The position numbers and the translations under genes are program-made. Shown here one piece after another: positions 1 to 64,000 of a stretch of DNA of 64,000 nucleotides (the stretch's first letter is position 1; every line of letters begins with the position of its first letter). The notes beneath the pieces are model-generated. The model ran no database searches. It was not told the origin of the DNA and saw only the letters and a program-made list of their open reading frames with translations. The stretch lies in the NCBI RefSeq assembly GCF_004340785.1, contig NZ_SLXS01000003.1:95689-159688 (forward strand). The letters run 5' to 3'. The stretch comes from Tumebacillus sp. BK434. Lineage in GTDB: Bacteria; Bacillota; Bacilli; Tumebacillales; Tumebacillaceae.

Positions 1-495
1 GGCGACTTTGGCCAGCACTTCTTCCACTTCCGGAGTCAGCACGTGCTCTTTTTCGCGAAGCAGGCGAGTGAAGACCATCTTGTACAGGCGCAGGTCTTCG
101 TTTTCTTCCATGAAGCGCTCAAGGGTGCCGTCCGGCAAGCCGAGCAGCTCCGGGTTGACGAAAGACAGCTCGCTCGACACTTCGGCGGCCAGCATCGACG
201 CGCGATCGGAGAGCCCTTGGTAGAAGGAGTCGCCGGTGTTTTGATGGTAGCGCATGTGCGCATAGACGAAGACGTTGTCGAAGGTCAGTCCGATCTTTTC
301 ATTCAAGCGCATCCATTCGAGCAAGGTGGATGCCCCTTCGCCCAGACGGCCGCGGAAATTCGCCACTTCCGGCAGCAGTTCCTGCACTTTTTTGAAATCA
401 GCTTCCCACGCATCGTTGGTCGCGTACATCGCTTCCAGGTTCCATTTTTCATGTTCCGCAACTTGATCGCGGGTCAACAGTTTGTTGGTCGACAA
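1..495 (-). CDS. pepF: Oligoendopeptidase F, N-terminal part (cut by window edge)
   Basis: The minus strand encodes 165 residues from a TTG at 495 and runs off the window at base 1. AAAGGGGGAACC lies just upstream, which decides the start. The visible part (starting STNKLLTRDQVAEHEKWNLE, later NVFVYAHMRYHQNTGDS) matches the helical N-terminal region of M3B oligoendopeptidases, which trim short peptides in the cytoplasm. The zinc site HExxH would lie beyond the edge, so catalytic capacity cannot be judged. The neighbour DUF3906 gene reads the same way with a 27-base gap, so the two may be cotranscribed. Confidence 0.85.
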   Translation of the reverse strand, partial: MSTNKLLTRDQVAEHEKWNLEAMYATNDAWEADFKKVQELLPEVANFRGRLGEGASTLLEWMRLNEKIGLTFDNVFVYAHMRYHQNTGDSFYQGLSDRASMLAAEVSSELSFVNPELLGLPDGTLERFMEENEDLRLYKMVFTRLLREKEHVLTPEVEEVLAKVA

Positions 496-522
496 GGTAT
501 GGTTCCCCCTTTGGTTATGTAA

Positions 523-729
523 TCAGTTCGCTTCCACCACATAGCCGGAGCCTTTTTCCGGCCGCTTTTTCTCCATGATGGCAAACTCGTCGATCGTGAT
601 CAGGCCCAAGGCGTTCTTCTCGAGCAGAGCTTCTCCCGCGGCAAACGCTTTCTCCTCATCTTCGGCGAATACAATCACTTGTGAATCAGGGAATCCTTTC
701 CCTTTGGCTTCGAGACGGTACAAGAACAT
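523..729 (-). CDS. DUF3906-like small protein
   Basis: A 68-residue protein starting MFLYRLEAKGKG, with an AAAGGGGGAG ribosome site 7-8 bases before the ATG at 729. Size and pattern (MFLYR start, then a stretch rich in Glu/Ala and the hydrophobic LGLITIDEF) fit the DUF3906 family of sporulating Firmicutes, whose function is unknown. The reading frame stays open upstream to about 1218 but that extension runs antisense into the MFS gene and has no ribosome site, so it is not used. Confidence 0.65.
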   Translation of the reverse strand: MFLYRLEAKGKGFPDSQVIVFAEDEEKAFAAGEALLEKNALGLITIDEFAIMEKKRPEKGSGYVVEAN

Positions 730-876
730 CCAGACTCCCCCTTTATCTGCAATTATACCTGATTCTTTATTTTTCTGTAAAATTCTAGTTCTGGGGGCAG
801 GTTTTATTGCGTACATCCTTGAACAAGTACCAAGATTTAAAAAATTCATTCTCATCCCCGCTAAAGGAGGATTCGC

Positions 877-2232
877 ATGGAACCGCAGATTCAACGCGGC
901 ACCGCCCGCAACGCCGGTCTGTTTTTCTCCTTGCCGATTCTGGCTTGGGCCATGTACGACCTCGCCAACACGATCTTCTCGATGAACATCGTCTCCCGCT
1001 ATTTCCCGCTGTTTGTAACCGAAACGCTGGGCCAGGAAGACATCATGTTCTCGGCGGCGGTGTCGATCTCGATGATCTTCATCGCGCTGCTCTCGCCTTT
1101 GTTCGGCGTGCTGATCGATGTGCGGCAAAAAAAGCGTCCCTATCTGATCACCTTTACCTTGCTGTCCATTCTGGCCACAGGTGCCATCGGAGTAGTCGGG
1201 CAGATGCTTGGCACTCATCCTTCCATCTTATATGTAGGATTGGGACTTTTTATCCTCGCGAACTTCGCGTATAACGCTTCGCTGATCTTCTACAACGCGC
1301 AGATCACCGACCTCGGCTCCCGGGCGGAGATGGGGCGCATCTCCGGCTTTGGCGTGGCGCTTGGCTATGTCGGGACGATCATCGGGCTGCTCGCGATCAC
1401 CCCGTTCGTCACCGGCGGCGTGCCGGACTGGGTGTCAACGCTGCTCTATCTGGCGCCGGTCGAACCGGGGATGGAAGGCGGCGTGAACCTGAACGCCTTT
1501 GTGCCGACCGCCTTGATGTTCCTCGTGTTCTCGCTGCCCTTGTTCTTCCTCGTCAAAGACCGCCGCACTGCTGCGGTGGACGGGCAGGCGTTTCAGGGTT
1601 CAATTATCAAGGAAGGCTACAGCCGCGTCTGGCGGACGTTCAAGTCGGCGCGAGAGTACAAAGGGCTGTTCCGCTTTTTGATCGCCTACTTCTTCTTCAC
1701 CGATGCGATCAACACGGTGATCGCCTTCATGTCGGTCTATGCGCAAGGCGTGATGGGCTTGTCGGCATCGCAGTTGACCCTGTTTTTGCTGGTCGCGACG
1801 GCGTTTGCGGTGGTCGGGTCGTTCATCATGGGCTTTGTGACCGACAAGATCGGCTCGAAGCGCTCGATCTACGTCGTGCTCTGGCTGTGGGTGGTGGCGC
1901 TGATCATCGCCTCGGTGGCGAACACGATGCCGCTGTTCTGGGTGACCGGCATCCTGATCGGGATCGGCATGGGTTCAACGTGGGTCTCGACGCGCACCTT
2001 GATCGTCGAGCTCTCCCCGGTCGAGAAGCGCGGCGAGTTCTTCGGCCTCTTCTCGCTCTCCGGCAAAGTCTCGGCGATCGTCGGTCCGATGGTCTGGGGC
2101 GTGATCACCTACCTGCTCCGCGACTACGGCGACCTCGGCTCCCGTATCGCGATCCTCTCCCTGCTTCTGTTCGTCCTGATCGGCATGTGGCTGATGCGCA
2201 AGGTGCCGGACGGTTCGAAGGAATTGGTCTGA
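877..2232 (+). CDS. MFS transporter, UMF1/Atg22-like family
   Basis: A 451-residue protein with about 12 hydrophobic segments. AAAGGAGG precedes the ATG at 877. The N-terminus (LPILAWAMYDLANTIFSMNI) carries the W-A-x-Y-D-x-A-N pattern typical of the UMF1/Atg22-like branch of the major facilitator superfamily. The MFS loop motif appears as GFVTDKIGSKR around residue 320. Family members are thought to export amino acids or other small molecules; the substrate cannot be read here. It is monocistronic, ending at a strong hairpin terminator. Confidence 0.85.
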   Translation: MEPQIQRGTARNAGLFFSLPILAWAMYDLANTIFSMNIVSRYFPLFVTETLGQEDIMFSAAVSISMIFIALLSPLFGVLIDVRQKKRPYLITFTLLSILATGAIGVVGQMLGTHPSILYVGLGLFILANFAYNASLIFYNAQITDLGSRAEMGRISGFGVALGYVGTIIGLLAITPFVTGGVPDWVSTLLYLAPVEPGMEGGVNLNAFVPTALMFLVFSLPLFFLVKDRRTAAVDGQAFQGSIIKEGYSRVWRTFKSAREYKGLFRFLIAYFFFTDAINTVIAFMSVYAQGVMGLSASQLTLFLLVATAFAVVGSFIMGFVTDKIGSKRSIYVVLWLWVVALIIASVANTMPLFWVTGILIGIGMGSTWVSTRTLIVELSPVEKRGEFFGLFSLSGKVSAIVGPMVWGVITYLLRDYGDLGSRIAILSLLLFVLIGMWLMRKVPDGSKELV

Positions 2233-2255
2233 ACATGAACAGAATCACGGTGTGG

Positions 2256-2290
2256 GCAGGGTTTCGAACCCTGCTCGTTCTTTTTTCGGC
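2256..2290 (+). terminator. Rho-independent terminator after MFS gene
   Basis: A perfect 8-bp stem (GCAGGGTT/AACCCTGC, loop TCG) is followed by TCGTTCTTTTTT, 24 bases after the MFS stop. Confidence 0.85.
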
Positions 2291-2293
2291 ATT

Positions 2294-2319
2294 AAAAAAG
2301 CAGGGCTTACTAGCCCTGC
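2294..2319 (-). terminator. Terminator of the DUF6232-like gene
   Basis: The stem GCAGGGC/GCCCTGC contains the stop codon of the minus-strand gene in its loop and is followed on the minus strand by TTTTTT. Together with the preceding plus-strand hairpin it insulates two convergent genes. Confidence 0.8.
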
Positions 2320-2738
2320 TCCTGTTCGCGATTGGACACCACCAGATTCATCTCTTCAAGCAATTGCATAGCACTTCTTGCATTCCGGGTCATGTACACA
2401 TCGACAACGCCTGAGGAGCTGCCAACGCGCACCGTATAGTCGATCTGCTTGCGTCCGAGCAGCCAGATGGCGAGGATGCACACGGTCGCGATCACAAAGC
2501 CGGTGATGCGCAGAGATTCAGGGATTGCATAGGTGAACAGACTCTCCCGCATGGCAAGAAACGATCCCAGAAATACCAGGAGATAATAAAACAGCACGTT
2601 CTTCCGCGTGACCTGTTTCTTCAAGTCCACAGTGGTCACTTGCTCGGCAACGAACGTTTTCGTGCCAATCTTGAAGCGTTTATCTGAAAGCAAGACATCC
2701 GTTTCGCCGATCTTGTCTTCAAAATAGATTTGTTCCAT
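2310..2738 (-). CDS. Small membrane protein, DUF6232-like
   Basis: A 142-residue protein starting MEQIYFEDKIGETDVLL, with GGGGGGAGCGAGG before the ATG at 2738. A short N-terminal beta-rich stretch (residues 12-45) precedes two hydrophobic segments (about residues 50-72 and 77-97) and a soluble tail. This arrangement resembles DUF6232, a family of unknown function; the assignment is by pattern only. A longer frame from 2777 lacks a ribosome site. Confidence 0.6.
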   Translation of the reverse strand: MEQIYFEDKIGETDVLLSDKRFKIGTKTFVAEQVTTVDLKKQVTRKNVLFYYLLVFLGSFLAMRESLFTYAIPESLRITGFVIATVCILAIWLLGRKQIDYTVRVGSSSGVVDVYMTRNARSAMQLLEEMNLVVSNREQEQG

Positions 2739-2840
2739 CCTCGCTCCCCCCTCCCTGATACATACTGGGACAGGCACGAAAAAATGCCAACCTTCACCCC
2801 GCAGGAAACTCCAAGAGTCCGGGAGTTAGAAAGCAAGAAC

Positions 2841-2874
2841 TTAAAAACCTCAATCCTACACAAGGACTGAGGTT
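2841..2874 (-). terminator. Terminator downstream of plsY
   Basis: On the minus strand AACCTCAGTCCT pairs with AGGATTGAGGTT (one mismatch) and is followed by TTTAAG, starting just after the plsY stop. Confidence 0.7.
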
Positions 2875-2884
2875 GGGATTCTCA

Positions 2885-3466
2885 CTACATCCACGAGATC
2901 TTTCGCTCGGAGCCGTTCACAATCCGCTCAATGTTGGCGCGGTGCATCCAGAGGATGAAGACGACGAGGGCGAAGGTGACGATGGAGAGGATCTTGTCAC
3001 CGTAGAAGATCGCATAAGTATGGGCGAAGATCACGGCCAGGATCGAGGCCAGCGAGACGTACTTGGACAGATACAAGCTTCCAAAGAAGCCGACCGCCGC
3101 CACAGCGAAGCACAGCGGGCTGACCAGCAGCAGGACGCCTGCCGACGTCGCCACCGCTTTGCCGCCGCGGAAGCCGGCAAAGATCGGGAAGCAGTGCCCG
3201 ACCACGGCGGGAAGACCTGCGATCATCGGGTGCAGATCGACGTTCATCGTATACGGCAACGCCGCAGCGGCCGTCCCTTTCAACACGTCGATCACCGTCA
3301 CGATCAGCCCTGCCGTGAAGCCGAGCGACCGGAAGGTGTTCGTGCCGCCCAGATTGCCGCTGCCTACGGTGCGGATGTCGACGCCGTAGCCCAGCTTGCC
3401 GACGATCAAGGCGGTTGGGATCGAACCGAGAAGATAGCTGATGATCAGTAACCATAACACTGTCAT
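2885..3466 (-). CDS. plsY: Glycerol-3-phosphate acyltransferase PlsY
   Basis: This membrane enzyme transfers the acyl group from acyl-phosphate to glycerol-3-phosphate, the first step of phospholipid synthesis. The 193-residue product (MTVLWLLIISYLLGSIPTAL) has the three conserved PlsY motifs: GSIPTALIVGKL near the N-terminus, GSGNLGGTNTFR around residue 36, and GHCFPIFAGFRGGKAVAT around residue 90. An upstream ATG at 3487 exists, but AAGGAGG sits between the two ATGs and serves the one at 3466. Length and five or so membrane segments are normal for the family. Confidence 0.93.
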   Translation of the reverse strand: MTVLWLLIISYLLGSIPTALIVGKLGYGVDIRTVGSGNLGGTNTFRSLGFTAGLIVTVIDVLKGTAAAALPYTMNVDLHPMIAGLPAVVGHCFPIFAGFRGGKAVATSAGVLLLVSPLCFAVAAVGFFGSLYLSKYVSLASILAVIFAHTYAIFYGDKILSIVTFALVVFILWMHRANIERIVNGSERKISWM

Positions 3467-3533
3467 GAAAACGTGTGCCTCCTTCATCTCATCAAGGCAT
3501 GTCCATTTTTGGAACTCTTACCGCTTATTGTAG

Positions 3534-3565
3534 CACAAAACCGGCCGGGAACTCATCCGGCCGGT
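3534..3565 (-). terminator. Terminator of the NlpC/P60 gene
   Basis: A 9-bp perfect GC stem (ACCGGCCGG/CCGGCCGGT) is followed on the minus strand by TTTTGTG, 40 bases after the stop. Confidence 0.75.
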
Positions 3566-3603
3566 CAAGTCGCTGGCTTCCTCAACAGATGCCTCATATT
3601 CGA

Positions 3604-4500
3604 TCAGATGCGCACCGCCGTCTGGTATACGCCCGACCAGTACGGATTGTCGAGCGCTGCCACCATGATCCCGCGGTCCGCATCCGCATGGATGAACTGC
3701 CCGTTGCCGATGTAAATTCCCGCATGCGACGTCGCCACACCGCCGCAGGAGAAGAAAATCAGGTCGCCCGGCTGCAAATTCGCCTGCGAGACCTGCACCC
3801 CCGCGCCCAGCTGCGCATACGTTGTACGGGGCAGCTCGACGCCCAACTGCTGATAAACGAATTGGATAAAGCCGGAACAATCAAATCCACCAGGCGTCGT
3901 GCCCCCGTATCGATACGGCACGCCCTGGTACTGCATCGCCACTGCCACCGCCTTGCCGCCCTGCGGCGCGACCGCTCCCGAACCGGGCTGCAGCGTCGGC
4001 GCCGGACTGCTCACCGGCTGACTGCCCTGCGGAGCTTGCGGCTGCACCTCCTGCGCAGGCGCTGGCCGCTCCGCGACCGCTTCCTGCATGTTCGGCGGCA
4101 CCAAAGGCGGCAACTTCACCCCGCTGCGGCTCGCCAGCTTCGGCAGCTGCGCGTCGGCGAGCACCGCTTCCTCAGCTTCCTCCTGCTCCCCGATCTCGTG
4201 AACATCCAGCTCGGCCAGCACCAACCGGCTGGCAATCCCTTCTGACACGTCCGCCTCCGGAGCGGGCACAAACGGCTGCCACGCCAGGGCCGCCCGCTCT
4301 TGCCAAAGCTCTTCAATCTTTGCCGTCGCCGCCGGATACGGCGGGACCTCTTGCAGAGCCAGCAACGGCATCGCCAGCCCGGTCCTGTGCTGCACCGTGG
4401 CATCTGCGCGCTTCAGCCCGACGCTGGCCGCGACGGCGTGCTGCTCAAGCAGCATGGACGAGAAGAGACCGATGACCAGACCTTTTTTCCAATTCTCCAT
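3604..4500 (-). CDS. Secreted NlpC/P60 cell-wall endopeptidase
   Basis: A 298-residue protein. Residues 1-25 look like a signal or anchor segment (MENWKKGLVIGLFSSMLLEQ). A long Pro/Ala/Gln-rich linker (about 70-182) leads to a C-terminal C40 peptidase domain (about 183-298). The catalytic Cys208 lies in FDCSGF, His259 in SHAGIYIG, and a third polar residue is His271 in FIHAD. Such enzymes cut the peptide stems of peptidoglycan, often between D-Glu and the diamino acid. No SH3 or LysM domain is seen; the linker probably spans the wall. The gene is monocistronic. Confidence 0.88.
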   Translation of the reverse strand: MENWKKGLVIGLFSSMLLEQHAVAASVGLKRADATVQHRTGLAMPLLALQEVPPYPAATAKIEELWQERAALAWQPFVPAPEADVSEGIASRLVLAELDVHEIGEQEEAEEAVLADAQLPKLASRSGVKLPPLVPPNMQEAVAERPAPAQEVQPQAPQGSQPVSSPAPTLQPGSGAVAPQGGKAVAVAMQYQGVPYRYGGTTPGGFDCSGFIQFVYQQLGVELPRTTYAQLGAGVQVSQANLQPGDLIFFSCGGVATSHAGIYIGNGQFIHADADRGIMVAALDNPYWSGVYQTAVRI

Positions 4501-4596
4501 TCTCGACCTCCCCGAAACCTAAAATGGAACTACCAGAGCATTCGTAACAAGATATTCAGCCTCTGCGGGCGGACTAGCCTGCAAATTTGCGAATCA

Positions 4597-4633
4597 CAAA
4601 AAAACGGCCTGGCTGCACCTGCAGCCAAGCCGT
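4597..4633 (-). terminator. Terminator of greA-GNAT operon
   Basis: A long stem (ACGGCTTGGCTGCA with TGCAGCCAGGCCGT, one mismatch) is followed on the minus strand by TTTTTTT, directly after the GNAT stop. Confidence 0.85.
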
Positions 4634-4636
4634 CCG

Positions 4637-5071
4637 TTACTTGGTGACCATACTCTTCTTAAACGCGCAGGAAACGTCGCCGTCATACCCTTGCTTCACA
4701 AAAAACAGGTGTGCATCCTGACGATGCTTCCGGCTGTTCAGCATGATCTTCGTCGCCCGCTGCTCACGCGCCAGGTTGTCGACCTCTGCCATCAGGCGTC
4801 GGCCGATGCCGTTCCCCCGCTGCTCCGGGTCGACGATCAGATTCTCCACCACGGCGTACGGAAGCGTGCCAAACATCGGGTCCGGGCAAAAGTTGACAAA
4901 CACGCTGCCATCCACCATACCGTCCGTCTCATGCACGAGGAGAAAATGGTGCGGGTCTTCAGAAATCGCTTCGATGCGGGACGCGATCACGCGAACCGGT
5001 TCCTCCGGGCACAGGTGTTCATACAGTCGCTGGATAGCCGCTCTGTCCTCGGCGGTGGCTCCTCGAATCAA
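4637..5071 (-). CDS. GNAT-family N-acetyltransferase
   Basis: A 144-residue single GNAT domain that starts MIRGATAEDRAAIQRLYEHL from a TTG. The acetyl-CoA binding motif A reads VDPEQRGNGIGRRLM (about residues 81-95), followed by an Arg/Lys-rich segment and the motif B end (FFVKQGYDGD). The substrate is unknown. The start lies 12 bases after the greA stop, so the two are very likely one operon. Confidence 0.85.
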   Translation of the reverse strand: MIRGATAEDRAAIQRLYEHLCPEEPVRVIASRIEAISEDPHHFLLVHETDGMVDGSVFVNFCPDPMFGTLPYAVVENLIVDPEQRGNGIGRRLMAEVDNLAREQRATKIMLNSRKHRQDAHLFFVKQGYDGDVSCAFKKSMVTK

Positions 5072-5083
5072 ACCTGAGCGCCC

Positions 5084-5557
5084 CTAAACGATCTCGACAA
5101 CTTCGAATTCGATCTGGCCGCCCGGCGTGTTGACCGTGATCTTGTCGCCGACAGTGCGCCCGATCACCGCCGACCCGATCGGAGATTCGTTGGAAATCTT
5201 GCCGTCAAACGGATCAGATTCGGTGGAACCAACAATCGTATAGGTTTCAAAATCGCCGTCCGGCAATTCTTTCAGCTTGACAGTCGAACCGATCGCAACC
5301 ATCGACTTGTCATCGCCACCCGGCTCGATGATCCGCACGTTGCGCATCATTTTCTCCAGCTGCACGATGCGCGATTCGACGAACGCCTGCTCATCTTTAG
5401 CTGCATCATATTCTGCGTTTTCACTCAAGTCACCATAAGAAACTGCGATCTTGATCCGTTCCGCAACTTCTTTGCGCTTGCTGCTTTTCAGAAAATCCAG
5501 TTCTTCCTCTAATTTCATGAGCCCTTCGCGGGTCAGAAATACCTCTTTGTCGCTCAT
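5084..5557 (-). CDS. greA: Transcription elongation factor GreA
   Basis: GreA enters the secondary channel of RNA polymerase and stimulates cleavage of backtracked RNA. The 157-residue protein has the N-terminal coiled coil (residues 8-75, with the tip motif [18 protein letters not shown] holding the acidic residues) and the C-terminal FKBP-like domain ([20 protein letters not shown]). GAGGAGG precedes the ATG at 5557. Length is typical. Confidence 0.96.
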
Positions 5558-5649
5558 TTCGTTCCTCCTCTGGAAATTGTTACTCCCAATAGAGTGTTAC
5601 AGGAGACGATTCCTAATACACGTACTCCATTATATCTTGCAAGAAGCCG

Positions 5650-6642
5650 CTAGACAAACATTGTTTCATTCTCCACTTCTTGGCGCAGCAGCTTGATCAT
5701 CCGGTACGTTCCGGGCGCAGCTGCATAGCCGAGCTTGCGGTTGACGGCGAGCATCGGATGGTTCTCTGCGTCGTTGTCGGTGAGCAGATAGGTCACTCCG
5801 CCCCGCTTCGCCTCCGCCAGCAAGAGCACTTTCAGCGCCAGAGCGATCCCCCGGCCGCGATACGCCGGGTCGACGCCCGTGTATTCGTTATACAGCCCGC
5901 CATCTTCCAACGGCAGCTGCTGCGTCAGCCCGACCGGACGGCCGCCGTCCAGCGCGAGGAACAGATACTGCGGCGGACAAGCCCGCACCGCTTCCTGCCA
6001 CTCGTCGAACGTCGGCGGGGTCAGCATCGCCGGGTTGTCGCGGCAGGTCAAAGCAAACAGCTCGTACAAGGCCGCTTGGGACACCGTTTCCCAGACGGCC
6101 GCACCCGTCACGAAGCGGATACCGCCTGTGAGAGCCCGCTCCACGCTCTCGGCAAAAGGCACTTCCGCACCGGCCGCCAACTCCAGCCGCGACTGGAACA
6201 GATGGCGGTCGACCGCAAAGCCGTGCTGTTGCGCGAACGAGACCGCAGCGCGGTCGGTCTCTGCAATTTCCGCATACAAAACGTGTGCTGCGAGCCCCTC
6301 GCTCCAGTCGGCCAGATGTTCCCACAGCTTCGTTCCGATCCCTTGGCCGCGCAGATTCGGGTCGACCACCAGATGGCTGCCCAGCGTCCCCGGCACCGCC
6401 CACGGCGCACGCCATGACGCCACATAGCCGACCACTCGGTCTGCAAGGTCTACCGCCACTATGCGCGTGCGGTAAAAGCCGCAGATCCGTCCGTGTTCAT
6501 CCACCTTCGGCAAGTCCGCTTTCGGGGTCTGCCGGTCCCCTTGAGCCAAATCGTCGGCAGTCGTTTGCATCAGGCGGGCCACCGCCTCGTAATCATCAGG
6601 CACACGCATCGGGCGCAACGTCACATCGATCAATGAATTCAT
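5650..6642 (-). CDS. Double-GNAT acetyltransferase
   Basis: A 330-residue protein with two GNAT folds. The first (about 10-160) has LRGQGIGTKLW and the second (about 170-320) has YRGRGIALALK; both fit the acetyl-CoA pyrophosphate loop. Tandem-GNAT proteins of this type acetylate small molecules or antibiotics, but the substrate is not readable. The start is uncertain: GAGAGG abuts the ATG at 6642, whereas the TTG three codons later (6633) has a 9-base spacing and may be the true start. The upstream region faces the divergent cotJ operon. Confidence 0.82.
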   Translation of the reverse strand: MNSLIDVTLRPMRVPDDYEAVARLMQTTADDLAQGDRQTPKADLPKVDEHGRICGFYRTRIVAVDLADRVVGYVASWRAPWAVPGTLGSHLVVDPNLRGQGIGTKLWEHLADWSEGLAAHVLYAEIAETDRAAVSFAQQHGFAVDRHLFQSRLELAAGAEVPFAESVERALTGGIRFVTGAAVWETVSQAALYELFALTCRDNPAMLTPPTFDEWQEAVRACPPQYLFLALDGGRPVGLTQQLPLEDGGLYNEYTGVDPAYRGRGIALALKVLLLAEAKRGGVTYLLTDNDAENHPMLAVNRKLGYAAAPGTYRMIKLLRQEVENETMFV

Positions 6643-6775
6643 CCTCTCACTTTCTACCTGTTCTGGCTAAGTAGGATCATTTTACCAGTTCCGCCCAAAT
6701 TCATCTAGACCTGTGTCCTGTGCGTCTGTCCCTGCATACTGTGTGGATAACACGACAACGGGAGGTTGTGTCCGC

Positions 6776-7003
6776 ATGTTTACCCTTCGTAAAGTATACG
6801 AACCGTATGTGTCGCCATTTGATCCCTGCCCGCCGATCACGCCCAAGACCTACCAGACCCCTCCTCAGCTCTATGTGCCTGTGCAGCCGCCCAATCTCCC
6901 GCAATTCGACCCTTACACAGCGCTGATGAAAGGAACGCTCTGGCCGATGTACTACGACCCGTATCACGGGCGCGTAGAAGGAAAGAAGGTGGAGAAGCGA
7001 TGA
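6776..7003 (+). CDS. cotJA: Spore coat-associated protein CotJA
   Basis: A 75-residue Pro/Tyr-rich protein (MFTLRKVYEPYVSPFDPCPP). GGGAGG lies 10 bases before the ATG at 6776; the longer frame from 6713 has no ribosome site. CotJA sits in the inner spore coat with CotJC in Bacillus. The stop overlaps the cotJB start by four bases, indicating translational coupling. Family expression depends on sigma-E in the mother cell; I did not find a convincing sigma-E promoter in the 130 bases upstream. Confidence 0.88.
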   Translation: MFTLRKVYEPYVSPFDPCPPITPKTYQTPPQLYVPVQPPNLPQFDPYTALMKGTLWPMYYDPYHGRVEGKKVEKR

Positions 7004-7272
7004 CACATCACCAACATCAGATGCCGGAGGAGTACTACAAGCTCCTGCTGGATCTGCAGGCGGTCGACTTCGTGCTGGTAGAACTCAACCTGTACCTCGA
7101 CACGCATCCCACCGATCGGAAGGCGATCGAACAATATAACTTGTATGCCCACAAGAAGCAGCAGCTCAAACAGCAGTTCGATGCAAATTTTGGCCCGCTG
7201 CAGGGTTTTGGCAACTCCTACTCCAAAGATCCGTTCGAGTGGGGAAAGGCACCCTGGCCGTGGCAAGTGTAG
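7000..7272 (+). CDS. cotJB: Spore coat protein CotJB
   Basis: A 90-residue protein (starting MTHHQHQMPEEYYKLLLDLQ) with the family's helical core (LYLDTHPTDRKAIEQYN) and the C-terminal GNSYSKDPFEWGKAPWPWQV. The start codon overlaps the cotJA stop (ATGA). It is the middle gene of cotJABC and probably helps assemble the CotJ layer of the coat. Confidence 0.92.
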   Translation: MTHHQHQMPEEYYKLLLDLQAVDFVLVELNLYLDTHPTDRKAIEQYNLYAHKKQQLKQQFDANFGPLQGFGNSYSKDPFEWGKAPWPWQV

Positions 7273-7287
7273 GGAGGGAACGACCAC

Positions 7288-7857
7288 GTGTGGATTTATG
7301 AGAAGAAACTGCAATACCCGGTCCACGTGTCGAAATGCGACCCGCGCATGGCGAAACTGCTGTTGGAGCAATACGGCGGCGCAGACGGCGAGCTCGCCGC
7401 GGCGCTGCGCTATCTGAACCAGCGCTATACCGTGCCGGACAGAGTCATCGGTGTCTTAAACGACATCGGCACCGAGGAATTCGCCCATCTGGAAATGATC
7501 GCCACGATGGTCTATAAACTGATGAAAGACGCCACCCCGGAACAGATCAAAGAGGCCGGACTCGATCCCCATTACGCCGATCATGACCGCGCTCTCTTCT
7601 ATGTCAATGCGGCCGGTGTCCCCTTCTCCGTGCGTCATATCACGGCCAAAGGCGATCCGATCGCCGACCTGTATGAAGACATTGCAGCAGAAGAAAAAGC
7701 GCGCGCGACCTACCAATGGCTGATCGACCTGACCGACGATCCTGATCTCAAAGACGGGCTCGCCTACCTCCGCGAACGCGAAGTGATCCATTCGCTGCGC
7801 TTCCGCGAAGCGGTCGAGATCCTCAAGGAAGAGCGCGACCGCAAAAAAGTCTTCTGA
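7288..7857 (+). CDS. cotJC: Spore coat protein CotJC, manganese-catalase family
   Basis: A 189-residue protein starting GTG (MWIYEKKLQYPVHVSKCDPR) with GGGAGGG nine bases upstream. It has the ferritin-like four-helix pattern of manganese catalases: GTEEFAHLEMIATMVY supplies Glu/His ligands, and EDIAAEEKARATYQ and EREVIHSLRFREA supply the others. It is a coat protein with possible peroxide-detoxifying activity. The operon ends at a strong terminator. Confidence 0.93.
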   Translation: MWIYEKKLQYPVHVSKCDPRMAKLLLEQYGGADGELAAALRYLNQRYTVPDRVIGVLNDIGTEEFAHLEMIATMVYKLMKDATPEQIKEAGLDPHYADHDRALFYVNAAGVPFSVRHITAKGDPIADLYEDIAAEEKARATYQWLIDLTDDPDLKDGLAYLREREVIHSLRFREAVEILKEERDRKKVF

Positions 7858-7865
7858 TCACATAA

Positions 7866-7897
7866 AAAGCCCTTGCGACTAGGCAAGGGCTTTTTTG
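7866..7897. terminator. Bidirectional terminator, cotJC / MauE-like gene
   Basis: The 10-bp stem AAGCCCTTGC/GCAAGGGCTT has T-runs on both strands. The loop contains the TAG stop of the convergent MauE-like gene. Confidence 0.88.
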
Positions 7898-8358
7898 CGG
7901 TTCAAGACCAGCAACAGCACAGCTCCGGCGATAAACAGCACGTCTTTGCCGACATCCCAGATGCCGACCGCCGCCGCTTCCTCCGGTCCGAAGCAGCCGC
8001 ACCCGTAAGGCAGCACTTCACCGTAGTTGAAAATGAGTCCGATCATGAACGCCAGCGACAGCGCGATCACGCCCCAGGCGGCATAGTTCACCGCCGGGCG
8101 GATCAAGAGGCCAACGCCTACGAAAAACTCGGCGATCGGCAGCAGGATCGCCAGCGGCTTGATCAGCGCAGCGGGCAGCAGCTTGTACGAGCGCAAGATC
8201 TCGCCAAAGGTGAAGATGTCCATGAACTTCGACACCGCCGACCAGAGGAAGATCGCAGCGAGCACGAGCTGCAGGGCAAGAATCACCCACTTGACGGTCT
8301 TACTTCTTGAGGAATTCTTCGAAGGTTGCTTTCGGTTGTTCGCCGACAACTCGTCCAA
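7879..8358 (-). CDS. MauE/DoxX-like membrane protein
   Basis: About 159 residues with four membrane segments (around 24-44, 63-83, 88-109 and 134-153). The Cys pair in YGCGCFGPEE (near residue 120) fits MauE-type proteins that partner with thioredoxin-like proteins in disulfide chemistry. The start is uncertain: the listed TTG at 8358 overlaps the upstream gene by 59 bases; the TTG three codons later has a GGAGG nine bases upstream; a GTG at 8286 would remove the overlap but lacks a good ribosome site. It follows the thioredoxin-like gene and is surely translated from the same mRNA. Confidence 0.78.
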   Translation of the reverse strand: MDELSANNRKQPSKNSSRSKTVKWVILALQLVLAAIFLWSAVSKFMDIFTFGEILRSYKLLPAALIKPLAILLPIAEFFVGVGLLIRPAVNYAAWGVIALSLAFMIGLIFNYGEVLPYGCGCFGPEEAAAVGIWDVGKDVLFIAGAVLLLVLNRKKALA

Positions 8359-8788
8359 CCTCCTTGCCGTCCTGGAAGTGGATCAACGTCGGGGTGCCTT
8401 GGACGGAGTATTTGCTCCAGACTTCGCTCTTGTTGTAAATGTTGACCGGGAACAGGGGCTTCTTCAGCTCTTTGGCCAGCGGCATCAGCATCGGAGACAC
8501 CACTTTGCAGTGTTCGCAGCTCGGCTGGTAGAAGTAGGCGAAGAAGTCTTCCTTGTTCGCGATCTTTTTCTCCATCTCGCCGGTCACGATCTCATTTTGG
8601 TACAGCGATTCCTGCTGCTGACGGTTCTCGTCGTACATGTTGGACAGCACGACAGCGCCGATCAGCACGATGATCACGGCGACGACCGCGCCGAAGATGA
8701 TCGGCATGCGCTTTTTCTTTTTCAACTCGCGCTCGCGGCGCAACGCTTTCAAATCGCGTTTTTGTTGATTGCGATCTTTTTTGCTCAT
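8300..8788 (-). CDS. Membrane-anchored thioredoxin-like protein
   Basis: A 162-residue protein: a basic N-terminus (MSKKDRNQQKRDLKALRRE), one membrane segment (about residues 29-49), then an extracytoplasmic thioredoxin fold. The redox motif is CEHC in FYQPSCEHCKVVSP, and the cis-Pro loop is VQGTPTLIHF. GAGGAGG lies 11 bases before the ATG at 8788. The pair with a MauE-like protein suggests thiol-disulfide exchange outside the membrane, for example in protein folding or cytochrome maturation; the partner substrate is unknown. Confidence 0.88.
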   Translation of the reverse strand: MSKKDRNQQKRDLKALRRERELKKKKRMPIIFGAVVAVIIVLIGAVVLSNMYDENRQQQESLYQNEIVTGEMEKKIANKEDFFAYFYQPSCEHCKVVSPMLMPLAKELKKPLFPVNIYNKSEVWSKYSVQGTPTLIHFQDGKEVGRVVGEQPKATFEEFLKK

Positions 8789-8870
8789 GGGATCAAGAAC
8801 CTCCTCTATTTTAAAAAGGACACTCATATACTTCGATGAACTCGATCCTTCGTCCTGCTTGCAGTTTCTA

Positions 8871-8890
8871 TTTGTGATTCATTTCACAAA
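8871..8890. promoter_or_regulatory. Rex-type redox operator upstream of cydAB
   Basis: TTTGTGATTCATTTCACAAA is a perfect 7-6-7 inverted repeat matching the Rex consensus TTGTGA-N6-TCACAA. Rex represses respiratory genes such as cydAB in Bacillus when NADH/NAD is low. It lies about 100 bases before cydA. Confidence 0.75.
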
Positions 8891-8917
8891 GTGTTCATTC
8901 CGCACTCTCCAGAGGCG

Positions 8918-8946
8918 TTGTTTGCCCCCAGCGGCTGGCGTAAGCT
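8918..8946 (+). promoter_or_regulatory. Possible sigma-A promoter of cydAB
   Basis: TTGTTT and TAAGCT are separated by 17 bases, 45 bases before the cydA start. The -10 box is only moderate. Confidence 0.4.
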
Positions 8947-8991
8947 AAAGGCAGATGGGCTTCTAATAGAGAGAGAAAGGGTGTGGCTTTG

Positions 8992-10326
8992 ATGATCGAT
9001 CTGCTGTTCAGCCGCATTTTGACAGGTACTACACTCGGGTTTCACATCTTTTTCGCCACGCTTGGCGTCGGCATCCCGGTCTTGATCTCCTTGGCCGAGC
9101 TGATCGGGATTCGCAAGCAGGACCCGGAATACATCCTGCTCGCCAGACGCTGGTCGAAAGGCTTCGTCATCCTCGTCGCCGTCGGCGTTGTCACCGGCAC
9201 GACGATCGGTTTTCAACTGAACTTGCTGTGGCCGTCCTTTATGGAGCTGGCCGGCGAATTGATTTCCCTCCCTTTTATGATGGAAGCGTTTGCGTTTTTC
9301 CTCGAAGCGATCTTTCTTGGGATCTATCTGTATACGTGGGGACGCTTCAAGAACCCCTATCTGCACTGGCTGTTCTCCTTGCCGGTGATTATCGGCTCGT
9401 CGATGTCGGCCGCCTTGATCACCACCGTCAACGCTTTTATGAACGCGCCGGCCGGCTTCCGCATCGAGAACGGCCACTTGGTCGACATCGACCCGCTGGC
9501 AGCGATTCTGAACCCGGCAACACCGAGCAAAGTGTTTCATGTGCTCTCGTCGTCCTATTTCACCACCGCCTGCGCCTTGGCTGCGCTGACCGCCTTTTTC
9601 ATCCTGTTCCGCAAAAAGCGCATCTCCTACATGAAGAAAGCGCTGACCTTGACGATGAGCCTCGCCCTCGTCACGGGGATTCTGACCGCGATCGCCGGCG
9701 ACGTGTCGGCCAAATACATGGCCGCCTACAACCCGGAAAAGCTGGCCGCTGCCGAAGCCCTTTTTGAAACGACAAAAGGCGCTCCGCTGCTCGTCGGCGG
9801 GCTGGTCGACAAGGAAACGCAGGAGATTCACTACAAGGTCGAACTGCCAAAACTGCTGTCCTTCCTTTCTTTCGGCGATTTTGATGCCGAGGTGCGGGGG
9901 CTGAACGCTTTCCCGCAAGAGCTGCAGCCGCCGGTGGAGATTCACTACATGTTCCAAGTGATGGTCGGCGCCGGGGTGTTCGGCATCCTGCTCTCCGCCC
10001 TGTTCCTCTGGGGGCGCTATACCTTCTCCAACTGGATGCTCCGGCTGGCGGTGCTGCTCGGTCCGGTCGGCATCGTCGGGATGGAATGCGGCTGGATCTT
10101 CACGGAGATCGGCCGCAAACCGTGGATCATCTACGGCGTGATGAAGATGGAAGACGCAGTCACTTCGATGACCGGGATTCGTGAGTATTTTTTCCTCTTT
10201 GTGCTGATTTATCTCCTGATCGCGCTGGCGACCGCCTTTGTGATGATCCGCTTCTTCCGCAAACGGCCGGTTGAGCAAGATCCGCACTACCTGAAGATCC
10301 ACGGCGGAGGAGGGCTCCCGCGATGA
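8992..10326 (+). CDS. cydA: Cytochrome bd-type quinol oxidase subunit I
   Basis: Subunit I of the terminal oxidase that reduces oxygen with quinol in the membrane. The 444-residue protein (MIDLLFSRILTGTTLGFHIF) carries the heme ligands His18 and His183 (VFHVLSSSYF), the acidic channel residues Glu98 and Glu105, the axial Met in FQVMVGAG and the GRKPW signature. The Q-loop is short, as in the CydA/YthA group of Gram-positives. AAAGG stands 10 bases before the ATG at 8992; a GTG at 8983 is too close to it. The stop overlaps cydB by four bases. Confidence 0.93.
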   Translation: MIDLLFSRILTGTTLGFHIFFATLGVGIPVLISLAELIGIRKQDPEYILLARRWSKGFVILVAVGVVTGTTIGFQLNLLWPSFMELAGELISLPFMMEAFAFFLEAIFLGIYLYTWGRFKNPYLHWLFSLPVIIGSSMSAALITTVNAFMNAPAGFRIENGHLVDIDPLAAILNPATPSKVFHVLSSSYFTTACALAALTAFFILFRKKRISYMKKALTLTMSLALVTGILTAIAGDVSAKYMAAYNPEKLAAAEALFETTKGAPLLVGGLVDKETQEIHYKVELPKLLSFLSFGDFDAEVRGLNAFPQELQPPVEIHYMFQVMVGAGVFGILLSALFLWGRYTFSNWMLRLAVLLGPVGIVGMECGWIFTEIGRKPWIIYGVMKMEDAVTSMTGIREYFFLFVLIYLLIALATAFVMIRFFRKRPVEQDPHYLKIHGGGGLPR

Positions 10327-11351
10327 TGACGACACCTGAACTGGCGATCTCGCTGCTCTGGCTGTTTCTGTTCTCCTACATCATCTTGGCGTCGGTGGAG
10401 TTCGGCGCCGGGTTCCTGCTCTTCTGGGCGCGGCTGCGCAAGTGGCCGCACGAGGTGGAAGAGGTGATCGAAAAGTACCTCTCACCGTTTTGGGAAGTGA
10501 CCAACGTCTTTCTGATCGCTTTCGTCGTCGGGCTGGTCGGCTTCTTCCCGCGCAGCGCTTACGTGTACGGGACGGTGCTGCTCTTGCCGGGGACGATCGC
10601 CCTGCTCTTGCTGATCTTGAAAGGCACGTTCTTCGCCTACTTCCACTACGCGAAAGTGCGCAGCAAGCTCGCCGTGTTTTTGCAGGCGGTGACGGGGCTG
10701 TTGCTGCCATTGGTGCTGGTCAGCATCATCCCCGTCTCAGAAGGCGGGTTTGTCGTCGAGCAGGACGGGAAGCTCCGGCTCTTGTTTGGCGAAGTGCTGA
10801 AAAGCCCGCTGCAGTGGACATTTGTGCTGTTCGCCCTGCTCAGCGTCCTGTTCGTGTCGGCCGTGTTCCTGCACTTCTACGCCGCCCGCGCCGGCAACAC
10901 GGTCGCCCGGGAAAAATTCCGCCTGGTCGCCTTGAATACCGGACTGCCTGCGCTCGGCGCGGGGGCGTTCATCCTGCTCCCGCTCGCCAATCACCGCCCG
11001 GAACACTTTTTGGCGATGTCGACCGACTATTCGTGGCTTCTGCTGCTCTCCGGCTTCCTGTTCGTCAACGCCTACATGCTCCTGCAGCGCGGCAAATGGC
11101 CGGGGCTCAGCTTCCTGCTCGTGATCGGGCAATACGCGGCGGCAGTGGCGGCGTACGGGTATTCGCACATGCCGTATCTGCTCTATCCGATCCTGAACAT
11201 CGAGGAGGCGTTCGTCAACCCGACGATGGCCACCTATCTGTTCTGGACGCTCGGACTCGGCTATCTGGTGCTGATCCCGGGTCTTTGCGTCCTCGCCTGG
11301 CTGTTCCTCTTCTCCGACACCTATGTCAAAGGCAAGACCAAAAACGTCTGA
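10323..11351 (+). CDS. cydB: Cytochrome bd-type quinol oxidase subunit II
   Basis: A 342-residue membrane protein of the CydB/YthB family with about eight to nine hydrophobic segments. The N-terminal pattern is ILASVEFGAGFLLFWARL. It forms the heterodimer with CydA and is translated from an ATGA overlap. No cydC/cydD genes follow; the assembly ABC transporter must be elsewhere or not required. The operon ends at a terminator. Confidence 0.9.
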   Translation: MMTTPELAISLLWLFLFSYIILASVEFGAGFLLFWARLRKWPHEVEEVIEKYLSPFWEVTNVFLIAFVVGLVGFFPRSAYVYGTVLLLPGTIALLLLILKGTFFAYFHYAKVRSKLAVFLQAVTGLLLPLVLVSIIPVSEGGFVVEQDGKLRLLFGEVLKSPLQWTFVLFALLSVLFVSAVFLHFYAARAGNTVAREKFRLVALNTGLPALGAGAFILLPLANHRPEHFLAMSTDYSWLLLLSGFLFVNAYMLLQRGKWPGLSFLLVIGQYAAAVAAYGYSHMPYLLYPILNIEEAFVNPTMATYLFWTLGLGYLVLIPGLCVLAWLFLFSDTYVKGKTKNV

Positions 11352-11355
11352 CAGG

Positions 11356-11412
11356 ACGAAAAGCGACCTCTCTTGGAAAAGCTATACGAGATTGAGGTCG
11401 TTTTTCGTTTTT
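11356..11412 (+). terminator. Terminator of cydAB
   Basis: ACGAAAAGCGACCTC pairs with GAGGTCGTTTTTCGT across a 23-base loop and is followed by a T-run. Confidence 0.65.
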
Positions 11413-11419
11413 AGAAGGG

Positions 11420-11448
11420 TCGACAAGCAGAAAATGGACGTGTATAAT
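11420..11448 (+). promoter_or_regulatory. Sigma-A promoter of folD-fchA
   Basis: TCGACA (one mismatch to TTGACA), a 17-base spacer and a perfect TATAAT lie 77 bases before the folD start. Confidence 0.7.
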
Positions 11449-11524
11449 CGGTTACAACAGAAAATATCGAACATTGCTTCGTACCACATAATAAATCGTT
11501 CGCTATTTCAGGAGGATCGAGACG

Positions 11525-12403
11525 ATGGCACAAGCATTCAAAGGCAAGCCGGTGGCAGACGCCATCCGGGCAGAAGTTACAGAAGTTGTGAACACCTTGA
11601 AAGCGCAAGGCCACACCCCAAAGATGGCGGTGCTGCTGGTGGAAGGCGACCCCGCTTCCTATCACTACGCGCAGGCGAAAGGCAAAGCGGCGGAGAAGCT
11701 TGGCATCGACTATGAACTGCACTCCTTCCCAAGCGATGTGAGTGAAGACGAGCTGCTCACCAGCATCCGGCAACTGAACGACGACCCGACAGTACATGGC
11801 ATCATGCTGGAGCTGCCCCTGCCCAAGCACATCGATACGAAAAAAGCGACCTCGGCGATCACACCCTGCAAAGACGTGGACGGGCTGCATCCGCAGAACC
11901 TGCTCGCGACTGTCGCCGGCACGCCGGGCCTCTACCCGGCTACGCCGCAAGCGTGCATCCTGCTGCTCAAGCACTACGGCCACACCCTCGCCGGCAAAAA
12001 CGTCGTGCTGGTCGGCCGCGGCGAAACGGTCGGGCTGCCGCTGATCCACCTGCTCTTGCGGGAAAACGCGACGGTCACCGTCTGCCACTCCCGCACCCCG
12101 GACATCGGCGCGCATCTGCGCAAGGCGGACATCGCCTTTGTCGCGGTCGGCCGCAAGAACCTCGTCACGAAAGACATGGTGCACCCTGACTTGCTGATCA
12201 TCGACGCCGGCATCAACGAGACGGACGACGGCGGCATCACCGGCGATGTGGCACCGGACGTGATCGATGTGGTCGCCGGCATGTCCCCGACGCCGGGCGG
12301 CGTGGGGTCGGTCACCACCGCCCTCTTGTTCGCCAACCTGATGCAGGCGATGCGCTTGCAGAACCTGGGCACCAAGGAGGTCAACCTCAATGGCAACGTT
12401 TGA
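11525..12403 (+). CDS. folD: FolD-family methylene-THF dehydrogenase / methenyl-THF cyclohydrolase (divergent)
   Basis: FolD oxidises 5,10-methylene-THF to methenyl-THF with NAD(P) and hydrolyses it to 10-formyl-THF. The 292-residue protein keeps the catalytic Tyr-x3-Lys (YAQAK in SYHYAQAKGKAAEKLG), CKDVDGLHP, the Rossmann loop VGRGETVGLP and a C-terminal PTPGGVGSVT. Two family-conserved spots differ: the usual Q before LPLP is E (LELPLP), and the usual GGVGPMT is GGVGSVT. The Gln is part of the cyclohydrolase site, so this step may be weakened here, and the gene overlaps a dedicated cyclohydrolase gene (fchA). GGAGG precedes the ATG. Confidence 0.88.
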   Translation: MAQAFKGKPVADAIRAEVTEVVNTLKAQGHTPKMAVLLVEGDPASYHYAQAKGKAAEKLGIDYELHSFPSDVSEDELLTSIRQLNDDPTVHGIMLELPLPKHIDTKKATSAITPCKDVDGLHPQNLLATVAGTPGLYPATPQACILLLKHYGHTLAGKNVVLVGRGETVGLPLIHLLLRENATVTVCHSRTPDIGAHLRKADIAFVAVGRKNLVTKDMVHPDLLIIDAGINETDDGGITGDVAPDVIDVVAGMSPTPGGVGSVTTALLFANLMQAMRLQNLGTKEVNLNGNV

Positions 12404-13016
12404 TACAACCATCCGCTCCTTCCTCACCCAAGCGGCATCCAACTCCCCGACGCCGGGCGGCGGTTCGGTCGCCGCGCTGGTCGCGGCGCTCGGCGCCTCG
12501 ATGACCTCGATGGTCGGCAACCTGACCCAAGGTGCCAAGTTTGCCGACGTCGAAGCGAACATGACGGCAGCAGTTGAACGGATGACCGCAGCGATCGGCC
12601 AGTTTGAGCAGCTGCTCGAAGCGGACATGGCTTCGTTTGACCGCTACATGGCCGCATTGAAACTGCCGAAAGACACCGATGAGCAAAAAGCGGCCCGCTC
12701 GCAGGCGCTGCAGGAAGCGTCGATCCACGCGACCGAAGTGCCGATGCGCCTCGCCCGGCTCTGCCTCGACGCGCTGCAGATTTCGGCGACCATTGGAGAG
12801 ACGGCGAACAAAAACGTCATCTCCGACCTCGGCATCGCCGCCCTGCTGCTGGAATCGGCGGCGCAATCGGCACTGCTCACCGTCGACATGAACCTGCCCG
12901 GCCTGAAAGACCTCGAACGCAAATCGGCCTACGCAGCGGAGCGCGACGCGCTGTTGAACAGCATCACCCCGCTGAAAGACCAGATCGTCACCACCGTCCG
13001 TAAGCGTTTGGCTTAA
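12390..13016 (+). CDS. fchA: Methenyl-THF cyclohydrolase / cyclodeaminase family protein
   Basis: A 208-residue all-helical protein of the formiminotransferase-cyclodeaminase C-terminal family. The signature SPTPGGGSVAALVAALGASM is at residues 19-38. Stand-alone members (FchA) hydrolyse 5,10-methenyl-THF or act as cyclodeaminase. The start lies inside the end of folD (14-base overlap) with AAGGAGG upstream, so the two are coupled and probably act in sequence on C1-folates. Confidence 0.88.
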   Translation: MATFDTTIRSFLTQAASNSPTPGGGSVAALVAALGASMTSMVGNLTQGAKFADVEANMTAAVERMTAAIGQFEQLLEADMASFDRYMAALKLPKDTDEQKAARSQALQEASIHATEVPMRLARLCLDALQISATIGETANKNVISDLGIAALLLESAAQSALLTVDMNLPGLKDLERKSAYAAERDALLNSITPLKDQIVTTVRKRLA

Positions 13017-13021
13017 CAACA

Positions 13022-13057
13022 AAAGCCGCCTCTTCCTTGGGAAGAGGCGGCTTTCTC
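13022..13057. terminator. Terminator between fchA and Yip1-like gene
   Basis: A 14-bp stem (AAGCCGCCTCTTCC/GGAAGAGGCGGCTT, with TTG in the loop) has a T-rich tail on both strands. Confidence 0.85.
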
Positions 13058-13061
13058 TTGG

Positions 13062-13829
13062 TCAGTAGAGGACCGTGTGCACGTCGGTCATGAAGCTCCA
13101 AGCTGCAAAGCCCATCACCAGCACGAACAGTCCCCCATAGAGCAGCGCATAGATTAGAAACGGCCCCCAGAACGCACGCGCTCCGGAGATCCCGTACAAC
13201 TTCTGAATCGCCATCACGCGCACGATGACCATGTAGATGTGGCTGCCGAACGGAACCACATAGTTCAGGAGCGCAAAGATCAAGATCAGAATCGTCCAGA
13301 GCAGCGGCGGTTCCAGGCTGGGTGACACCGACTGCACCAGCACGCCGCCGAAAAGGGTCGCCAAGTACAGCAGTTGGACCGCTTGAGAGGGAATCCAGCT
13401 GATGCCGGCCGTATAAGGATGGATCAGCTGCAGTTGACGGCCTTTTTCCCGCCGCTCCTCAGTGTCGCGCGGATAGTAGGCGCCCGCAGACACTCGCAGC
13501 CCGAGGCGCACCATCCCGGAAAACCAATAGCGGGACACCGCATGGACGAGCCAGGATAGCAGAAACACCACCGGCACTGCCAACACGAGGAGCAAGGCCA
13601 CGATCGCCTTCGGGATGCCGACGTTTTCCAGCGGGTCTTCGCGAATTTCCGGGACGGCCAGCACGAGGATGACCAGCCCGAGCACGACGAGCAGCATGAT
13701 CAGCGCATCCAAGCAGGCGAGCAGGCCGGTCGCCCGCCAGGATTTCCTGAGATCGCCTTCAAACAGCAAATCATCCAACACGGCATGGGGCCGGAACAAG
13801 ATCTGAAACAGGGAGGACAACGCGTTCAA
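13062..13829 (-). CDS. Yip1-like polytopic membrane protein (paralogue 2)
   Basis: A 255-residue protein starting TTG (MNALSSLFQILFRPHAVLDD), with GGAGG eight bases upstream. It has five hydrophobic segments and a cytoplasmic N-terminal motif ILFRPHAVLDDLL, as in Yip1-domain proteins. It is a paralogue of the gene just upstream: both carry the loop Y-P-x-D-x-E-E-R-R-E-K-G-R and I-x-P-Y-T. Function in bacteria is unknown; roles in membrane stress or secretion are only suggested by the fold. Confidence 0.7.
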   Translation of the reverse strand: MNALSSLFQILFRPHAVLDDLLFEGDLRKSWRATGLLACLDALIMLLVVLGLVILVLAVPEIREDPLENVGIPKAIVALLLVLAVPVVFLLSWLVHAVSRYWFSGMVRLGLRVSAGAYYPRDTEERREKGRQLQLIHPYTAGISWIPSQAVQLLYLATLFGGVLVQSVSPSLEPPLLWTILILIFALLNYVVPFGSHIYMVIVRVMAIQKLYGISGARAFWGPFLIYALLYGGLFVLVMGFAAWSFMTDVHTVLY

Positions 13830-13850
13830 TGTGTACGCCTCCTGCGCTGC

Positions 13851-14645
13851 TTAGACCATGCTCGGATCGACGATCGCCGGGATCAACGCAAGCGCGGTCA
13901 CAAACACGATATACAGTACAAACAAGACAACGTAGACGATCATGTAAGTGATAAACGGGCCGAAAAACGCTTTGGCAGCGGAGATGTTGTAGATCTTCTT
14001 CAGCGCAAACACGCGGACGACGATCATGTAGATGAACAGCCCCAAGGAGATCAGCTGCACGACCCCGCTCCAGATAAAGAAGCCGATGAACATCGTGATC
14101 ATGTCGGTGGTCGGTTCACCGCCCATTTCGCTCATCTCGATCATTTCGATGAACGAGCTCATATCGAAGAACAGCGGCAGGAACAGCAAGCTGACCACCG
14201 ACGCCAGCACGTAGATCCACATCGTGTACGGCTGGATCATTTCGACGAGGCGTCCCTTTTCACGGCGCTCTTCCGGGTCGGTCGGATACTCGCGGGAGGC
14301 GACCATGCGAATGCCCAGCACGACCAGCCATTTAAAGAAGAAACGGGACAAGATCAGGCTGACCACCGTCGAGAGAATCGCGACGACGCCGCCGATCACC
14401 CAGATCAGCATCAGCGCCGACGTGTCGATCCCTGCTTCGCCGTACGGATCGATCAGTTCCATCATGTCGTTGAACTCGCCGGTCATCCAGACCCCGACCC
14501 CGAGCAGCACCACCAGGTTGATGACGATCAGAAACCAGGTTGCGCCCCAGGACTGGCCGAATCTGCGCTCTTCGAGCAGCCGGTCGACCGTCTGTTGCGG
14601 GCGGAACAAAATGCTAAACATATTTCGCAGCAAGAAAGAATCCAC
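13851..14645 (-). CDS. Yip1-like polytopic membrane protein (paralogue 1)
   Basis: A 264-residue protein beginning around MDSFLLRNMFSILFRPQQTV, with five hydrophobic segments. The loop YPTDPEERREKGRLVEMIQP matches its downstream paralogue. The start is uncertain: the GTG at 14645 directly follows AAAGG, while the TTG at 14633 has a better 10-base spacing. The paralogue starts 21 bases after this stop, so they form a two-gene operon that probably arose by tandem duplication. Confidence 0.7.
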   Translation of the reverse strand: MDSFLLRNMFSILFRPQQTVDRLLEERRFGQSWGATWFLIVINLVVLLGVGVWMTGEFNDMMELIDPYGEAGIDTSALMLIWVIGGVVAILSTVVSLILSRFFFKWLVVLGIRMVASREYPTDPEERREKGRLVEMIQPYTMWIYVLASVVSLLFLPLFFDMSSFIEMIEMSEMGGEPTTDMITMFIGFFIWSGVVQLISLGLFIYMIVVRVFALKKIYNISAAKAFFGPFITYMIVYVVLFVLYIVFVTALALIPAIVDPSMV

Positions 14646-14719
14646 CTTTCAGAAAATGAGTAAAAAGCATGATTTCAAGCTCAGTTTAGTATAGCATGAA
14701 TTTTCTTTGACAAAAACGT

Positions 14720-14767
14720 AAAAAACCGCCTCATCCCCCAAAAGGTTGATGAGGCGGTACTTTTTTA
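14720..14767. terminator. Hairpin terminator
   Basis: An 11-bp perfect stem (ACCGCCTCATC/GATGAGGCGGT) has T-runs on both strands. It ends the zinc-ribbon gene on the minus strand. Confidence 0.85.
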
Positions 14768-14995
14768 CATCCGCTGTGCGGCTTTGACGAACAGGAGCTC
14801 CGCGCCGTCCAGCCCGCAGACGGCGCACTCGACCAGGCGCGACTCCCCTTTGTAAGGGTGCGCCATCAAATCGTTTTGGTCGATGTACGCCAGCACTTCG
14901 CCAGTTTGCGGGTTCAGTTTGACCGACACCGGGTTCTGATCGCAGATGTGAAACCTCATCTTGTTGCGGCAATTCGGACATGCGTAAGGATTCAA
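14765..14995 (-). CDS. Small zinc-ribbon-like protein
   Basis: A 76-residue protein starting from TTG at 14995 (MNPYACPNCRNKMRFHICDQ); GGAGG is nine bases upstream. Two Cys pairs, CPNC and CAVC, about 55 residues apart, make a likely zinc ribbon. The middle reads VSVKLNPQTGEVLAYIDQND. I do not recognise a named family. Possible roles are nucleic-acid or protein binding. Confidence 0.6.
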   Translation of the reverse strand: MNPYACPNCRNKMRFHICDQNPVSVKLNPQTGEVLAYIDQNDLMAHPYKGESRLVECAVCGLDGAELLFVKAAQRM

Positions 14996-15076
14996 CTCGC
15001 TGCACCTCCATAGCAACTTCGGTACAGGTAGTATTTAGCAGCCGCTGCCGACCTATGCAGTTGTGTGCAAGCGCAA

Positions 15077-15100
15077 GAAAAAAGAGGGCCGCACGGCCCC
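15077..15100 (-). terminator. Terminator
   Basis: The stem GGGCCG/CGGCCC is followed on the minus strand by TCTTTTTT, just after the small gene ending at 15112. Confidence 0.7.
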
Positions 15101-15111
15101 CTTCCCCCGTG

Positions 15112-15327
15112 CTACGCCCGAACCAACTGCACCACTTCACCTAATGTGTCGTCGTCCAGGCGGGTGGCAAGACCGAGGAACATCTTGCGCGCGTCCTGAT
15201 CCTCGAGTTTGGCATACATCGATTTGGACAGACCGAGTGTCGCGAACAGCTGGTTGAGCTCCATGCGCGGCAGCTCTTGCAGCCCGTCCCAGATCGCGTC
15301 CAGCGTGTTCTGCCTGTTGTCCATCAT
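15112..15327 (-). CDS. Small helical protein of unknown function
   Basis: A 71-residue protein (MMDNRQNTLDAIWDGLQELP), with AAAAGGGG about nine bases before the ATG at 15327. The whole chain looks alpha-helical and acidic, with no Cys and no signal peptide. I do not recognise a family. The frame is open to 15381 but has no ribosome site there. Confidence 0.55.
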   Translation of the reverse strand: MMDNRQNTLDAIWDGLQELPRMELNQLFATLGLSKSMYAKLEDQDARKMFLGLATRLDDDTLGEVVQLVRA

Positions 15328-15368
15328 GCAGCACCCCTTTTCGCACAGGATGCTAGTTAGCTTTGCCT

Positions 15369-15686
15369 TTACTTCACCCAATTACCCGCCAGCGGGTAGC
15401 GGTAGTACTCGCCGTCAACGGCGCGGATGATCGCGATGATCGTGTAGACAAGCCCGGCGATCCAGATCACCGGCAAGAGCAGGAAACCGATCAGCAGGAG
15501 AGTCAAAATCCATGCGATCAGCGTCGCGACGATGATCGCAGCATGGAAGATGAGCGACTGTTTGGCATGGTGTTTGACATACGGGTCATCCTGTTTCACC
15601 AAGAGGACGATCACCGGGAGGATGATCGGCAAGAAGAAGTACGATACATGCGATAAGACCGCTAATACTTTGCTTTCGGTAGACAC
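15369..15686 (-). CDS. DUF4870 membrane protein
   Basis: A 105-residue protein starting at GTG 15686 (MSTESKVLAVLSHVSYFFLP), ten bases after AAAGGGG. It has the DUF4870 (Tic20-like) layout: three hydrophobic segments and the loop DDPYVKHHAKQSLIFH. Function is unknown. Alternative TTG starts at 15695/15692 lie too near the ribosome site. Confidence 0.8.
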   Translation of the reverse strand: MSTESKVLAVLSHVSYFFLPIILPVIVLLVKQDDPYVKHHAKQSLIFHAAIIVATLIAWILTLLLIGFLLLPVIWIAGLVYTIIAIIRAVDGEYYRYPLAGNWVK

Positions 15687-15787
15687 TAACAACAACGCCC
15701 CTTTCTGGTATGGTAATACATACGAGTCGGGGGCGTAAAAGTTTCATCTTTTCGTCAAAGTTAGTCCTGTTTCGCCATTGCGTCCGC

Positions 15788-17167
15788 TTAGGCTTCGACC
15801 GGTGCGAGGCGCGAGGTGAAGTGGCGCAGAATCTCCGGCTCGTACGTGAAACGCACGCCGCGGATCTGGTCTTTGCGCGCCATGATCTCTTTGAACGTAT
15901 CGACGATAAAGTCCATGTGGTTGTTGGTGTACGTGCGGCGCGGGATGGTCAGGCGCAGGAACTCCATCGGCGAGATCAGTTCTTCGCGCGTCTCCGGGTC
16001 GCGGCCGAGCAGGAAGGAGCCGACTTCGACGCCGCGGATGCCGCCTTCCAGATACAGTTCGTTGGCCAGCGCCTGTGCCGGGAACTGCAAGTTCGGGATG
16101 TGCGGCAGGAGCGCTTTCGCATCGACAAACACAGCGTGTCCGCCGGTCGGATACTGGATCGGCACGCCGATCTCGCGCAGCTTCTCGCCGAGGTATTCGA
16201 CCTGGCCGATGCGGTGTGCGAGATAGTCTTCTTCGACGCCTTCGCGCAGGCCTTGCGCCAGCGCTTCCATGTCGCGTCCGGACAGCCCGCCGTAGGTCGG
16301 GAAGCCTTCGAACGGCACGACGTAGGACTGGCATTTTTTGAACAGCTCTTCGTCCTCTTTGATCGCGATCATGCCGCCCATGTTGACCAGACCGTCTTTT
16401 TTCGCCGACATGGTCAAGCCGTCCGCGTAAGACAGCATTTCGCGGACGATCTCCGGCACCGATTTGTTTTCATAGCCGGTTTCGCGCTGTTTGATAAAAT
16501 ACGCGTTCTCCGCAAAGCGCGCCGCGTCGAAGAACAGTGCGATGTTATGCTTGCGGGCGATCTCGTGGACGCCGCGGATGTTCTCCATCGACACCGGCTG
16601 GCCCCCGGCCGAGTTGCAGGTGACGGTGATCAGGATGAAGGCGATGTTTTCGGCCGACTGCTCGGCGATGAACGCAGCCATCTTCTCGAGGTCGAAATTG
16701 CCTTTGAACGGATGGTAGGTCGAAGAGTCGTACGCGTCCTCGATGACGAAGTTGACCGCGCGGCCCTTGGCCAGCTCGATGTGCGCTTTCGTCGTATCGA
16801 AGTGCATGTTGCCGAGCACGTATTGCCCGGAGTGCTTGATCACCAGCGGGAACAGCACCTGTTCCGCCCCGCGTCCCTGATGGGTCGGGATCAGATATTT
16901 ATAGCCCAGCACGTCCTGGACCGATTTTTCCAATTTATAAAAACTTTTCGAGCCGGCGTACGATTCGTCGCCGAGCATCATCGCGCCCCATTGCGCGTCG
17001 CTCATCGCTCCGGTGCCGGAGTCGGTCAGCAAATCGATATAGACATCTTCAGAACGCAGCAAAAACGGGTTGTATCCCGCCTCTTTCAGTTTCGCCACGC
17101 GCTCCTCTTGCGGGATCAAACGAATCGGTTCTACCATTTTAATGCGATACGGTTCTGCTGTGCGCAT
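15788..17167 (-). CDS. tnaA: Tryptophanase (PLP-dependent beta-eliminating lyase)
   Basis: The enzyme cleaves L-tryptophan to indole, pyruvate and ammonia. The 459-residue protein ([20 protein letters not shown]) has THQGRGAEQ, the PLP lysine (about K257) in SAKKDG and the C-terminal LRHFTSRL. Three features favour tryptophanase over tyrosine phenol-lyase: Asp124 in HFDTT (phenol-lyase has Thr), Val in [14 protein letters not shown] (phenol-lyase has Arg), and His in RHFT. GGAGAG lies nine bases before the ATG at 17167; an earlier ATG at 17221 lies inside the promoter. It is driven by the sigma-54 promoter at 17217-17232. No tryptophan permease is adjacent. Confidence 0.9.
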
Positions 17168-17216
17168 CTGTGTGATCTCTCCTTCAGCCCTATTCTGTTC
17201 ACTGCCCCATAGTTTT

Positions 17217-17232
17217 TGCAAAAATCATGCCA
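17217..17232 (-). promoter_or_regulatory. Sigma-54 promoter of tnaA
   Basis: TGGCATGATTTTTGCA matches the -24/-12 consensus TGGCACG-N4-TTGCW with one mismatch and exact spacing. Transcription would begin near 17206, leaving a leader of about 40 bases. Confidence 0.88.
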
Positions 17233-17293
17233 ACTACTTTGCCTTGATCTAGCGGGGGTGGGAGATGGTGTCTGCGCAGTTTTTGTATCAAAT

Positions 17294-17310
17294 TGAGACG
17301 CATCGTCTCA
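17294..17310. promoter_or_regulatory. Palindromic upstream activating site for the sigma-54 activator
   Basis: TGAGACGCATCGTCTCA is a perfect 7-3-7 palindrome centred about 95 bases before the predicted tnaA start site, where enhancer sites for sigma-54 activators normally lie. It sits just after the activator gene, whose C-terminal HTH could bind it. Confidence 0.65.
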
Positions 17311-17318
17311 TTATGAGA

Positions 17319-18683
17319 TTAGATATCCTCGGTCAGGTGGTATTTTTCTAATTTGCGATACAGCGTCGCGCGGGAGACGCCGAGGGCGACGGCAGCTTCT
17401 CCTTTGGTGACATACTTGCGCAGAGCATGGCGGAGCAGCTTTTCCTCCATCTCTTCGAGGGTGGGAAACGCGTCGCTGCATGTGAGACAGATCGGCTCTT
17501 CGCTGTGGCGGCCGGCGCGGTCGCCGAATCGTCTGGGCAGGTCATTCTGCTCGATCACGCCGTCCTCATCGAGGATCGCCGCCTGCTCCAGCACGTTTTC
17601 CAGCTCGCGGATGTTGCCGGGCCACGCGTAGCGTCGAAAGGCTTGCATGGCGCTCTGTCCGATCTTAAGTGGAGGCAAGCCGAGTTTCTTGGTGATCTTG
17701 CTCAGCGCGTGCACGGCGAACACCGGGATGTCCTCTTGCCGTTCGCGCAGGGACGGGAGGTGGATTGAGACCACTTCCATCCGGTAGTAGAGGTCTTCGC
17801 GGAACGTCCCGGCGGCGACGCTTTCGCGCAGGTTGTGGTGGGTGGCAAACAAAAAGCGCACGTCGACCTGCTTAGTGCCCGTTCCGCCGACGCGGCGAAT
17901 CTCCTGAAACTGAATGGCACGCAGAAGTTTGGCCTGCAGGTGCAGACTCATATCCCCGACCTCATCGAGGAACAAGGTGCCGCCGTCGGCGAGCTCGAAC
18001 AGGCCGGGGCGGCCGCCTTTCTTGGAGCCGGTGAAAGCGCCTTCTTCGTAGCCAAACAGTTCGCTTTCGAGCAACTGCTCCGGGATCGCCGCGCAGTTGA
18101 TCGGCACGAACGGCTCCGACTTGCGCGGGCTCTGGTCGTGGATGTAGCGGGCGAGCACTTCCTTGCCGGTGCCGCTCTCGCCTTGGATCAGCACCGGAGA
18201 CGAGACGCGGGCCGCTTTCGTGGCGAGGGCGAGCGCTCGTTGCATCGCTTCGCTTTCGCCGGTGATCATACCGCCGCGCCCTTCCGGATCGACGAGGCGG
18301 GCGAGTTGTTCGATCGTTTCGTTCGCTTGTGACAGCTGGCGGGCGAGGTTGTGCAGCTCTGTCTCATCTCGAAACACCGACACCACGCCGAGCAGCCGGC
18401 CGGCCTCCCGCACCGGCACGATGTTCGAGACGACCGGCCGTTCTCCGACTTTCGTTCGCACGCCGATCGCCGGTTCCCCGGTGACCAGCACGTCGAGGAT
18501 GTGGGCGCTGGGGATCGCGTCTTTCACCTGCCGCCCGACCAGCTCTTCCCGCTTCAGCCCGGTGATCCGCTCATTCGCCGGGTTCACATAGACGATCTTC
18601 CCCCGGTCATCGATCGCCGCCACCCCGTCGTACACATGATCCAACACCGCAGCCGCCGTGTGCATCAGCTCGTTCATTCCCAT
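17319..18683 (-). CDS. PAS-domain sigma-54-dependent transcriptional activator
   Basis: A 454-residue enhancer-binding protein. It has an N-terminal PAS sensor (about 10-115) and a central AAA+ domain (about 138-370). This carries Walker A GESGTGKE at 168-175, the sigma-54 contact loop GAFTGS at 215-220 (family usually GAFTGA), Walker B GTLFLDE and the R-finger region. A Fis-type HTH is at the C-terminus (GEAAVALGVSRATLYRKL). A CLTC pair near residue 405 is unusual and might bind metal. GGAGGG precedes the ATG at 18683. The gene is directly upstream of tnaA in the same direction, with a palindrome and a sigma-54 promoter between them, so tnaA is its probable target. Confidence 0.93.
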   Translation of the reverse strand: MGMNELMHTAAAVLDHVYDGVAAIDDRGKIVYVNPANERITGLKREELVGRQVKDAIPSAHILDVLVTGEPAIGVRTKVGERPVVSNIVPVREAGRLLGVVSVFRDETELHNLARQLSQANETIEQLARLVDPEGRGGMITGESEAMQRALALATKAARVSSPVLIQGESGTGKEVLARYIHDQSPRKSEPFVPINCAAIPEQLLESELFGYEEGAFTGSKKGGRPGLFELADGGTLFLDEVGDMSLHLQAKLLRAIQFQEIRRVGGTGTKQVDVRFLFATHHNLRESVAAGTFREDLYYRMEVVSIHLPSLRERQEDIPVFAVHALSKITKKLGLPPLKIGQSAMQAFRRYAWPGNIRELENVLEQAAILDEDGVIEQNDLPRRFGDRAGRHSEEPICLTCSDAFPTLEEMEEKLLRHALRKYVTKGEAAVALGVSRATLYRKLEKYHLTEDI

Positions 18684-18788
18684 GTCCGTCCCTCCTTCTC
18701 ACTTCTGTTATTGTAGCAGATTCCTCAGCTGTATCGGGTACCAACGCGCACAGGGAAGTGGTATCATGGACAGCGAGGTGAACCCGAA

Positions 18789-19058
18789 ATGTCTTATCAG
18801 GCGACAGTACACATCCAGCCGCGCGGGGAGCGGGCCATGCAGGTGGCGACCGCGCGGGTGGCGTTTTTGAATGGCGGGATGCAGTTGTTTGACGTGGAGA
18901 CGCTGGACGGAATGCGCTGGGAAGGACCGATCGAAGCGGACGACATGGGGCGGATGCTGGAAAGCGCGTATCTCGTCCTGCTCGAAGACGGGCGCAAATA
19001 CCGCGTGGCGGCGCAGGAGTTTAGCGACAGATGGTACACGCAGAGGCTGCCGCAATGA
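18789..19058 (+). CDS. Small protein of unknown function
   Basis: An 89-residue, beta-rich protein (MSYQATVHIQPRGERAMQVA) with GAGGTG upstream. It has no Cys, membrane segment or signal. The stop overlaps the start of the HAD gene (ATGA), so they are coupled. I do not recognise it. Confidence 0.6.
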   Translation: MSYQATVHIQPRGERAMQVATARVAFLNGGMQLFDVETLDGMRWEGPIEADDMGRMLESAYLVLLEDGRKYRVAAQEFSDRWYTQRLPQ

Positions 19059-19855
19059 TCCGTATCGTCTTCTTTGATGTTGATGGCACGCTGATGACAG
19101 ACAAACAGATCCCGGACTCCGCCCGCCAGGCGATCTCTTTGCTGAAAGAGCATGCGATCATCCCCGTCCTCGCCACCGGACGTCCCGAATATGAGATGCA
19201 TGCGGTCCGCGAGCAGCTCGGTATCGACTGGGCGGTCACCTGCAACGGCGCCCATGTCGGCCGGCACGGCCAAACGGTGACCGGCACGCCGTTTGCCAAA
19301 GAGCAGATTCGCGAGTGGGTCCGCCTGGCGCAGACCACGCCCGGCCACACCCTGCTGCTCTACGGCGGGCAAAACATCTACTCCACGCGCGCGATCGCCG
19401 ACTGCCCGCACTTCACGGCGGCGGACCGCGAAATTGGCTTTTTGGAACCTTTGCCTTTCGAACAGGCGGAGACGCTCCCGGAGATCTACCAGTGCATCCT
19501 GTTCGCGCCGCAGGAAGAGGAGGCGCCTTATACGGCGCACCTGCAAGAGCAGCTCTATCTGCACCGCTGGCGGACTTCGGCGCTCGATCTCAACCCGCTT
19601 GGCGTCAACAAAGCAACCGGAGTGCAGAAGCTGCTCGACCACTTGAACATCCCGGTTGAGCAGGCGGCCGCGTTTGGCGACGGCAACAACGATCTGGAGA
19701 TGATCGGGCATGTCGGACTCGGCATCGCCATGGGCAATTCCACCCCGGAACTGCTCGCCGTGGCCAAGCAAGTCACCCGGCACGTCCGGGAAGACGGCAT
19801 TTTGCATGGCGTGCAGCAGTTCATCCTGAACCGGTCCTGCAGCCTGCGCACCTGA
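19055..19855 (+). CDS. Cof-type HAD phosphatase
   Basis: A 266-residue HAD-superfamily hydrolase, class IIB (Cof/YbiV type). Motif I is FFDVDGTLM near the N-terminus, motif II is VLATGRP, motif III uses the Lys in LGVNKATG and motif IV is FGDGNNDLEMI. The cap sits between about residues 80 and 185. Such enzymes dephosphorylate sugar phosphates or cofactors; the substrate is unknown. The start at 19055 (MIRIVFFDVD) has AGAGG eight bases upstream and overlaps the previous stop. Confidence 0.88.
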   Translation: MIRIVFFDVDGTLMTDKQIPDSARQAISLLKEHAIIPVLATGRPEYEMHAVREQLGIDWAVTCNGAHVGRHGQTVTGTPFAKEQIREWVRLAQTTPGHTLLLYGGQNIYSTRAIADCPHFTAADREIGFLEPLPFEQAETLPEIYQCILFAPQEEEAPYTAHLQEQLYLHRWRTSALDLNPLGVNKATGVQKLLDHLNIPVEQAAAFGDGNNDLEMIGHVGLGIAMGNSTPELLAVAKQVTRHVREDGILHGVQQFILNRSCSLRT

Positions 19856-19880
19856 CCAGACCAGCGCCACGCTCCTTCAC

Positions 19881-19914
19881 AAAAAAGCCTCCGCGAAATA
19901 TGCGGAGGCTTTGC
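19881..19914. terminator. Terminator between HAD and kinase genes
   Basis: The stem AAGCCTCCGC/GCGGAGGCTT is followed by TTTT on the minus strand and a short T-run on the plus strand. Confidence 0.8.
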
Positions 19915-19919
19915 TGTCT

Positions 19920-21743
19920 CTATTGCGCAAACGGAATCCCGATCGCAAACGTCGTCCCGACCCCTTCGGTGGAGCGCACGGTGAGCATGCCGCCGTGCCC
20001 TTCGATGATGCGGTGCGAGATCGGCAGTCCCAGACCGGTGCCGTGCTCTTTCGTCGTATAGAACGGCTCAAAGATATGCGACAAGTCTTCCGCCAGAATC
20101 CCCGGCCCCTCATCGATCACTTCGAACACCACCGCCTGGTTCTCCACCTTCACACGCAGCATCAGCGTGCCGCCCGGCGGCGTGACGTCAAACGCATTTT
20201 TGCACAGGTTGAGAAACACCTGCTTCATCTGTTGCACGTCGAGGTTCAGCCGCGGCAGATCGTCCGGCACCTCCACTTCGAGCATCACCCCGCGCAGGTT
20301 CGCTTCCGACTCGACCAGCCGCAGCACATCGGCCAAAAACGTCTCCGTGCAGACCGATTGCCGCTGCGGAGCCTGCGGGCGCGACACCATCAGGAAGTCT
20401 GACAAAATCGTATTTGCCCGGTCCAGCTCCGGGATCAAAAGCTTCACGGTCAGATCATGAAAATTGTCCGGCTGCACCGACTTCGAGGCAAACAGCTGCA
20501 AAAAGCCGAACACCGTCGTCAGCGGGTTGCGAATCTCATGGGCGATCCCGGCCGCAAACTGGCCGATCAGGGCGAATTTTTCATTGCGCATCATCGCCTC
20601 GCGCATCGCGAGCAGCTCGGTCTGGTCATCGATGATCAAAATGTAGCCGACCGGCTGACCCTGCGTGTTTTTGATCGGGTTGCCGTCGATGCGGATCGTC
20701 AGCGAGCGGCCGTTGATTTCGATCTTATATTCCAGATCGCGAATCGGCAGCCCGCGCTTCATCGCCGAGTTCAGCTTGGATTCGCTCATATCTTTGCCTG
20801 TGTAGCGGTTGTACAGATCGAGCAGCGACGTGCCCAGCACCTGCTCGGCAGCGAGGCCGAAGATCTCCTCCGCCTTTTTGTTGTAGGCGGTGAGCGAAAA
20901 GTCCTGATTCAAGATCAACAGCCCGCTGTTCATCGAGTTCAGCACGAATGAAAACTGCTTGTGCAGGTTATACAGGCGCTCTTTTTCTGTGACCGGCGAA
21001 TAGAGAATCGTCATCGAGCCGTCGACTTCGCCCGTCTCGTCGAACAGCGGGATCATCTCTTTGTCGACCTGCTCCAAATCGTTGACCTTGCTCGGCACGT
21101 TGGCCCGCCAGCGGATGCGCTCGCCGTTCATCACCTTGCGCCAGATGTTCTCCGGCTCCGAGGAGCGGCTGAACATCTGCTTCAGCTCCGAACGCGTCTT
21201 GCCGATCACCTGGTCATACGACAGCCCGGTCGGATCGAGCGCGACCGAGTTGGCAAACTGCAGGCGGCCCTCCTTGTCATACACGACGATCGAAAACGGC
21301 AGGTGGTTCAGCACCTGATGACTGCGCGCAGCAATGGCCTGCTCGGCTACCTCCTGCTCGGCGCGATGAAAGCCGAGCACAATTTTGTTCATATACGTAT
21401 TGATCTTAGCGGATATATAGAGTATTTTTCCAAACGCATCTTGTTCATGCAGTTTCAGCTGATGATTATGAAAGACGTGGTTCAAGATCGATTCCCGGAA
21501 CATGTTGCCCATTTCCAACATGATCTCCAGTTGCAAACCGCGAGTTGCCAGCCGATGGCCGTACGCCCGTCCATATTCGAAAAACGGCTCCCAAGCCCCT
21601 TCGTTCCGCTCGCCGGTCGCGATGATTTCATCCACATAACCGACCAATTCCCGAATGTGTTGGGAGTATGTGAAGTACTCATCTTCATGCAGATAAGCAC
21701 CCAGATCCTTCCAAAAAATTTTTAGGATTGATTCAACCACCAT
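19920..21743 (-). CDS. PAS histidine kinase, sporulation-kinase-like
   Basis: About 607 residues. A helical N-terminal sensor region (1-150) is followed by two PAS domains (about 150-250 and 268-380), a HisKA dimerisation domain with H-box IAHEIRNPLTTVFGFLQLF, and an HATPase domain (N-box LCKNAFDVTP, G1 DEGPGI, G2 GTGLGLPIS). No membrane segment is seen, so it is probably cytoplasmic. The H-box type and absence of a nearby response regulator resemble KinA/KinB-type phosphorelay kinases of spore formers. The start at ATG 21743 follows GGGGGG; a GTG four codons earlier lies within that stretch. Confidence 0.88.
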   Translation of the reverse strand: MVVESILKIFWKDLGAYLHEDEYFTYSQHIRELVGYVDEIIATGERNEGAWEPFFEYGRAYGHRLATRGLQLEIMLEMGNMFRESILNHVFHNHQLKLHEQDAFGKILYISAKINTYMNKIVLGFHRAEQEVAEQAIAARSHQVLNHLPFSIVVYDKEGRLQFANSVALDPTGLSYDQVIGKTRSELKQMFSRSSEPENIWRKVMNGERIRWRANVPSKVNDLEQVDKEMIPLFDETGEVDGSMTILYSPVTEKERLYNLHKQFSFVLNSMNSGLLILNQDFSLTAYNKKAEEIFGLAAEQVLGTSLLDLYNRYTGKDMSESKLNSAMKRGLPIRDLEYKIEINGRSLTIRIDGNPIKNTQGQPVGYILIIDDQTELLAMREAMMRNEKFALIGQFAAGIAHEIRNPLTTVFGFLQLFASKSVQPDNFHDLTVKLLIPELDRANTILSDFLMVSRPQAPQRQSVCTETFLADVLRLVESEANLRGVMLEVEVPDDLPRLNLDVQQMKQVFLNLCKNAFDVTPPGGTLMLRVKVENQAVVFEVIDEGPGILAEDLSHIFEPFYTTKEHGTGLGLPISHRIIEGHGGMLTVRSTEGVGTTFAIGIPFAQ

Positions 21744-21828
21744 GTCTCCCCCCACACTTGGAAGAATTTACTCTTCTGTTAAATTTGACGCACAGCATAT
21801 CAAATCCTTCCTGTAATGAGTAGGGATT

Positions 21829-21859
21829 AAAAAATCCCGTGTCCATTTAGGACCGGGAT
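21829..21859 (-). terminator. Terminator of exonuclease gene
   Basis: The stem ATCCCGGTCC/GGACACGGGAT (one mismatch) is followed by TTTTTT on the minus strand. Confidence 0.75.
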
Positions 21860-21860
21860 C

Positions 21861-22943
21861 TTACATTTGATCGCTGGTGCCAGCCGCAGGTTTGCGCTTG
21901 CGGGAGCGGCGGCGACGCTTTCTTTTTTTGGTTTCTGCTGCTGCCGGTGCGCCGTCCGGAGCCGACGTTTCTGCAGGTCTTTCCGCCGGGTCTGCTGGCG
22001 GCAGATCGGCCGGCTTGGCCGCCTCGGCAGGAGCTTTGGCTGCTGATTTGGCTGCAGAGGACTTGCGGCGGCGGGACGGTTTGTTCGCACCGGTGGCTGC
22101 CGGCGCGCTCTCCGGCTGCTTGCCGCTGTCCATCCACGCGCTGACCAGATAGTCCTCCCAACGCAGGTGGAAGCGCATGTCGCAGATGATGCGGGCGAGG
22201 CGCATGTTGTTTTCCACATGCTCACGGTGGCGCAGGATCAGCGCTTCCGTCTTGTTCTTGCTCTTTTCGATCTGCAGGAACTCCTCAAGATCCGGGTACT
22301 TCTCGATCACGCGCAGCACGTTCGGGCGGCGCAGGCCGGAGATGCCCTTGATGTTGTCGGTGCGGTCGCCGAGCAGCGACTTGATCGCCGGGATCTGCTC
22401 CGGCCCGACATCGAGCAGACTCTTCACATTGCGGTCGGTCACCCAAGAGCCGGTGAAGATGCCGTTGTTGATCAGGTAGAGTTGCGTTTTGGGCGTGACC
22501 AGCTGCGCCAAGTCCATGTCGCCCGACAGCAGGATCACTTTCTTGCAGCGCGGCAGTTCTTCCGCCCGCGCGGCGAGCGTGCCGATCAGGTCGTCGCCTT
22601 CGTGGTTCGACGCGTACAGGTAGGGGATGTTCTCCTCGCGAAACTGCGCGTAGATGCGCTGCTTCAGCGGATGGACTTCCTTCGGACGCTCGCGGCGGTT
22701 CGCTTTGTAGATCGGGGACAGCTGATGGCGGAAGTTGGTCGCATCGTTGTCAAAGATCACCACCATATGCGTCGGCCGAAAGCGCCTGGCCAGCTTTTTG
22801 ATAATCTTGGTAAACTGCGAGGCGGTCTTCTCAACGATCTCGTCGGTCGCTTCCTCATAGTCCCCGCGCTTTTTCGCCTTGGCGATAAAGCGGTAGAGGA
22901 CCGAGTACATGATATGATTGCCGTCAATCAGCAAAAGTTGCAA
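21861..22943 (-). CDS. 5'-3' exonuclease (FEN-like) with long basic tail
   Basis: A 360-residue protein starting TTG (MQLLLIDGNHIMYSVLYRFI), with GGAGG eight bases upstream. Residues 1-265 match the PolA-type 5'-3' exonuclease/FEN fold: LLIDGN, FDNDATNFRHQLSPIYKANR, the acidic cluster in NHEGDDLIGT and LSGDMDLAQL, and the H3TH loop LLGDRTDNIKGISG. Residues about 270-360 are an added Ala/Pro/Lys/Arg-rich tail ending in a basic cluster (KKRKRRRRSRKRK), probably disordered and nucleic-acid binding. Stand-alone members process RNA primers and flaps. It follows the small gene at 22961-23266 by 17 bases. Confidence 0.87.
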   Translation of the reverse strand: MQLLLIDGNHIMYSVLYRFIAKAKKRGDYEEATDEIVEKTASQFTKIIKKLARRFRPTHMVVIFDNDATNFRHQLSPIYKANRRERPKEVHPLKQRIYAQFREENIPYLYASNHEGDDLIGTLAARAEELPRCKKVILLSGDMDLAQLVTPKTQLYLINNGIFTGSWVTDRNVKSLLDVGPEQIPAIKSLLGDRTDNIKGISGLRRPNVLRVIEKYPDLEEFLQIEKSKNKTEALILRHREHVENNMRLARIICDMRFHLRWEDYLVSAWMDSGKQPESAPAATGANKPSRRRKSSAAKSAAKAPAEAAKPADLPPADPAERPAETSAPDGAPAAAETKKRKRRRRSRKRKPAAGTSDQM

Positions 22944-22960
22944 TAGTATGGCCTCCAGTC

Positions 22961-23266
22961 TTACAGTTCGTCTTCAAGGTCTTCTAACATCATCAAGAGA
23001 TCGGCGCGCAGCACATGGCCGACTTCTTCGATCGTCAGCTCGCGCACCGGCGTCGCCGCACCGTTCTGCACCACTTGCAGCAGCGCCTGCTCTCCTCGCA
23101 GCACCGCTTGGAACTGCACATCTTCGCTCAGGTGGCTGTATTCCACAAAGACCAGGCCGCTCCCGGTCTCCTCCGTCTGCTGCGGGGAACGGGTGCGCTC
23201 AAAATTCCCCATGCGCTCCGGCAGGGGCGTGTGCTGCATCACGGCAAGCAACTGTTCGTGTGTCAT
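22961..23266 (-). CDS. Small acidic protein of unknown function
   Basis: A 101-residue protein (MTHEQLLAVMQHTPLPERMG) from ATG 23266, with GAGGAG about ten bases upstream. It ends LLMMLEDLEDEL. No known domain is recognised. It directly precedes the exonuclease gene and is likely cotranscribed. A longer frame to 23353 would start inside the upstream terminator. Confidence 0.6.
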   Translation of the reverse strand: MTHEQLLAVMQHTPLPERMGNFERTRSPQQTEETGSGLVFVEYSHLSEDVQFQAVLRGEQALLQVVQNGAATPVRELTIEEVGHVLRADLLMMLEDLEDEL

Positions 23267-23333
23267 CTGTCTCGCGCTCCTCTCAAGCTTGGTCCGCTCG
23301 AATTCTCTCTCCCTCATTATGCGCCATTTATGT

Positions 23334-23365
23334 AAAAAAAGACAGCGTTTCATGACGCTGCCTTT
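23334..23365 (-). terminator. Terminator after the paralogous small genes
   Basis: The stem AGGCAGCGT/AACGCTGTCT, with a CATGA loop, is followed by TTTTTT on the minus strand. Confidence 0.75.
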
Positions 23366-23384
23366 CTCGTGTCATTTCCCAGGC

Positions 23385-23744
23385 TTATTTTTCCCGGTTC
23401 GTATGCTCTTCGGAGATTCCCGCGGTGTGCTGTTCCTGATGGGACAGGTACTGCTCGACGTTCTTCCAGATGTTCAGGTCGTTGATGATGCTGGCGATCT
23501 CGTAGATCTTCTCATACAGATCGCAGACGGTGTCCCAGTCGTCTTCCTGCGAAGCCAACAGCTGCTTCTCGTTGATCACCGCTTCCAGTACCTGCACGCG
23601 GTCGGGGATGCGTGCTTTGACGCGCTCCCATGTTTCGATCATCAGGGCCTGTTCATCGCGGCTGTACAGCGACCAGTCCTGCGCGAGCTGCGGCAGGGCG
23701 ATGCCGAGGCGCTCATCGGGTACAAACTCCCATCCTTTGCTCAT
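23385..23744 (-). CDS. Helical protein of unknown function (paralogue b)
   Basis: A 119-residue protein (MSKGWEFVPDERLGIALPQL), with GAAGGCACAAGG before the ATG. It is all-helical. Residues 12-100 align with the next upstream gene: LGI near the start, a conserved Trp, DRV-x-x-LE in the middle and EIASIINDLNI against EYASIACDLNI at the end. I know no family for it. The pair forms one operon with a terminator behind it. Confidence 0.6.
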   Translation of the reverse strand: MSKGWEFVPDERLGIALPQLAQDWSLYSRDEQALMIETWERVKARIPDRVQVLEAVINEKQLLASQEDDWDTVCDLYEKIYEIASIINDLNIWKNVEQYLSHQEQHTAGISEEHTNREK

Positions 23745-23762
23745 CCTTGTGCCTTCTCTCTT

Positions 23763-24101
23763 TTAGAAATGCGCCTTCGCCAAGTCGTCATAGACTTTGC
23801 GCGCCAGGATGTTCAGATCGCAGGCGATGCTGGCGTACTCCATCATCTCGTTGTTGAGTTGATGCATCTCCTCTTCATCCTTCGCGGAGTACATGCGCTC
23901 CAGCGCGTCCATCATCTGCACTTCCAGATCGGCCACGCGGTCGGTCAGTGCCGAGCAGATCAGCACCCATTTCGATCCGATGCGCTTCTGGTCCGCTTCC
24001 GAAAACTGCCCCCAGTGCAGATCGGGACGCAGCACGTAGATGCCAAGTCGTGTATCATAAGCAAAAGCCTCGGTAAACGGGCTTTGGTTAAATTCGTTCA
24101 T
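23763..24101 (-). CDS. Helical protein of unknown function (paralogue a)
   Basis: A 112-residue protein (MNEFNQSPFTEAFAYDTRLG), with AGGAGG upstream of the ATG at 24101. It is all-helical and clearly related to the gene 18 bases downstream. The tandem pair suggests a heterodimer or a recent duplication that has diverged. No function is known. Confidence 0.6.
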   Translation of the reverse strand: MNEFNQSPFTEAFAYDTRLGIYVLRPDLHWGQFSEADQKRIGSKWVLICSALTDRVADLEVQMMDALERMYSAKDEEEMHQLNNEMMEYASIACDLNILARKVYDDLAKAHF

Positions 24102-24216
24102 CTAAAATCGCCTCCTGCCTCCTAGTATTTTAGAACTTACGTCGGCAGGGGTCAACGGTATCTATTACCGCCGGTTGATATTTTCCTGTACAATGATGAA
24201 AAAGGGGGCTGGAGTT

Positions 24217-25791
24217 ATGAGAACGATCTATACCAACGGCACGATCTACACGATGGACGCGCAAACGCCGCAGGCGACCGCCTTGGCGATTGAGAACGGC
24301 CGCATTCTCGCGGTCGGCGATACGGAAGATATCCGCCTGCAGTACGGGCGCGCGGACGTCGAGGAGATCCACCTCGGCGGCGCGACGGTGCTGCCCGGCC
24401 TGATCGACAATCATTTACATGTCTCCAACCACGGCATCAAACTGTCCACGCTCGACTTCACGCCCGCGCAAAGCACCGCCGAGATGCTGAAGATGCTCCG
24501 CGAGTGGGTGATCAAGATTCCGCAGGGCGAATGGGTGGTCGGGACCGGCTGGAACGAAAACCAATTTTCCGACCGCCGCATTCCGACGCTCCAAGAGCTG
24601 AACGAAGCGGCGCCGAACCACCCGGTCTTTCTGACCCGCGTCTGCAACCACGCCTACCTCGCCAACACGCGGGCTTTTGAACGCACCGGCATCACGGCAA
24701 GCACAGCCGACCCGGCGGACGGCTCCTACGGCCGCGACGCGAACGGGGCGCTGAACGGCATCATCTATGAAAACGCGTCCCGCCCGCTGCAGAACGCGAT
24801 CCCGAAGAAAAGCCGCGCCGAGTTGAAAGACGCCTTGCGCCGCGGCATCAAGCACGCCTTGGCCAGCGGTCTGACCGGCGTGCATACGGAAGACCTGCGC
24901 TACCTGAACGACTTTGAGACCACGTGGAGCCTGTACCGTGAGCTGGTGGTCGAAGAAGACCTGCGCCTGCGCAGCAACCTGCTGATCTACTACCCGCACC
25001 TCGACGAGCTGAAAGCGACCGGCCTGACCACCGGCGACGGCGATGAGTGGGTGAACATCGGCGCGTTGAAAATCTTCGCCGACGGCGCGATGGGCGGACG
25101 CACCGCGTTGATGACCCTCCCGTACGGCGATGCGCCAGGCACCTATGGCACGGCGATCCTGTCGCAGGAAGAGCTGAACCGGATCGCGGCAGCAGGTGCA
25201 GCGTACGGCATGCCGATCGCCGTGCACGCCATCGGCGACGGCGCAACCGACATGGTGCTGGAAGCGATGGAGAAACATCAGGTGCTCGGCCACCGCCACC
25301 GCCTGATCCACGCCCAAGTCCTGCGTCCGGAGCAGATCACGCGCATGCAGCAGCTCGGCGACCGTCTGGCGCTCGACCTGCAGCCGCGTTTCGTCACCTC
25401 CGACTATCCGTGGGTGCTGGAGCGCATCGCGCCGGAGCTGCACAAGACTTCCTACGCGTGGAAGACGCTGCTCGACGCAGGACTCCTGTGCGGCGGCGGA
25501 TCGGACGCGCCGATCGAGCCGATCGAACCGCTGCTCGGCCTGCATGCGGCGATCACCCGCAGCGGCTACCAGCCGGAGCAGCGCCTGACCGCGCAGGAAG
25601 CGGTGCATCTCTTCACCGTTGGCGGCACCTACGCCACCCGCGAAGAGGATGTCAAAGGCACGATCACACCGGGCAAATTCGCCGACCTGACCATCCTCGA
25701 CCGCAACATCATGACGGAGCACCCCGATGTGATTCTCGAGACGAACGTCATCCGCACCGTCATCGGCGGCACAACCGTATACGAAAAATAA
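24217..25791 (+). CDS. YtcJ-like metal-dependent amidohydrolase
   Basis: A 524-residue amidohydrolase-3 family protein (MRTIYTNGTIYTMDAQTPQA). Metal-site motifs are VLPGLIDNHLHVSNHG (His-x-His, about residue 68), AVHAIGDGA (His), HRLIHAQVLRP (His) and GGGSDAPIEP (Asp) near the C-terminus. Relatives hydrolyse N-acyl or cyclic amides; the substrate here is unknown. GGGGGC is the best ribosome site, about seven bases before the ATG at 24217. The gene is monocistronic. Confidence 0.87.
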   Translation: MRTIYTNGTIYTMDAQTPQATALAIENGRILAVGDTEDIRLQYGRADVEEIHLGGATVLPGLIDNHLHVSNHGIKLSTLDFTPAQSTAEMLKMLREWVIKIPQGEWVVGTGWNENQFSDRRIPTLQELNEAAPNHPVFLTRVCNHAYLANTRAFERTGITASTADPADGSYGRDANGALNGIIYENASRPLQNAIPKKSRAELKDALRRGIKHALASGLTGVHTEDLRYLNDFETTWSLYRELVVEEDLRLRSNLLIYYPHLDELKATGLTTGDGDEWVNIGALKIFADGAMGGRTALMTLPYGDAPGTYGTAILSQEELNRIAAAGAAYGMPIAVHAIGDGATDMVLEAMEKHQVLGHRHRLIHAQVLRPEQITRMQQLGDRLALDLQPRFVTSDYPWVLERIAPELHKTSYAWKTLLDAGLLCGGGSDAPIEPIEPLLGLHAAITRSGYQPEQRLTAQEAVHLFTVGGTYATREEDVKGTITPGKFADLTILDRNIMTEHPDVILETNVIRTVIGGTTVYEK

Positions 25792-25792
25792 A

Positions 25793-25823
25793 AAGTCCGG
25801 GAGGCAGCTCCCGGGCTTTTTTT
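25793..25823. terminator. Bidirectional terminator
   Basis: The stem GTCCGGGAG/CTCCCGGGC is followed by TTTTTTT on the plus strand and AAAAA-derived T's on the minus strand. Confidence 0.87.
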
Positions 25824-25834
25824 GTTTCCTCTGT

Positions 25835-26362
25835 TTATCGATCCCAAGGTTTCTTCGGGTTGAACATCTCGGCATGCTTCTTGCTCTCCGCACGGCGGGC
25901 GCGGCGTGCATCGGCGCGTTGTGGAGCGCTGTCGTAGAGGTCTTTCTCCTCCGGGGTCTCCGGGATCACATGCGGCACCGGGGCGGGACGATTGTCCGGG
26001 TCGAGCGCCACAAATGTCAAAAACGAAGTTGCGCACAGCACACGCTGGCCGGTCAGCAGGTCTTCGGCGACGACTTTCACAAACACTTCCATCGATGTCT
26101 TGTGCGTCCAGGTGACGAAAGACTCCAGGCAGATCGAGTCGCCTTCTTTGATCGGGTTCAAAAAGTCCACCGAGTCGGTCGACGCCGTCACGACGCGCTT
26201 GCGGCAGTGGCGCATCGCCGAAATGGCGGCGATGTCGTCAATGTAGGCCATGACTTTGCCCCCGAACATCGTGCGGTGGGTGTTGGTGTCGGGAGGCAGC
26301 ACGATACTTGCTTTTACCGCGCGGGATTCGCTTATTTTTTTTGCAGACAAATGCTCAGTCAT
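25835..26362 (-). CDS. Acyl-CoA thioesterase, hotdog fold
   Basis: A 175-residue single hotdog protein (MTEHLSAKKISESRAVKASI), of the YkhA/YciA acyl-CoA hydrolase group. The family features are PPDTNTHRTMFGGKVMAYID (about residues 22-41) with the catalytic Asp/His neighbourhood, and FLNPIKEGD. A charged tail (ADARRARRAESKKHAEMFNP) follows. GAGGAG precedes the ATG at 26362; an earlier frame start at 26407 lacks a ribosome site. It cleaves acyl-CoA to the acid and CoA in the cytoplasm. Confidence 0.87.
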   Translation of the reverse strand: MTEHLSAKKISESRAVKASIVLPPDTNTHRTMFGGKVMAYIDDIAAISAMRHCRKRVVTASTDSVDFLNPIKEGDSICLESFVTWTHKTSMEVFVKVVAEDLLTGQRVLCATSFLTFVALDPDNRPAPVPHVIPETPEEKDLYDSAPQRADARRARRAESKKHAEMFNPKKPWDR

Positions 26363-26544
26363 CTCTATCTCCTCTTTTCCATCTCGACTCCTTTCCATTA
26401 TATCCAATGCGTAGTATCCTCTGCATCTTTCTTATAATTCCAAACTTATTAGAGAATAACTAGTACATTTTAATCATAGACAAACCATGAATCTGTACTT
26501 AAACTTATTATATATTACTAATAACATAGAGGGGTGCATTCAAA

Positions 26545-28077
26545 ATGAAAAAAACATGGCAAGCGGTGCTGGCAACGACCGCGCTCACATTGGCCCTCAG
26601 CACGACGCTGACCGGGGCAACGCAGGCAACCTCTGCACAGAATCTGTCCAAAGCGGACCATCTGGCCGATCTCGACGCAGCGTTTGCACAGGCGGCCGAA
26701 GAGTTTCAAGTGCCAAAAGAACTGCTGATGGCGCTGTCCTACTCCTTGACCCGCTGGCAGGACCACAACGGCGAACCGTCAAAAGACAACGGCTACGGCC
26801 TGATGCACATCGTGGAAAACGACAAGCAACAAGCGCTGGGCAAAGCGGCGAAAGGCCTCGGCCTCGCCAAGGCGGAGATTCAGAAAAACAAGCTCGGCAA
26901 CATCCGCGCCGGCGCTTACCTGCTGGCCCAGTACCAAAAAGAGCTGAAGAAACCGCTGTCCGGCGATGTCAACGAGTGGTATGAAGCGGTCGCCAGCTAT
27001 TTTGCCTCGCAGGACAAGGAGCTGGCCGTGCTGTTCGCCGACGATGTGTATCGCCTGCTCAAAGAAGGTGCAGCGCTGAACAAAGACGGCGAGACGCTGT
27101 CTCTGCCGGGGGACGCTGCGGTCGCGCCGGACAAAGGCGCGTATGCGGGCATCGTCTATGACGGCGTGACCACCGAGTCGGCCGATTATGCGCCGGCGAT
27201 CTGGAATCCGGCGTACTCGGGCAACTACCAAGCGGCGTCCCGTCCCACATCGCATCCGATCAAACACGTCATCATCCATGACACGGAAGGCTCGTACGCG
27301 TCGGCGATCAACTGGTTCAAAGACCCGGCTGCCGGCGTCTCCGCGCACTACGTGATCCGCTCCAGCGACGGGCAGATCACGCAGATGGTCGCCGAAAAAG
27401 ACATCGCGTGGCATGCCCGCAGCGCCAACTCGAACGGGATCGGCCTGGAGCATGAAGGCTATGCGAACCAGACCGGCTGGTACACCGATGCGATGTACCG
27501 CGCGTCGGCGGCGCTGGTGCGCAACATCTGCCAGAAGTACGGCATCCCGATGACCCGCGACTACATCCTCGCGCACAGCGAGTGGTACGGCAACACGCAC
27601 ACCGACCCGGGCAACAACTGGGATTGGAACTACTACATGTCGCTGATCACCGGCGTGGCGAAAAACTACTCCGTCGTGATCGTTGACAACCCGCAAGCGA
27701 CCTTCTACGGCCCCGCCGAGTACTGGCGTTCCGTGACCGGCTACGGCCTCGGCAATGCGATGCGCTGGACGAAAGGCAACGGCACGACCGAAGTGAACTA
27801 TTCCGTCTACCGCCCGAACATCCCGCAGGCGGGCAACTATGAAGTCAAAGTGTTCGTGCCGTCCAACTACGCGACATCGACGAACGTCAAATACACGATC
27901 ACCTACAACGGCGGCTCGATCGTGAAAACGGTCAATCAAGCCAACTACGCCGACCAATGGGTCTCCCTCGGCACTTACAGCTTCGCCGCCGGCACCACAG
28001 GCACCGTCAAATTCGGCGATGCCACCGGCGACAACCTCTACATCGCCGCCGATGCGGTCAAGTTCATGGCCCGCTAA
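26545..28077 (+). CDS. Secreted N-acetylmuramoyl-L-alanine amidase with C-terminal wall-binding domain
   Basis: A 510-residue exported protein. It has a signal peptide (residues 1-29, MKKTWQAVLATTALTLALST) and an N-terminal helical domain (about 35-175, resembling lysozyme/SLT folds: NGYGLMHIVEN). The amidase_2 domain (about 230-380) has zinc ligands in VIIHDTEG, ILAHSEW and NTHTDPG. The C-terminal golvesin-like beta-sandwich (about 385-510) reads NYEVKVFVPSNY and DNLYIAADAVKF. It cuts the bond between MurNAc and L-Ala in peptidoglycan. GAGGGG precedes the ATG. The 137 bases upstream are AT-rich and must hold the promoter. Confidence 0.9.
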   Translation: MKKTWQAVLATTALTLALSTTLTGATQATSAQNLSKADHLADLDAAFAQAAEEFQVPKELLMALSYSLTRWQDHNGEPSKDNGYGLMHIVENDKQQALGKAAKGLGLAKAEIQKNKLGNIRAGAYLLAQYQKELKKPLSGDVNEWYEAVASYFASQDKELAVLFADDVYRLLKEGAALNKDGETLSLPGDAAVAPDKGAYAGIVYDGVTTESADYAPAIWNPAYSGNYQAASRPTSHPIKHVIIHDTEGSYASAINWFKDPAAGVSAHYVIRSSDGQITQMVAEKDIAWHARSANSNGIGLEHEGYANQTGWYTDAMYRASAALVRNICQKYGIPMTRDYILAHSEWYGNTHTDPGNNWDWNYYMSLITGVAKNYSVVIVDNPQATFYGPAEYWRSVTGYGLGNAMRWTKGNGTTEVNYSVYRPNIPQAGNYEVKVFVPSNYATSTNVKYTITYNGGSIVKTVNQANYADQWVSLGTYSFAAGTTGTVKFGDATGDNLYIAADAVKFMAR

Positions 28078-28086
28078 ACGGCAGGC

Positions 28087-28122
28087 AGCAAAAAGCCGCT
28101 TCCGATTGGAAGCGGCTTTTTT
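28087..28122 (+). terminator. Terminator of amidase gene
   Basis: An 11-bp stem (AAGCCGCTTCC/GGAAGCGGCTT) is followed by TTTTATTC. Confidence 0.87.
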
Positions 28123-28193
28123 ATTCATGCACGCGGATCACGTGCTCTGTCCTTAGACGTACTACTCCACGATTGCCTTGATGTTCATGCGGA

Positions 28194-28586
28194 CTACCCT
28201 TGGTTCACCTCAAACAATTCCAGCCACTCACCATCCGGACCCTCGAAGAACTTATACCGCGTGCCGTTGGGCAGGGTGGTGATCTCTTCGTCGATCCACT
28301 TGACGCCGTGCTTCTCAAGGCGCTCGATCTCCGCTTCGAGGTTGTCCACATTCAAGGCGAGATGATGGACTTTGCCTTCGCGCGGCAGGTCGGAGTTGTA
28401 GCCTTGGATCAGTTCCAGTTCCGTCTGCTCCGCCCCTTCGAAACCGAGGAACGCCAGCTCAATCACCCCGTTGGTATGCGTCAGCCGCCCGTTCAGCTCC
28501 ATGCCGATCACTTCGGTGTAAAACTTGATCGATGCTTCAAGATCACGCACCATGATGCCCACGTGTTCAATTTTGCGAATTGCCAT
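28194..28586 (-). CDS. VOC-superfamily protein (glyoxalase/epimerase-like)
   Basis: A 130-residue single VOC module pair (MAIRKIEHVGIMVRDLEASI). Metal-ligand candidates are His8 (IEHVG), a Glu in ELELIQG, His in VHHLALNV and Glu in GEWLELFE, the set used by glyoxalase I and methylmalonyl-CoA epimerase. AGGAGG precedes the ATG. The exact reaction cannot be decided from sequence alone. It is monocistronic. Confidence 0.82.
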   Translation of the reverse strand: MAIRKIEHVGIMVRDLEASIKFYTEVIGMELNGRLTHTNGVIELAFLGFEGAEQTELELIQGYNSDLPREGKVHHLALNVDNLEAEIERLEKHGVKWIDEEITTLPNGTRYKFFEGPDGEWLELFEVNQG

Positions 28587-28733
28587 GTTAACGCCTCCTG
28601 CATTCGTTTAGCGATAAACTTCATTATAAGCCAAACCCTTCCTCCGTTGCCAGCCATTCCAGCCTCTCTCCTTCCCAAACCTGCCAATTCTCGTTAAAAT
28701 GAAAAAAATCAGAAAAGCAAGGAGCGATCCCCT

Positions 28734-29447
28734 ATGCAACCGATGAAACAGCTGATCGCCATGGGCGGCGGCGGGTTCTCGATGGAACCGGACAACCTGC
28801 TGCTCGACCGCTATGTGCTCCAGCAAGCGGGGAAAGACAAGCCGAAAGTCTGCTTCGTCCCGACCGCCAGCGGCGACTCTCCCGACTACACGGCGCGCTT
28901 CTACAAGTCGATGGGCGAACTGAACTGCGAGCCGTCACACCTGCATGTCTACAGACCGCCGTCCGCCGACCTCGAAGCGTATGTGCTGGACAAAGACATC
29001 ATTTATGTTGGCGGCGGCAGCACCCGCAACCTGATCGTGCTGTGGCGCGAATGGGGCCTCGACCGCATCTTCAAGAAAGCGTGGGAAGAAGGCAAGATCC
29101 TGACCGGCCTCAGCGCCGGGATGATCTGCTGGTTTGAGCATGGAATCACCGACTCCAACTACGGCAAGCTAAGCCCCCTCCCCTGCCTCGGCTTCCTGCC
29201 CGGCAGCGCCTCGCCGCACTATGACGGCGAAGCGGAGCGCCGCCCGTCCTACCAGCGCATGATCCTCACAGGTGAACTGCAGGACGGCCTCGCTGCCGAT
29301 GACGGCGCCGCGTTTCATTTTATCGGCACGAAGCTGCACCGCGTCGTCTCCTCGCGCCCGAAAGCAAAAGGCTACCGCGTCCAGAAAATCGGCGGCGCGA
29401 TTCAGGAAACGATGCTCGACACCCAATACCTCGGCCACGGCTTCTAA
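28734..29447 (+). CDS. Peptidase E-like serine peptidase (S51)
   Basis: A 237-residue protein (MQPMKQLIAMGGGGFSMEPD) of the S51 family, which cleaves Asp-X dipeptides or acts on cyanophycin-like substrates. The nucleophile Ser127 sits in GLSAGMICWFE, and FVPTASGDSP and YVGGGSTRN are family loops. GGAG lies nine bases before the ATG. The gene is monocistronic with a terminator behind it. Confidence 0.87.
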   Translation: MQPMKQLIAMGGGGFSMEPDNLLLDRYVLQQAGKDKPKVCFVPTASGDSPDYTARFYKSMGELNCEPSHLHVYRPPSADLEAYVLDKDIIYVGGGSTRNLIVLWREWGLDRIFKKAWEEGKILTGLSAGMICWFEHGITDSNYGKLSPLPCLGFLPGSASPHYDGEAERRPSYQRMILTGELQDGLAADDGAAFHFIGTKLHRVVSSRPKAKGYRVQKIGGAIQETMLDTQYLGHGF

Positions 29448-29456
29448 TGGTAACAA

Positions 29457-29500
29457 AACAACCCCGACTCCCTTGTTGCGGAGCGGGGTTGTTGCTGTTT
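29457..29500. terminator. Terminator between pepE-like and GNAT genes
   Basis: ACAACCCCGACTCC pairs with GGAGCGGGGTTGT (one mismatch), followed by TGCTGTTT. The minus strand ends in TTGTTTTG. Confidence 0.7.
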
Positions 29501-30062
29501 ACGCCTGATACTCACGCTTGAGCAGCGCGAGCATCACCGCATCATGAAAGCGATCATGAAAATACATATACTCTTTCAGCACGCCTTCCTTCTGAAAGCC
29601 TGCCTTCTCCAACACGCGAATCGAAGCGGGATTCTCCGGCGAAGCGAGCGCTTCGATGCGGTTGAGACCCATCTCGCCAAATCCGCAGTGCAGCGCCGCC
29701 CGCACCGCTTCCGTCGCCACGCCCGTTCCCCAATACTCTCGGTTGATCTCGTAGCCGATCTCGGCGCGAAACGTCTGCGGTTCCCAGTGGTGGAACCCGA
29801 TCGAGCCGATCAGCCGGTCATCCTCTTTGCGGGCGATCGCCCAGCGCAGCGAGCGATTCTCCTGACGAGCCAGCTCCCGGCTCTTGATCATCTCTACCGC
29901 TGTCTCCAGCTCCGTCAGCGGCGTCATCCCGTAATAGCGCATCGTCTCTTCATCAGACAGATTGGCGAAAAAATCTTCTGCGTCGCTAAGACGCAGTTCC
30001 CGCAGCCAAAAGCGCTCCGTCTCGATCAATGGCATGGCTTTTAATATCGTCTCTGTGCTCAT
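29499..30062 (-). CDS. RimJ/RimL-type GNAT acetyltransferase
   Basis: A 187-residue protein (MSTETILKAMPLIETERFWL) typical of acetyltransf_3: LETERFWLRELRLSD, GSIGFHHWEP, YEINREYWGTGVATEA (acetyl-CoA loop) and EKAGFQKEGVLKEYMYF. It probably acetylates an amino group of a protein or small molecule. GAGGGA lies just before the ATG at 30062. The gene begins one base after the end of the TIMP-like gene, so the two are cotranscribed. Confidence 0.87.
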   Translation of the reverse strand: MSTETILKAMPLIETERFWLRELRLSDAEDFFANLSDEETMRYYGMTPLTELETAVEMIKSRELARQENRSLRWAIARKEDDRLIGSIGFHHWEPQTFRAEIGYEINREYWGTGVATEAVRAALHCGFGEMGLNRIEALASPENPASIRVLEKAGFQKEGVLKEYMYFHDRFHDAVMLALLKREYQA

Positions 30063-30063
30063 T

Positions 30064-30675
30064 CTACTTCCCTCGTTTTCGTTGTAACATCCAGAAAGCG
30101 GCTCCGGCCGCCAACAATACGGCAAGCGCAGCCCAGACGCCTGTTGCCCCGAAGTCGATGACCGCATTTTGCTTCTCAGGTTCGAACGGCATCGCCTGCT
30201 GCTTGGCCGGCTCGGAGCGCTCGACGCGCTGCTCCACAAAAGACGTCGCCAGGAAATGGGTTCCGGTGCCCAGCGCTTTCAAATCTTCGTCCGCCTGCTG
30301 CAGCTCCTTCGTCCGGCTGCACAGAGAGGCATGCAGCCGTCCGTCCTCGGTGGTGTTCGAATAGATCAGGTATTCCTGTCCCGGCTGAAACTTAATCCCG
30401 CAGCTCGCTTCCCCGCCGATCGCCGTCAACACCGCGCTCTCGGCGTTGTCGATTCCTTTCCAGGCGGTGTTTACAGCGAATGTCACTTTATAATACGGCG
30501 ATTGCGCCTCGACTTGCTGCACCTTGCCCGCAAAGACGGCCTTGGCCTCGGCGAGGGCTGCTTGCGGAGACGTCGGCGCCACACAGGAACAGGCATACCC
30601 GGGCGTCGGTGCGGCCAGAAACAGCACTTGCAGCATCAGCAAAAATGAAACGGACAACATCAGCGTTTTTTTCAC
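30064..30675 (-). CDS. Secreted TIMP/NTR-like protein with C-terminal membrane anchor
   Basis: A 203-residue protein starting GTG (VKKTLMLSVSFLLMLQVLFL), with AAGGAGGGG upstream. The signal peptide ends about TPGYA, so the mature protein begins with CSC-V-A-P. An N-terminal Cys-x-Cys plus CGIKFQPGQEYLIYS and a later Cys is the pattern of the TIMP/netrin-like (NTR) fold. The end is a hydrophobic segment (VWAALAVLLAAGAAFWML) and a basic tail RKRGK, without an LPxTG motif, so it is membrane-anchored outside. Bacterial roles are unknown; protease inhibition is only an analogy. Confidence 0.78.
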   Translation of the reverse strand: MKKTLMLSVSFLLMLQVLFLAAPTPGYACSCVAPTSPQAALAEAKAVFAGKVQQVEAQSPYYKVTFAVNTAWKGIDNAESAVLTAIGGEASCGIKFQPGQEYLIYSNTTEDGRLHASLCSRTKELQQADEDLKALGTGTHFLATSFVEQRVERSEPAKQQAMPFEPEKQNAVIDFGATGVWAALAVLLAAGAAFWMLQRKRGK

Positions 30676-30725
30676 GATTTCCCCTCCTTGTTGTACTGTC
30701 AGACGCAAACAAGGGCGGAAGGGTT

Positions 30726-31598
30726 TCATTTCGATTCGACAAGAATTCCCAACATTTCCTGCAACGGCTCGGACAGCCATTTTTTCTTGTGCCGGATCAA
30801 CTGCACCAAAAAGTCAGGCTGACCGGTCAGTGGGCGGGCGATCAGCTTGCCGCTTTCCAGTTCCGCCTGCACCGCCATCTGCGGCAACAGCGCCACGCCG
30901 AGCCCTTGGCTCACACAGTGTTTGATCGCTTCCAGGCTGCCAAACTCGCAGGTCAGGCGGTACGACACCCCGGCCGCCTGCAGCCCTTGCAGGAGCAGCG
31001 CGCGGTAGGTGCAGCCTTCCTCCGTCAGAATCAGACTTTCCTGCTCCAGATCGGCGTACTGCACCTCCCGGAGCCCGGCCAGCCGATGGCCCGGCTGGGC
31101 GGTGATCATCAACTCGACCGGCTGCACCGTCTCCACGTGCAGATCCGGATCGGCAAACGGCACGTCGAGGATCAAGCCGATGTCGCAGTCGCCGTCTTTG
31201 ACGCTTTGGATGACGCCAGGCTCCAAGCCGGGTTTTAACTGCAAGTTCATTCGCGGATACCGCGCTTGGAACGCCTGCAAGAGCGGGGGCAGGAAGTAGG
31301 CGGCGAGCGATTCGATCGTGCCGATCGTAAGCGTCCCTGAAGCTTCGGTCGCGAGCGCTTCCTTCGACTCCTGCTGCAGGCGGATCATCTCCGTCGCATA
31401 GCCGAGCAGCGTTTCCCCGCTGTGGGTCAGCCGCATGCGCCGCCCGAAGCGTTCGAACAGCACAGTGCCGTATTCCTGCTCCAGCTTTTGGATCTGCGTC
31501 GTGACGCTCGACTGCGCATAGCCCAATTCTTCCGCCGCCCGCGTGAAGCTGCCCGTTCTGGCCACCGTGCAAAACGTACGCAAATACTGCAAGATCAC
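30726..31598 (-). CDS. LysR-family transcriptional regulator
   Basis: A 290-residue LTTR starting at GTG 31598 (VILQYLRTFCTVARTGSFTR), seven bases after GAGGAGG. It has the N-terminal winged HTH (AAEELGYAQSSVTTQIQKLE) and a substrate-binding effector domain (about 90-290). It faces a rhodanese gene across a 111-base divergent region containing a perfect palindrome, so it probably controls that gene and itself. Confidence 0.9.
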   Translation of the reverse strand: MILQYLRTFCTVARTGSFTRAAEELGYAQSSVTTQIQKLEQEYGTVLFERFGRRMRLTHSGETLLGYATEMIRLQQESKEALATEASGTLTIGTIESLAAYFLPPLLQAFQARYPRMNLQLKPGLEPGVIQSVKDGDCDIGLILDVPFADPDLHVETVQPVELMITAQPGHRLAGLREVQYADLEQESLILTEEGCTYRALLLQGLQAAGVSYRLTCEFGSLEAIKHCVSQGLGVALLPQMAVQAELESGKLIARPLTGQPDFLVQLIRHKKKWLSEPLQEMLGILVESK

Positions 31599-31625
31599 AA
31601 CCCTTCCTCCTCTATCTTCAAAATG

Positions 31626-31644
31626 ATTGATGACTATCATCAAT
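31626..31644. promoter_or_regulatory. Palindromic operator in LysR/rhodanese intergenic region
   Basis: ATTGATGACTATCATCAAT is a perfect 8-3-8 inverted repeat, containing the T-N11-A LysR-box pattern, midway between divergent genes. Confidence 0.65.
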
Positions 31645-31709
31645 TCCTATCGATAACTGTGATGCTAATCCCCATGATACTGTAAAAACAACCCCAATGA
31701 GAAGGAGCG

Positions 31710-32075
31710 ATGTTCTTGAATCAGGAACAGTACCGTCATTTTGCCAACAAGCTGGCCTTTGAGACCGACCCGGCCGATGTGCGGATCGAACTGGAGAGCG
31801 GCGAGTGCGATTTTGTATTGCTCGACGCCCGGAGCCGGGAAGCGTATGCCGGCGGGCACCTCCCCGGTGCCGTCTCCCTGCCGTACCGGGAGATCTCGGC
31901 AGAAAGCACCGCCGCGTTTGACAAAAACCGCCTGATCGTCACCTACTGCTGGAGCCCGGCCTGCAACGCGGCCGCCAAAGCAGGGCTGCGCCTGAGCGAA
32001 CTGGGTTTTGCGGTCAAAGAGATGTTCGGCGGCGTCGAGTATTGGCAAAAGGAAGGCGGACAACTCCACTCGTAA
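31710..32075 (+). CDS. Rhodanese-domain protein (single domain)
   Basis: A 121-residue rhodanese fold with catalytic Cys in YCWSPACNAAAKAG. It begins MFLNQEQYRHFANKLAFETD. GGAG is six bases from the ATG at 31710; a TTG two codons later (31716) has a better spacing and may be used. Such domains carry sulfane sulfur. The divergent LysR gene probably regulates it. Confidence 0.85.
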   Translation: MFLNQEQYRHFANKLAFETDPADVRIELESGECDFVLLDARSREAYAGGHLPGAVSLPYREISAESTAAFDKNRLIVTYCWSPACNAAAKAGLRLSELGFAVKEMFGGVEYWQKEGGQLHS

Positions 32076-32081
32076 CGCATG

Positions 32082-32106
32082 AAAAAACCTCCCCGGCCGG
32101 GGAGGT
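32082..32106. terminator. Bidirectional terminator between rhodanese genes
   Basis: AACCTCCCCGGCCGGGGAGG is a nearly loopless palindrome (10-bp arms, ending TT), with TTTTTT on the minus strand and TGTTTTCTTTCC on the plus strand. Confidence 0.8.
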
Positions 32107-32122
32107 TCCTGTTTTCTTTCCG

Positions 32123-32437
32123 TTAGATGGCCGGGTAAGCGAGCATACCGCCGACCATGTTTTTCACATTGCGGAATCCTTCGAGCGTCAACACTTGACA
32201 CACAGCCAAACTCCGTCTGCCCGAACGGCAGACAAAGATGATCTCTTCCCCGCGATCCCACTCCCTGTACCGGTCGATGACTTCGAACATGGGAACGTGC
32301 ACCGCTTCCGGGATCTTCCCTTCTTCGATTTCCAGATCGGTACGAACATCGATGATCTTGACCGGTTCCTTGTTCTTCAGCCGCTCCGCCACTTCGACAG
32401 GCAGGATCTCCTGGATTGTGGACATCACATGTTCCAT
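32123..32437 (-). CDS. Rhodanese-domain protein
   Basis: A 104-residue rhodanese fold (MEHVMSTIQEILPVEVAERL) with catalytic loop CRSGRRS, the sulfurtransferase-type loop. A conserved IIDVRTDLEIEEGKIPEA precedes it. AAAGGG lies upstream of the ATG at 32437. It is convergent to the other rhodanese, possibly both linked to sulfur handling. Confidence 0.88.
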   Translation of the reverse strand: MEHVMSTIQEILPVEVAERLKNKEPVKIIDVRTDLEIEEGKIPEAVHVPMFEVIDRYREWDRGEEIIFVCRSGRRSLAVCQVLTLEGFRNVKNMVGGMLAYPAI

Positions 32438-32610
32438 GTCGTCATCACGCCCTTTCTCAACCCCATAATGCTTTAGTCTATATTGCAGGTTCCTTTTTGA
32501 AAGTAATGAAACTCACATTTTAGACTTGCTCGTAGAATATGCCGAGCCGAGGGGTGATTGTGACTGAAGAAGTCGAAGCCAGATGCTTGCACAGCGCCCA
32601 TTCCACCGCT

Positions 32611-34140
32611 TCAGCGCTGAGCCGCTTGTTGCAGGAACTCCACGATCTCCCCGCCGATCTGCAACGGGTTGCCTTTGATCTGTCCGAGCAGCGCCCGGAA
32701 CGACTCCCCGCGGTCGGCAGGGTTCTCCAGATATTGCATGGCCAGCAAACCCGCTTGTCCTTCCTCGCCGAGCTTGGTCAGCCAAGGGCTGATCTCGAGC
32801 AACAACTCGGGATTCGCCGTCCCTTGCCGCACGCGATCCGGCAAGGCGGCCAGCGCCTGAAACTCCTCCCGCAGCGCAGCCGGGTCGCCGCCTTGCCAAT
32901 AGTCAGCGGCAAGCTTGGCAAAATCAGGGTTGCCGCCCGGGCGCAGCGTGCTCTGGGCCGCGTATTGGGAAAACAGCAGCAGCGCCTCCTCATCCTGCAC
33001 ACCGGCCGGGCCATGCATCGCTGCCTTCCAAGCGGTTGCAGCCTCATAACTGTGCGGGTCGCGGAGATAGTCGCCGATCGTTGCCAGCGAGATTTTGGAC
33101 GCTTCCGGCTGGATCTGAGGATTGGTCAGATAGCCGGACAAATGCTCGCCGAGATCTGCCGAACGGTTTTCCAGCGGCCCCATGATCAGCTGCGGGCGCT
33201 TGTTGATCGCGTACGTGTAGTCGTTGACCGGGTAGTTGTCCCAGAGCATCGGCTTGCGGCCCAGCAGTTTGGCCACCTGATCTGCCTGCTCCGAGGTCAC
33301 CGCCCGATTCAGCACCCACTCTCCCGTCCAGATCACCGGGATCGCCGGATCGAGCGAATTGCGGATCGTCTGCCAGTAACCCGAATCGCCCAGCCCGTAA
33401 TAGTCGGTCGGCGCAAACCAGAGCTGGAAATCAGGATCTTTGGCACGCTCCGCCCGATACACAGCATTCGCGAGATCGACATGCGCCTTGGCATAGTCGC
33501 TGCCGTACACCGCCTGATCTTCCGGCTTAACGATCTCCTGAACATCATCAAACGACAGCATAAAATCATGCACACCATATCCGCGCAGTTGGTCAATCTT
33601 CGCCAGTAAACGCTGTCGGTCATCCGGCGAGGAAACGGTGATCGAGTTGGCCACCCACTCGGGGGTCGCCTGTTCGCTCGGCAAAGGCGCCGGGATGCCG
33701 GGCGAGATCGAATAGACCAGCTCGATGCCGTTTTGCTTCGCGGTCTCTGCAAGCGACCGCATCTGACCGCCCAGCTCCGGCGGGTACAGCTCGCCCCACT
33801 GCCGCCGCTGATACGGGTCATCTTTGGGCGCATAGACGTACGTAGTAAAATGGTGCTGCCCCATGAACGCCAGCATCTCCAGCCGCTGTGCGTGTGTCCA
33901 CGGCTCGCCGTAAAACCCTTCAATCACGCCCCGCACAGCAAACTCCGATTGCCGCTCAGGCTCCTGTTCTGGCTCCGGCTGCTGTTGTCCCGGCTCCGGC
34001 GTTGGATTGGGAGCCGGAGCCGGAGCCGGAGCCGGGTGCGACTGCGGCGTCGGCCACAGGTTCTCACCCCGTACCGCCCACCAACCGGCCGCGACGATCA
34101 GCAAAAGGAACGCGAGCACCAGCCATCCTGTTTTCTTCAT
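32611..34140 (-). CDS. GH84 beta-N-acetylglucosaminidase (hyaluronidase/O-GlcNAcase-like), membrane-anchored
   Basis: A 509-residue protein. An N-terminal membrane or signal segment (6-23) precedes a Pro/Ala/Glu/Gln-rich linker (about 33-66) encoded by GGAGCC-type repeats. The GH84 catalytic domain (about 68-340) has the tandem acids Asp198-Asp199 in FMLSFDDVQE plus GVIEGFYGEPWTHAQRLEML. A helical C-terminal domain (about 370-509) completes it. It removes GlcNAc from glycans, perhaps wall or host-derived. GGGAGGGG is five bases before the ATG at 34140. Confidence 0.9.
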   Translation of the reverse strand: MKKTGWLVLAFLLLIVAAGWWAVRGENLWPTPQSHPAPAPAPAPNPTPEPGQQQPEPEQEPERQSEFAVRGVIEGFYGEPWTHAQRLEMLAFMGQHHFTTYVYAPKDDPYQRRQWGELYPPELGGQMRSLAETAKQNGIELVYSISPGIPAPLPSEQATPEWVANSITVSSPDDRQRLLAKIDQLRGYGVHDFMLSFDDVQEIVKPEDQAVYGSDYAKAHVDLANAVYRAERAKDPDFQLWFAPTDYYGLGDSGYWQTIRNSLDPAIPVIWTGEWVLNRAVTSEQADQVAKLLGRKPMLWDNYPVNDYTYAINKRPQLIMGPLENRSADLGEHLSGYLTNPQIQPEASKISLATIGDYLRDPHSYEAATAWKAAMHGPAGVQDEEALLLFSQYAAQSTLRPGGNPDFAKLAADYWQGGDPAALREEFQALAALPDRVRQGTANPELLLEISPWLTKLGEEGQAGLLAMQYLENPADRGESFRALLGQIKGNPLQIGGEIVEFLQQAAQR

Positions 34141-34229
34141 GCGAACCCCTCCCTGCCTTTCAGCAAGTAGACGTCTCAGTCCGCCCCTTGTTACAAATAG
34201 GCTGCCCAATCTCTTCGGCGGCAGACGAT

Positions 34230-34823
34230 CTACCGCTGCGGCAAGTATCCTTTCTCCACCGATTCGCGAATGAGTTCCTGCGCATACTCCCACAGCCGCT
34301 CCGACCCTTGCGCGATCTGGCTGTTGCGCGCCAGGACCATCTCCAGCGTAATCCCGTGTTCCTGCCAGGTCTGGCCTTCCGTCTGATAGTTGTGCAACAG
34401 CGGCGCCAAACGATCAAGTGCTGCCGCAAACTTCGCCTCTGCCGTCTCGCGCTCCTCAAACTCCAGCCACAGCGCCAGCAGTTCCGCCCCCTGCTCCGCA
34501 GGCAGCAGGCCAAAAATCCGCTTCGCAGCCGCCCGCTCCCGCTCCTCTTTGCCGGCTTGTCCTGCCGCGTCATACGCCGACACATCACCGGCATCGATCT
34601 CCACGATGTCATGCACCAGCACCATCTTCACCACGCGCAGCAGATCGACGGACGGTTCATTCGCATGCTCCTGCAGCATCATCACCATCAAGGCCAGATG
34701 CCAGGAGTGCTCCGCATCGTTTTCATTTCTCGAACCGTTCATCAAGTAGGCTCTGCGAGATACGCTTTTCAACTTGTCGATTTCCACAAGAAACTCCATC
34801 TGCTGCCGCAACCGCTCTATCAT
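34230..34823 (-). CDS. HD-domain phosphohydrolase (YfbR/HDDC2-like)
   Basis: A 197-residue HD-domain protein (MIERLRQQMEFLVEIDKLKS). Metal ligands are His in ENDAEHSWHLALM and the HD pair in VLVHDIVEIDAGD, with a later Asp in ALDRLAPL. This is the pattern of 5'-deoxynucleotidase YfbR and HDDC2. It probably dephosphorylates nucleotides in the cytoplasm. The ATG at 34823 is preferred over a GTG two codons upstream. Confidence 0.85.
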   Translation of the reverse strand: MIERLRQQMEFLVEIDKLKSVSRRAYLMNGSRNENDAEHSWHLALMVMMLQEHANEPSVDLLRVVKMVLVHDIVEIDAGDVSAYDAAGQAGKEERERAAAKRIFGLLPAEQGAELLALWLEFEERETAEAKFAAALDRLAPLLHNYQTEGQTWQEHGITLEMVLARNSQIAQGSERLWEYAQELIRESVEKGYLPQR

Positions 34824-34902
34824 CGGCACCCCGTCCTCTCAGGAGTAAAATAATTCCTCCTCCTCATCATAAACAATGAATAATCACCAGAAAAGGGGCA
34901 CG

Positions 34903-34935
34903 GAAAAAAACCTCCCGCACACACATGCGGGAGGT
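34903..34935 (-). terminator. Terminator of chemoreceptor gene
   Basis: The perfect stem ACCTCCCGCA/TGCGGGAGGT is followed by TTTTTT on the minus strand. Confidence 0.87.
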
Positions 34936-34968
34936 CTCGACCGTTCCTTCAATTGTCATTCTGCTGCC

Positions 34969-36654
34969 CTATACTTTAAACTTCCCGACCTTCTCCTGCA
35001 GTTCCAGCGCCATCTGGCTCAGCGCTTCGGCCGAGCGGGAGATCTCTTCAATCACCGCCAACTGCTCTTCCGACGAAGCGACCACCAGCTGTGCGTTGCC
35101 CGCCGAACCGCGTGCGATCCGGGTGACCTCTTCCACCGCCTGCGCCACTTCCTGTGATCCGGCGCTCATCTCCTGCGACGAAGCTGTCACATCCTGCACT
35201 TGCTCCGACACCTGCCGGGCTGCCGTCAAAATCCGATGGAACGCATCGCCCGCCACATGCACCACTTCCGTGCCGGACTTGACTTCCCGGATCACGACTT
35301 CCATCGAGCTCATCGCGCGGGACGTCTCTGCTTGAATCGCCTGAATCAACTGCTCGATCCGGCCTGCCGAATGGCCCGACTGCTCGGCCAGCTTGCGCAC
35401 TTCATCCGCCACGACAGCAAAGCCTTTGCCATGCTCCCCTGCCCGTGCCGCTTCGATCGCCGCATTGAGCGCGAGCAGATTCGTCTGTGCCGCAATGCCG
35501 GTGATCACTTCCACAATCGCGCCGATCTCCTGCGAACGCTGCTCCAGCATGTTCACACCGGCTGCAAATTCATTCACCGTCTCCACGATCATCCGCATCT
35601 GATGTGCGGCCTGCTCGATCGATTCGGTGCCCTGTTCCGCTTCCAGCGCCGACTGCAGCGAAGTTTCCGCCACCATCACCGACGTGTCCGCGATGCGCTG
35701 GATGCCGACGGTCATCCCTTCGATGGCCAGTTCCGACTCCTGCGTGCGCTGCAGTTGCAACTCCGCGCCGGTCGCCACTTCCTGGATCGTCTCCGTCACA
35801 TGCCCCGTCGAGATCGCCGCCTGCTCCGTGCTTGCCGACAGCTCCTCCGAAGAGGCTGCCACCTGAGTTGCCGTCGCGCTGACATTGCCGATCAGTTCAT
35901 ACAGATTGTCGACCATGCCGTTGACAGAGCGCGACAGGTCCCCGAGTTCGTCCTTGCGATTCTCCGGCAGTTTTTCCACGCGCAGATCGCCGCTGGCCAC
36001 CTGATTCGCCACCTGCGTCAAACGGCGCAGCGGGCGGGCATTGAAGTGCGCCACCAGATAAGACGCGACTACCGCCACCACCAGCCCGGCCACACCGAAC
36101 ACCACGACTTGGTTGCGGAACTTGTCCACAATCTGATCATAGACAGAGTTCGGCACGCCGACGTAGTACATCCCGATGACTTGTCCGCCCGCATTTTTGA
36201 TCGGTTCATACGCAGTCTGGCTCATCATGTTCACCACCTGCGCCTCGCCAAAGTAAGGCTCACCGTTCTTGAGCGTCTGTTCTGCAACAACGTCCGCCAC
36301 CTTGGTGCCGACCGCGCGCGACCCGTCCTCTTTTTTCACGTTGGTCGTCACCCGGGTGTCGCCGAGGAAAATCGTCACCGTACCGCCCGTCAATTCCCCG
36401 ATCTCATCGACGATGGCCGTATTGTCATTGACCAGCGTATCGCCTTTATACAGCTTGTCCCCTTGCACCTGCCAGTCGCCCGGGAACTTGCTTTCGATCA
36501 GCGATCGGCTGAGCTTCATGTCCGACTTCAGCTTATCCACAGCCGCATCTTTAATCTTGCTGCTCAGCGTATACGTCGCAAACGTCCCCATCGCAGCCGT
36601 TCCCAACACGATCACCAGCGTAAACAATAGAACGATCTTAGCTTTTAATTTCAA
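34969..36654 (-). CDS. Methyl-accepting chemotaxis protein
   Basis: About 561 residues. It has a membrane segment near the N-terminus ([20 protein letters not shown]), an extracellular single-Cache domain (about 35-185, ending [13 protein letters not shown]), a second membrane segment ([19 protein letters not shown]), HAMP, and a long coiled-coil signalling domain with the hairpin tip [20 protein letters not shown]. It signals to CheA. The TTG at 36654 is chosen because AGGGGTG is 6-8 bases upstream; a GTG at 36663 and an earlier GTG at 36702 are possible. No che genes are adjacent. Confidence 0.9.
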
Positions 36655-36796
36655 ATCGCTCACCCCTAAGTCTATTGCATGATGTTTATATATTGAATTC
36701 ACCTCTCATTATGCCATGACATCGGGGTAAATCGTACCGAACTTTTTTTGAATATCGAAAAATCAAGACTCAAATGCGTGGCGAACTTGTCTTCAC

Positions 36797-38074
36797 TTAC
36801 AGCACAATTCCGCGGTGTCCCAATGCTTGGAGCAGATACTGGTGATAGTTCTCCAACTTCCGAAAAGCTTCCTGAAAATCACCTTTGCTGCTCAAATGTC
36901 GGCACATGACCAGCACCGCCTCTTCCAACTCGGCAGCCATCCCGTGCTGTTCAAATATCTTGACCGCATCATCAAGATGCGTTTGGCCCTTCCTGTCATC
37001 ATGCTTGTAAAAAGAGACGTCTGCCAGCACACGATGGACTTTTCCCATCGCCGGGTCGGTGTCGGGAAGCGCTTTCCGTGCTTGCTCAGCATATGTCCGA
37101 GCCTCGTCAAACGATTGATGCTCTCTGCAGATCAGAGCGATGTCGGCGTACACTTTTCCTGCTCCCGCTCTGTCTGCTTCTCGCTCACACCGTTGCGCCA
37201 GGCTCAACAACTGTTGCACAGCACTCTTCCAATCTCCCGACCCGCGAAGCAGCATGATCGAGCGGTGCTGCAGCTCTTGCCTGATCTTTTCATTCGATTG
37301 CTCTTCCAATAATACGGCCGCCTTTGAGGCGTAGTCTTCGGCCTGCTCATACTTCTTTTGACGATCAAACATCTCCGCCAGCCGGAGATAGGTCTTGGCC
37401 CGTTCTTCCCTGCTGCCATGATCCAATTGCAAAGCCTGCTCGTAGTATCTGACCGCTTCTCCCGCCTTGCCGACCTTTCCGAGCAGCGCCGCCAACTGCA
37501 TGAGAAACTTCACATGCAGATCTGCGTCGAGCTGCTCTGCCTTCAGTACTTCTTCCAAGGCACGCTTCGTCAGGAAGAGGGCGATCGGAAGCTCACTCTT
37601 CAACTCCGCGGCCTTTCCTAATAGCAGCAAGACCTGCGGAAGCATCGCCGCACTCTGCTCGTGGTTCGCCAACTGATTCAAGTTGCTTTCCGCTTCCGTC
37701 ACGTTGCCCACCTCAAGCTGACAGCGGGCCAATTCCAGCAACACGTTTCCCTTGGGAATTTTGAATGGAGCATATTCCACAAGACTTTCTAACAATGGAA
37801 TCGCAGTTCCAAACTCATTCGCCCGCACCATGCCCAATGCCAACTTGTATTTGCTCGAATATTCCAGATCGAGGTTCACGCCTTTTAACAGCTGCTCAAG
37901 CGGCACCTCGAGACGCGCTGCAATCTCTGCCAATACCTTATACGACGGGCGAGCCCGGTCTGATTCGATTTGCGACACCATACTTGGCGTGATCAGACCT
38001 TCCGCAAGTTCGATCTGTGTCATGCCTTTTTGATTGCGAAACTTTCGTACTCGTTGACCTAACGTTCGGTCCAT
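36797..38074 (-). CDS. HTH-TPR regulator (RRNPP-like), orphan
   Basis: A 425-residue protein (MDRTLGQRVRKFRNQKGMTQ). It has an XRE-type HTH (about 5-60, LAEGLITPSMVSQIESDRARP) and then about eight to nine TPR-like helical repeats to the C-terminus. This is the architecture of peptide-sensing RRNPP regulators. I found no pre-peptide gene in the roughly 100 bases downstream. GGGGG is about ten bases before the ATG at 38074. It is divergent from the second HTH-TPR gene, which does have a candidate peptide. Confidence 0.82.
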   Translation of the reverse strand: MDRTLGQRVRKFRNQKGMTQIELAEGLITPSMVSQIESDRARPSYKVLAEIAARLEVPLEQLLKGVNLDLEYSSKYKLALGMVRANEFGTAIPLLESLVEYAPFKIPKGNVLLELARCQLEVGNVTEAESNLNQLANHEQSAAMLPQVLLLLGKAAELKSELPIALFLTKRALEEVLKAEQLDADLHVKFLMQLAALLGKVGKAGEAVRYYEQALQLDHGSREERAKTYLRLAEMFDRQKKYEQAEDYASKAAVLLEEQSNEKIRQELQHRSIMLLRGSGDWKSAVQQLLSLAQRCEREADRAGAGKVYADIALICREHQSFDEARTYAEQARKALPDTDPAMGKVHRVLADVSFYKHDDRKGQTHLDDAVKIFEQHGMAAELEEAVLVMCRHLSSKGDFQEAFRKLENYHQYLLQALGHRGIVL

Positions 38075-38238
38075 AAACACGCCCCCTACTTCTTGCACAG
38101 TGGTTGTGTAATTATTGTAACCGCAACATTAAGAACTTCTATGTTTTATAAATAAATTGTACCACCAAACAAGAAACAGGCTAATATTAACAGAATAATC
38201 TGACAACGTTTCGGGTAATTGGTTTTTCTCGTGAAACA

Positions 38239-38267
38239 TTTACAGAAGGCTCTTGTTTACTTATAAT
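38239..38267 (+). promoter_or_regulatory. Sigma-A promoter of HTH-TPR/peptide operon
   Basis: TTTACA, a 17-base spacer and a perfect TATAAT lie about 60 bases before the HTH-TPR start. Confidence 0.75.
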
Positions 38268-38325
38268 GATAACGATTTCTCTACTTGAAGAATAACTGCA
38301 ACTCTACTTGAGGTGGTTATGTTCG

Positions 38326-39597
38326 ATGAGTAATTTTGAACCATACACGGAGGGTCTCACACTCTCGCAAACTACATATCGAAGAATCTCTGAAATCATG
38401 GAAGAGCGCGGAAAAGCCTATTCTCAACAAGCGATTGCGATGCGGATCAACATCAGCACAGATACGCTTCGCATGAAATTACGAGGCAAAAGAAAGATCT
38501 ACTCCTTCGAACTGGAACGCATCGCCGAGGCCCTGCATGTTTCTGTAGAACGGCTGATGCAGAGCGATACGAGCGAATTGGAGCAAGAATTGGACCTGAT
38601 CTTCTCCGCTTTACAAGATCCCGAACAATCAAAATCTGTCGCCCAAAAGCTCTTTTGGTCAGAAGCGACAAGCGATGCTTTTGCGGAGAACCAATATGCA
38701 GACCTGATGAAACAAAGGGCGCTGACCATTGCGGAACAGCTCACCCAATGTGCACTCGGAGTGTCAGAAAAAAGCAAGTCTTTTAACCAGTTAGGACGAG
38801 CCTATTATTACCTGCACCGTTACCAGGAAGCACACGATGCCTGGCTGCTCGCCTATGGACATGCCAAAAAGCTTGCCGACAAAACCATATCTGAGAAAGA
38901 GCCGCTTTTCAACGTCATTACGAACCTGATGATCTCGTACTCCAATCGGAAAGAGTACTCTGAATTGTCTAAAATCCTGAATGACATCGAGTCTTTTTTC
39001 ATATCTGATCCCAAACGAAAAGGGATCATCAACTACTCACTGGCTAAAATCTCCGAACAGAAAGGAGAGACAGAAAAAGCAAGCCAGTACTACTATGCTT
39101 CCCTGAATGCCTATCGCGAGACAGAAGCACCGTTTTTTATCTCGAAAGCTTTGCATAATACGGCATGCTTTGAGTTCAGGTGCGGGAACTTTGCCACATC
39201 CAAGGACCTGTTCGAGCAAGCACTTCCCGATTTGTCCGACCATACCTTTCATCGATTCGTCTGTACGAAAGAATACTGCAAAACACTGATCAGTCTCGGT
39301 GAAAACAAACACGCTGCGGAACTGATTGCCTCTTCGCTCCGCAAGATTGGCTCCAAAGAGATGCAGCATCTACATGACCAATTCACGTTGATGTTATCGC
39401 TGGCCAACGACAACCCCGAACATGCTGAACAGTTGCTTGACCGCGAATGTGATCCGGGAATCAAACAATTAGCTTATCGTCTGTTAATGGATCTCTATGA
39501 CAAACGGGGCGATTCATATTCGCTAATGAAATACTATAGAATGGCAAAAGATATTGGTTTTTCGAGTCACAATATACTCTTCGAGGAGGATTTGTAA
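38326..39597 (+). CDS. HTH-TPR peptide-sensing regulator (RRNPP family)
   Basis: A 423-residue protein (MSNFEPYTEGLTLSQTTYRR). It has an N-terminal XRE-like HTH (about 15-80, SQQAIAMRINISTDTLRMKL) and then a helical TPR-type repeat domain (about 140-420, e.g. SFNQLGRAYYYLHRYQEAHD). This is the build of RRNPP receptors (PlcR, NprR, Rgg), which bind imported oligopeptides. GAGGTGG lies nine bases before the ATG at 38326. The stop overlaps by one base the start of a 38-residue exported pre-peptide, the classical arrangement of a receptor and its signal gene. Confidence 0.85.
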   Translation: MSNFEPYTEGLTLSQTTYRRISEIMEERGKAYSQQAIAMRINISTDTLRMKLRGKRKIYSFELERIAEALHVSVERLMQSDTSELEQELDLIFSALQDPEQSKSVAQKLFWSEATSDAFAENQYADLMKQRALTIAEQLTQCALGVSEKSKSFNQLGRAYYYLHRYQEAHDAWLLAYGHAKKLADKTISEKEPLFNVITNLMISYSNRKEYSELSKILNDIESFFISDPKRKGIINYSLAKISEQKGETEKASQYYYASLNAYRETEAPFFISKALHNTACFEFRCGNFATSKDLFEQALPDLSDHTFHRFVCTKEYCKTLISLGENKHAAELIASSLRKIGSKEMQHLHDQFTLMLSLANDNPEHAEQLLDRECDPGIKQLAYRLLMDLYDKRGDSYSLMKYYRMAKDIGFSSHNILFEEDL

Positions 39598-39713
39598 TGA
39601 AAAAAGTGTTGCTTGGCAGTCTGCTTTTCGTTGTCATCATCGCTCTCTCCTTCACAGGCACCAGTACAATAACAGCTCAAGACCTTCCGCTTGACCCTGT
39701 CGGCATTCATTAA
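39597..39713 (+). CDS. Phr-like signalling pre-peptide
   Basis: A 38-residue ORF with its ATG overlapping the regulator stop (TAATG); GGAGG is seven bases upstream. It has an MKK start, a hydrophobic core at about residues 4-20 (VLLGSLLFVVIIALSF), a polar stretch TGTSTITA and the short C-terminus QDLPLDPVGIH. This is the layout of exported quorum-sensing precursors of the Phr/PapR/NprX type: secretion signal, cleavage after an Ala, and a small C-terminal peptide as signal. The mature sequence is inferred to lie within the last 5-11 residues. A strong terminator follows. Confidence 0.75.
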   Translation: MKKVLLGSLLFVVIIALSFTGTSTITAQDLPLDPVGIH

Positions 39714-39728
39714 TTCGTTGATATAGGT

Positions 39729-39962
39729 ATGCGACCTATGCTCGAACGAACATCGGGCTTAGGTCGTTTCTTTTTCTGGAGACGTTCTGTCCCTGCCTTT
39801 CGAACCAGTTACCCGGGCGCTCTTTTGACGGAAGGACAGGAAATCGTCTATTGGAACACCAGAATCGAAGATCAAACCGTGCCTGTCTATTTGACAGGAG
39901 AGCGCATCACCCTCTGGCAGCGGCAGTTTCAAGACTTACTCAAGTATAAATTAACGGAGTAG
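39729..39962 (+). CDS. Doubtful small ORF of unknown function
   Basis: A possible 77-residue frame that begins inside the terminator of the peptide operon and lacks a good ribosome site. The part from about residue 33 (GALLTEGQEIVYWNTRIEDQ) has protein-like composition, so a shorter start (TTG near 39828) or a gene remnant is possible. I do not recognise it. Confidence 0.3.
   Translation: MRPMLERTSGLGRFFFWRRSVPAFRTSYPGALLTEGQEIVYWNTRIEDQTVPVYLTGERITLWQRQFQDLLKYKLTE
39731..39775 (+). terminator. Terminator of the HTH-TPR/peptide operon
   Basis: CGACCTATGCTCGA pairs with TCGGGCTTAGGTCG (with wobble) and is followed by TTTCTTTTT. An upstream ATAGGT can also pair with the ACCTAT of the left arm. 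Confidence 0.75.
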
Positions 39963-39963
39963 A

Positions 39964-40200
39964 CTGGTCTGTCCCCTCTCAAGCAGACAGTGATTGATCT
40001 ATGTGAAAGGAACGCTTCGAAGCAGACGTTAACTGGACAGTTTTCTTTGCGAGGGTTACAGCCCATCACTTTCACATGCTAATTTCTAGTTATTGTTGTG
40101 GCCAGAACCACATTGACCAACCTACTTTTACACAAAAGCGGTCATGAATCCCTTTACCTAAGGATAAAAAGGCTACCCAATTCGATGGGTAGCCTTTATT
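39964..40200. other. Gene-free region with multi-hairpin structure
   Basis: No convincing gene is seen between 39963 and 40305. The stem ATGTGAAAG (40001-40009) / CTTTCACAT (40069-40077) encloses GCTTCGAAGC (40014-40023), AACTGGACAGTT (40031-40042) and GGGTTACAGCCC (40053-40064). Another hairpin, GTCTG/CAGAC, lies at 39967-39988. A terminator-like hairpin follows at 40169. A structured RNA is possible, but no known family is recognised. Confidence 0.35.
40166..40200. terminator. Hairpin terminator
   Basis: The perfect 11-bp stem AAGGCTACCCA/TGGGTAGCCTT is followed by TTT on the minus strand and TATTAA on the plus strand. It probably ends the gene at 40306 on the minus strand. Confidence 0.7.
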
Positions 40201-40305
40201 AACCCCTTTCAAGCGGGGACTCCAATTCTCACCACTTCAGGTGAGTGGCTTTTCACAATGAAGATATATTATTGCGATATGCCCTGCTAAGTTGATGCCG
40301 CTTTC

Positions 40306-41181
40306 TTATTGCTCGAAATTGAACTCTTCAAGGAAAGCGAACTCATTTTCATACGCGGTCTGAGCGAGCATCAGTTGCTTGCTGTCATCGGTCAACTCTT
40401 GTACTCGAGTCACGCCTGTTGTTTCGCCCAGGACGATGCCGCGCAGTTCACAGACGCTGTACAAGTTTTCAAACAGCGTAATCGTCTGGTTCGCATAACG
40501 CTGCGCCAGTTGATCATCCGGCACCTTGACAGCCTTGATTTCGGCGGTAAGGGCAGCCATTTCCTTCAAATTGGCTTTGTGCTGAGAACGGAACTGCTCG
40601 AGGGTGATCTTCTTGTTGAGATAGTTATTCAGGATCGTATCCGACTCTACAGCTGCATCACTTAACGCAGTCAACTTCTCTTCGATCAAACTCACATACT
40701 CGCCCAATTCCACGATCGACATAGCCGGATATTGCGAGACAAAAACAGAGACGGTTCCAGCATCCCAGCCCACGTGTGCGTCAAGCGCTTCACTGACAAA
40801 GCGAACCGGTACCATGGTGCGGTAGTTGATCGACTCAGCCGGAACGTCAAGCGTTACCGTTTTGCCATTTACAACGGCATTTTTCGATTTCAATTGAAGT
40901 TTGATGACGGTGTTCTCGCGCTTGGCCGTGACCGTCTGTGTCTTTTCATCCCACAGAATCTCCGCGCCCAATGCCTCGAAAATTGCACGCAGCGGCACCA
41001 GTGTGCGGCCGTTTTTCACGATCGCGGGCTGGTCAACCTTCAAGGTAGCTCCATTCACGTAGACGTTGACTTTGCTGTTCTTCCCCTGCGTGTACATCGG
41101 CTGAACTTCTGCAGATGCCACCGATGCCATGCTGCCTGCCAGCATGCCGGTCACAATCAGCGCTGATAAAAACTTTTTCAT
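40306..41181 (-). CDS. Secreted copper-amine-oxidase-N-like domain protein
   Basis: A 291-residue exported protein (MKKFLSALIVTGMLAGSMAS). The signal peptide ends about ASVASA. The first half (about 30-150) is the copper amine oxidase N-terminal-like domain common in Firmicute surface proteins (VNGATLKVDQPAIVKNGRTL, RTMVPVRFVSEALDAHVGW). The second half is helical and unrecognised. GAGGAGG precedes the ATG. Function is unknown; likely a wall-associated protein. Confidence 0.82.
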   Translation of the reverse strand: MKKFLSALIVTGMLAGSMASVASAEVQPMYTQGKNSKVNVYVNGATLKVDQPAIVKNGRTLVPLRAIFEALGAEILWDEKTQTVTAKRENTVIKLQLKSKNAVVNGKTVTLDVPAESINYRTMVPVRFVSEALDAHVGWDAGTVSVFVSQYPAMSIVELGEYVSLIEEKLTALSDAAVESDTILNNYLNKKITLEQFRSQHKANLKEMAALTAEIKAVKVPDDQLAQRYANQTITLFENLYSVCELRGIVLGETTGVTRVQELTDDSKQLMLAQTAYENEFAFLEEFNFEQ

Positions 41182-41257
41182 TAGGCAAATATGCCTCCTC
41201 TCAAAGATCACCCCTAATTTCGATAATTTGTGACAATATCCTCCCTATGTGACAAAT

Positions 41258-41290
41258 AAATCCATTATATTAATCTGATGTAATGGATTT
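41258..41290. repeat. Inverted repeat in intergenic region
   Basis: AAATCCATTA and TAATGGATTT are perfect 10-bp arms 13 bases apart, about 80-110 bases upstream of the secreted CuAO-N gene; a regulatory site is possible. Confidence 0.5.
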
Positions 41291-41480
41291 AGTCTCACTT
41301 TTACAATTCGATTCCTTCTAGTAACTTATGATTCCACTCATTGCTTCACATACTTTTCATGAAGCGCTCGCATCGCATAACATATATACCCAACTCAACA
41401 GAAGAAATCGAACTGCGCGGTCCAATTTAATGACGAAGACCTTCGTCTCAGCTAAAAAAGTCGCTTGTTTTCTGGAAAAC

Positions 41481-41511
41481 AAAAAACCTCCAATGATTTT
41501 ATCATCGGAGG
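41481..41511 (-). terminator. Terminator after mtnD fragment 1 (probably the original mtnD terminator)
   Basis: On the minus strand CCTCCGATGA pairs with TCATTGGAGG, followed by TTTTTT. Similar CCTCC-type hairpins follow the other two mtnD ends. Confidence 0.8.
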
Positions 41512-41546
41512 ATCGAACTATTTTTTCGTCATAACGCACACGCTCT

Positions 41547-41737
41547 TTAAGCCTGCTTCTGCAACTCACTCTCATCATACACCGCAACCCAGCCGTCCTT
41601 GCTCTCGAAAATACGGATCGCTTTCACCTTGCGCAGTTCCGTCAAGGTGAACCAGTGGCGGGTGTTGGTCGGCACCGAGATCAGGTCGCCCGGGTACAGG
41701 AACACGTCGTAGTACGTGTCATCGTTCGGCCCTTTCA
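41547..41737 (-). pseudogene. mtnD: mtnD 3' fragment 1 (displaced end)
   Basis: The last about 63 codons of an acireductone dioxygenase, nearly identical to the end of intact mtnD (54,851) and of fragment 2 (44,007). It contains the His of TRHWF but lacks the HxH-x3-E metal ligands, so it is not functional. The reading frame is intact to the normal stop and terminator. Homology stops at 41737, where it is fused to a remnant of a helicase-like gene. It is probably the original chromosomal 3' end left behind by integration. Confidence 0.88.
41556..41594. repeat. 39-bp identical core of mtnD repeats, copy 1 (likely attachment site)
   Basis: A 39-base stretch beginning CTTCTGCAACTCACTCTC is identical at 41556-41594, 44010-44048 and 54860-54898. 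It is the most conserved part of the three mtnD ends, as expected for a recombination core. Confidence 0.65.
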
Positions 41738-42237
41738 CGCTTTAGAGCTTGGTAAATTTCTGCAGAGACAAAGCCAAGCTGTACACTATGAAATGTATCA
41801 TTCGTAAACCGTCCAGCGTGAAGTGCCATCCCCTTTTCCTCTAATTAATATTCAAATATTGGAGATAATGTAACAAGTAATGCTCAAAAGGGAGATTTGG
41901 TGTGCCAATCAGCCAGCATTTGTTGAATAGACTATAATCGTTTTTTCCCACGAGGTTTCCGTACCAATTGATGACTACCTGCTCCCCTCCGTACACTTTT
42001 CAGTTTTTCGGCATTTTCTTTATGACAGATCAGAAGGGTCCGGTCTTCAGCTTGCAAGTTTAGTTGAATTTTTTGCACAACTTCAGATAGCATGTGTTCC
42101 TGATTTTTACGGATGTTGCTCTTATGGGAGATTTGCTCAAGAATTAAGTGTTGAAGCGGATGTTGTAGCTTTGCACGCCGTTGACCTGCTTCCTGTTCAA
42201 AGTGGCGTAAGCTGTCCCCTGCTTTGATCACCTGCAT
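41738..42237 (-). pseudogene. Remnant of helicase-like gene (copy of 52007-52447)
   Basis: Bases 41738-42124 match 52007-52447 closely, with point changes and an internal loss of about 54 bases (the part matching roughly 52263-52320). An open frame 42237-41932 starts MQVIKAGDSLRHFEQEAGQR, then runs into the helicase homology at KSNIRKNQEHML and later shifts frame. The first 38 codons (42237-42125) have no match in the intact copy and are unrecognised. This is a decayed second copy of the element's helicase gene. Confidence 0.8.
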
Positions 42238-42320
42238 GTGTATAACAAATGATAGCGTCTTGCCAGCCTAATTCGTTATGAAGACTTACTTTTCGTGAGA
42301 TAAAGGGCGTAATACACGCC

Positions 42321-42836
42321 TCAATCTTTAAAAGAATTTACCTTAATCTCTTCGACATGATAGCTAGTTTTAAACCAACCTTTTTCTGTTGTAACAACAA
42401 ACAACCGAAACTTGTCAATTTCCACAGGACCGTCTTGTTTTTGTAAATGAAACGTTGTTTTTGCCTTTCCTGGATGCGTAATTCCGGTAGATAAATAGAG
42501 CCCCGCATCCTCTTTACTCATGTGACTCGCACGCGCGATGTGATCTTTCAGTTTATCTGTCCGCAAGTCATTCCCAAAAATAGGGGATTCAGCAGTTGTA
42601 TTCCCTAGTGAATAGAACGCATGAGGTGTATAAAGATATAATATCGCATCCTCGATTTCTAGGAGGTCAGAAAAATCTGCAGTTATCTCAATTTTTTTTT
42701 CAGTAAGTAGAGCTTCAGCATGTACTGAATAAAATGGATCATCGTCATAATTTACAATAATAAATGAAGATACAGCGAACAATATAATTACCACCGAAAT
42801 CGAAAACTGTACAATCTTCTTTCGAACCCATATCAT
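42321..42836 (-). CDS. Single-pass membrane protein of unknown function
   Basis: A 171-residue protein (MIWVRKKIVQFSISVVIILF) with GAGGTGG before the ATG. One N-terminal membrane segment (about 8-28) anchors an extracytoplasmic domain (30-171) without Cys. Composition is AT-rich like the rest of the island. It follows a secreted protein gene by 72 bases in the same direction. No family is recognised; a partner or immunity role for the secreted protein is one possibility. Confidence 0.6.
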   Translation of the reverse strand: MIWVRKKIVQFSISVVIILFAVSSFIIVNYDDDPFYSVHAEALLTEKKIEITADFSDLLEIEDAILYLYTPHAFYSLGNTTAESPIFGNDLRTDKLKDHIARASHMSKEDAGLYLSTGITHPGKAKTTFHLQKQDGPVEIDKFRLFVVTTEKGWFKTSYHVEEIKVNSFKD

Positions 42837-42908
42837 TAAACGTCCACCTCATCTCACAAAATTGTAAGACGGGAGATCTGAATCCCCCGTCTCCTTTTTA
42901 AAGTTTCG

Positions 42909-43772
42909 CTACCAAATCAGTCGATAAGGGACCGAAACAGTATCCCAACCGTAGCTCGGGTTTGAATACCCGAAGCCGAAACTGTCTAAACCAAACGAGA
43001 AGGAGTTGATCACAGTTGTACTCCAAGTATGAGCAAACTGGGTACGAACATCCACATCTACTTTCTGAGTTGTGTTTCGCTTTTCCATATACATATATAC
43101 CCATGCGGTGTCAAAGTTGTAATCAACATTGTTCCAAGTATAACCGCAACCACTGCCTATTCGGTTAATGACCGTATCCTGGGCTTTGTGTAGTACCCCT
43201 GTGTCACTTTCATGATGGCGCGTATAGGGGGACCCTCCGTGGTAGTACACACTCCCACAACGATCTTCCGATTTCATACTTGAGTCAAAGACGCGAATGT
43301 TATCTTTTGCTCCATTCGACAGGTACAATCCAATTTCATCTTCACCGCCCATATTGCCAGCGATACTTTTATCGTATGCCCAGTAAGGTTTTCCTGTGCT
43401 GTCACTATACCAGGTCATCTGTCCGGTAATTACACGCTTTCTTCCACTATCGTATGTGAAAGTTGTAGGGGCAGGCATGTACACTTGACCGCGTAAACTT
43501 TCAATGCCTACATTAGTTTTATACGGTGCAATCATCGGTTCTTTCTTCATGCCGTATTTAGACAGCGCTTGATTAAACTGATGATCCGTCCATTTCTCTT
43601 TCATCCCTGATGAGATGATTGCTTCCACTTCATGCTTTTGTGATTCGTCGAGATCTCCGACTACTGTAGAATGCTGACTCGCAATGATTCCCTCAGAATC
43701 ATTGGCAAACGCAGGGCTCATGAGCACAGAAGAGATTAGCAAAGCTGAAATACTCGTCTTCAAAACTTTCAT
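42909..43772 (-). CDS. Secreted protein of unknown function
   Basis: A 287-residue protein with a clear signal peptide (MKVLKTSISALLISSVLMSP, cleavage near AFA). A Lys/Asp-rich pro-like region (about 25-90) leads to a beta-rich, Tyr/Gly/Ser-rich domain with two Cys (DRCGSVYYHG, GSGCGYTW) and a C-terminus NPSYGWDTVSVPYRLIW. AGGGGAG precedes the ATG at 43772. No family is recognised. It is cargo of the inner, decayed element at mtnD. The following membrane protein gene suggests a functional pair. Confidence 0.65.
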   Translation of the reverse strand: MKVLKTSISALLISSVLMSPAFANDSEGIIASQHSTVVGDLDESQKHEVEAIISSGMKEKWTDHQFNQALSKYGMKKEPMIAPYKTNVGIESLRGQVYMPAPTTFTYDSGRKRVITGQMTWYSDSTGKPYWAYDKSIAGNMGGEDEIGLYLSNGAKDNIRVFDSSMKSEDRCGSVYYHGGSPYTRHHESDTGVLHKAQDTVINRIGSGCGYTWNNVDYNFDTAWVYMYMEKRNTTQKVDVDVRTQFAHTWSTTVINSFSFGLDSFGFGYSNPSYGWDTVSVPYRLIW

Positions 43773-43919
43773 ATTTTCCCCTCCATTTATATTTTCACGT
43801 GGCCTTAACCACTATACATTTAGACGAAAATAACTGGAAAAAGTTTCATATATTATAAAATAATCCAAAATAATATGTTCACTTTCATCCATCTGGTATT
43901 GCAAAACAGCGCTATTGGT

Positions 43920-43959
43920 AAAAAAGGAAAACCTCCTGTGATCGCTCAGGAGGTTTTCC
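43920..43959 (-). terminator. Terminator after mtnD fragment 2
   Basis: A perfect 13-bp stem (GGAAAACCTCCTG/CAGGAGGTTTTCC) is followed by TTTTTT on the minus strand, 50 bases after the fragment stop. Confidence 0.88.
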
Positions 43960-44006
43960 GTGACTTGCCACTATAGAGTGAAGCTCTAACCATTAGCGCA
44001 TTACCC

Positions 44007-44244
44007 TTACTTCTGCAACTCACTCTCATCATACACCGCAACCCAGCCGTCCTTGCTCTCGAAAATACGGATCGCTTTCACCTTGCGCAGGTCGGTCAGC
44101 GTGAACCAGTGGCGGGTGTTGGTCGGGACGGAGATCAGGTCGCCCGGGTATAGGAACACGTCATAGTACGTGTCATCGTTCGGCCCTTTCAGGGTGAAGA
44201 TCGCTTCGCCGTCGACGATAAAACGCACTTCGTCTTCGGTGTGG
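44007..44244 (-). pseudogene. mtnD: mtnD 3' fragment 2 (displaced end)
   Basis: The last about 73-79 codons of acireductone dioxygenase, in frame to a normal stop. It starts in the segment DEVRFIVDGEAIFTLKG and lacks the metal ligands HxH. Homology with intact mtnD ends abruptly at 44244. It matches fragment 1 slightly better than the intact gene in its distal part. It marks the junction between two integrated elements. Confidence 0.88.
44010..44048. repeat. 39-bp identical core, copy 2 (junction of inner and outer elements)
   Basis: Identical to 41556-41594 and 54860-54898. It would be the attachment site shared by both elements. Confidence 0.65.
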
Positions 44245-44457
44245 GTTTATGGAGTCACGTTAGAGTGTTATAACCATTGATGCTATTGAGTTTTCGCATG
44301 TTGAAGTGACAATCGGACTTTTGACGATACACCGAACTATCAACTTCATACAGTGCGATTTAACTCAAATTACCACAGAATTTGGTGTATGTCTAATATG
44401 AAATTCAATTTGGTGACATTACGAAATAACTCCACTTTGGTATCTGTACCAGAAAAT
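44245..44457. other. AT-rich intergenic stretch
   Basis: About 210 bases between the mtnD fragment and the STAND gene terminator hold no gene, tRNA or clear repeat that I can see. Confidence 0.5.
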
Positions 44458-44489
44458 AAAAAACCGCATCCACAAAGGACACGGCTTAT
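44458..44489 (-). terminator. Terminator of Mrr-STAND gene
   Basis: AAGCCGTGTCC pairs with GGATGCGGTT and is followed by TTTT on the minus strand. Confidence 0.7.
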
Positions 44490-44493
44490 GACC

Positions 44494-46785
44494 TCAAATA
44501 AGATCAAACATCATTTCGATTTGTTTGTCTTCTGAATCATCACTATTATCGCTACCTCTATAGTCCCAATAATCATCATCATCCGGCTCATGCTCACGCT
44601 CAATATTATCAGCTTCTTCCCTAAAAACTTCATAGTCTGGTTCAAGTGAATTTATTTCCAGATATGCTGTGATTTCTTCTACTACGTCAGCATATTGTCT
44701 TAATATAGTGGGGTCTCCTTCGCCCAAAACCATATCATAATTTCCTTCATAAAATTCAATGAATTCTTCCCGGAGTTCTGCAATCTCATCCACGGAAAAA
44801 TCTGAAGGAAATATTTCTGATAGTGAAGCAACGTATAGAAAGTCTTCAACCTCACTGTACCGATTTGTATAGTTATCCTTGGACAGTCTCCGCAAATCCA
44901 ATAACTTACTCTGTTCCATACTACTTTCTACTGTACTTCGGCTTATTTTCCGCAGCATACTCAATAATGATTCATAACTTAACTCCCTTTTCTGAATTCT
45001 TTCTATTTGATCAGTGATTAATCGATCTAGTAATTCAATAATCTTTTGACAGTTTTGTTCCTCGGCTACGTCAATAACAAAAGATACCCTTTCTTCAAAA
45101 GGAGTATGTTTTGTTATTAGTCTACCGTTCGGAAGCTTTTCATAGAGAACATCTTTTGAATTAATCGTACGAGCAATACTATCAACAAAATTAGAAATAA
45201 AGTCCAGAACTAATCTAGGAGAATCCTTATCGATCTTCTTTCTTATTCCCCAGATGACAGCACACTGATAGAAAAAGATAGTAGAGTCAAGAAGATCCTT
45301 CAACTCCCCCACATTAGCTTTCAAGTAGTTCTCCATAAAATCACGGACAGAAGGATTGTGAAAACTTACCAATGTCTCATCCCCATGTCTAAATATCCTT
45401 ACAAAGGTGCTCTCCACCTCTTTTAAAGCGTCTCTAAAGTCAGTTGACTTAAATGACGTGCGATATTTGTCAGAGCGGAGGTTGTGAAATTCGTCAAATG
45501 CTTTCTCCAAATCAGCCAAAGTTACTTCAGGTGGAAGACTTACCATTATTATTAATATGTGTTGAGCAGCCTTCGAGATTTGTCTTTCAAATGCGTGTGT
45601 CCATAATGATGAAGGGTTGTTGAGATTTGATAAAAAAGTAACGAAATAATTTTTCGTAGTTAAATCAGGGTTTCTTGTAAGATCAGTCATCCATTCAATA
45701 ATACGAGGACTATAATTATCATGGTTAATAACTTGCCAATAATTTCTATTCTTCACTAATTCCCTCTTATATTCCAAAGGTAAGTTTGAAAAATGTAAAT
45801 GATTATACAGTATCTTGGCACGATCAAATTTAGTGTAGTCCGATAAATCAACGATACATTTTCTAATATCAAATTTTGACCGTTCCAATTTTTCATATGT
45901 TGTTTTCGCCTGGTTCAAAATATACTCTCGTGTAGTCAAGATGAACTTAGTATTCTTGGATCTTCTTACCGCCTCGATAAAATCCAGTAAAAGCTGGTCT
46001 TCGTTCTTTCGAAGTTTCTCGGTTAGGTTAGTTTGACCTAGAAAATCGTCATAATAAAACACTTGTTTCTTCGAAGAATGATATACATCAAAGGCTTCCG
46101 AAATCGAATGGGACACTTTCACAATTTGATAATCACGAGATAGATAATCTACTAACAAAATCTCAGCCAATGTGGTTTTTCCAATACCCGGTATACCGGA
46201 GATTACACAATAATTTTGTTTAGCCAATATATCCTTCGCCACTTTATAGCTTTCGTTTTGTACATAATTCTTAAGCTTCGTAATTATATTTTCTTTTTGT
46301 ATTTCACTGTTATTATAAATTGAATTATTCAAAATTTTGTCCAGTACAGTTGCACTAGTTAGCCATAATTTGAAGTTTTTCTTTTCTATTTCGGTGAATT
46401 TAGTTAGTAGATTATTCAGGTCATCTTTCCCAAAAATGTCTCCGGTAGTTTTGCAATATGGTTTTAGTGTTTCTAATAATTCATCCTTATTTGCTGGTGT
46501 CAAACCGAGGGATGTTACAAGAATATATCTCTTGGGATTAAGTTTTCGTACTTTTTCAACCTCCTTATTCACAGCTTGCTTAAGTTGACTATATCCAGAC
46601 CCTGAATAATGTTTGCATTGGATGATGATCTCGTTCTTTTTTCTCCTACTATATCGAAGATCAATACCATTATCTCGACCGTTCTTAAAACTTTCCAAGG
46701 TTAATTGCAGTTCGCATTGCAAAAGATCTCTAGTTAAAATTTCGAAATCAAAATCCGACAGCGAGGTAAAATCATATTTCGACAT
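44494..46785 (-). CDS. Mrr-type nuclease fused to STAND NTPase (candidate antiviral protein)
   Basis: A 763-residue protein (MSKYDFTSLSDFDFEILTRD). Residues 1-115 form a PD-(D/E)xK nuclease of the Mrr type: GRDNGIDLR with Asp42, and IIIQCKHYSG with Gln56-x-Lys58. Residues about 165-480 form a STAND/nSTAND3-like P-loop NTPase: Walker A GIPGIGKTT (197-205), Walker B VFYYDD (242-247), and FILTTREYIL as sensor. The rest is helical, ending in a very acidic tail (DDDDYWDYRGSDNSDD). The build is that of Avs-like defence ATPases: sensing through the C-terminal part, then nuclease firing. GGAGGGG precedes the ATG. It is a lone gene in the island. Confidence 0.83.
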   Translation of the reverse strand: MSKYDFTSLSDFDFEILTRDLLQCELQLTLESFKNGRDNGIDLRYSRRKKNEIIIQCKHYSGSGYSQLKQAVNKEVEKVRKLNPKRYILVTSLGLTPANKDELLETLKPYCKTTGDIFGKDDLNNLLTKFTEIEKKNFKLWLTSATVLDKILNNSIYNNSEIQKENIITKLKNYVQNESYKVAKDILAKQNYCVISGIPGIGKTTLAEILLVDYLSRDYQIVKVSHSISEAFDVYHSSKKQVFYYDDFLGQTNLTEKLRKNEDQLLLDFIEAVRRSKNTKFILTTREYILNQAKTTYEKLERSKFDIRKCIVDLSDYTKFDRAKILYNHLHFSNLPLEYKRELVKNRNYWQVINHDNYSPRIIEWMTDLTRNPDLTTKNYFVTFLSNLNNPSSLWTHAFERQISKAAQHILIIMVSLPPEVTLADLEKAFDEFHNLRSDKYRTSFKSTDFRDALKEVESTFVRIFRHGDETLVSFHNPSVRDFMENYLKANVGELKDLLDSTIFFYQCAVIWGIRKKIDKDSPRLVLDFISNFVDSIARTINSKDVLYEKLPNGRLITKHTPFEERVSFVIDVAEEQNCQKIIELLDRLITDQIERIQKRELSYESLLSMLRKISRSTVESSMEQSKLLDLRRLSKDNYTNRYSEVEDFLYVASLSEIFPSDFSVDEIAELREEFIEFYEGNYDMVLGEGDPTILRQYADVVEEITAYLEINSLEPDYEVFREEADNIEREHEPDDDDYWDYRGSDNSDDSEDKQIEMMFDLI

Positions 46786-46950
46786 TATAGCACCCCTCCT
46801 GAATAATCTAACATCATAATTTTATACTACCTAATTAGAACACTCAATAAAATGTTCATTTCATTTTTCTAACCCGGTTATGTAAATAGAAGTGCTCTCT
46901 CTCTTTTCGCCGTTTGATACGCGGAAAGGGATGTTTTCCCACCCCCCTAC

Positions 46951-46975
46951 AAAAAACCACCCTCTCGGATGGTTA
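46951..46975 (-). terminator. Terminator of the small recombinase gene
   Basis: The stem ACCATCC/GGGTGGT is followed by TTTT on the minus strand; the gene's stop lies at its upstream edge. Confidence 0.7.
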
Positions 46976-47515
46976 TAGGCTGAACTCTTCAATTGATGCG
47001 TCCATTTCATCTTGTTCAATACCAATGTAGCGAAGCGTCACGGACGGGGCAGAGTGATTAAAGAGCTTCTGAAGCATGACAACGTCTTTGTTCTGTTTAT
47101 AATGGTGGTAGCCGAATGTCTTCCTCATGGTATGAGTCCCGATCTCTTCCACCCCGACCTTCTCTGCAGCAGCATTCAGGATTCGATATGCCTGTACCCT
47201 CGAAATTGGTTTGTCACCCTTCCTAGAGGGAAACAGCCACGCTTCATCTACCATCCCCTCAACATACTCGTCAATGCACTCACGCAATGCCCCGTTGATT
47301 CTAAATCTCTTGTCTTTGTCTGTCTTACTCTCTTTGATGGTGATGTGTGTTTGATTGCGTACATTCTTAACCTTCAAGGTAAGTTCGTCGCTTACACGTA
47401 ATCCTGTATTGATCCCAAGGACAAACAGAAACCAGTCACGAAGCGATTGTTTTCTGAGTACCTTCTTCATCTCCTCGATCTGCTTTTTGTCACGAATAGG
47501 CTGTACGAATTCCAT
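46973..47515 (-). CDS. Small tyrosine recombinase (catalytic domain only)
   Basis: A 180-residue protein (MEFVQPIRDKKQIEEMKKVL) with AAAGGGG upstream. It has the catalytic set Arg40 (TGLRVSDE), Lys64, His128-x2-Arg131 (HTMRKTFG), His154 (FNHSAPSVT) and Tyr163 (LRYIGI). It lacks the usual N-terminal core-binding and arm-binding domains. Such short recombinases occur on phages and plasmids and may resolve multimers or invert DNA. The upstream region has four copies of a TGTTACATT element, likely its operators or binding sites. Confidence 0.88.
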   Translation of the reverse strand: MEFVQPIRDKKQIEEMKKVLRKQSLRDWFLFVLGINTGLRVSDELTLKVKNVRNQTHITIKESKTDKDKRFRINGALRECIDEYVEGMVDEAWLFPSRKGDKPISRVQAYRILNAAAEKVGVEEIGTHTMRKTFGYHHYKQNKDVVMLQKLFNHSAPSVTLRYIGIEQDEMDASIEEFSL

Positions 47516-47540
47516 TTCTATACCCCTTTGATATACGTTT

Positions 47541-47683
47541 TGTTACATTCAATGTAACTCAATCATACAATATGTTACATTATGAAGCAACAAATTTTTC
47601 TATATTTGCTTAAAACCCTTATATATCAAGGGTTGGCGGCATTTCCTTGAATGTAACTCTTTATCTATTGTGTTACATTCAAT
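47541..47683. repeat. TGTTACATT element cluster upstream of small recombinase
   Basis: GTTACATTCAATGTAAC (47542-47558) is a perfect palindrome. Half-site copies follow near 47573 (TGTTACATT), 47647 (TTGAATGTAAC) and 47671 (TGTTACATTCAA). These look like protein-binding sites for control or recombination. Confidence 0.6.
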
Positions 47684-47856
47684 CTATGACGTGCTTATGA
47701 AATCGAGTTCGGTAAATTCCCTATTCCTTAACGATCTAAGCTCAAAACATCCTCAAAATGCCCCCGATTATCGGAATCGGTGAAAAACAAATTACTGCAA
47801 ATAGAAGTGTTCTTTTGCTACTTTTGACCTCTACTCCGATCTCCCTCCCGCTAAAT
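47684..47856. other. Noncoding stretch before IS21 end
   Basis: About 170 bases between the repeat cluster and the IS left end; no gene or RNA recognised. Confidence 0.4.
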
Positions 47857-47930
47857 TGTCAACATCAGTTGAAAATTCCTCAAAAACACCGTTTGAAAAT
47901 TCCCCAGTTTCGCCGATCTAGCGCGAACGA

Positions 47931-48710
47931 TTACGCATGCTGATCCGCTTGATTCTCAGACCTAAAGAACCCCGCTTTTTTCTTTTCCTTCACTCGATAA
48001 CTCTCCCCCTTAATGTTGATGGTGCTGGAATGGTGGAGGAGGCGGTCTAGAATGGCTGTCGCCAAGACGGTATCGCCAAAGATATCTCCCCACATTCCGA
48101 AGGACTTGTTGGAAGTGAGCACAATGGATCCTTTTTCATACCTCTCCGACACGATTTGAAAGAAGAAGTGGGCAGCTGTTTCATCCATTTTTCGATACCC
48201 AATTTCATCAATCAAGAGCATGTCAGGCTTGGTGTAGGCACGCACCTTCTGCTGAATTGAACCACTGCGATGTGCGTCTTGGAGTGTCTGAACAAGGTCA
48301 TGAGCTGACGTGAAGTAGACCGTCTTTCGTCGGCTGATTGCTTCCATGGCCAAAGCTACCGCTAGGTGAGTCTTCCCTACACCGGGTGGACCCAGAAGTA
48401 TGACATTCTCCTGATGCTCCACAAACCGTAAGGTAGCCAGATCCCGAATTCGCCGTTCATCAATGGATGGTTGAAATTCGAAATCAAACTGATCCAATGT
48501 CTTATGGTAAGGCAGTTTCGCTAAGCGTGTCCTAGTCTTAAGATATCGCTCGTGTTTCGCCGCTAACTCCTCTTGAAGAAGCTTGTCTAGAAACTCTAAA
48601 TACGTTAGATTGTGTTTAGCTGCTTCTTCCGCATGGGCATGGAGGGTGTCGGGAATCCGTACCCATCCAAACTGTTGAAAGGCAGCCTGCAGGCGCTCTT
48701 GTATGATCAT
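47931..48710 (-). CDS. istB: IS21 helper ATPase IstB
   Basis: A 259-residue AAA+ ATPase related to DnaC. Walker A is LLGPPGVGKTHLAVALAMEA and Walker B is MLLIDEIGY; SNKSFGMWGDIFGD is the family sensor region. It helps IstA choose and cut target DNA. Its ATG overlaps the istA stop (ATGA), giving coupled translation. Confidence 0.95.
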   Translation of the reverse strand: MIIQERLQAAFQQFGWVRIPDTLHAHAEEAAKHNLTYLEFLDKLLQEELAAKHERYLKTRTRLAKLPYHKTLDQFDFEFQPSIDERRIRDLATLRFVEHQENVILLGPPGVGKTHLAVALAMEAISRRKTVYFTSAHDLVQTLQDAHRSGSIQQKVRAYTKPDMLLIDEIGYRKMDETAAHFFFQIVSERYEKGSIVLTSNKSFGMWGDIFGDTVLATAILDRLLHHSSTINIKGESYRVKEKKKAGFFRSENQADQHA

Positions 48711-49951
48711 GAGCGCATCACTCCCTCGTCCATAAGCTGATCATAGGCGGCGAGAGGGCGTACAGCCACTTCAGGTATTGGATTGGACATAAGTCGAGGT
48801 GATGGTTGGCCGACCGGTTTCTCGACGCTGTCTTTTCGAATTCCGTTGAAGTGGTTTTTATTTTGTACAACTTCTCGGTGTCCTGTAGCCTTTCTGTGCT
48901 CAGCGATGACTTTACCTTCGTGATAGATATGAATGCCGCCGCGACGATCATCCTTGATACTTACCAGATGACCTACAAGGCGAATTGGAACCGAGTAGCG
49001 ATTTCCTTCGTAGGAAATGAGCGTGTCTGACGACACTTTACGAACCTGATAATCCACGTAGTCAAAAGGTTCAACTGCGGGCGATTTCAAATGCTCACGG
49101 ATGAGACGGTCAACAGGTCGTTCTTGCGTGGTGCCGTGCAGGCGCACATTGGAAACTGTATTCAGCCACTTGATCGCTTGTTCATTGAGATTCTGGAGAT
49201 CCGTGAATGTCTGAACCCTCTGCCAGAAGTTTTTTCGTACATAGCCCACTCCGTTCTCTACCTTTCCCTTCGTTCTAGCCCGATAGGGGCGACAGCGGCG
49301 CAACAAGAAACCATGATGGGAAGCGAACCGAGCGAAACGATCATTCCAAACAACTTCCCCTTGATCGTCAGTCCCCGAAACGACCGTTTTCATGTTGTCG
49401 TAGAGGCACGTTTCAGTAATGCCGCCAAAGTATCTCATCGCCCTTTCATGGCAACCGATTAAAGTCTCAAGACGCTGATCCTCCGTAAACTCCACGTACA
49501 TCATTCGAGAGTAACCCAACACCATAACAAACGCATAAAGACGTTTCTTCTTACCGTGCCAATCTACACGAAACTCGCCCCAGTCCACTTGTGCTTGTCT
49601 TCCAGGCGGGGTTTCAAATCGAACCGTTGCCTTTGAAGCAACTTGGGGTCGAAGTGGTCGCATAAAATCTCGAAGAATGGTAATGCCACCGGTATAGCCT
49701 GCGGCTCGAATCTCGTCCAGAATAACAACCGCATTCAAACACCCTTCTTCCATCCTCTTTCGAACGTAAGCTTTGAAAGGTGCTAACTTCTCAGGCATTA
49801 CTGTTGTCCGCTGGTAAGTTTCAGGGTACTCCTCGCGTAACCACCTACGTATCGTCTTACGATCACGGCCAAGCTCTTTCGCAATGGCCGTGATGCTCAT
49901 TCCTCGTTGTTTCATCTCTTTGATCACAAAAAATTCCCCGTTCTTGACCAT
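48707..49951 (-). CDS. istA: IS21 transposase IstA
   Basis: A 414-residue DDE transposase. It has an N-terminal HTH (MKQRGMSITAIAKELGRDRK), the DDE/RNase H core with QVDWGEFRVDW and ETCLYDNMKTVV, the catalytic Glu in RTKGKVENGVGYVRKNFW, and the C-terminal beta-barrel segment. GAGAGGAGAG precedes the ATG. No frameshift is seen, so the element may be active. Confidence 0.95.
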   Translation of the reverse strand: MVKNGEFFVIKEMKQRGMSITAIAKELGRDRKTIRRWLREEYPETYQRTTVMPEKLAPFKAYVRKRMEEGCLNAVVILDEIRAAGYTGGITILRDFMRPLRPQVASKATVRFETPPGRQAQVDWGEFRVDWHGKKKRLYAFVMVLGYSRMMYVEFTEDQRLETLIGCHERAMRYFGGITETCLYDNMKTVVSGTDDQGEVVWNDRFARFASHHGFLLRRCRPYRARTKGKVENGVGYVRKNFWQRVQTFTDLQNLNEQAIKWLNTVSNVRLHGTTQERPVDRLIREHLKSPAVEPFDYVDYQVRKVSSDTLISYEGNRYSVPIRLVGHLVSIKDDRRGGIHIYHEGKVIAEHRKATGHREVVQNKNHFNGIRKDSVEKPVGQPSPRLMSNPIPEVAVRPLAAYDQLMDEGVMRS

Positions 49952-50037
49952 AATTTCTCTCCTCTCGGAGAGATTGTCCGTTGGAAGTGGGGAATTTTCA
50001 ACCGTTTATATTGGGTATTTTACAACCGTTGCTCACA

Positions 50038-50252
50038 AAATCGAAAAGGCAACCCTTCAGGTTGCCCATTTGTTCCCTAAAGAGCAGGAGCCGATTTAAA
50101 TATAATTTCAATAAGCAATAAATAAAATGACCAGTTTCATACCTTCTCAGCCCTTCACATTTGCCTTGTATTAAGTTTATATATCGGCGAGGTACATCTG
50201 TGAACCCTTTGATCATAAATTGAAAACAGCGCCAAAATTGGATAATTTCCAT
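50038..50252. other. Gap between IS21 and HEPN-like gene
   Basis: About 215 bases. They hold a GC-stem (GGCAACC/GGTTGCC near 50048-50070) and copy 1 of a 32-base repeat (50141-50172), described separately. Confidence 0.45.
50141..50172. repeat. 32-base direct repeat, copy 1
   Basis: Matches 51372-51403 at 27 of 32 positions. The shared part is CCCTTCA-y-ATTTG followed by TGTATT. The two copies flank the HEPN-like gene. Confidence 0.5.
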
Positions 50253-50936
50253 CTACTCTGCTGGCAATTTGTTTTGACAGTTGAGACTTTTCTCTAGGTA
50301 ATCATTCATCATTGTACCTATATATATTAACCTATCTATGAATTCTTCAGTTATTTCGTTGATAATTAAATCCATCAGCACCGATGGATATATCTCTTCT
50401 CCATATTCAAATCCACGAAAGGAGATCCCAAAGATGTTTTCATCTCTTTTATCAAATTGCAATTTAACATACGCCTCTACCATTTTCCTGTGTTTCAAAA
50501 CATTCACAAACCCTGCAACGAAGCGAAATTCATCAGAGTTTTTCATTTGTTGAATTGCATCAATTACTTGATGAACCTTATTCTCATGATTGATCCTTCG
50601 TGACACCTTGCTAAGCGTAACCGCATCTTCAGGGAATTTTTCACTCAGAGCAACAGAATTAATTATTTGAGCCATTATATCCGCCATTGAATACAAAGAG
50701 TAAAGAGATGATTCGACATGTGATTCGTAAGCGAATATAGCTTCTCCAAAAGACTCCTCACTGAATTTGATCTTACCGTTCTTAGAGAGATAATAATCTT
50801 TCCATACATCTTTAGCTAATCTACCATAGAATCTTGTTCTTCTATTTTTCAATTCTAACGAAGATAAAAATACAGATGTATCCGGTAGATCAAGTCGAAC
50901 ACAATGTTGTCGAAATGCTTCTACATTCCATTCCAT
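50253..50936 (-). CDS. HEPN-like protein of unknown function
   Basis: A 227-residue all-helical protein (MEWNVEAFRQHCVRLDLPDT), with AGGGGGAAC before the ATG at 50936. Long helices with SLYSLYSMADIMAQIINSVA and FRFVAGFVNVLKHRKMVEAY resemble HEPN-type domains seen in many defence or toxin proteins (Asn-x3-Lys-His-Arg pattern), but the assignment is weak. It lies between IS21 and the noncoding region upstream. It may be an accessory or defence gene of the element. Confidence 0.5.
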   Translation of the reverse strand: MEWNVEAFRQHCVRLDLPDTSVFLSSLELKNRRTRFYGRLAKDVWKDYYLSKNGKIKFSEESFGEAIFAYESHVESSLYSLYSMADIMAQIINSVALSEKFPEDAVTLSKVSRRINHENKVHQVIDAIQQMKNSDEFRFVAGFVNVLKHRKMVEAYVKLQFDKRDENIFGISFRGFEYGEEIYPSVLMDLIINEITEEFIDRLIYIGTMMNDYLEKSLNCQNKLPAE

Positions 50937-51205
50937 GTTAGTTCCCCCTAAGTTTTTCACAAGTTACATTCTACTGTTCACTTTGTCACTTGCTATCGAT
51001 CTTGGCCACAAATTGACGAACTTGTTTGACCGCGTAAAATACATAAGAGAATGGCATATTGCCACTCCCTGATTTTTCGGCATGCTATACAACCTTTATC
51101 GCATATGGTTTTGCGGAGCATGGTCTATCTCTCTTGTATAAAATATATAATAATATTGTTTCCTTTATTTCTCATCAAATCTATAGTTCTATATCGAAGT
51201 AGTCT

Positions 51206-51249
51206 AGGGTTTTTACTACCTACAATAGTATATAGGTAGTAAAAACCCT
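51206..51249. repeat. 17-bp perfect inverted repeat
   Basis: AGGGTTTTTACTACCTA (51206-51222) and TAGGTAGTAAAAACCCT (51233-51249) form a perfect stem with a 10-base loop. It is not followed by a T-run on either strand, so it is not a standard terminator. Confidence 0.7.
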
Positions 51250-51371
51250 GTGGTACATTGATAGACTCAGTGCATTAAAAAGACCTTCGATCAGTATAAA
51301 TTGTACGCTTTTGATATGAACCATTGCTGCTTTCAAGAAATACGCTGTTCCCTACCCTAACCATCAACAAC

Positions 51372-51403
51372 ACCCTCTCAACCCTTCATATTTGACCTGT
51401 ATT
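51372..51403. repeat. 32-base direct repeat, copy 2
   Basis: Matches 50141-50172 at 27 of 32 positions. Confidence 0.5.
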
Positions 51404-51570
51404 GCGTTTTTGAGTGGAGGGTGTTACCTTGGTTCAGGCTTGAATCTAAAAATCTGATACAGAGCAATAATGGTTATTTTTGATACATATTGCTGCTAGT
51501 CGCTTTGTCCGTCTGCTGACAATCTTGACCGTTGCTGTCGATTCAACATGACAGTGGTCCCCAACTATAG

Positions 51571-51596
51571 AAAAAGGAGTAGCACAATGCTACTCC
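51571..51596 (-). terminator. Terminator of helicase-like gene
   Basis: The perfect 9-bp stem GGAGTAGCA/TGCTACTCC is followed by TTTTT on the minus strand. Confidence 0.85.
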
Positions 51597-51654
51597 AATA
51601 AAAAAAGGGAAGAGATTCCCCCTCCCTCACATGTCCAGTGCTGTACTGAGCTCC

Positions 51655-53406
51655 TTACAGTACCGTAATGGTCTTATAACGGATTATGATCTTTCCCTCT
51701 TGCGTCAATTTCAAGATTTTTGGATGCTTCAAATAGTCTGAGAAATGTGGCTGATCTATTCCATTTGCTTCTCGGATCGACTTCTTGCTGTATTCACCCA
51801 TTGGCAAACCCTTAAGGTAATTCGCAAGTTCAGTAGCGCGTAAACTTCGGGTTTCCGTTCTTTCCTCATCCTGCTTTACCTTGAAATCAAAATGTAGGAC
51901 TTCTCTATTGATTGAGTTTTTAAAGCTGCTTAGCACCTTTGTCACAATCTCATCATTATTGAGGACAAGGTTGAACTCACCGTGTGGTACCGATACACGC
52001 TGTATCCGCTTTAGAGCTTGGTAAATTTCTGCAGAGACAAAGCCAAGCTGTACACTATGAAATGTATCATTCGTAAACCGTCCAGCGTGAAGTGCCAGCC
52101 CCTTCTTCCCCCAATTAATATTCGAATATTGAAGATAATGTAACAAGTAATGCTCAAAAGGGAGATTTGGTGTCCCAATCAGCCAGCATTTGTTGAATAG
52201 GCTGTAATCGTTTTTTCCCACAAGGTTTCCGTACCAATTGATGACTATCTGTTCCCCTCCGTACTCTTTTTCCTTTTCATGAACTAGAACGTCATCAAGC
52301 CCGACTTCATGCAAGTACCGATTCAGTTTTTCGGCATTTTCCTTATGACAGATCAGAAGGATACGGTCTTCAGCTTGCAAGTTTAGTTGAATTTTTTGCA
52401 CAACTTCAGCTAACATGTGTTCCTGATTTTTACGGATGTTGCTCTTACTAGAATTGAATTGATAGATATTGAAGATGCAGTTGCTGTGATCAATTACATT
52501 TCCTTGATTGATAATCCTAAACTTGTTTTTATCAAGCTTATAGGCACCATCAATGTTGGCTGAAGCGTCCAAAATGATGTTATTGTACATTCCCCAATGC
52601 TTGTACCTTGGGTCGGAGCCGGAGATGTTCCCGCTGTTGAATGCGCATTTAGTCCCGTACCAAATGTCTATACCTTGTAAAAAATGATCAACCTCTTGGC
52701 GCTCCTTAATCGCTAGCGAGGACAAGTATGGCTCGACGATACTTTTAAAGTTTGAAATTGTTGCAGGGTGTATATTTGCCTTAACGCGATTACATTGGTT
52801 TTTTTGATCTTCGAGCTTGTCGAGCCAATGTAACAACGGATCGCAGACTTTATCATACTCTTTCTGGAGAGGTCGCGGAAAATAAGCTCTAATTTTATCG
52901 TACTTCGCTTTGTTGAAAGTATGGATTGGGAAAACAACTTTTTCATCAATGATTAAAACGTGTCTACCTTCCATGAAATACTTCCGATCATCGCTTAGAC
53001 AGAGTTTTATGTATCGTTCGTGGCTAATAAATATCACGCGAACATTTTTTAAAGAATCTGGTTTTTTTGCCCACTCAGAAGTCCAATTCTCAGAGGTGAG
53101 CCCAACAACCGAAAAATGTCCGCGACCAGTCAAATAATTTGCTGATTTCTCAATCTCTTTGTTGAACTTTTTCACTATAAGGAAATTCATTTTACTCTCG
53201 TCCTGTGAGAGGTAACGGTCTAACACTCGCAAAATGTGAAGCGACTTTCCCAATCCTCCCTCAAAATTGAGGACATTAAAACATTCATTACCTGTCTCAT
53301 AGTTGAGCATAACATGTTCAAGATATTGCATTTTTGCAACATATGCTGAGCCATATTCTAAAGCATATTCATCATTAGTAAATTCATCTGGCAGCATACC
53401 GTCCAT
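51655..53406 (-). CDS. Helicase-like P-loop protein of the mobile element
   Basis: A 583-residue protein (MDGMLPDEFTNDEYALEYGS). Motif I is EGGLGKS (49-55), motif II is VLIIDE (150-155), and FISHERY (about 126-132) and RIQRVSVPHGEF (about 445) look like other SF2 motifs. The C-terminal 70 residues resemble a winged HTH (YSKKSIREANGIDQPHFSDY). It may start replication or unwind the element. GGGGGG lies ten bases before ATG 53406; an upstream TTG frame to 53457 is less likely. Part of a second, decayed copy lies at 41738-42124. Confidence 0.65.
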   Translation of the reverse strand: MDGMLPDEFTNDEYALEYGSAYVAKMQYLEHVMLNYETGNECFNVLNFEGGLGKSLHILRVLDRYLSQDESKMNFLIVKKFNKEIEKSANYLTGRGHFSVVGLTSENWTSEWAKKPDSLKNVRVIFISHERYIKLCLSDDRKYFMEGRHVLIIDEKVVFPIHTFNKAKYDKIRAYFPRPLQKEYDKVCDPLLHWLDKLEDQKNQCNRVKANIHPATISNFKSIVEPYLSSLAIKERQEVDHFLQGIDIWYGTKCAFNSGNISGSDPRYKHWGMYNNIILDASANIDGAYKLDKNKFRIINQGNVIDHSNCIFNIYQFNSSKSNIRKNQEHMLAEVVQKIQLNLQAEDRILLICHKENAEKLNRYLHEVGLDDVLVHEKEKEYGGEQIVINWYGNLVGKNDYSLFNKCWLIGTPNLPFEHYLLHYLQYSNINWGKKGLALHAGRFTNDTFHSVQLGFVSAEIYQALKRIQRVSVPHGEFNLVLNNDEIVTKVLSSFKNSINREVLHFDFKVKQDEERTETRSLRATELANYLKGLPMGEYSKKSIREANGIDQPHFSDYLKHPKILKLTQEGKIIIRYKTITVL

Positions 53407-53658
53407 AGACGCTGATCCCCCCTCGCGTAGCTCATATTGTAACGGCTGATAAGTCAATCAAAGATGAAAACGTCGTTTTCATTTGATGCAGAATGCGTAC
53501 GCGCATTTCGCGTGTTGTTCTTCTTCTACTTCATTTCACTTCTTCAATTATATTATATAGTAATAATCGTGAGATCGTAGATAAACGTTGAAAAATAAGG
53601 CGAGAGAATCAGTATTCTCGAAAAAGTTAGACCATAGTTTTGTGATTAATGAACATAG

Positions 53659-53687
53659 AAAGAGCAGATCGAATTGACCTGCTCTTT
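53659..53687 (-). terminator. Hairpin downstream of integrase
   Basis: The perfect 9-bp stem AAAGAGCAG/CTGCTCTTT lies 25 bases after the integrase stop. The T-tail is short (TTTCTATG). Confidence 0.6.
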
Positions 53688-53711
53688 TGATTCTTATATG
53701 GGGAATCTTGA

Positions 53712-54707
53712 TTATCTCTTTGCACGAGCCCTTTTTGACATTAGTGACAGAATAGGGCTATGCTGTGCATGCTTCATTCGTAAATCTTCAGTGTTTAATT
53801 GAATATACTTTCTCACCATGTGAAGTGTCGAATGACCTAAGATTCTCTGTAAAGAGAACGCATCTCCTCCACTCAAAATGTACATTTTGGCGAACGTATG
53901 TCTAAAGGTATGTGGAGATACTCTCGCGTCGTCAATGCCTGCTTTTGCACCGTACTTACTGATATTTGAGTAGGCAGTAAAGTAACTCATTGGATTCCCG
54001 TCACTTGATACAAAAACAAGATCAATCGAAAAATGTTGCTTCGTCTCACATACTAACTCATGGAGCAGTTTTGCGGTGTGTTTTGTTATTGGAATTACTC
54101 GTGCGCGTTTGTTTTTACTTTTCCCTCCCTCAATCGTAATTTGACGTTGCGCGAAATCCATATTTTTTACCTCTAGCGACAGAACTTCATTGATGCGTAT
54201 TCCCGTGTCTAGCATCAAAGTCATCATGACATAATCACGAAATCCATAAAAAGTACGTTGGTCAGGCTGTGCAAGCAATGAAGTGACCTGTTCTTCTGAA
54301 AAAGCCCCTATCGTATCCTCTGGCTCTCGAACTTTGCGAATTCTTTGAAGAGGATTTGTTGGCAGCAGTCCTTCCTCAAACAGAAAGTTGAACATCGTTT
54401 TGATTGTAGTCAATCGTGTATTGACTGTAACTGGAGAATATTTGTCAGACATATAGGCGATGTAAATACGAAATATGTTCACATCCAATTCGTAAGGTGT
54501 CATGTGATCCCGCTCCGTTGTTTCGAGCCAAAGGATGAAATACCTGTAATGGTCATGATAATCCTGAATCGTGCGGCTAGACGACCCCTCAGCTTTTTTG
54601 GAGGCAATAAACAAGTCAAACAACTGTTGGAGCGAAAATTTCTTCTGCGTGATTCCTGTTACTTCTTGTGTTGCACCCTTGCGTAAAGTGACACGTTTTT
54701 TGGACAT
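53712..54707 (-). CDS. Tyrosine recombinase (integrase of the mtnD-targeting element)
   Basis: A 331-residue XerC/D-like phage-type integrase (MSKKRVTLRKGATQEVTGIT). It has an N-terminal SAM-like core-binding domain (about 24-115) and a catalytic domain with Arg171 (TGIRINEVL), His266-x2-Arg269 (HTFRHTF), His292 (GHSTLHMV) and Tyr301 (RKYIQL). GGGGG lies eight bases before the ATG, but it is part of a hairpin (54710-54742). It lies directly beside the mtnD 3' end, the usual place for an integrase next to its attachment site. Confidence 0.93.
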   Translation of the reverse strand: MSKKRVTLRKGATQEVTGITQKKFSLQQLFDLFIASKKAEGSSSRTIQDYHDHYRYFILWLETTERDHMTPYELDVNIFRIYIAYMSDKYSPVTVNTRLTTIKTMFNFLFEEGLLPTNPLQRIRKVREPEDTIGAFSEEQVTSLLAQPDQRTFYGFRDYVMMTLMLDTGIRINEVLSLEVKNMDFAQRQITIEGGKSKNKRARVIPITKHTAKLLHELVCETKQHFSIDLVFVSSDGNPMSYFTAYSNISKYGAKAGIDDARVSPHTFRHTFAKMYILSGGDAFSLQRILGHSTLHMVRKYIQLNTEDLRMKHAQHSPILSLMSKRARAKR

Positions 54708-54709
54708 AA

Positions 54710-54742
54710 GAAAAACCCCCTGTGTTTTGGCATCAGGAGGTT
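54710..54742 (-). terminator. Terminator after mtnD overlapping the integrase ribosome site
   Basis: On the minus strand AACCTCCTG pairs with CAGGGGGTT (one G-U), followed by TTTTTC. The right arm contains the integrase Shine-Dalgarno, so folding would both end mtn transcription and mask integrase translation. Confidence 0.7.
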
Positions 54743-54759
54743 ATGACTCTCGAATCACC

Positions 54760-54817
54760 ACAACGAACTAGCATTTTCGTCAAACCGAACTCAACATTTT
54801 CCTGTCTAGTTCGTTGT
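54760..54817. repeat. 12-bp inverted repeat with inner direct repeats near attachment site
   Basis: ACAACGAACTAG (54760-54771) and CTAGTTCGTTGT (54806-54817) are perfect arms. CATTTTCGTC and CATTTTCCTGTC lie between. They sit between integrase and mtnD and may be integrase arm sites. Confidence 0.55.
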
Positions 54818-54850
54818 AGAAAAGCTCTCTACGCGCCCCACAAACAAGCA

Positions 54851-55393
54851 CTACGCCTGCTTCTGCAACTCACTCTCATCATACACCGCAACCCAGCCAT
54901 CTTTGCTTTCAAAGATACGGATCGCCTTCACCTTGCCCAGCTCGGTCAGCGTGAACCAGTGACGGGTATTGGTCGGCACGGAGATCAGGTCGCCCGGGTA
55001 TAGGAACACGTCATAGTACGTGTCATCGTTCGGCCCTTTCAGGGTGAAGATCGCTTCGCCGTCGACGATAAAACGCACTTCGTCTTCGGTGTGGTGGTGC
55101 TCATCTTTAAACTTGGTGAGCAGGTCTTCCAGATTCGGGGTCTGGTCGGACAGTACCACGATGTCGGAAGACTTGTAGCCGCGCTTCTCAGACAGGGCAT
55201 CGATCTCCGGGCGGAAGGTTTTCAGAATCGCTTCTTGCAGCTCCGGAGTAACTTGATAGTCTTCTTTCAATTGCTGCGGGAGCTTGGAAATATCCCAGTG
55301 CTCATAGACGATGCCTTGGGTCTTGAGGTACTCGGACACTTGCTCCAGCCCTTCGATGCGTTCGTTGGTTTCGACAAAACGGATGGACGGCAT
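54851..55393 (-). CDS. mtnD: Acireductone dioxygenase
   Basis: It oxidises acireductone to 2-keto-4-methylthiobutyrate and formate, the last ring of methionine salvage before transamination. The 180-residue cupin has metal ligands His99, His101, Glu105 (HHHTEDE) and His145 (TRHWF). AGGAGG precedes the ATG at 55393. Its C-terminal about 80 residues are repeated at two places in the island. The present C-terminus was therefore probably supplied by the mobile element, with its own terminator, leaving the enzyme intact. Confidence 0.95.
   Translation of the reverse strand: MPSIRFVETNERIEGLEQVSEYLKTQGIVYEHWDISKLPQQLKEDYQVTPELQEAILKTFRPEIDALSEKRGYKSSDIVVLSDQTPNLEDLLTKFKDEHHHTEDEVRFIVDGEAIFTLKGPNDDTYYDVFLYPGDLISVPTNTRHWFTLTELGKVKAIRIFESKDGWVAVYDESELQKQA
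54860..54898. repeat. 39-bp identical core, copy 3 (within intact mtnD)
   Basis: Identical to 41556-41594 and 44010-44048. It is the proposed attachment site at the end of intact mtnD, beside the integrase. Confidence 0.65.
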
Positions 55394-55442
55394 GATAATT
55401 CCTCCTCGAGATCAGTAATCGGTTCGATGCTCTGCTTCTAGT

Positions 55443-56120
55443 TTAACGCAAATTTCCAACAACTGCAGGCTCAACACCGGCGGAACGCTGGAACTGCAGG
55501 TACTTGAACAGGTACTCAAACATGAACTCGAACGCCTGCACATGGCGTTTCGCAGCGGCCACGCTGTCGCCCCAGGCGTAGATGCCATGCTTGCGAATCA
55601 GCACACCGGGCACGCGCGGGTCGAGGCGCTTGCCGATCTCGGCTGCCAGCTTCGGGATGTCCGCGAAGTTCTCCACGATCGGCACCTCAATCGTCGCCCC
55701 CTCTTCCCAGATGTTCAAGCCTTTGATCAGCTCCATGTCGGAGATGACCACCGAACCCTGCTCAGCGAAGATCTCCGAGATCAGGTTGTTGTAAATCGTG
55801 TGCACATGCAGCACCGAACCGGCCTCGGCCCCGATGCGCTTGTACACTTCCGCATGCACCAGCGTCTCGGCGGACGGCTTCAACTGCGTGCTTTCCAGCG
55901 CTTTCGAATCTCCGTCAACGAACAAGATGTCGTGGATGGTGAGGTACTCTTTGTCTTTGCCGCTTGCGGTGACGCCAAACGTCAGTGGCTCATGGCTCAG
56001 CTTGACCGACAGGTTGCCGCTCGTCGCCGGGAACCAGCCTTTGTTCGCGAAGTTTTGGGATACGTTGACAAGTTGCTCCGCGATGCGGTAGCGCTCTTCT
56101 TGCAAGAATGTTTGGCTCAT
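55443..56120 (-). CDS. mtnB: Methylthioribulose-1-phosphate dehydratase
   Basis: It dehydrates MTRu-1-P to 2,3-diketo-5-methylthiopentyl-1-phosphate. The 225-residue class II aldolase fold has zinc ligands in SVLHVHTIYNN and IRKHGIYAWG, and the substrate loops ATSGNLSVKL and TASGKDKEYL. GGGGGAGG precedes the ATG. The start overlaps the mtnX stop by four bases. Confidence 0.94.
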   Translation of the reverse strand: MSQTFLQEERYRIAEQLVNVSQNFANKGWFPATSGNLSVKLSHEPLTFGVTASGKDKEYLTIHDILFVDGDSKALESTQLKPSAETLVHAEVYKRIGAEAGSVLHVHTIYNNLISEIFAEQGSVVISDMELIKGLNIWEEGATIEVPIVENFADIPKLAAEIGKRLDPRVPGVLIRKHGIYAWGDSVAAAKRHVQAFEFMFEYLFKYLQFQRSAGVEPAVVGNLR

Positions 56121-56797
56121 GACAGAACCTCCCCCTTTTGTTCGTTAATGAGTGTTTTCAGTGCTGTGATGCAGTCGTAAAACGTCGCAAATTCAGCGTG
56201 CTGAAGTCCCAGCTCCTGACACTGCTTCAGCAAAAACGCTCTCGCCAGAACGAAATCGGCCTGCTTCGCCGCCTGCAAGTCGGTGATCGAATCGCCGATC
56301 ACGACTTTGTACACCTCTTCATCCGGGAACTTGCGCATCACCGATGGCTTGCACATCCCGCAGCCGTTGGTGCAGTGCTCGTCACACGCGTTCGGCCAGA
56401 GGATTTCGATCTGCTCACCGGTAAAGGAGCTGGCGTTGCTGTAGATCGGGTTGTTGATCCCGAACGGGGCGAGCAGCGGGTGGACGAAGAAGTCGATCCC
56501 GCCGCTGGTGACCCAAAAGTCGATGTTTTGCTCTTCACAAAACGTAAGGAACTCTGCAAACCCGGCGCGGATCACCGCGACCTCCTGTGCGAAGGCCACG
56601 ATGTCGTCCCGCTTGTCAGAAGAAATCCCGGCGAAAAGCTGGCCGACGCCGGTCTGGATCGCGATCTCTTGGCCGAGAATCTGATCCTTGATCCTCTCCC
56701 ATCCCGGAGCGCCGAACCGCTCCATGATCGTGATGATCATATCGCGCTCTGTTATCGTGCCGTCAAAATCACAGAAGATCGTGATGCGTTTGCTCAT
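56117..56797 (-). CDS. mtnX: 2-hydroxy-3-keto-5-methylthiopentenyl-1-phosphate phosphatase
   Basis: It removes the phosphate made available by MtnW, giving acireductone. The 226-residue HAD phosphatase (MSKRITIFCDFDGTITERDM) has motif I DFDGT, motif II VTSGG and motif IV VIGDSITDL. A Cys-rich loop (NACDEHCTNGCGMCKPSVMR) is characteristic of the MtnX group. GGAG lies ten bases before ATG 56797; a longer frame starts at 56821. Confidence 0.93.
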   Translation of the reverse strand: MSKRITIFCDFDGTITERDMIITIMERFGAPGWERIKDQILGQEIAIQTGVGQLFAGISSDKRDDIVAFAQEVAVIRAGFAEFLTFCEEQNIDFWVTSGGIDFFVHPLLAPFGINNPIYSNASSFTGEQIEILWPNACDEHCTNGCGMCKPSVMRKFPDEEVYKVVIGDSITDLQAAKQADFVLARAFLLKQCQELGLQHAEFATFYDCITALKTLINEQKGEVLS

Positions 56798-56824
56798 GGC
56801 TGCCTGTCTCCTTTTATCCAAACT

Positions 56825-58045
56825 CTATTTGTTCCACAGCTCCAACGCTGTTTTCAATTCCGGGGCATGCTCCGCCGCTTCGGCCAAAGTCTTGCCTGCC
56901 ACCACCGCGTCGATCGCCGCGACGAACGCGCGTCCGCCCGCTGCCGATCCGCCCGGGTGGCCGTGTACGCCGCCGCCCGCGTTGATGATCTGGTCGTTGC
57001 CGAGATCTGCATACAACTTGGTGACCAGACCCGGATGGATGCCGGCCGACGGGACCGGGAAGGAGCGGTTGAGGCCGCTGTGTTCGGTGCGCAGCGCTTC
57101 GGCGATCTTCAAAGTCTCACCGCGCTCCATCGCGACCGAGCCGTACGCCGACGGGTAGAGCACGAAGTCGGCGCCTGCGATGCGCATCAGCTTGCCGAGC
57201 AGGACCGGCGCTGCGATGCCGTACTGTTCAGACGGATACATCGCGCCGGCCATCGCCGGGTGTGCCATGATCGGCACGGTGATCTTCGGGTCGGCTGCCA
57301 GGCGATGCAGCACGTCGTAGCCGTAGGTCAGCACGTTCAGCAGCAGGGCGTTGGCGCCAGCATCGACCGCACGGTGCGCTTTGTCGAAAATCTCGGTGAC
57401 CGGTCCGGTCAGGTTGGCCGCGTAGAGCGTGAATTTGCCGGTCTGCTCTTTCGCGCGCTCCGCTGACAGGCGGCATGCTTCGATGCGCTTTTCGAACGGC
57501 GCGTACGTTTCGTCAAAGAAGATTTCGTCATCTTTGACCAGATCTACGCCGCCGAGCGCTTGCTGGTAGAACGCTTCGGCCAGCGCGTCGATGTCATAGC
57601 CGATCACCGATTTGAAAATGCTCATCAACAGCGGCCGGTTCTCGATGCCGAGCTGTTGGCGGATGCCGTCGATGCCGTATTTCGGACCCGGGAATTTGCT
57701 TTGGAATGCCGGGGGCAATTCGATGTCGACGAGGCGGATTTTGCCGTCCATCGACAGCTTGCCGAACACGGAGGTGAGCAGCGCCGGAATGTCCGGGGTG
57801 AAGTTGATCGTCGGATAGGCGACGGTGAGCAACGCTTGGCTCAGGCCGTGTGCGTCCTGCCCGATCTCCTCAGCTCGCACCGCGTGGCCGAGGTGTTTTT
57901 GCATCGCGTCTTTGCGCGCTTCCGGAAGGTCGGTCCAGGAGCCGACGGTCAGACCGACAGCGATGCCTTGTGCTTTCTTCTGCCAATCGGTACCCGGCTT
58001 GCCGTGCGCCAGGTAGGTAACGTGGACGAATTCTTGTGTAGTCAC
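56825..58045 (-). CDS. mtnW: 2,3-diketo-5-methylthiopentyl-1-phosphate enolase (RuBisCO-like)
   Basis: This RuBisCO-like protein enolises the diketo phosphate in methionine salvage. The 406-residue protein has the active-site loop GGVDLVKDDE (metal-binding Lys/Asp/Glu) and GGGVHGHPGG for phosphate. It starts GTG at 58045, ten bases after AAAGGAG. It is the first gene of mtnW-X-B-D and lies directly behind the SAM-I riboswitch, so it is made when SAM is low. Confidence 0.95.
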   Translation of the reverse strand: MTTQEFVHVTYLAHGKPGTDWQKKAQGIAVGLTVGSWTDLPEARKDAMQKHLGHAVRAEEIGQDAHGLSQALLTVAYPTINFTPDIPALLTSVFGKLSMDGKIRLVDIELPPAFQSKFPGPKYGIDGIRQQLGIENRPLLMSIFKSVIGYDIDALAEAFYQQALGGVDLVKDDEIFFDETYAPFEKRIEACRLSAERAKEQTGKFTLYAANLTGPVTEIFDKAHRAVDAGANALLLNVLTYGYDVLHRLAADPKITVPIMAHPAMAGAMYPSEQYGIAAPVLLGKLMRIAGADFVLYPSAYGSVAMERGETLKIAEALRTEHSGLNRSFPVPSAGIHPGLVTKLYADLGNDQIINAGGGVHGHPGGSAAGGRAFVAAIDAVVAGKTLAEAAEHAPELKTALELWNK

Positions 58046-58078
58046 AGGGCGGATGCTCCTTTGCTGATCGTTAAAATA

Positions 58079-58244
58079 TAAAAAGCCTCTTTCTACTTAA
58101 AGAAAGAGGCGACAGAATGTCTGGGTTCGCCTCTTATCTCTCAGGATATTTCCTGTAGGAATTAGCACCGTGTGATCATCATCTGTGAAAACCGGTTGCC
58201 GGGCATCGTAGGGCCAGTCCCTCCGCCTGCTCTGGATAAGAGTT
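58079..58244 (-). promoter_or_regulatory. SAM-I (S-box) riboswitch with terminator, upstream of mtnW
   Basis: Reading the minus strand, the aptamer (58244-58131) has P1 CTCTTATC/GATAAGAG, the S-box core CAGAGCAGGCGGAGGGACTG and GCCCGGCAACC, and an AAATATCCTGAGAG stretch near the end. GAGGCGAA pairs with TCGCCTC as antiterminator. GCCTCTTTCT/AGAAAGAGGC plus TTTTT (58109-58079) is the terminator. High SAM ends transcription before mtnW. Confidence 0.95.
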
Positions 58245-58274
58245 GTCTCATATGTGTGAAAAGTTCTGTAGACG

Positions 58275-58303
58275 ATATTACAACCAACAGGGGTGTGTGT
58301 CAA
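58275..58303 (-). promoter_or_regulatory. Sigma-A promoter of the mtnWXBD operon
   Basis: TTGACA (perfect), a 17-base spacer and TAATAT on the minus strand, about 30 bases before the riboswitch aptamer. Confidence 0.85.
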
Positions 58304-58321
58304 TCACTTTGCCGGAAGTTT

Positions 58322-59488
58322 TTAAATGGAAATCTTGCACATCCGGTCGACCGCTTCCTGCAAGCGCTCTTCGCTGGTCAGGAGCCCGACGCGGACATAC
58401 CCTTCCCCGCTCGGGCCAAAGCCGACACCCGGCGCGACCATCACGTGCGCCTGTTCGAGCAGCGTGTTCGAGAACTCGACCGAGGTGAAGCCTTTCGGAA
58501 CGGGCACCCAGGTGAAGAAGGAGCCTTTCGGGTTCAGCACGTCCCAGCCCGCTTGGCGCAGTCCGCCGACAAACACGTCGCGGCGGCGCTGATAGGTGGC
58601 CGCCAGCTCATGCACGCAGTCTTGCGGCGAGGTCAGCGCCGTGACGGAAGCGCGCTGGATGAAAGCCGGCAAGGAGACGTAGTAGTGGTCTTGGATCAGG
58701 TTGATCAAAGAGATGACGTCTTTGTTGCCGAGCGCAAAGCCGACGCGCCAACCGGCCATGTTGTACGTTTTGGACAAGGTGTAGAACTCGACGCCGACTT
58801 CTTTCGCGCCCGGCGTCTGCAGGAACGAGACCGGCTTCTCCCCGTCGAATCCGATCGCGCCATACGCGAAGTCGGAGGCAACGACGATGTTGTGCTGTTC
58901 GGCAAAACGGACGGTGTCCTCGTAGAAGGAGGCCGGCGCGGTCGCCGAAGTCGGGTTGTTCGGGTAGTTGAGGAACATCAGCTTGGCTTTGGCCAGCTTG
59001 TCCGCCGGGATCTGGCTGTAGTCGGGCAGGAAGGCGTTGTCGCGCAGCAGCGGCATCATCGTCATCTCCGCGCCGGACAGCGCGACGCCCGACCAGTAAT
59101 CCGGGTAGCCCGGGTCCGGCACGAGGCAGACATCGCCCGGGTTGAGCAGGCATTGCGAGATCTCGACGAGGCCGGTCTTGCCGCCAAAGAGGATCGCGAC
59201 TTCGGTCGCCGGGTCAAGGTCGACGTTGAACTCCGTTTTGTACCAAGTGGCGATCGCCTGTTTCAGCTCGAACAGGCCGGAGAACGGCGGGTATTTGTGC
59301 GTCACCGGGTCGAGCACTTCGTGGCGCAGGGATTCGACGATGTGCGGCGGCGTCGGCAAGTCCGGGTTGCCTTGGCCGAGGTTGATCACATCATGCCCGG
59401 CGGCAATGTAGGAGTTGACTTTTGCGACCATCGTGGAGAAAAACTGCGTGGGCAGCCCCTGCAGACGGTCAGCCGATTTTATGTTCAT
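58322..59488 (-). CDS. PLP-dependent aminotransferase, probably for methionine salvage
   Basis: A 388-residue class I/II aminotransferase (MNIKSADRLQGLPTQFFSTM). The PLP lysine lies in LSKTYNMAGWRVGF, and NYPNNPTSATA and SDFAYGAIGFDG are cofactor loops. By position beside mtnWXBD it probably converts 2-keto-4-methylthiobutyrate to methionine (MtnE role). It is upstream of the operon's own promoter and lacks a riboswitch in front of it. AAAGGGG precedes the ATG. Confidence 0.87.
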   Translation of the reverse strand: MNIKSADRLQGLPTQFFSTMVAKVNSYIAAGHDVINLGQGNPDLPTPPHIVESLRHEVLDPVTHKYPPFSGLFELKQAIATWYKTEFNVDLDPATEVAILFGGKTGLVEISQCLLNPGDVCLVPDPGYPDYWSGVALSGAEMTMMPLLRDNAFLPDYSQIPADKLAKAKLMFLNYPNNPTSATAPASFYEDTVRFAEQHNIVVASDFAYGAIGFDGEKPVSFLQTPGAKEVGVEFYTLSKTYNMAGWRVGFALGNKDVISLINLIQDHYYVSLPAFIQRASVTALTSPQDCVHELAATYQRRRDVFVGGLRQAGWDVLNPKGSFFTWVPVPKGFTSVEFSNTLLEQAHVMVAPGVGFGPSGEGYVRVGLLTSEERLQEAVDRMCKISI

Positions 59489-59571
59489 GGGTAAAGACCC
59501 CTTTCATAAAAAATAACGATAGCAATCACTAAGTAAATACTATACAGCCAATTGAAATCGAAAGACAAGTC

Positions 59572-59603
59572 AAAAAAGACACTCCGCAGAGTGTCTTTTG
59601 ATT
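59572..59603. terminator. Terminator between aminotransferase and metal operon
   Basis: The perfect stem AAGACACTC/GAGTGTCTT has TTTTTT on the minus strand (end of the PCYCGC gene) and TTGATTTT on the plus strand. Confidence 0.8.
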
Positions 59604-59617
59604 TTCGCATATGCAAA

Positions 59618-60205
59618 TTAAGACGGCATCGGCGTCGGGGTCGGTTTCGCGTAGCCTTCTTTGTACTTGTTGTCGATGATGGTGCGGATCTCTTTTACCG
59701 TCTTGCCCTCTTTTTTCAGCTCGGCCGATTCCAGCGCGATGTTCATGCAGGTATCGCAGCGGGTGCCGTGGTCGTCCCAGACCACTTCGCCGTTGGCGCG
59801 CACGTCTTTGACGAAGCATTCTGCATTGCTCTTGTGGCCGGCATGGTCACCGCAGCCGCAGTAGCACGGCATGTTTTTCAGCACGTCGAGGTTGTCGATC
59901 GCCGCCGCGTACGACTGCTTGATCTTGGTGTTTGTTTTAATCAGGAACTGCGGGTAGGACTTGGCGCCCGCCGTCACTTCCTGGATGTCGCCGATCGCGG
60001 TCAATTTGACCGATTCGCCGACTTTCAGCGCTTTGTAAGCTTCTGCTTGTGCACCGGCGGGGTGCTGGCCTTTGACCGGGCCGGTTTGCCCGTGGTCGGA
60101 ATGACCCGCGTGTTCATCGGACGTCGCGGTGTCGGCCCTGCCGCAGCCGGTGGCGAGGGTCATCGCCATCAGGCCGGCAAATACAATCTTGGTCATCTTC
60201 TTCAT
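59618..60205 (-). CDS. PCYCGC-motif lipoprotein
   Basis: A 195-residue lipoprotein (MKKMTKIVFAGLMAMTLATG, lipobox LATGC). It has a His/Asp-rich stretch (DEHAGHSDHG), then the PCYCGC motif (NMPCYCGCGDHAGHKSNAEC) and CDTCMNIAL: a Cys/His set suited to metal or thiol binding. GGGAGG precedes the ATG. It is the last gene of cadC-cadA-lipoprotein, 28 bases after cadA, so it probably helps metal tolerance at the cell surface. Confidence 0.87.
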   Translation of the reverse strand: MKKMTKIVFAGLMAMTLATGCGRADTATSDEHAGHSDHGQTGPVKGQHPAGAQAEAYKALKVGESVKLTAIGDIQEVTAGAKSYPQFLIKTNTKIKQSYAAAIDNLDVLKNMPCYCGCGDHAGHKSNAECFVKDVRANGEVVWDDHGTRCDTCMNIALESAELKKEGKTVKEIRTIIDNKYKEGYAKPTPTPMPS

Positions 60206-60233
60206 TCGTTGCTGCCTCCCTCTCTGATTGTGG

Positions 60234-62723
60234 TTAACGTTGTTTGATCAGTCTCATGCCGTTTAAGATGACGAGCAGCGCCGCTCCTGTGTCTGCAAAC
60301 ACCGCCATCCAGAGATTGGACAGACCGGCGACGGTCAGGAGCAGGAACGCCAGTTTGACAAGCAGTGAGAACCAGATGTTTTGCTTGATGATGCGCAGCG
60401 CTTTGCGGCTGAGGCGGACGATAAACGGCAGTTTGCCGATGTCATCCGACATGAGCACGATGTCTGCAGTCTCCAGTGCGATGTCCGTTCCGGCGCCGCC
60501 CATGGCGATCCCGATGTCGGACGCGGCGAGGGCGGGCGAGTCGTTGATGCCGTCCCCGACCATGGCGACCAGGCGGTGACGCTGTTTCAGTTCGGTGATG
60601 CGAGCGAGCTTTTGCTCAGGGAGCAAGTCGCCGTGGTACTCGCCGATGCCCGTCTGCTGGGCGATCGACTTGGCGATGCGGGCGTGGTCTCCGGTCAACA
60701 TCACTGTATATGCGATGCCCGCCTGTTTCAGTCTGGTAATCGTGATTTCGCTGTCTTCTCGCACCGTGTCGGCGACGGCGATCAGGCCGATCACTTGGCG
60801 CTCATCGGCGATCAGCATCACGGTACGGCCCTGTTCGTGTTGCACAGACAGGACGGTCTTGAGCTTCTCGGTGCCTGCGTAGCCGAGCTCCTGCATCCAG
60901 GACGGCTTGCCGATGCGGTAGAGGCTGCCGTCGATCTGGCCTTGCGCGCCTTTGCCGGCGACGGCCTGGAACTGCTGCACGGGCAGCTGGCGGATGCCTT
61001 GTTCCGCGCTGAGCTTGGTGATCGCGCGGGCCAGCGGATGCTCGGAGCGCGCTTCGATCGAAGCGGCGAGGGTGAGCAGGCGCGCTTTGTCGGTGCCTTG
61101 GAACGGCTCGACAAAGACGACGACCGGCTTGCCTTGGGTCAACGTGCCCGTCTTGTCGAACGCGATGGCGCGAATCCGTCCCATCAGTTCGAGAAAGGCG
61201 CCGCCTTTGATCAGCACGCCTTGCTTGGCCGCGTTGCCGATGGCGGCGACGATGGCGACAGGCGTGGAGATGACAAGAGCGCACGGGCAGGCGATGACGA
61301 GCAGGGCAAGCGCCCGGTAGATCCATTCGCTGAACGGGTCGCCGGTAAACAGCGGTGGCAATACGGCGATCAGCAGGGCGAGCAGCACGACGATCGGGGT
61401 GTAATAGGTGGCAAAGCGGTCGACAAACTGCTGCGACGGCGCTTTCTGTTCTTGTGCTTCTTCCACCAAGTATATCATGCGGCTGAGGGTGGAATCTTGA
61501 ACTTTTTTGGTCACTATCACTTCCAGACCGCCCGTTTCATTGAGCGTGCCTGCGAATACTTCGTCTCCCTGCTGTTTCAGCACGGGGATCGATTCGCCGG
61601 TAACGGGCGCCTGATTGACGGTCGAGGAACCCGCCTGCACGGTGCCGTCCATCGGGATGCGCTCGCCGGGGCGGACGAGGATCAGGTCGCCGATCCGGAG
61701 GTCGTCGACGGGGATGGTGCGTTCGGCGCCGTCTCGTCTGACCAGCGCTTCTTTCGGGGCAAAGCCGATCAGGGAGCGGATCGAGCGGCGTGTGCGCTCC
61801 ATCGTGCTCGCCTGTAGCCAGTTGCCGACGGAGAAGAGAAAGACGACGGTGGCGCCTTCCGACCACTCGCCGATCGCTGCCGCTCCGATGGCGGCGACGG
61901 TCATCAGGAAGTTCATGTCGAGCGTAAATGATTTCAAGGCATAAAATCCGGCCCGGGCAGCGTAGAAGCCGCCGGTGAGGATGGCGATCGTATAGAAGAT
62001 GATCGAAAGCAGTTCTGACCACGATGCGTATTCTGTGAGCAGGCCGGCCCCGAGGAACAGGCCGGAGACGGCGGTGAGGATGGCGCGCTTGTTGCGCTCC
62101 CAGTAGGAAGGCTGTGCGGTGTCGCCATTTGCTTGAACGGGGACGCCCGGGTCTTGCAGGGTCGTGTCGAGCACGGTGGCGCGGTAGCCGACATCGCTGA
62201 CCGTTTTTTGGATCGCGTCGAGGGCAGCGGTGTGAACGACTGTCATTTTCGTCGTGTTGAAGCTGACCGCCACTTCGCGGACGCCGTCCAGCTTGTGCAT
62301 CACGCGCTGCACCGTGCGCGCGCACTCCCCGCAGTCCATGCCGTCCACCCGAAACACAGAGCGCGCTTCGCCCGGCTGCAAATCGCCGGCAGAAGGCGCT
62401 TCCAGCGGAGCATCGGCGAGCATCGTCACCTCTTCAAAGTCAGACCCATGCCCGCAGCAGGCATCCCCTTCTGCCGAGCAGCAGCTCGACGCAGTGTCCG
62501 AGAGCATGATAAGTTCATCAGTTCCGTGCGCATGCCCATGTGAGCCAGCGTGATCATGAGGAACTGCATGGCTGTGTCCATTGGCATGGTCTTGACAGCA
62601 TGCATGATCGTGCCCGCCTGCATGGTCATGTCCGCTTTCATGGCGGTGTCCATCTGCAGGATCATGGTCACCCGAGTCACCCGAAAAGCCCTTTTTATGA
62701 TCTTCCCTGTGTTGGTCCGGCAT
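60234..62723 (-). CDS. cadA: Heavy-metal P1B-type ATPase (CadA-like Cd/Zn/Pb exporter)
   Basis: It pumps divalent heavy metals out of the cell. The 829-residue protein has a His-rich N-terminus (about 1-70, HDHA repeats), an HMA domain with GMDCGEC, eight membrane helices with the CPC motif in ACPCALVIST, phosphorylation site DKTGTLT, and GDGINDSPALA. CPC plus the His-rich end and the CadC-like regulator point to Cd/Zn/Pb rather than copper. GAGGAGG precedes the ATG. It is cotranscribed with cadC (31-base gap). Confidence 0.93.
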   Translation of the reverse strand: MPDQHREDHKKGFSGDSGDHDPADGHRHESGHDHAGGHDHACCQDHANGHSHAVPHDHAGSHGHAHGTDELIMLSDTASSCCSAEGDACCGHGSDFEEVTMLADAPLEAPSAGDLQPGEARSVFRVDGMDCGECARTVQRVMHKLDGVREVAVSFNTTKMTVVHTAALDAIQKTVSDVGYRATVLDTTLQDPGVPVQANGDTAQPSYWERNKRAILTAVSGLFLGAGLLTEYASWSELLSIIFYTIAILTGGFYAARAGFYALKSFTLDMNFLMTVAAIGAAAIGEWSEGATVVFLFSVGNWLQASTMERTRRSIRSLIGFAPKEALVRRDGAERTIPVDDLRIGDLILVRPGERIPMDGTVQAGSSTVNQAPVTGESIPVLKQQGDEVFAGTLNETGGLEVIVTKKVQDSTLSRMIYLVEEAQEQKAPSQQFVDRFATYYTPIVVLLALLIAVLPPLFTGDPFSEWIYRALALLVIACPCALVISTPVAIVAAIGNAAKQGVLIKGGAFLELMGRIRAIAFDKTGTLTQGKPVVVFVEPFQGTDKARLLTLAASIEARSEHPLARAITKLSAEQGIRQLPVQQFQAVAGKGAQGQIDGSLYRIGKPSWMQELGYAGTEKLKTVLSVQHEQGRTVMLIADERQVIGLIAVADTVREDSEITITRLKQAGIAYTVMLTGDHARIAKSIAQQTGIGEYHGDLLPEQKLARITELKQRHRLVAMVGDGINDSPALAASDIGIAMGGAGTDIALETADIVLMSDDIGKLPFIVRLSRKALRIIKQNIWFSLLVKLAFLLLTVAGLSNLWMAVFADTGAALLVILNGMRLIKQR

Positions 62724-62754
62724 ATGTGTGCGGTCCTCCTCTCATTCGGTGCGG

Positions 62755-63111
62755 CTATCGATGGGAGACATGCTCGAGACCGGTTTTGAAGAGTGTCAGG
62801 ATGTGGTGGTCGTCGATGCTGTAGTAGGCCACGCGGCCTTCTTTGCGGCGCTTGATGATGCGCAGATTGCGCAAGGTGCGCAGTTGGTGGGAGATCGCCG
62901 ACTGGGTCATGCCGAGCACGGCGGCCAGGTCGCAGACGCACATCTCCGACTGGACCAGCGCATGGATGATCCGCACACGCGTCGTATCCCCCAGCGCCTG
63001 AAAGATCGTCGCCAGCTCCGACACCTGCTCCTCCGGCAGCTCCGCCGCCTTGACTTTGTCCACAGTATCCTCGTGGATCACATTGCAGCACGCTTCCGTC
63101 TTGGCTTCCAC
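62755..63111 (-). CDS. cadC: ArsR/SmtB-family metal repressor (CadC-like)
   Basis: A 118-residue winged-HTH repressor starting GTG at 63111 (VEAKTEACCNVIHEDTVDKV), nine bases after AAAGGAGG. Cys8/Cys9 at the N-terminus and Cys58-x-Cys60 in EMCVCDL make the alpha-3N metal site of CadC (Cd/Pb/Bi sensing). The recognition helix is MTQSAISHQLRTLR. It represses the operon until metal binds. The operator is just upstream (63148-63171). Confidence 0.93.
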   Translation of the reverse strand: MEAKTEACCNVIHEDTVDKVKAAELPEEQVSELATIFQALGDTTRVRIIHALVQSEMCVCDLAAVLGMTQSAISHQLRTLRNLRIIKRRKEGRVAYYSIDDHHILTLFKTGLEHVSHR

Positions 63112-63147
63112 GCGAGAATTCCTCCTTTGTCCAACCACTATATGACG

Positions 63148-63171
63148 ATATATGAGCAAGTGTTCATGTAT
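63148..63171. promoter_or_regulatory. ArsR/SmtB-type operator of the cad operon
   Basis: An imperfect inverted repeat with arms ATATATGAGCA and TGTTCATGTAT, 37 bases before the cadC start: the layout of CadC/SmtB operators. Confidence 0.75.
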
Positions 63172-63313
63172 TTGCCCTAAACATATCGCACCCTTCTCAA
63201 TCTGTCAATGATTTGCCTATTTTTACAAATCTCACTGCAAAATCAGCAGACGCGGAATGCTTGTCAAATGCACTTTTCGTAAAATGTCGTAAAAGCATAA
63301 AGGAGGTACTGCT

Positions 63314-63613
63314 ATGGCAATCACGTATAGTCACGCACGCGGCTATCTCGGCAAAACGGTTGTCGCTCAATGTCGCGACGGCCGTCACGTCGGTGTGGTG
63401 CGCAATGTCACACGCGACGGCATCTGGCTGCAGCGCACGGGTGGACAGGTCTCGGCCGAACCCGGCATGCTGAACGTCGAAACGGCCGACCGCGCTTCGC
63501 AAGTGGACGCCCAAGAGGTGTTCTGGCCGCTGCTGTTCCTGCCGTTCTTCACGCTGCTCGCCCTCGCCCCTTGGTATCGCTATGGCTATGGCTACCCCGG
63601 CTACTACTGGTAA
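63314..63613 (+). CDS. Small protein with C-terminal hydrophobic/Tyr-Gly tail
   Basis: A 99-residue protein (MAITYSHARGYLGKTVVAQC), with AAAGGAGG before the ATG. Residues 10-60 are beta-rich (KTVVAQCRDGRHVGVVRNVT), like a small SH3/KOW-type fold. A hydrophobic stretch (VFWPLLFLPFFTLLALAPW) leads to the tail YRYGYGYPGYYW. Such Tyr/Gly tails occur in spore coat or envelope proteins of Bacilli, but no family is assigned. It is monocistronic. Confidence 0.65.
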   Translation: MAITYSHARGYLGKTVVAQCRDGRHVGVVRNVTRDGIWLQRTGGQVSAEPGMLNVETADRASQVDAQEVFWPLLFLPFFTLLALAPWYRYGYGYPGYYW

Positions 63614-63630
63614 TCCCGGTGCCTAGCAAC

Positions 63631-63665
63631 AAAGACCAACGCGCTCTGACGCGTTGGTCTTTTTC
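63631..63665. terminator. Bidirectional terminator
   Basis: The perfect stem AAGACCAACGCG/CGCGTTGGTCTT has a T-run on the plus strand and a shorter one on the minus strand. Confidence 0.82.
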
Positions 63666-63671
63666 TAGGTT

Positions 63672-64000
63672 TTACTCCGACTTGTTCCCCGCCTTCGGGT
63701 CCGGCACAAAGGAAGGCTGGTAGCCCTCATACTTCACCGTGGTCATCATCCCCGCCGCCGCATGGTGCAGGTCGTGGCAGTGGAACATCCAGTTGCCGTC
63801 ATTGTCGGCGACAAACGCCACGACGTACGTCTCGCCCGGCTTCACGTTCAGCGTGTCTTTCAGCAGCGGATTACCTTCCAGCGGACGGCCGTCTTTTTGC
63901 AAGACCTGGAAGAAGTGCCCGTGCAGATGCATCGGGTGGTCGCTTGTGCCTTCGTTTGTCATCGTGACTTTCACCTGCTGCCCTTTTTTCACCTGCAAAG
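63672..64000 (-). CDS. Multicopper oxidase, C-terminal part (cut by window edge)
   Basis: The last about 109 residues of a three-domain multicopper oxidase. The copper-ligand patterns are HPMHLHGHFFQVL and WMFHCHDLHHAAAGMM (type 1 and trinuclear ligands, axial Met). The rest lies beyond base 64000. It oxidises metals or phenols outside the cell, which suits the neighbouring metal-resistance operon, though no shared transcription is shown. Confidence 0.9.
   Translation of the reverse strand, partial: LQVKKGQQVKVTMTNEGTSDHPMHLHGHFFQVLQKDGRPLEGNPLLKDTLNVKPGETYVVAFVADNDGNWMFHCHDLHHAAAGMMTTVKYEGYQPSFVPDPKAGNKSE

Follow-up and report, generated by a model that had tools for sequence, protein, structure and literature searches.

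In the Paenibacillaceae, the AloR–AloP systems comprise many paralogous HTH–TPR receptors per genome, most of which are encoded directly before a secreted pre-peptide of 32–50 aa; orphans exist, and one target adjoins its pair (Voichek 2020, PMC7425212). The NprR–NprX systems also join a receptor made of an HTH and many TPRs to a downstream pre-peptide gene, and multi-copy precursors are common amongst them (PMC9765709). PlcR–PapR consists of a transcription-factor receptor followed by a pre-peptide gene, with PlcR assigned to the five-TPR clan; in Rap–Phr the same receptor-then-peptide order is found with a receptor that has no DNA-binding HTH, and NprR and Rap are placed in the nine-TPR clan (PMC12700828). 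A survey of complete genomes using RRNPP_detector reported candidates in the Alicyclobacillaceae, the NCBI family of Tumebacillus (Bernard 2023, PMC10075063), so relatives of the locus described here may already be listed there; the main text of that paper names no Tumebacillus, and the module with a second regulator described below was not found in it. A literature search returned no paper naming Tumebacillus together with RRNPP, nor a description of this three-gene module.

The locus lies in a window of 64,000 nucleotides from Tumebacillus sp. BK434 (contig NZ_SLXS01000003.1), the whole stretch of DNA that was analysed, and coordinates without a contig name are positions in it. It holds a receptor gene (R1), a pre-peptide gene (P) and a second regulator gene (R2), with the following features:

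38326..39597, + strand: R1, a gene for an HTH plus TPR superhelix protein of 423 aa, a predicted cytosolic peptide receptor and DNA-binding regulator
39597..39713, + strand: P, a 38-aa pre-peptide ORF, translationally coupled to R1 through TAATG
39675..39698, + strand: AQDLPLDP, the conserved putative signal core of P (family consensus A-[EQDS]-x-x-P-x-x-P)
39678..39710, + strand: QDLPLDPVGIH, the predicted C-terminal fragment of P, were signal peptidase to cut after A27
39583..39589, + strand: GAGGAGG, the RBS of P, within the R1 3' end and 7 nt ahead of the ATG
38239..38267, + strand: TTTACA-N17-TATAAT, the promoter of the R1–P operon (11/12 consensus matches)
38310..38316, + strand: GAGGTGG, the RBS of R1, read from the sequence
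39732..39775, + strand: the R1–P terminator, a stem-loop (39732–39766) with a T-rich tail
36797..38074, − strand: R2, an HTH_3 plus nine-TPR regulator of 425 aa, divergent from R1, without its own peptide gene and with the conserved C-terminus RGIVL
38075..38325, no strand: the 251-bp intergenic region shared by R2 and R1, a likely control region

In the window sequence the stop codon TAA of R1 overlaps the ATG start of P, which translates as MKKVLLGSLLFVVIIALSFTGTSTITAQDLPLDPVGIH, with a basic N-terminus followed by a hydrophobic stretch. The signal sequence of P was judged from hydrophobicity and by inspection, and A27|Q28 is a plausible signal-peptidase site, at which cleavage would leave QDLPLDPVGIH. 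An earlier, sequence-only reading had proposed a quorum-sensing pair here from the TAATG junction, a perfect RBS, a secretion signal, a terminator and a promoter of the pair's own; that description proved accurate, and the short C-terminus that it had singled out, QDLPLDPVGIH, matches what a cut after A27 would leave. The terminator has a 14-nt stem (39732–39745 with 39753–39766, 86% paired) followed by TTTCTTTTT, with a folding z of −2.8; the stem-loop was not among the calls of a simple terminator scan. A 77-codon ORF (39729–39962, + strand), for which NCBIfam gave no match, overlaps this terminator.

A Pfam search of the R1 protein found HTH_26 above its cut-off (23.2 versus 22) and TPR models below cut-off only. 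The AF2 model, made from a 61-row alignment (pLDDT 93.6, pTM 0.88), comprises an HTH (about residues 15–78) and then a TPR superhelix (about residues 121–408) of about eight helix pairs, the architecture of RRNPP(A) receptors, which are cytosolic TPR proteins that usually bear an N-terminal HTH. Amongst solved structures the model matched RapI (Z 21.5, rmsd 4.5, 310 aligned) and NprR (Z 20.6, rmsd 5.3, 306 aligned), with eukaryotic LGN TPR structures scoring slightly above both, so that the fold by itself is no proof of a pheromone receptor. The R1 family profile matched RapJ (3e-10), Rap3T (5e-9) and NprR (8e-8), and LGN and designed TPRs at better E-values. Known RRNPP receptors grip the backbone of their peptide with conserved Asn side chains on the concave side of the TPR superhelix; the R1 family has conserved Asn columns at N154, N200 and N278. 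The R1 of the window carries an extra ~26–30 residues near positions 100–130 that are absent from its relatives.

R1 relatives occur within the window's own genome, a 4.6-Mb draft, where 6/6 full-length members of the main R1 clade (the window's R1 included) carry at their 3' end a small ORF whose product is hydrophobic at the N-terminus and rich in proline at the C-terminus; ELLPPRPSIIKST, TVPPTPLSIIKTP, TVPPEPAGIIAFQ and TAPPDPKLMITPFD are examples. The R1 profile (A1) matched between 6 and 15 places in each of the seven Tumebacillus-family genomes and, at E≤1e-25, nothing in the other 292 of a sample of 299 genomes of the class; across 398 genomes, the best of the remaining matches reached 4.5e-10. 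A scan of genome contigs with the R1 sequence alone gave no match, and neither did tblastn of R1 against plasmid and phage collections, which thus hold no sign of R1–P on known mobile elements.

Across the seven Tumebacillus-family genomes, a candidate pre-peptide ORF adjoins 57/69 R1 ORFs, and in 33 of the 57 its start lies at −4 or −1 nt relative to the stop of the receptor gene; many of these comparisons are between paralogues inside one genome, and the counts are not independent events. The sequence-only reading had staked its proposal on the small ORF being kept beside homologous regulators, and it is: in 56/69 relatives the pre-peptide ORF starts between −4 and +16 nt from the receptor stop, with a varying C-terminus, and the retention of a small, adjacent Sec-type pre-peptide gene with the receptor is a further RRNPP(A) trait. 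Under the same criteria, about 2/160 ordinary ORFs had such a small ORF (Fisher p ~1e-38), neither with the core motif; the ratio is approximate because the background ORFs were chosen by a simple rule and not by a gene finder. The receptor and pre-peptide pair that had been proposed is therefore supported, though not as a lone pair, for it is one of at least six in its own genome and belongs to a genus-wide family. R1 ORFs without a pre-peptide fall mainly into a tandem-cluster clade ending PYDKYL or PLDKNF. Three loci (L154 at G000:C1:217500–226500 in the window's genome, and also L097 and L098) are tandem arrays of R1-like receptors without pre-peptides, followed by an R2 gene; arrays of this type end in PYDKYL/PLDKNF, and one copy is broken by stops. 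It is possible that such receptors eavesdrop or have been repurposed.

In 55/56 coupled ORFs the core A-[EQDS...]-x-x-P-x-x-P is present, exactly or nearly so. Seven precursors (L010, L078, L085, L087, L088, L089 and L092) contain it from twice to about five times, and there the core is repeated while the residues behind it vary. As it is the core and not the end residues that is repeated, the receptor probably reads ~7–9 residues centred on P-x-x-P, which argues for an R1 ligand centred on AQDLPLDP rather than consisting strictly of the last residues. The sequence-only reading had put forward the last 5–11 residues for tests with synthetic peptides; the putative signal is better seen as a conserved core, A-x-x-x-P-x-x-P, with a variable tail, and those residues may not all matter. 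Purifying selection acts on the peptide ORFs (pooled pN 0.29 versus pS 0.61, 16 comparisons).

The C-terminal peptide also follows its receptor. Receptor identity correlates with C-terminal peptide similarity (r 0.59, 52 pairs) and less with signal-sequence similarity (r 0.36), and over 37 modules the correlation with the C-terminal peptide gave a Mantel r of 0.67 (p 0.0005, labels permuted and kinship ignored), unchanged when R2 was controlled for. The window pair has no close orthologue, so that its own 38 codons rest on family resemblance and not on direct orthologue comparison: the closest receptor by BLAST is that of L010 (44% identical), whose precursor contains AQDLPPLP, AQDIPPAP and AENQPPNP as cores. 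The L031 receptor, the counterpart of that at L010, is 39% identical to the window's R1 and goes with the core AENLPINP, beside AQDLPLDP in the window. D/N-L before the proline marks the clade of the window, L010 and L031. Similar units occur in another Bacilli family, where distant HTH–TPR receptors (L111, L115, L121 and L125) have multi-copy precursors whose unit AE[KR]IP[QE]PW or ADRVPEPW resembles the Tumebacillus core.

Set against the described systems, R1–P resembles AloR–AloP in its paralogous HTH–TPR receptors with adjacent secreted pre-peptides and in its orphans. It differs in that no Spo0E-like gene lies behind the window pair, whose neighbour is a second HTH–TPR regulator, in its peptide core (P-x-x-P versus SHGRGG for AloP13) and in its distribution, AloR–AloP occurring in the Paenibacillaceae, whereas in the 299 class genomes matches to R1 at E≤1e-25 were confined to the Tumebacillus family. 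P0003, a Brevibacillus plasmid receptor that served as a stand-in for AloR13, gave no convincing match to the R1 profile; it belongs to the related subfamily 08, as assigned from its DPG-type peptide and the published classification (PMC12700828). NprR–NprX shares the HTH plus many-TPR receptor, the downstream pre-peptide and the structural match, but the NprX model reached only 14.9 bits on P (cut-off 33), over residues 1–16 of the signal part, and NprR matched the R1 profile weakly and TPR-wide. PlcR–PapR has the same order of transcription-factor receptor and pre-peptide gene, with five TPRs against the eight or so helix pairs of R1, whereas Rap–Phr, to which RapJ and RapI (the best RRNPP matches in sequence and fold) belong, lacks the DNA-binding domain that R1 has in HTH_26. 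R1–P is not assigned to AloR–AloP, and it is placed outside NprR–NprX, PlcR–PapR and Rap–Phr because each of them fails a tested feature; by architecture and profile matches it most resembles the nine-TPR clan of NprR and Rap (PMC12700828), and the placement is one by resemblance. The logic of PlcR–PapR and NprR–NprX, to which the locus had been likened, is similar, but the NprX-model and five-TPR features are not shared. Judged on the anatomy of the predicted proteins and genes, the R1–P family is a Tumebacillus-specific one of RRNPP type.

The pair is usually accompanied by a second regulator. An R2 homologue lies near 49/69 R1 genes, downstream in 46 and divergent upstream in three; downstream copies mostly begin 220–320 nt after R1, thus just behind P, and the divergent arrangement is found in the window, L010 and L031 only, which form one R1 clade. 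The sequence-only reading named the pair alone; we count the neighbouring R2 as part of the unit. All R1 loci of the window genome have an R2 nearby, and 20/69 R1 genes overall show none. The R2 model of the window has an HTH and nine helix pairs, and its fold matches include RapI (Z 25.7) and NprR (Z 23.2). No secreted ORF accompanies the R2 proteins beside R1, most of which have RGIVL or RGIAL as their last residues; other R2-class genes of the same genome carry secreted peptides, some of them repeated, such as GFIHDAEPLSKAPVI (L139) and IFDPDPL (L141).

In the window's genome (G000), R2-class and other HTH–TPR genes with their own secreted-type 3' small ORFs were noted at L139, L140, L141, L144, L149, L152, L156 and L159, with the repeated units GFIHDAEPLSKAPVI (four copies), IFDPDPL (two) and QYEPGIPM (two), and, R1 pairs included, the peptide systems encoded here may number 14 or more. 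In a genome of the same order (G088), the gene behind the R2-class relative at L123 encodes a precursor in which ASDEHIYN occurs five times. At L162 (G000:C3:447500–452300), the R2 gene that adjoins the L011 pair is split by a stop into 167 + 287 aa and is possibly decaying.

We consider it very probable that R1 and P are a cognate receptor–pheromone pair of RRNPP type. Comparison between relatives shows that the two genes are paired, coupled and conserved, that the peptides share the core and co-vary with R1, and that R2 is adjacent. The steps from secretion through maturation and re-import to receptor binding are inferred, as are the way in which the switch works and its hold over R2. R1 and P would be made from one transcript by coupled translation, and P would leave the cell through Sec and lose its signal sequence to signal peptidase near A27; further trimming may yield a short product with DLPLDP at its centre. 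This peptide would be re-imported by an oligopeptide permease (eight Opp-type peptide-binding proteins are encoded in the own genome) and is predicted to bind the concave face of the R1 TPR superhelix, altering DNA binding by R1. Acting at the 251-bp region between the divergent genes, R1 would regulate the R1–P operon and, most likely, R2; whether R1 controls R2 appears to us evenly poised. A wider reading, to which we give somewhat less than even odds, is that R1–P–R2 is a three-gene module in which R1 and its own pheromone gate a second, peptide-less RRNPP-type regulator, and that R2 genes have been freely exchanged between modules to give a rewirable network with many parallel pheromone channels per cell.

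Peptide similarity follows R1 whatever the R2 (partial r 0.66) and R2 hardly at all once R1 is given (partial r 0.10, p 0.016), which marks R1 as the cognate receptor, and between the sequences of R1 and R2 there is no co-variation (r 0.09). Our preferred reading of R2 is as an output or partner that can be exchanged; the absent co-variation fits a swapped target, but an unrelated neighbour too. The self-contained alternative, in which R1–P regulates itself and distant genes and R2 is a functionally unlinked neighbour, draws on that same figure, on the abundance of R2-class genes (21 matches in the own genome) and on the R1 genes with no R2 nearby; we hold it to be unlikely, as R2-class genes make up only ~0.5% of genes and yet adjoin most R1 genes, including all of those in the own genome. 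In streptococci, Rgg2/Rgg3 pairs are two receptors of one peptide with opposed effects, and by analogy R1 and R2 might both bind P. That R2 has an HTH with nine TPRs, counts RapI and NprR amongst its fold matches and has relatives elsewhere in the genome with secreted peptides of their own means that it could bind peptides, and the small positive partial correlation with the peptide points the same way; this arrangement nonetheless seems improbable given how much more strongly the peptide follows R1, and given that the window's R2 is 70% identical to one beside an R1 that is only 32% identical to the window's and has a different core, AQTSPPDP.

Two further explanations deny that P is a signal. 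A length of 38 aa with one hydrophobic segment would also fit a membrane microprotein or small toxin acting on its producer, with R1 as its regulator, but conservation falls on the C-terminus, which is polar and rich in proline, occurs in two to five copies in some precursors and co-varies with the TPR receptor, and we regard this explanation as very improbable. Short ORFs are common enough for P to be a chance reading frame behind R1, an explanation that is contradicted by the conserved coupling, the RBS, the core motif and purifying selection and to which we attach next to no probability.

In relatives, the interval between P and R2 holds a terminator and inverted repeats. The repeat TGTCA-N9..11-TGACA lies ~40 nt behind the pre-peptide stop in 23/57 relatives, and its perfect form ATGTCA-N9..11-TGACAT is found at only two places in the 4.6-Mb genome (G000:C1:895362 and G000:C2:212801), both behind peptide genes of the family. 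A second repeat, AAACCA...TGGTTT, was found at 13/57 R1–P loci (e.g. L034, L042, L049, L065 and L083), in 12 of the 13 behind the terminator and ahead of R2 where R2 is present; its inner arms change in step between paralogues, and it is a candidate operator or RNA hairpin. Both repeats are candidate control sites. Neither was found at the window pair, perhaps because R2 is divergent there; TGTCA-N-TGACA is missing from the whole window, and a search of the window promoters for an operator showed no strong inverted repeat nearby. An upstream palindrome search yielded only AT-rich, promoter-like words.

As dozens of such pairs are spread over the genus, most of them next to a second regulator, they may represent an unusually large chemical conversation system, with a large and internally diverse receptor–peptide family in a little-studied genus of spore-formers. 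More than 50 natural receptor–peptide pairs, together with multi-copy precursors that mark the core, make a set from which the reading of peptides by TPR pockets could be learned. The conserved R2 raises the testable question of relays between RRNPP proteins, of which the literature search found no description.

Elsewhere in the window, the 3' end of a dioxygenase-like gene is present in three direct copies (91–96% identical), at 41548–41737, 43998–44244 and 54848–55094. They frame two inserted segments, the larger of which contains an IS21-type pair, an ATPase-like gene and two genes resembling integrases, and together these segments look like a tandem integrated island.
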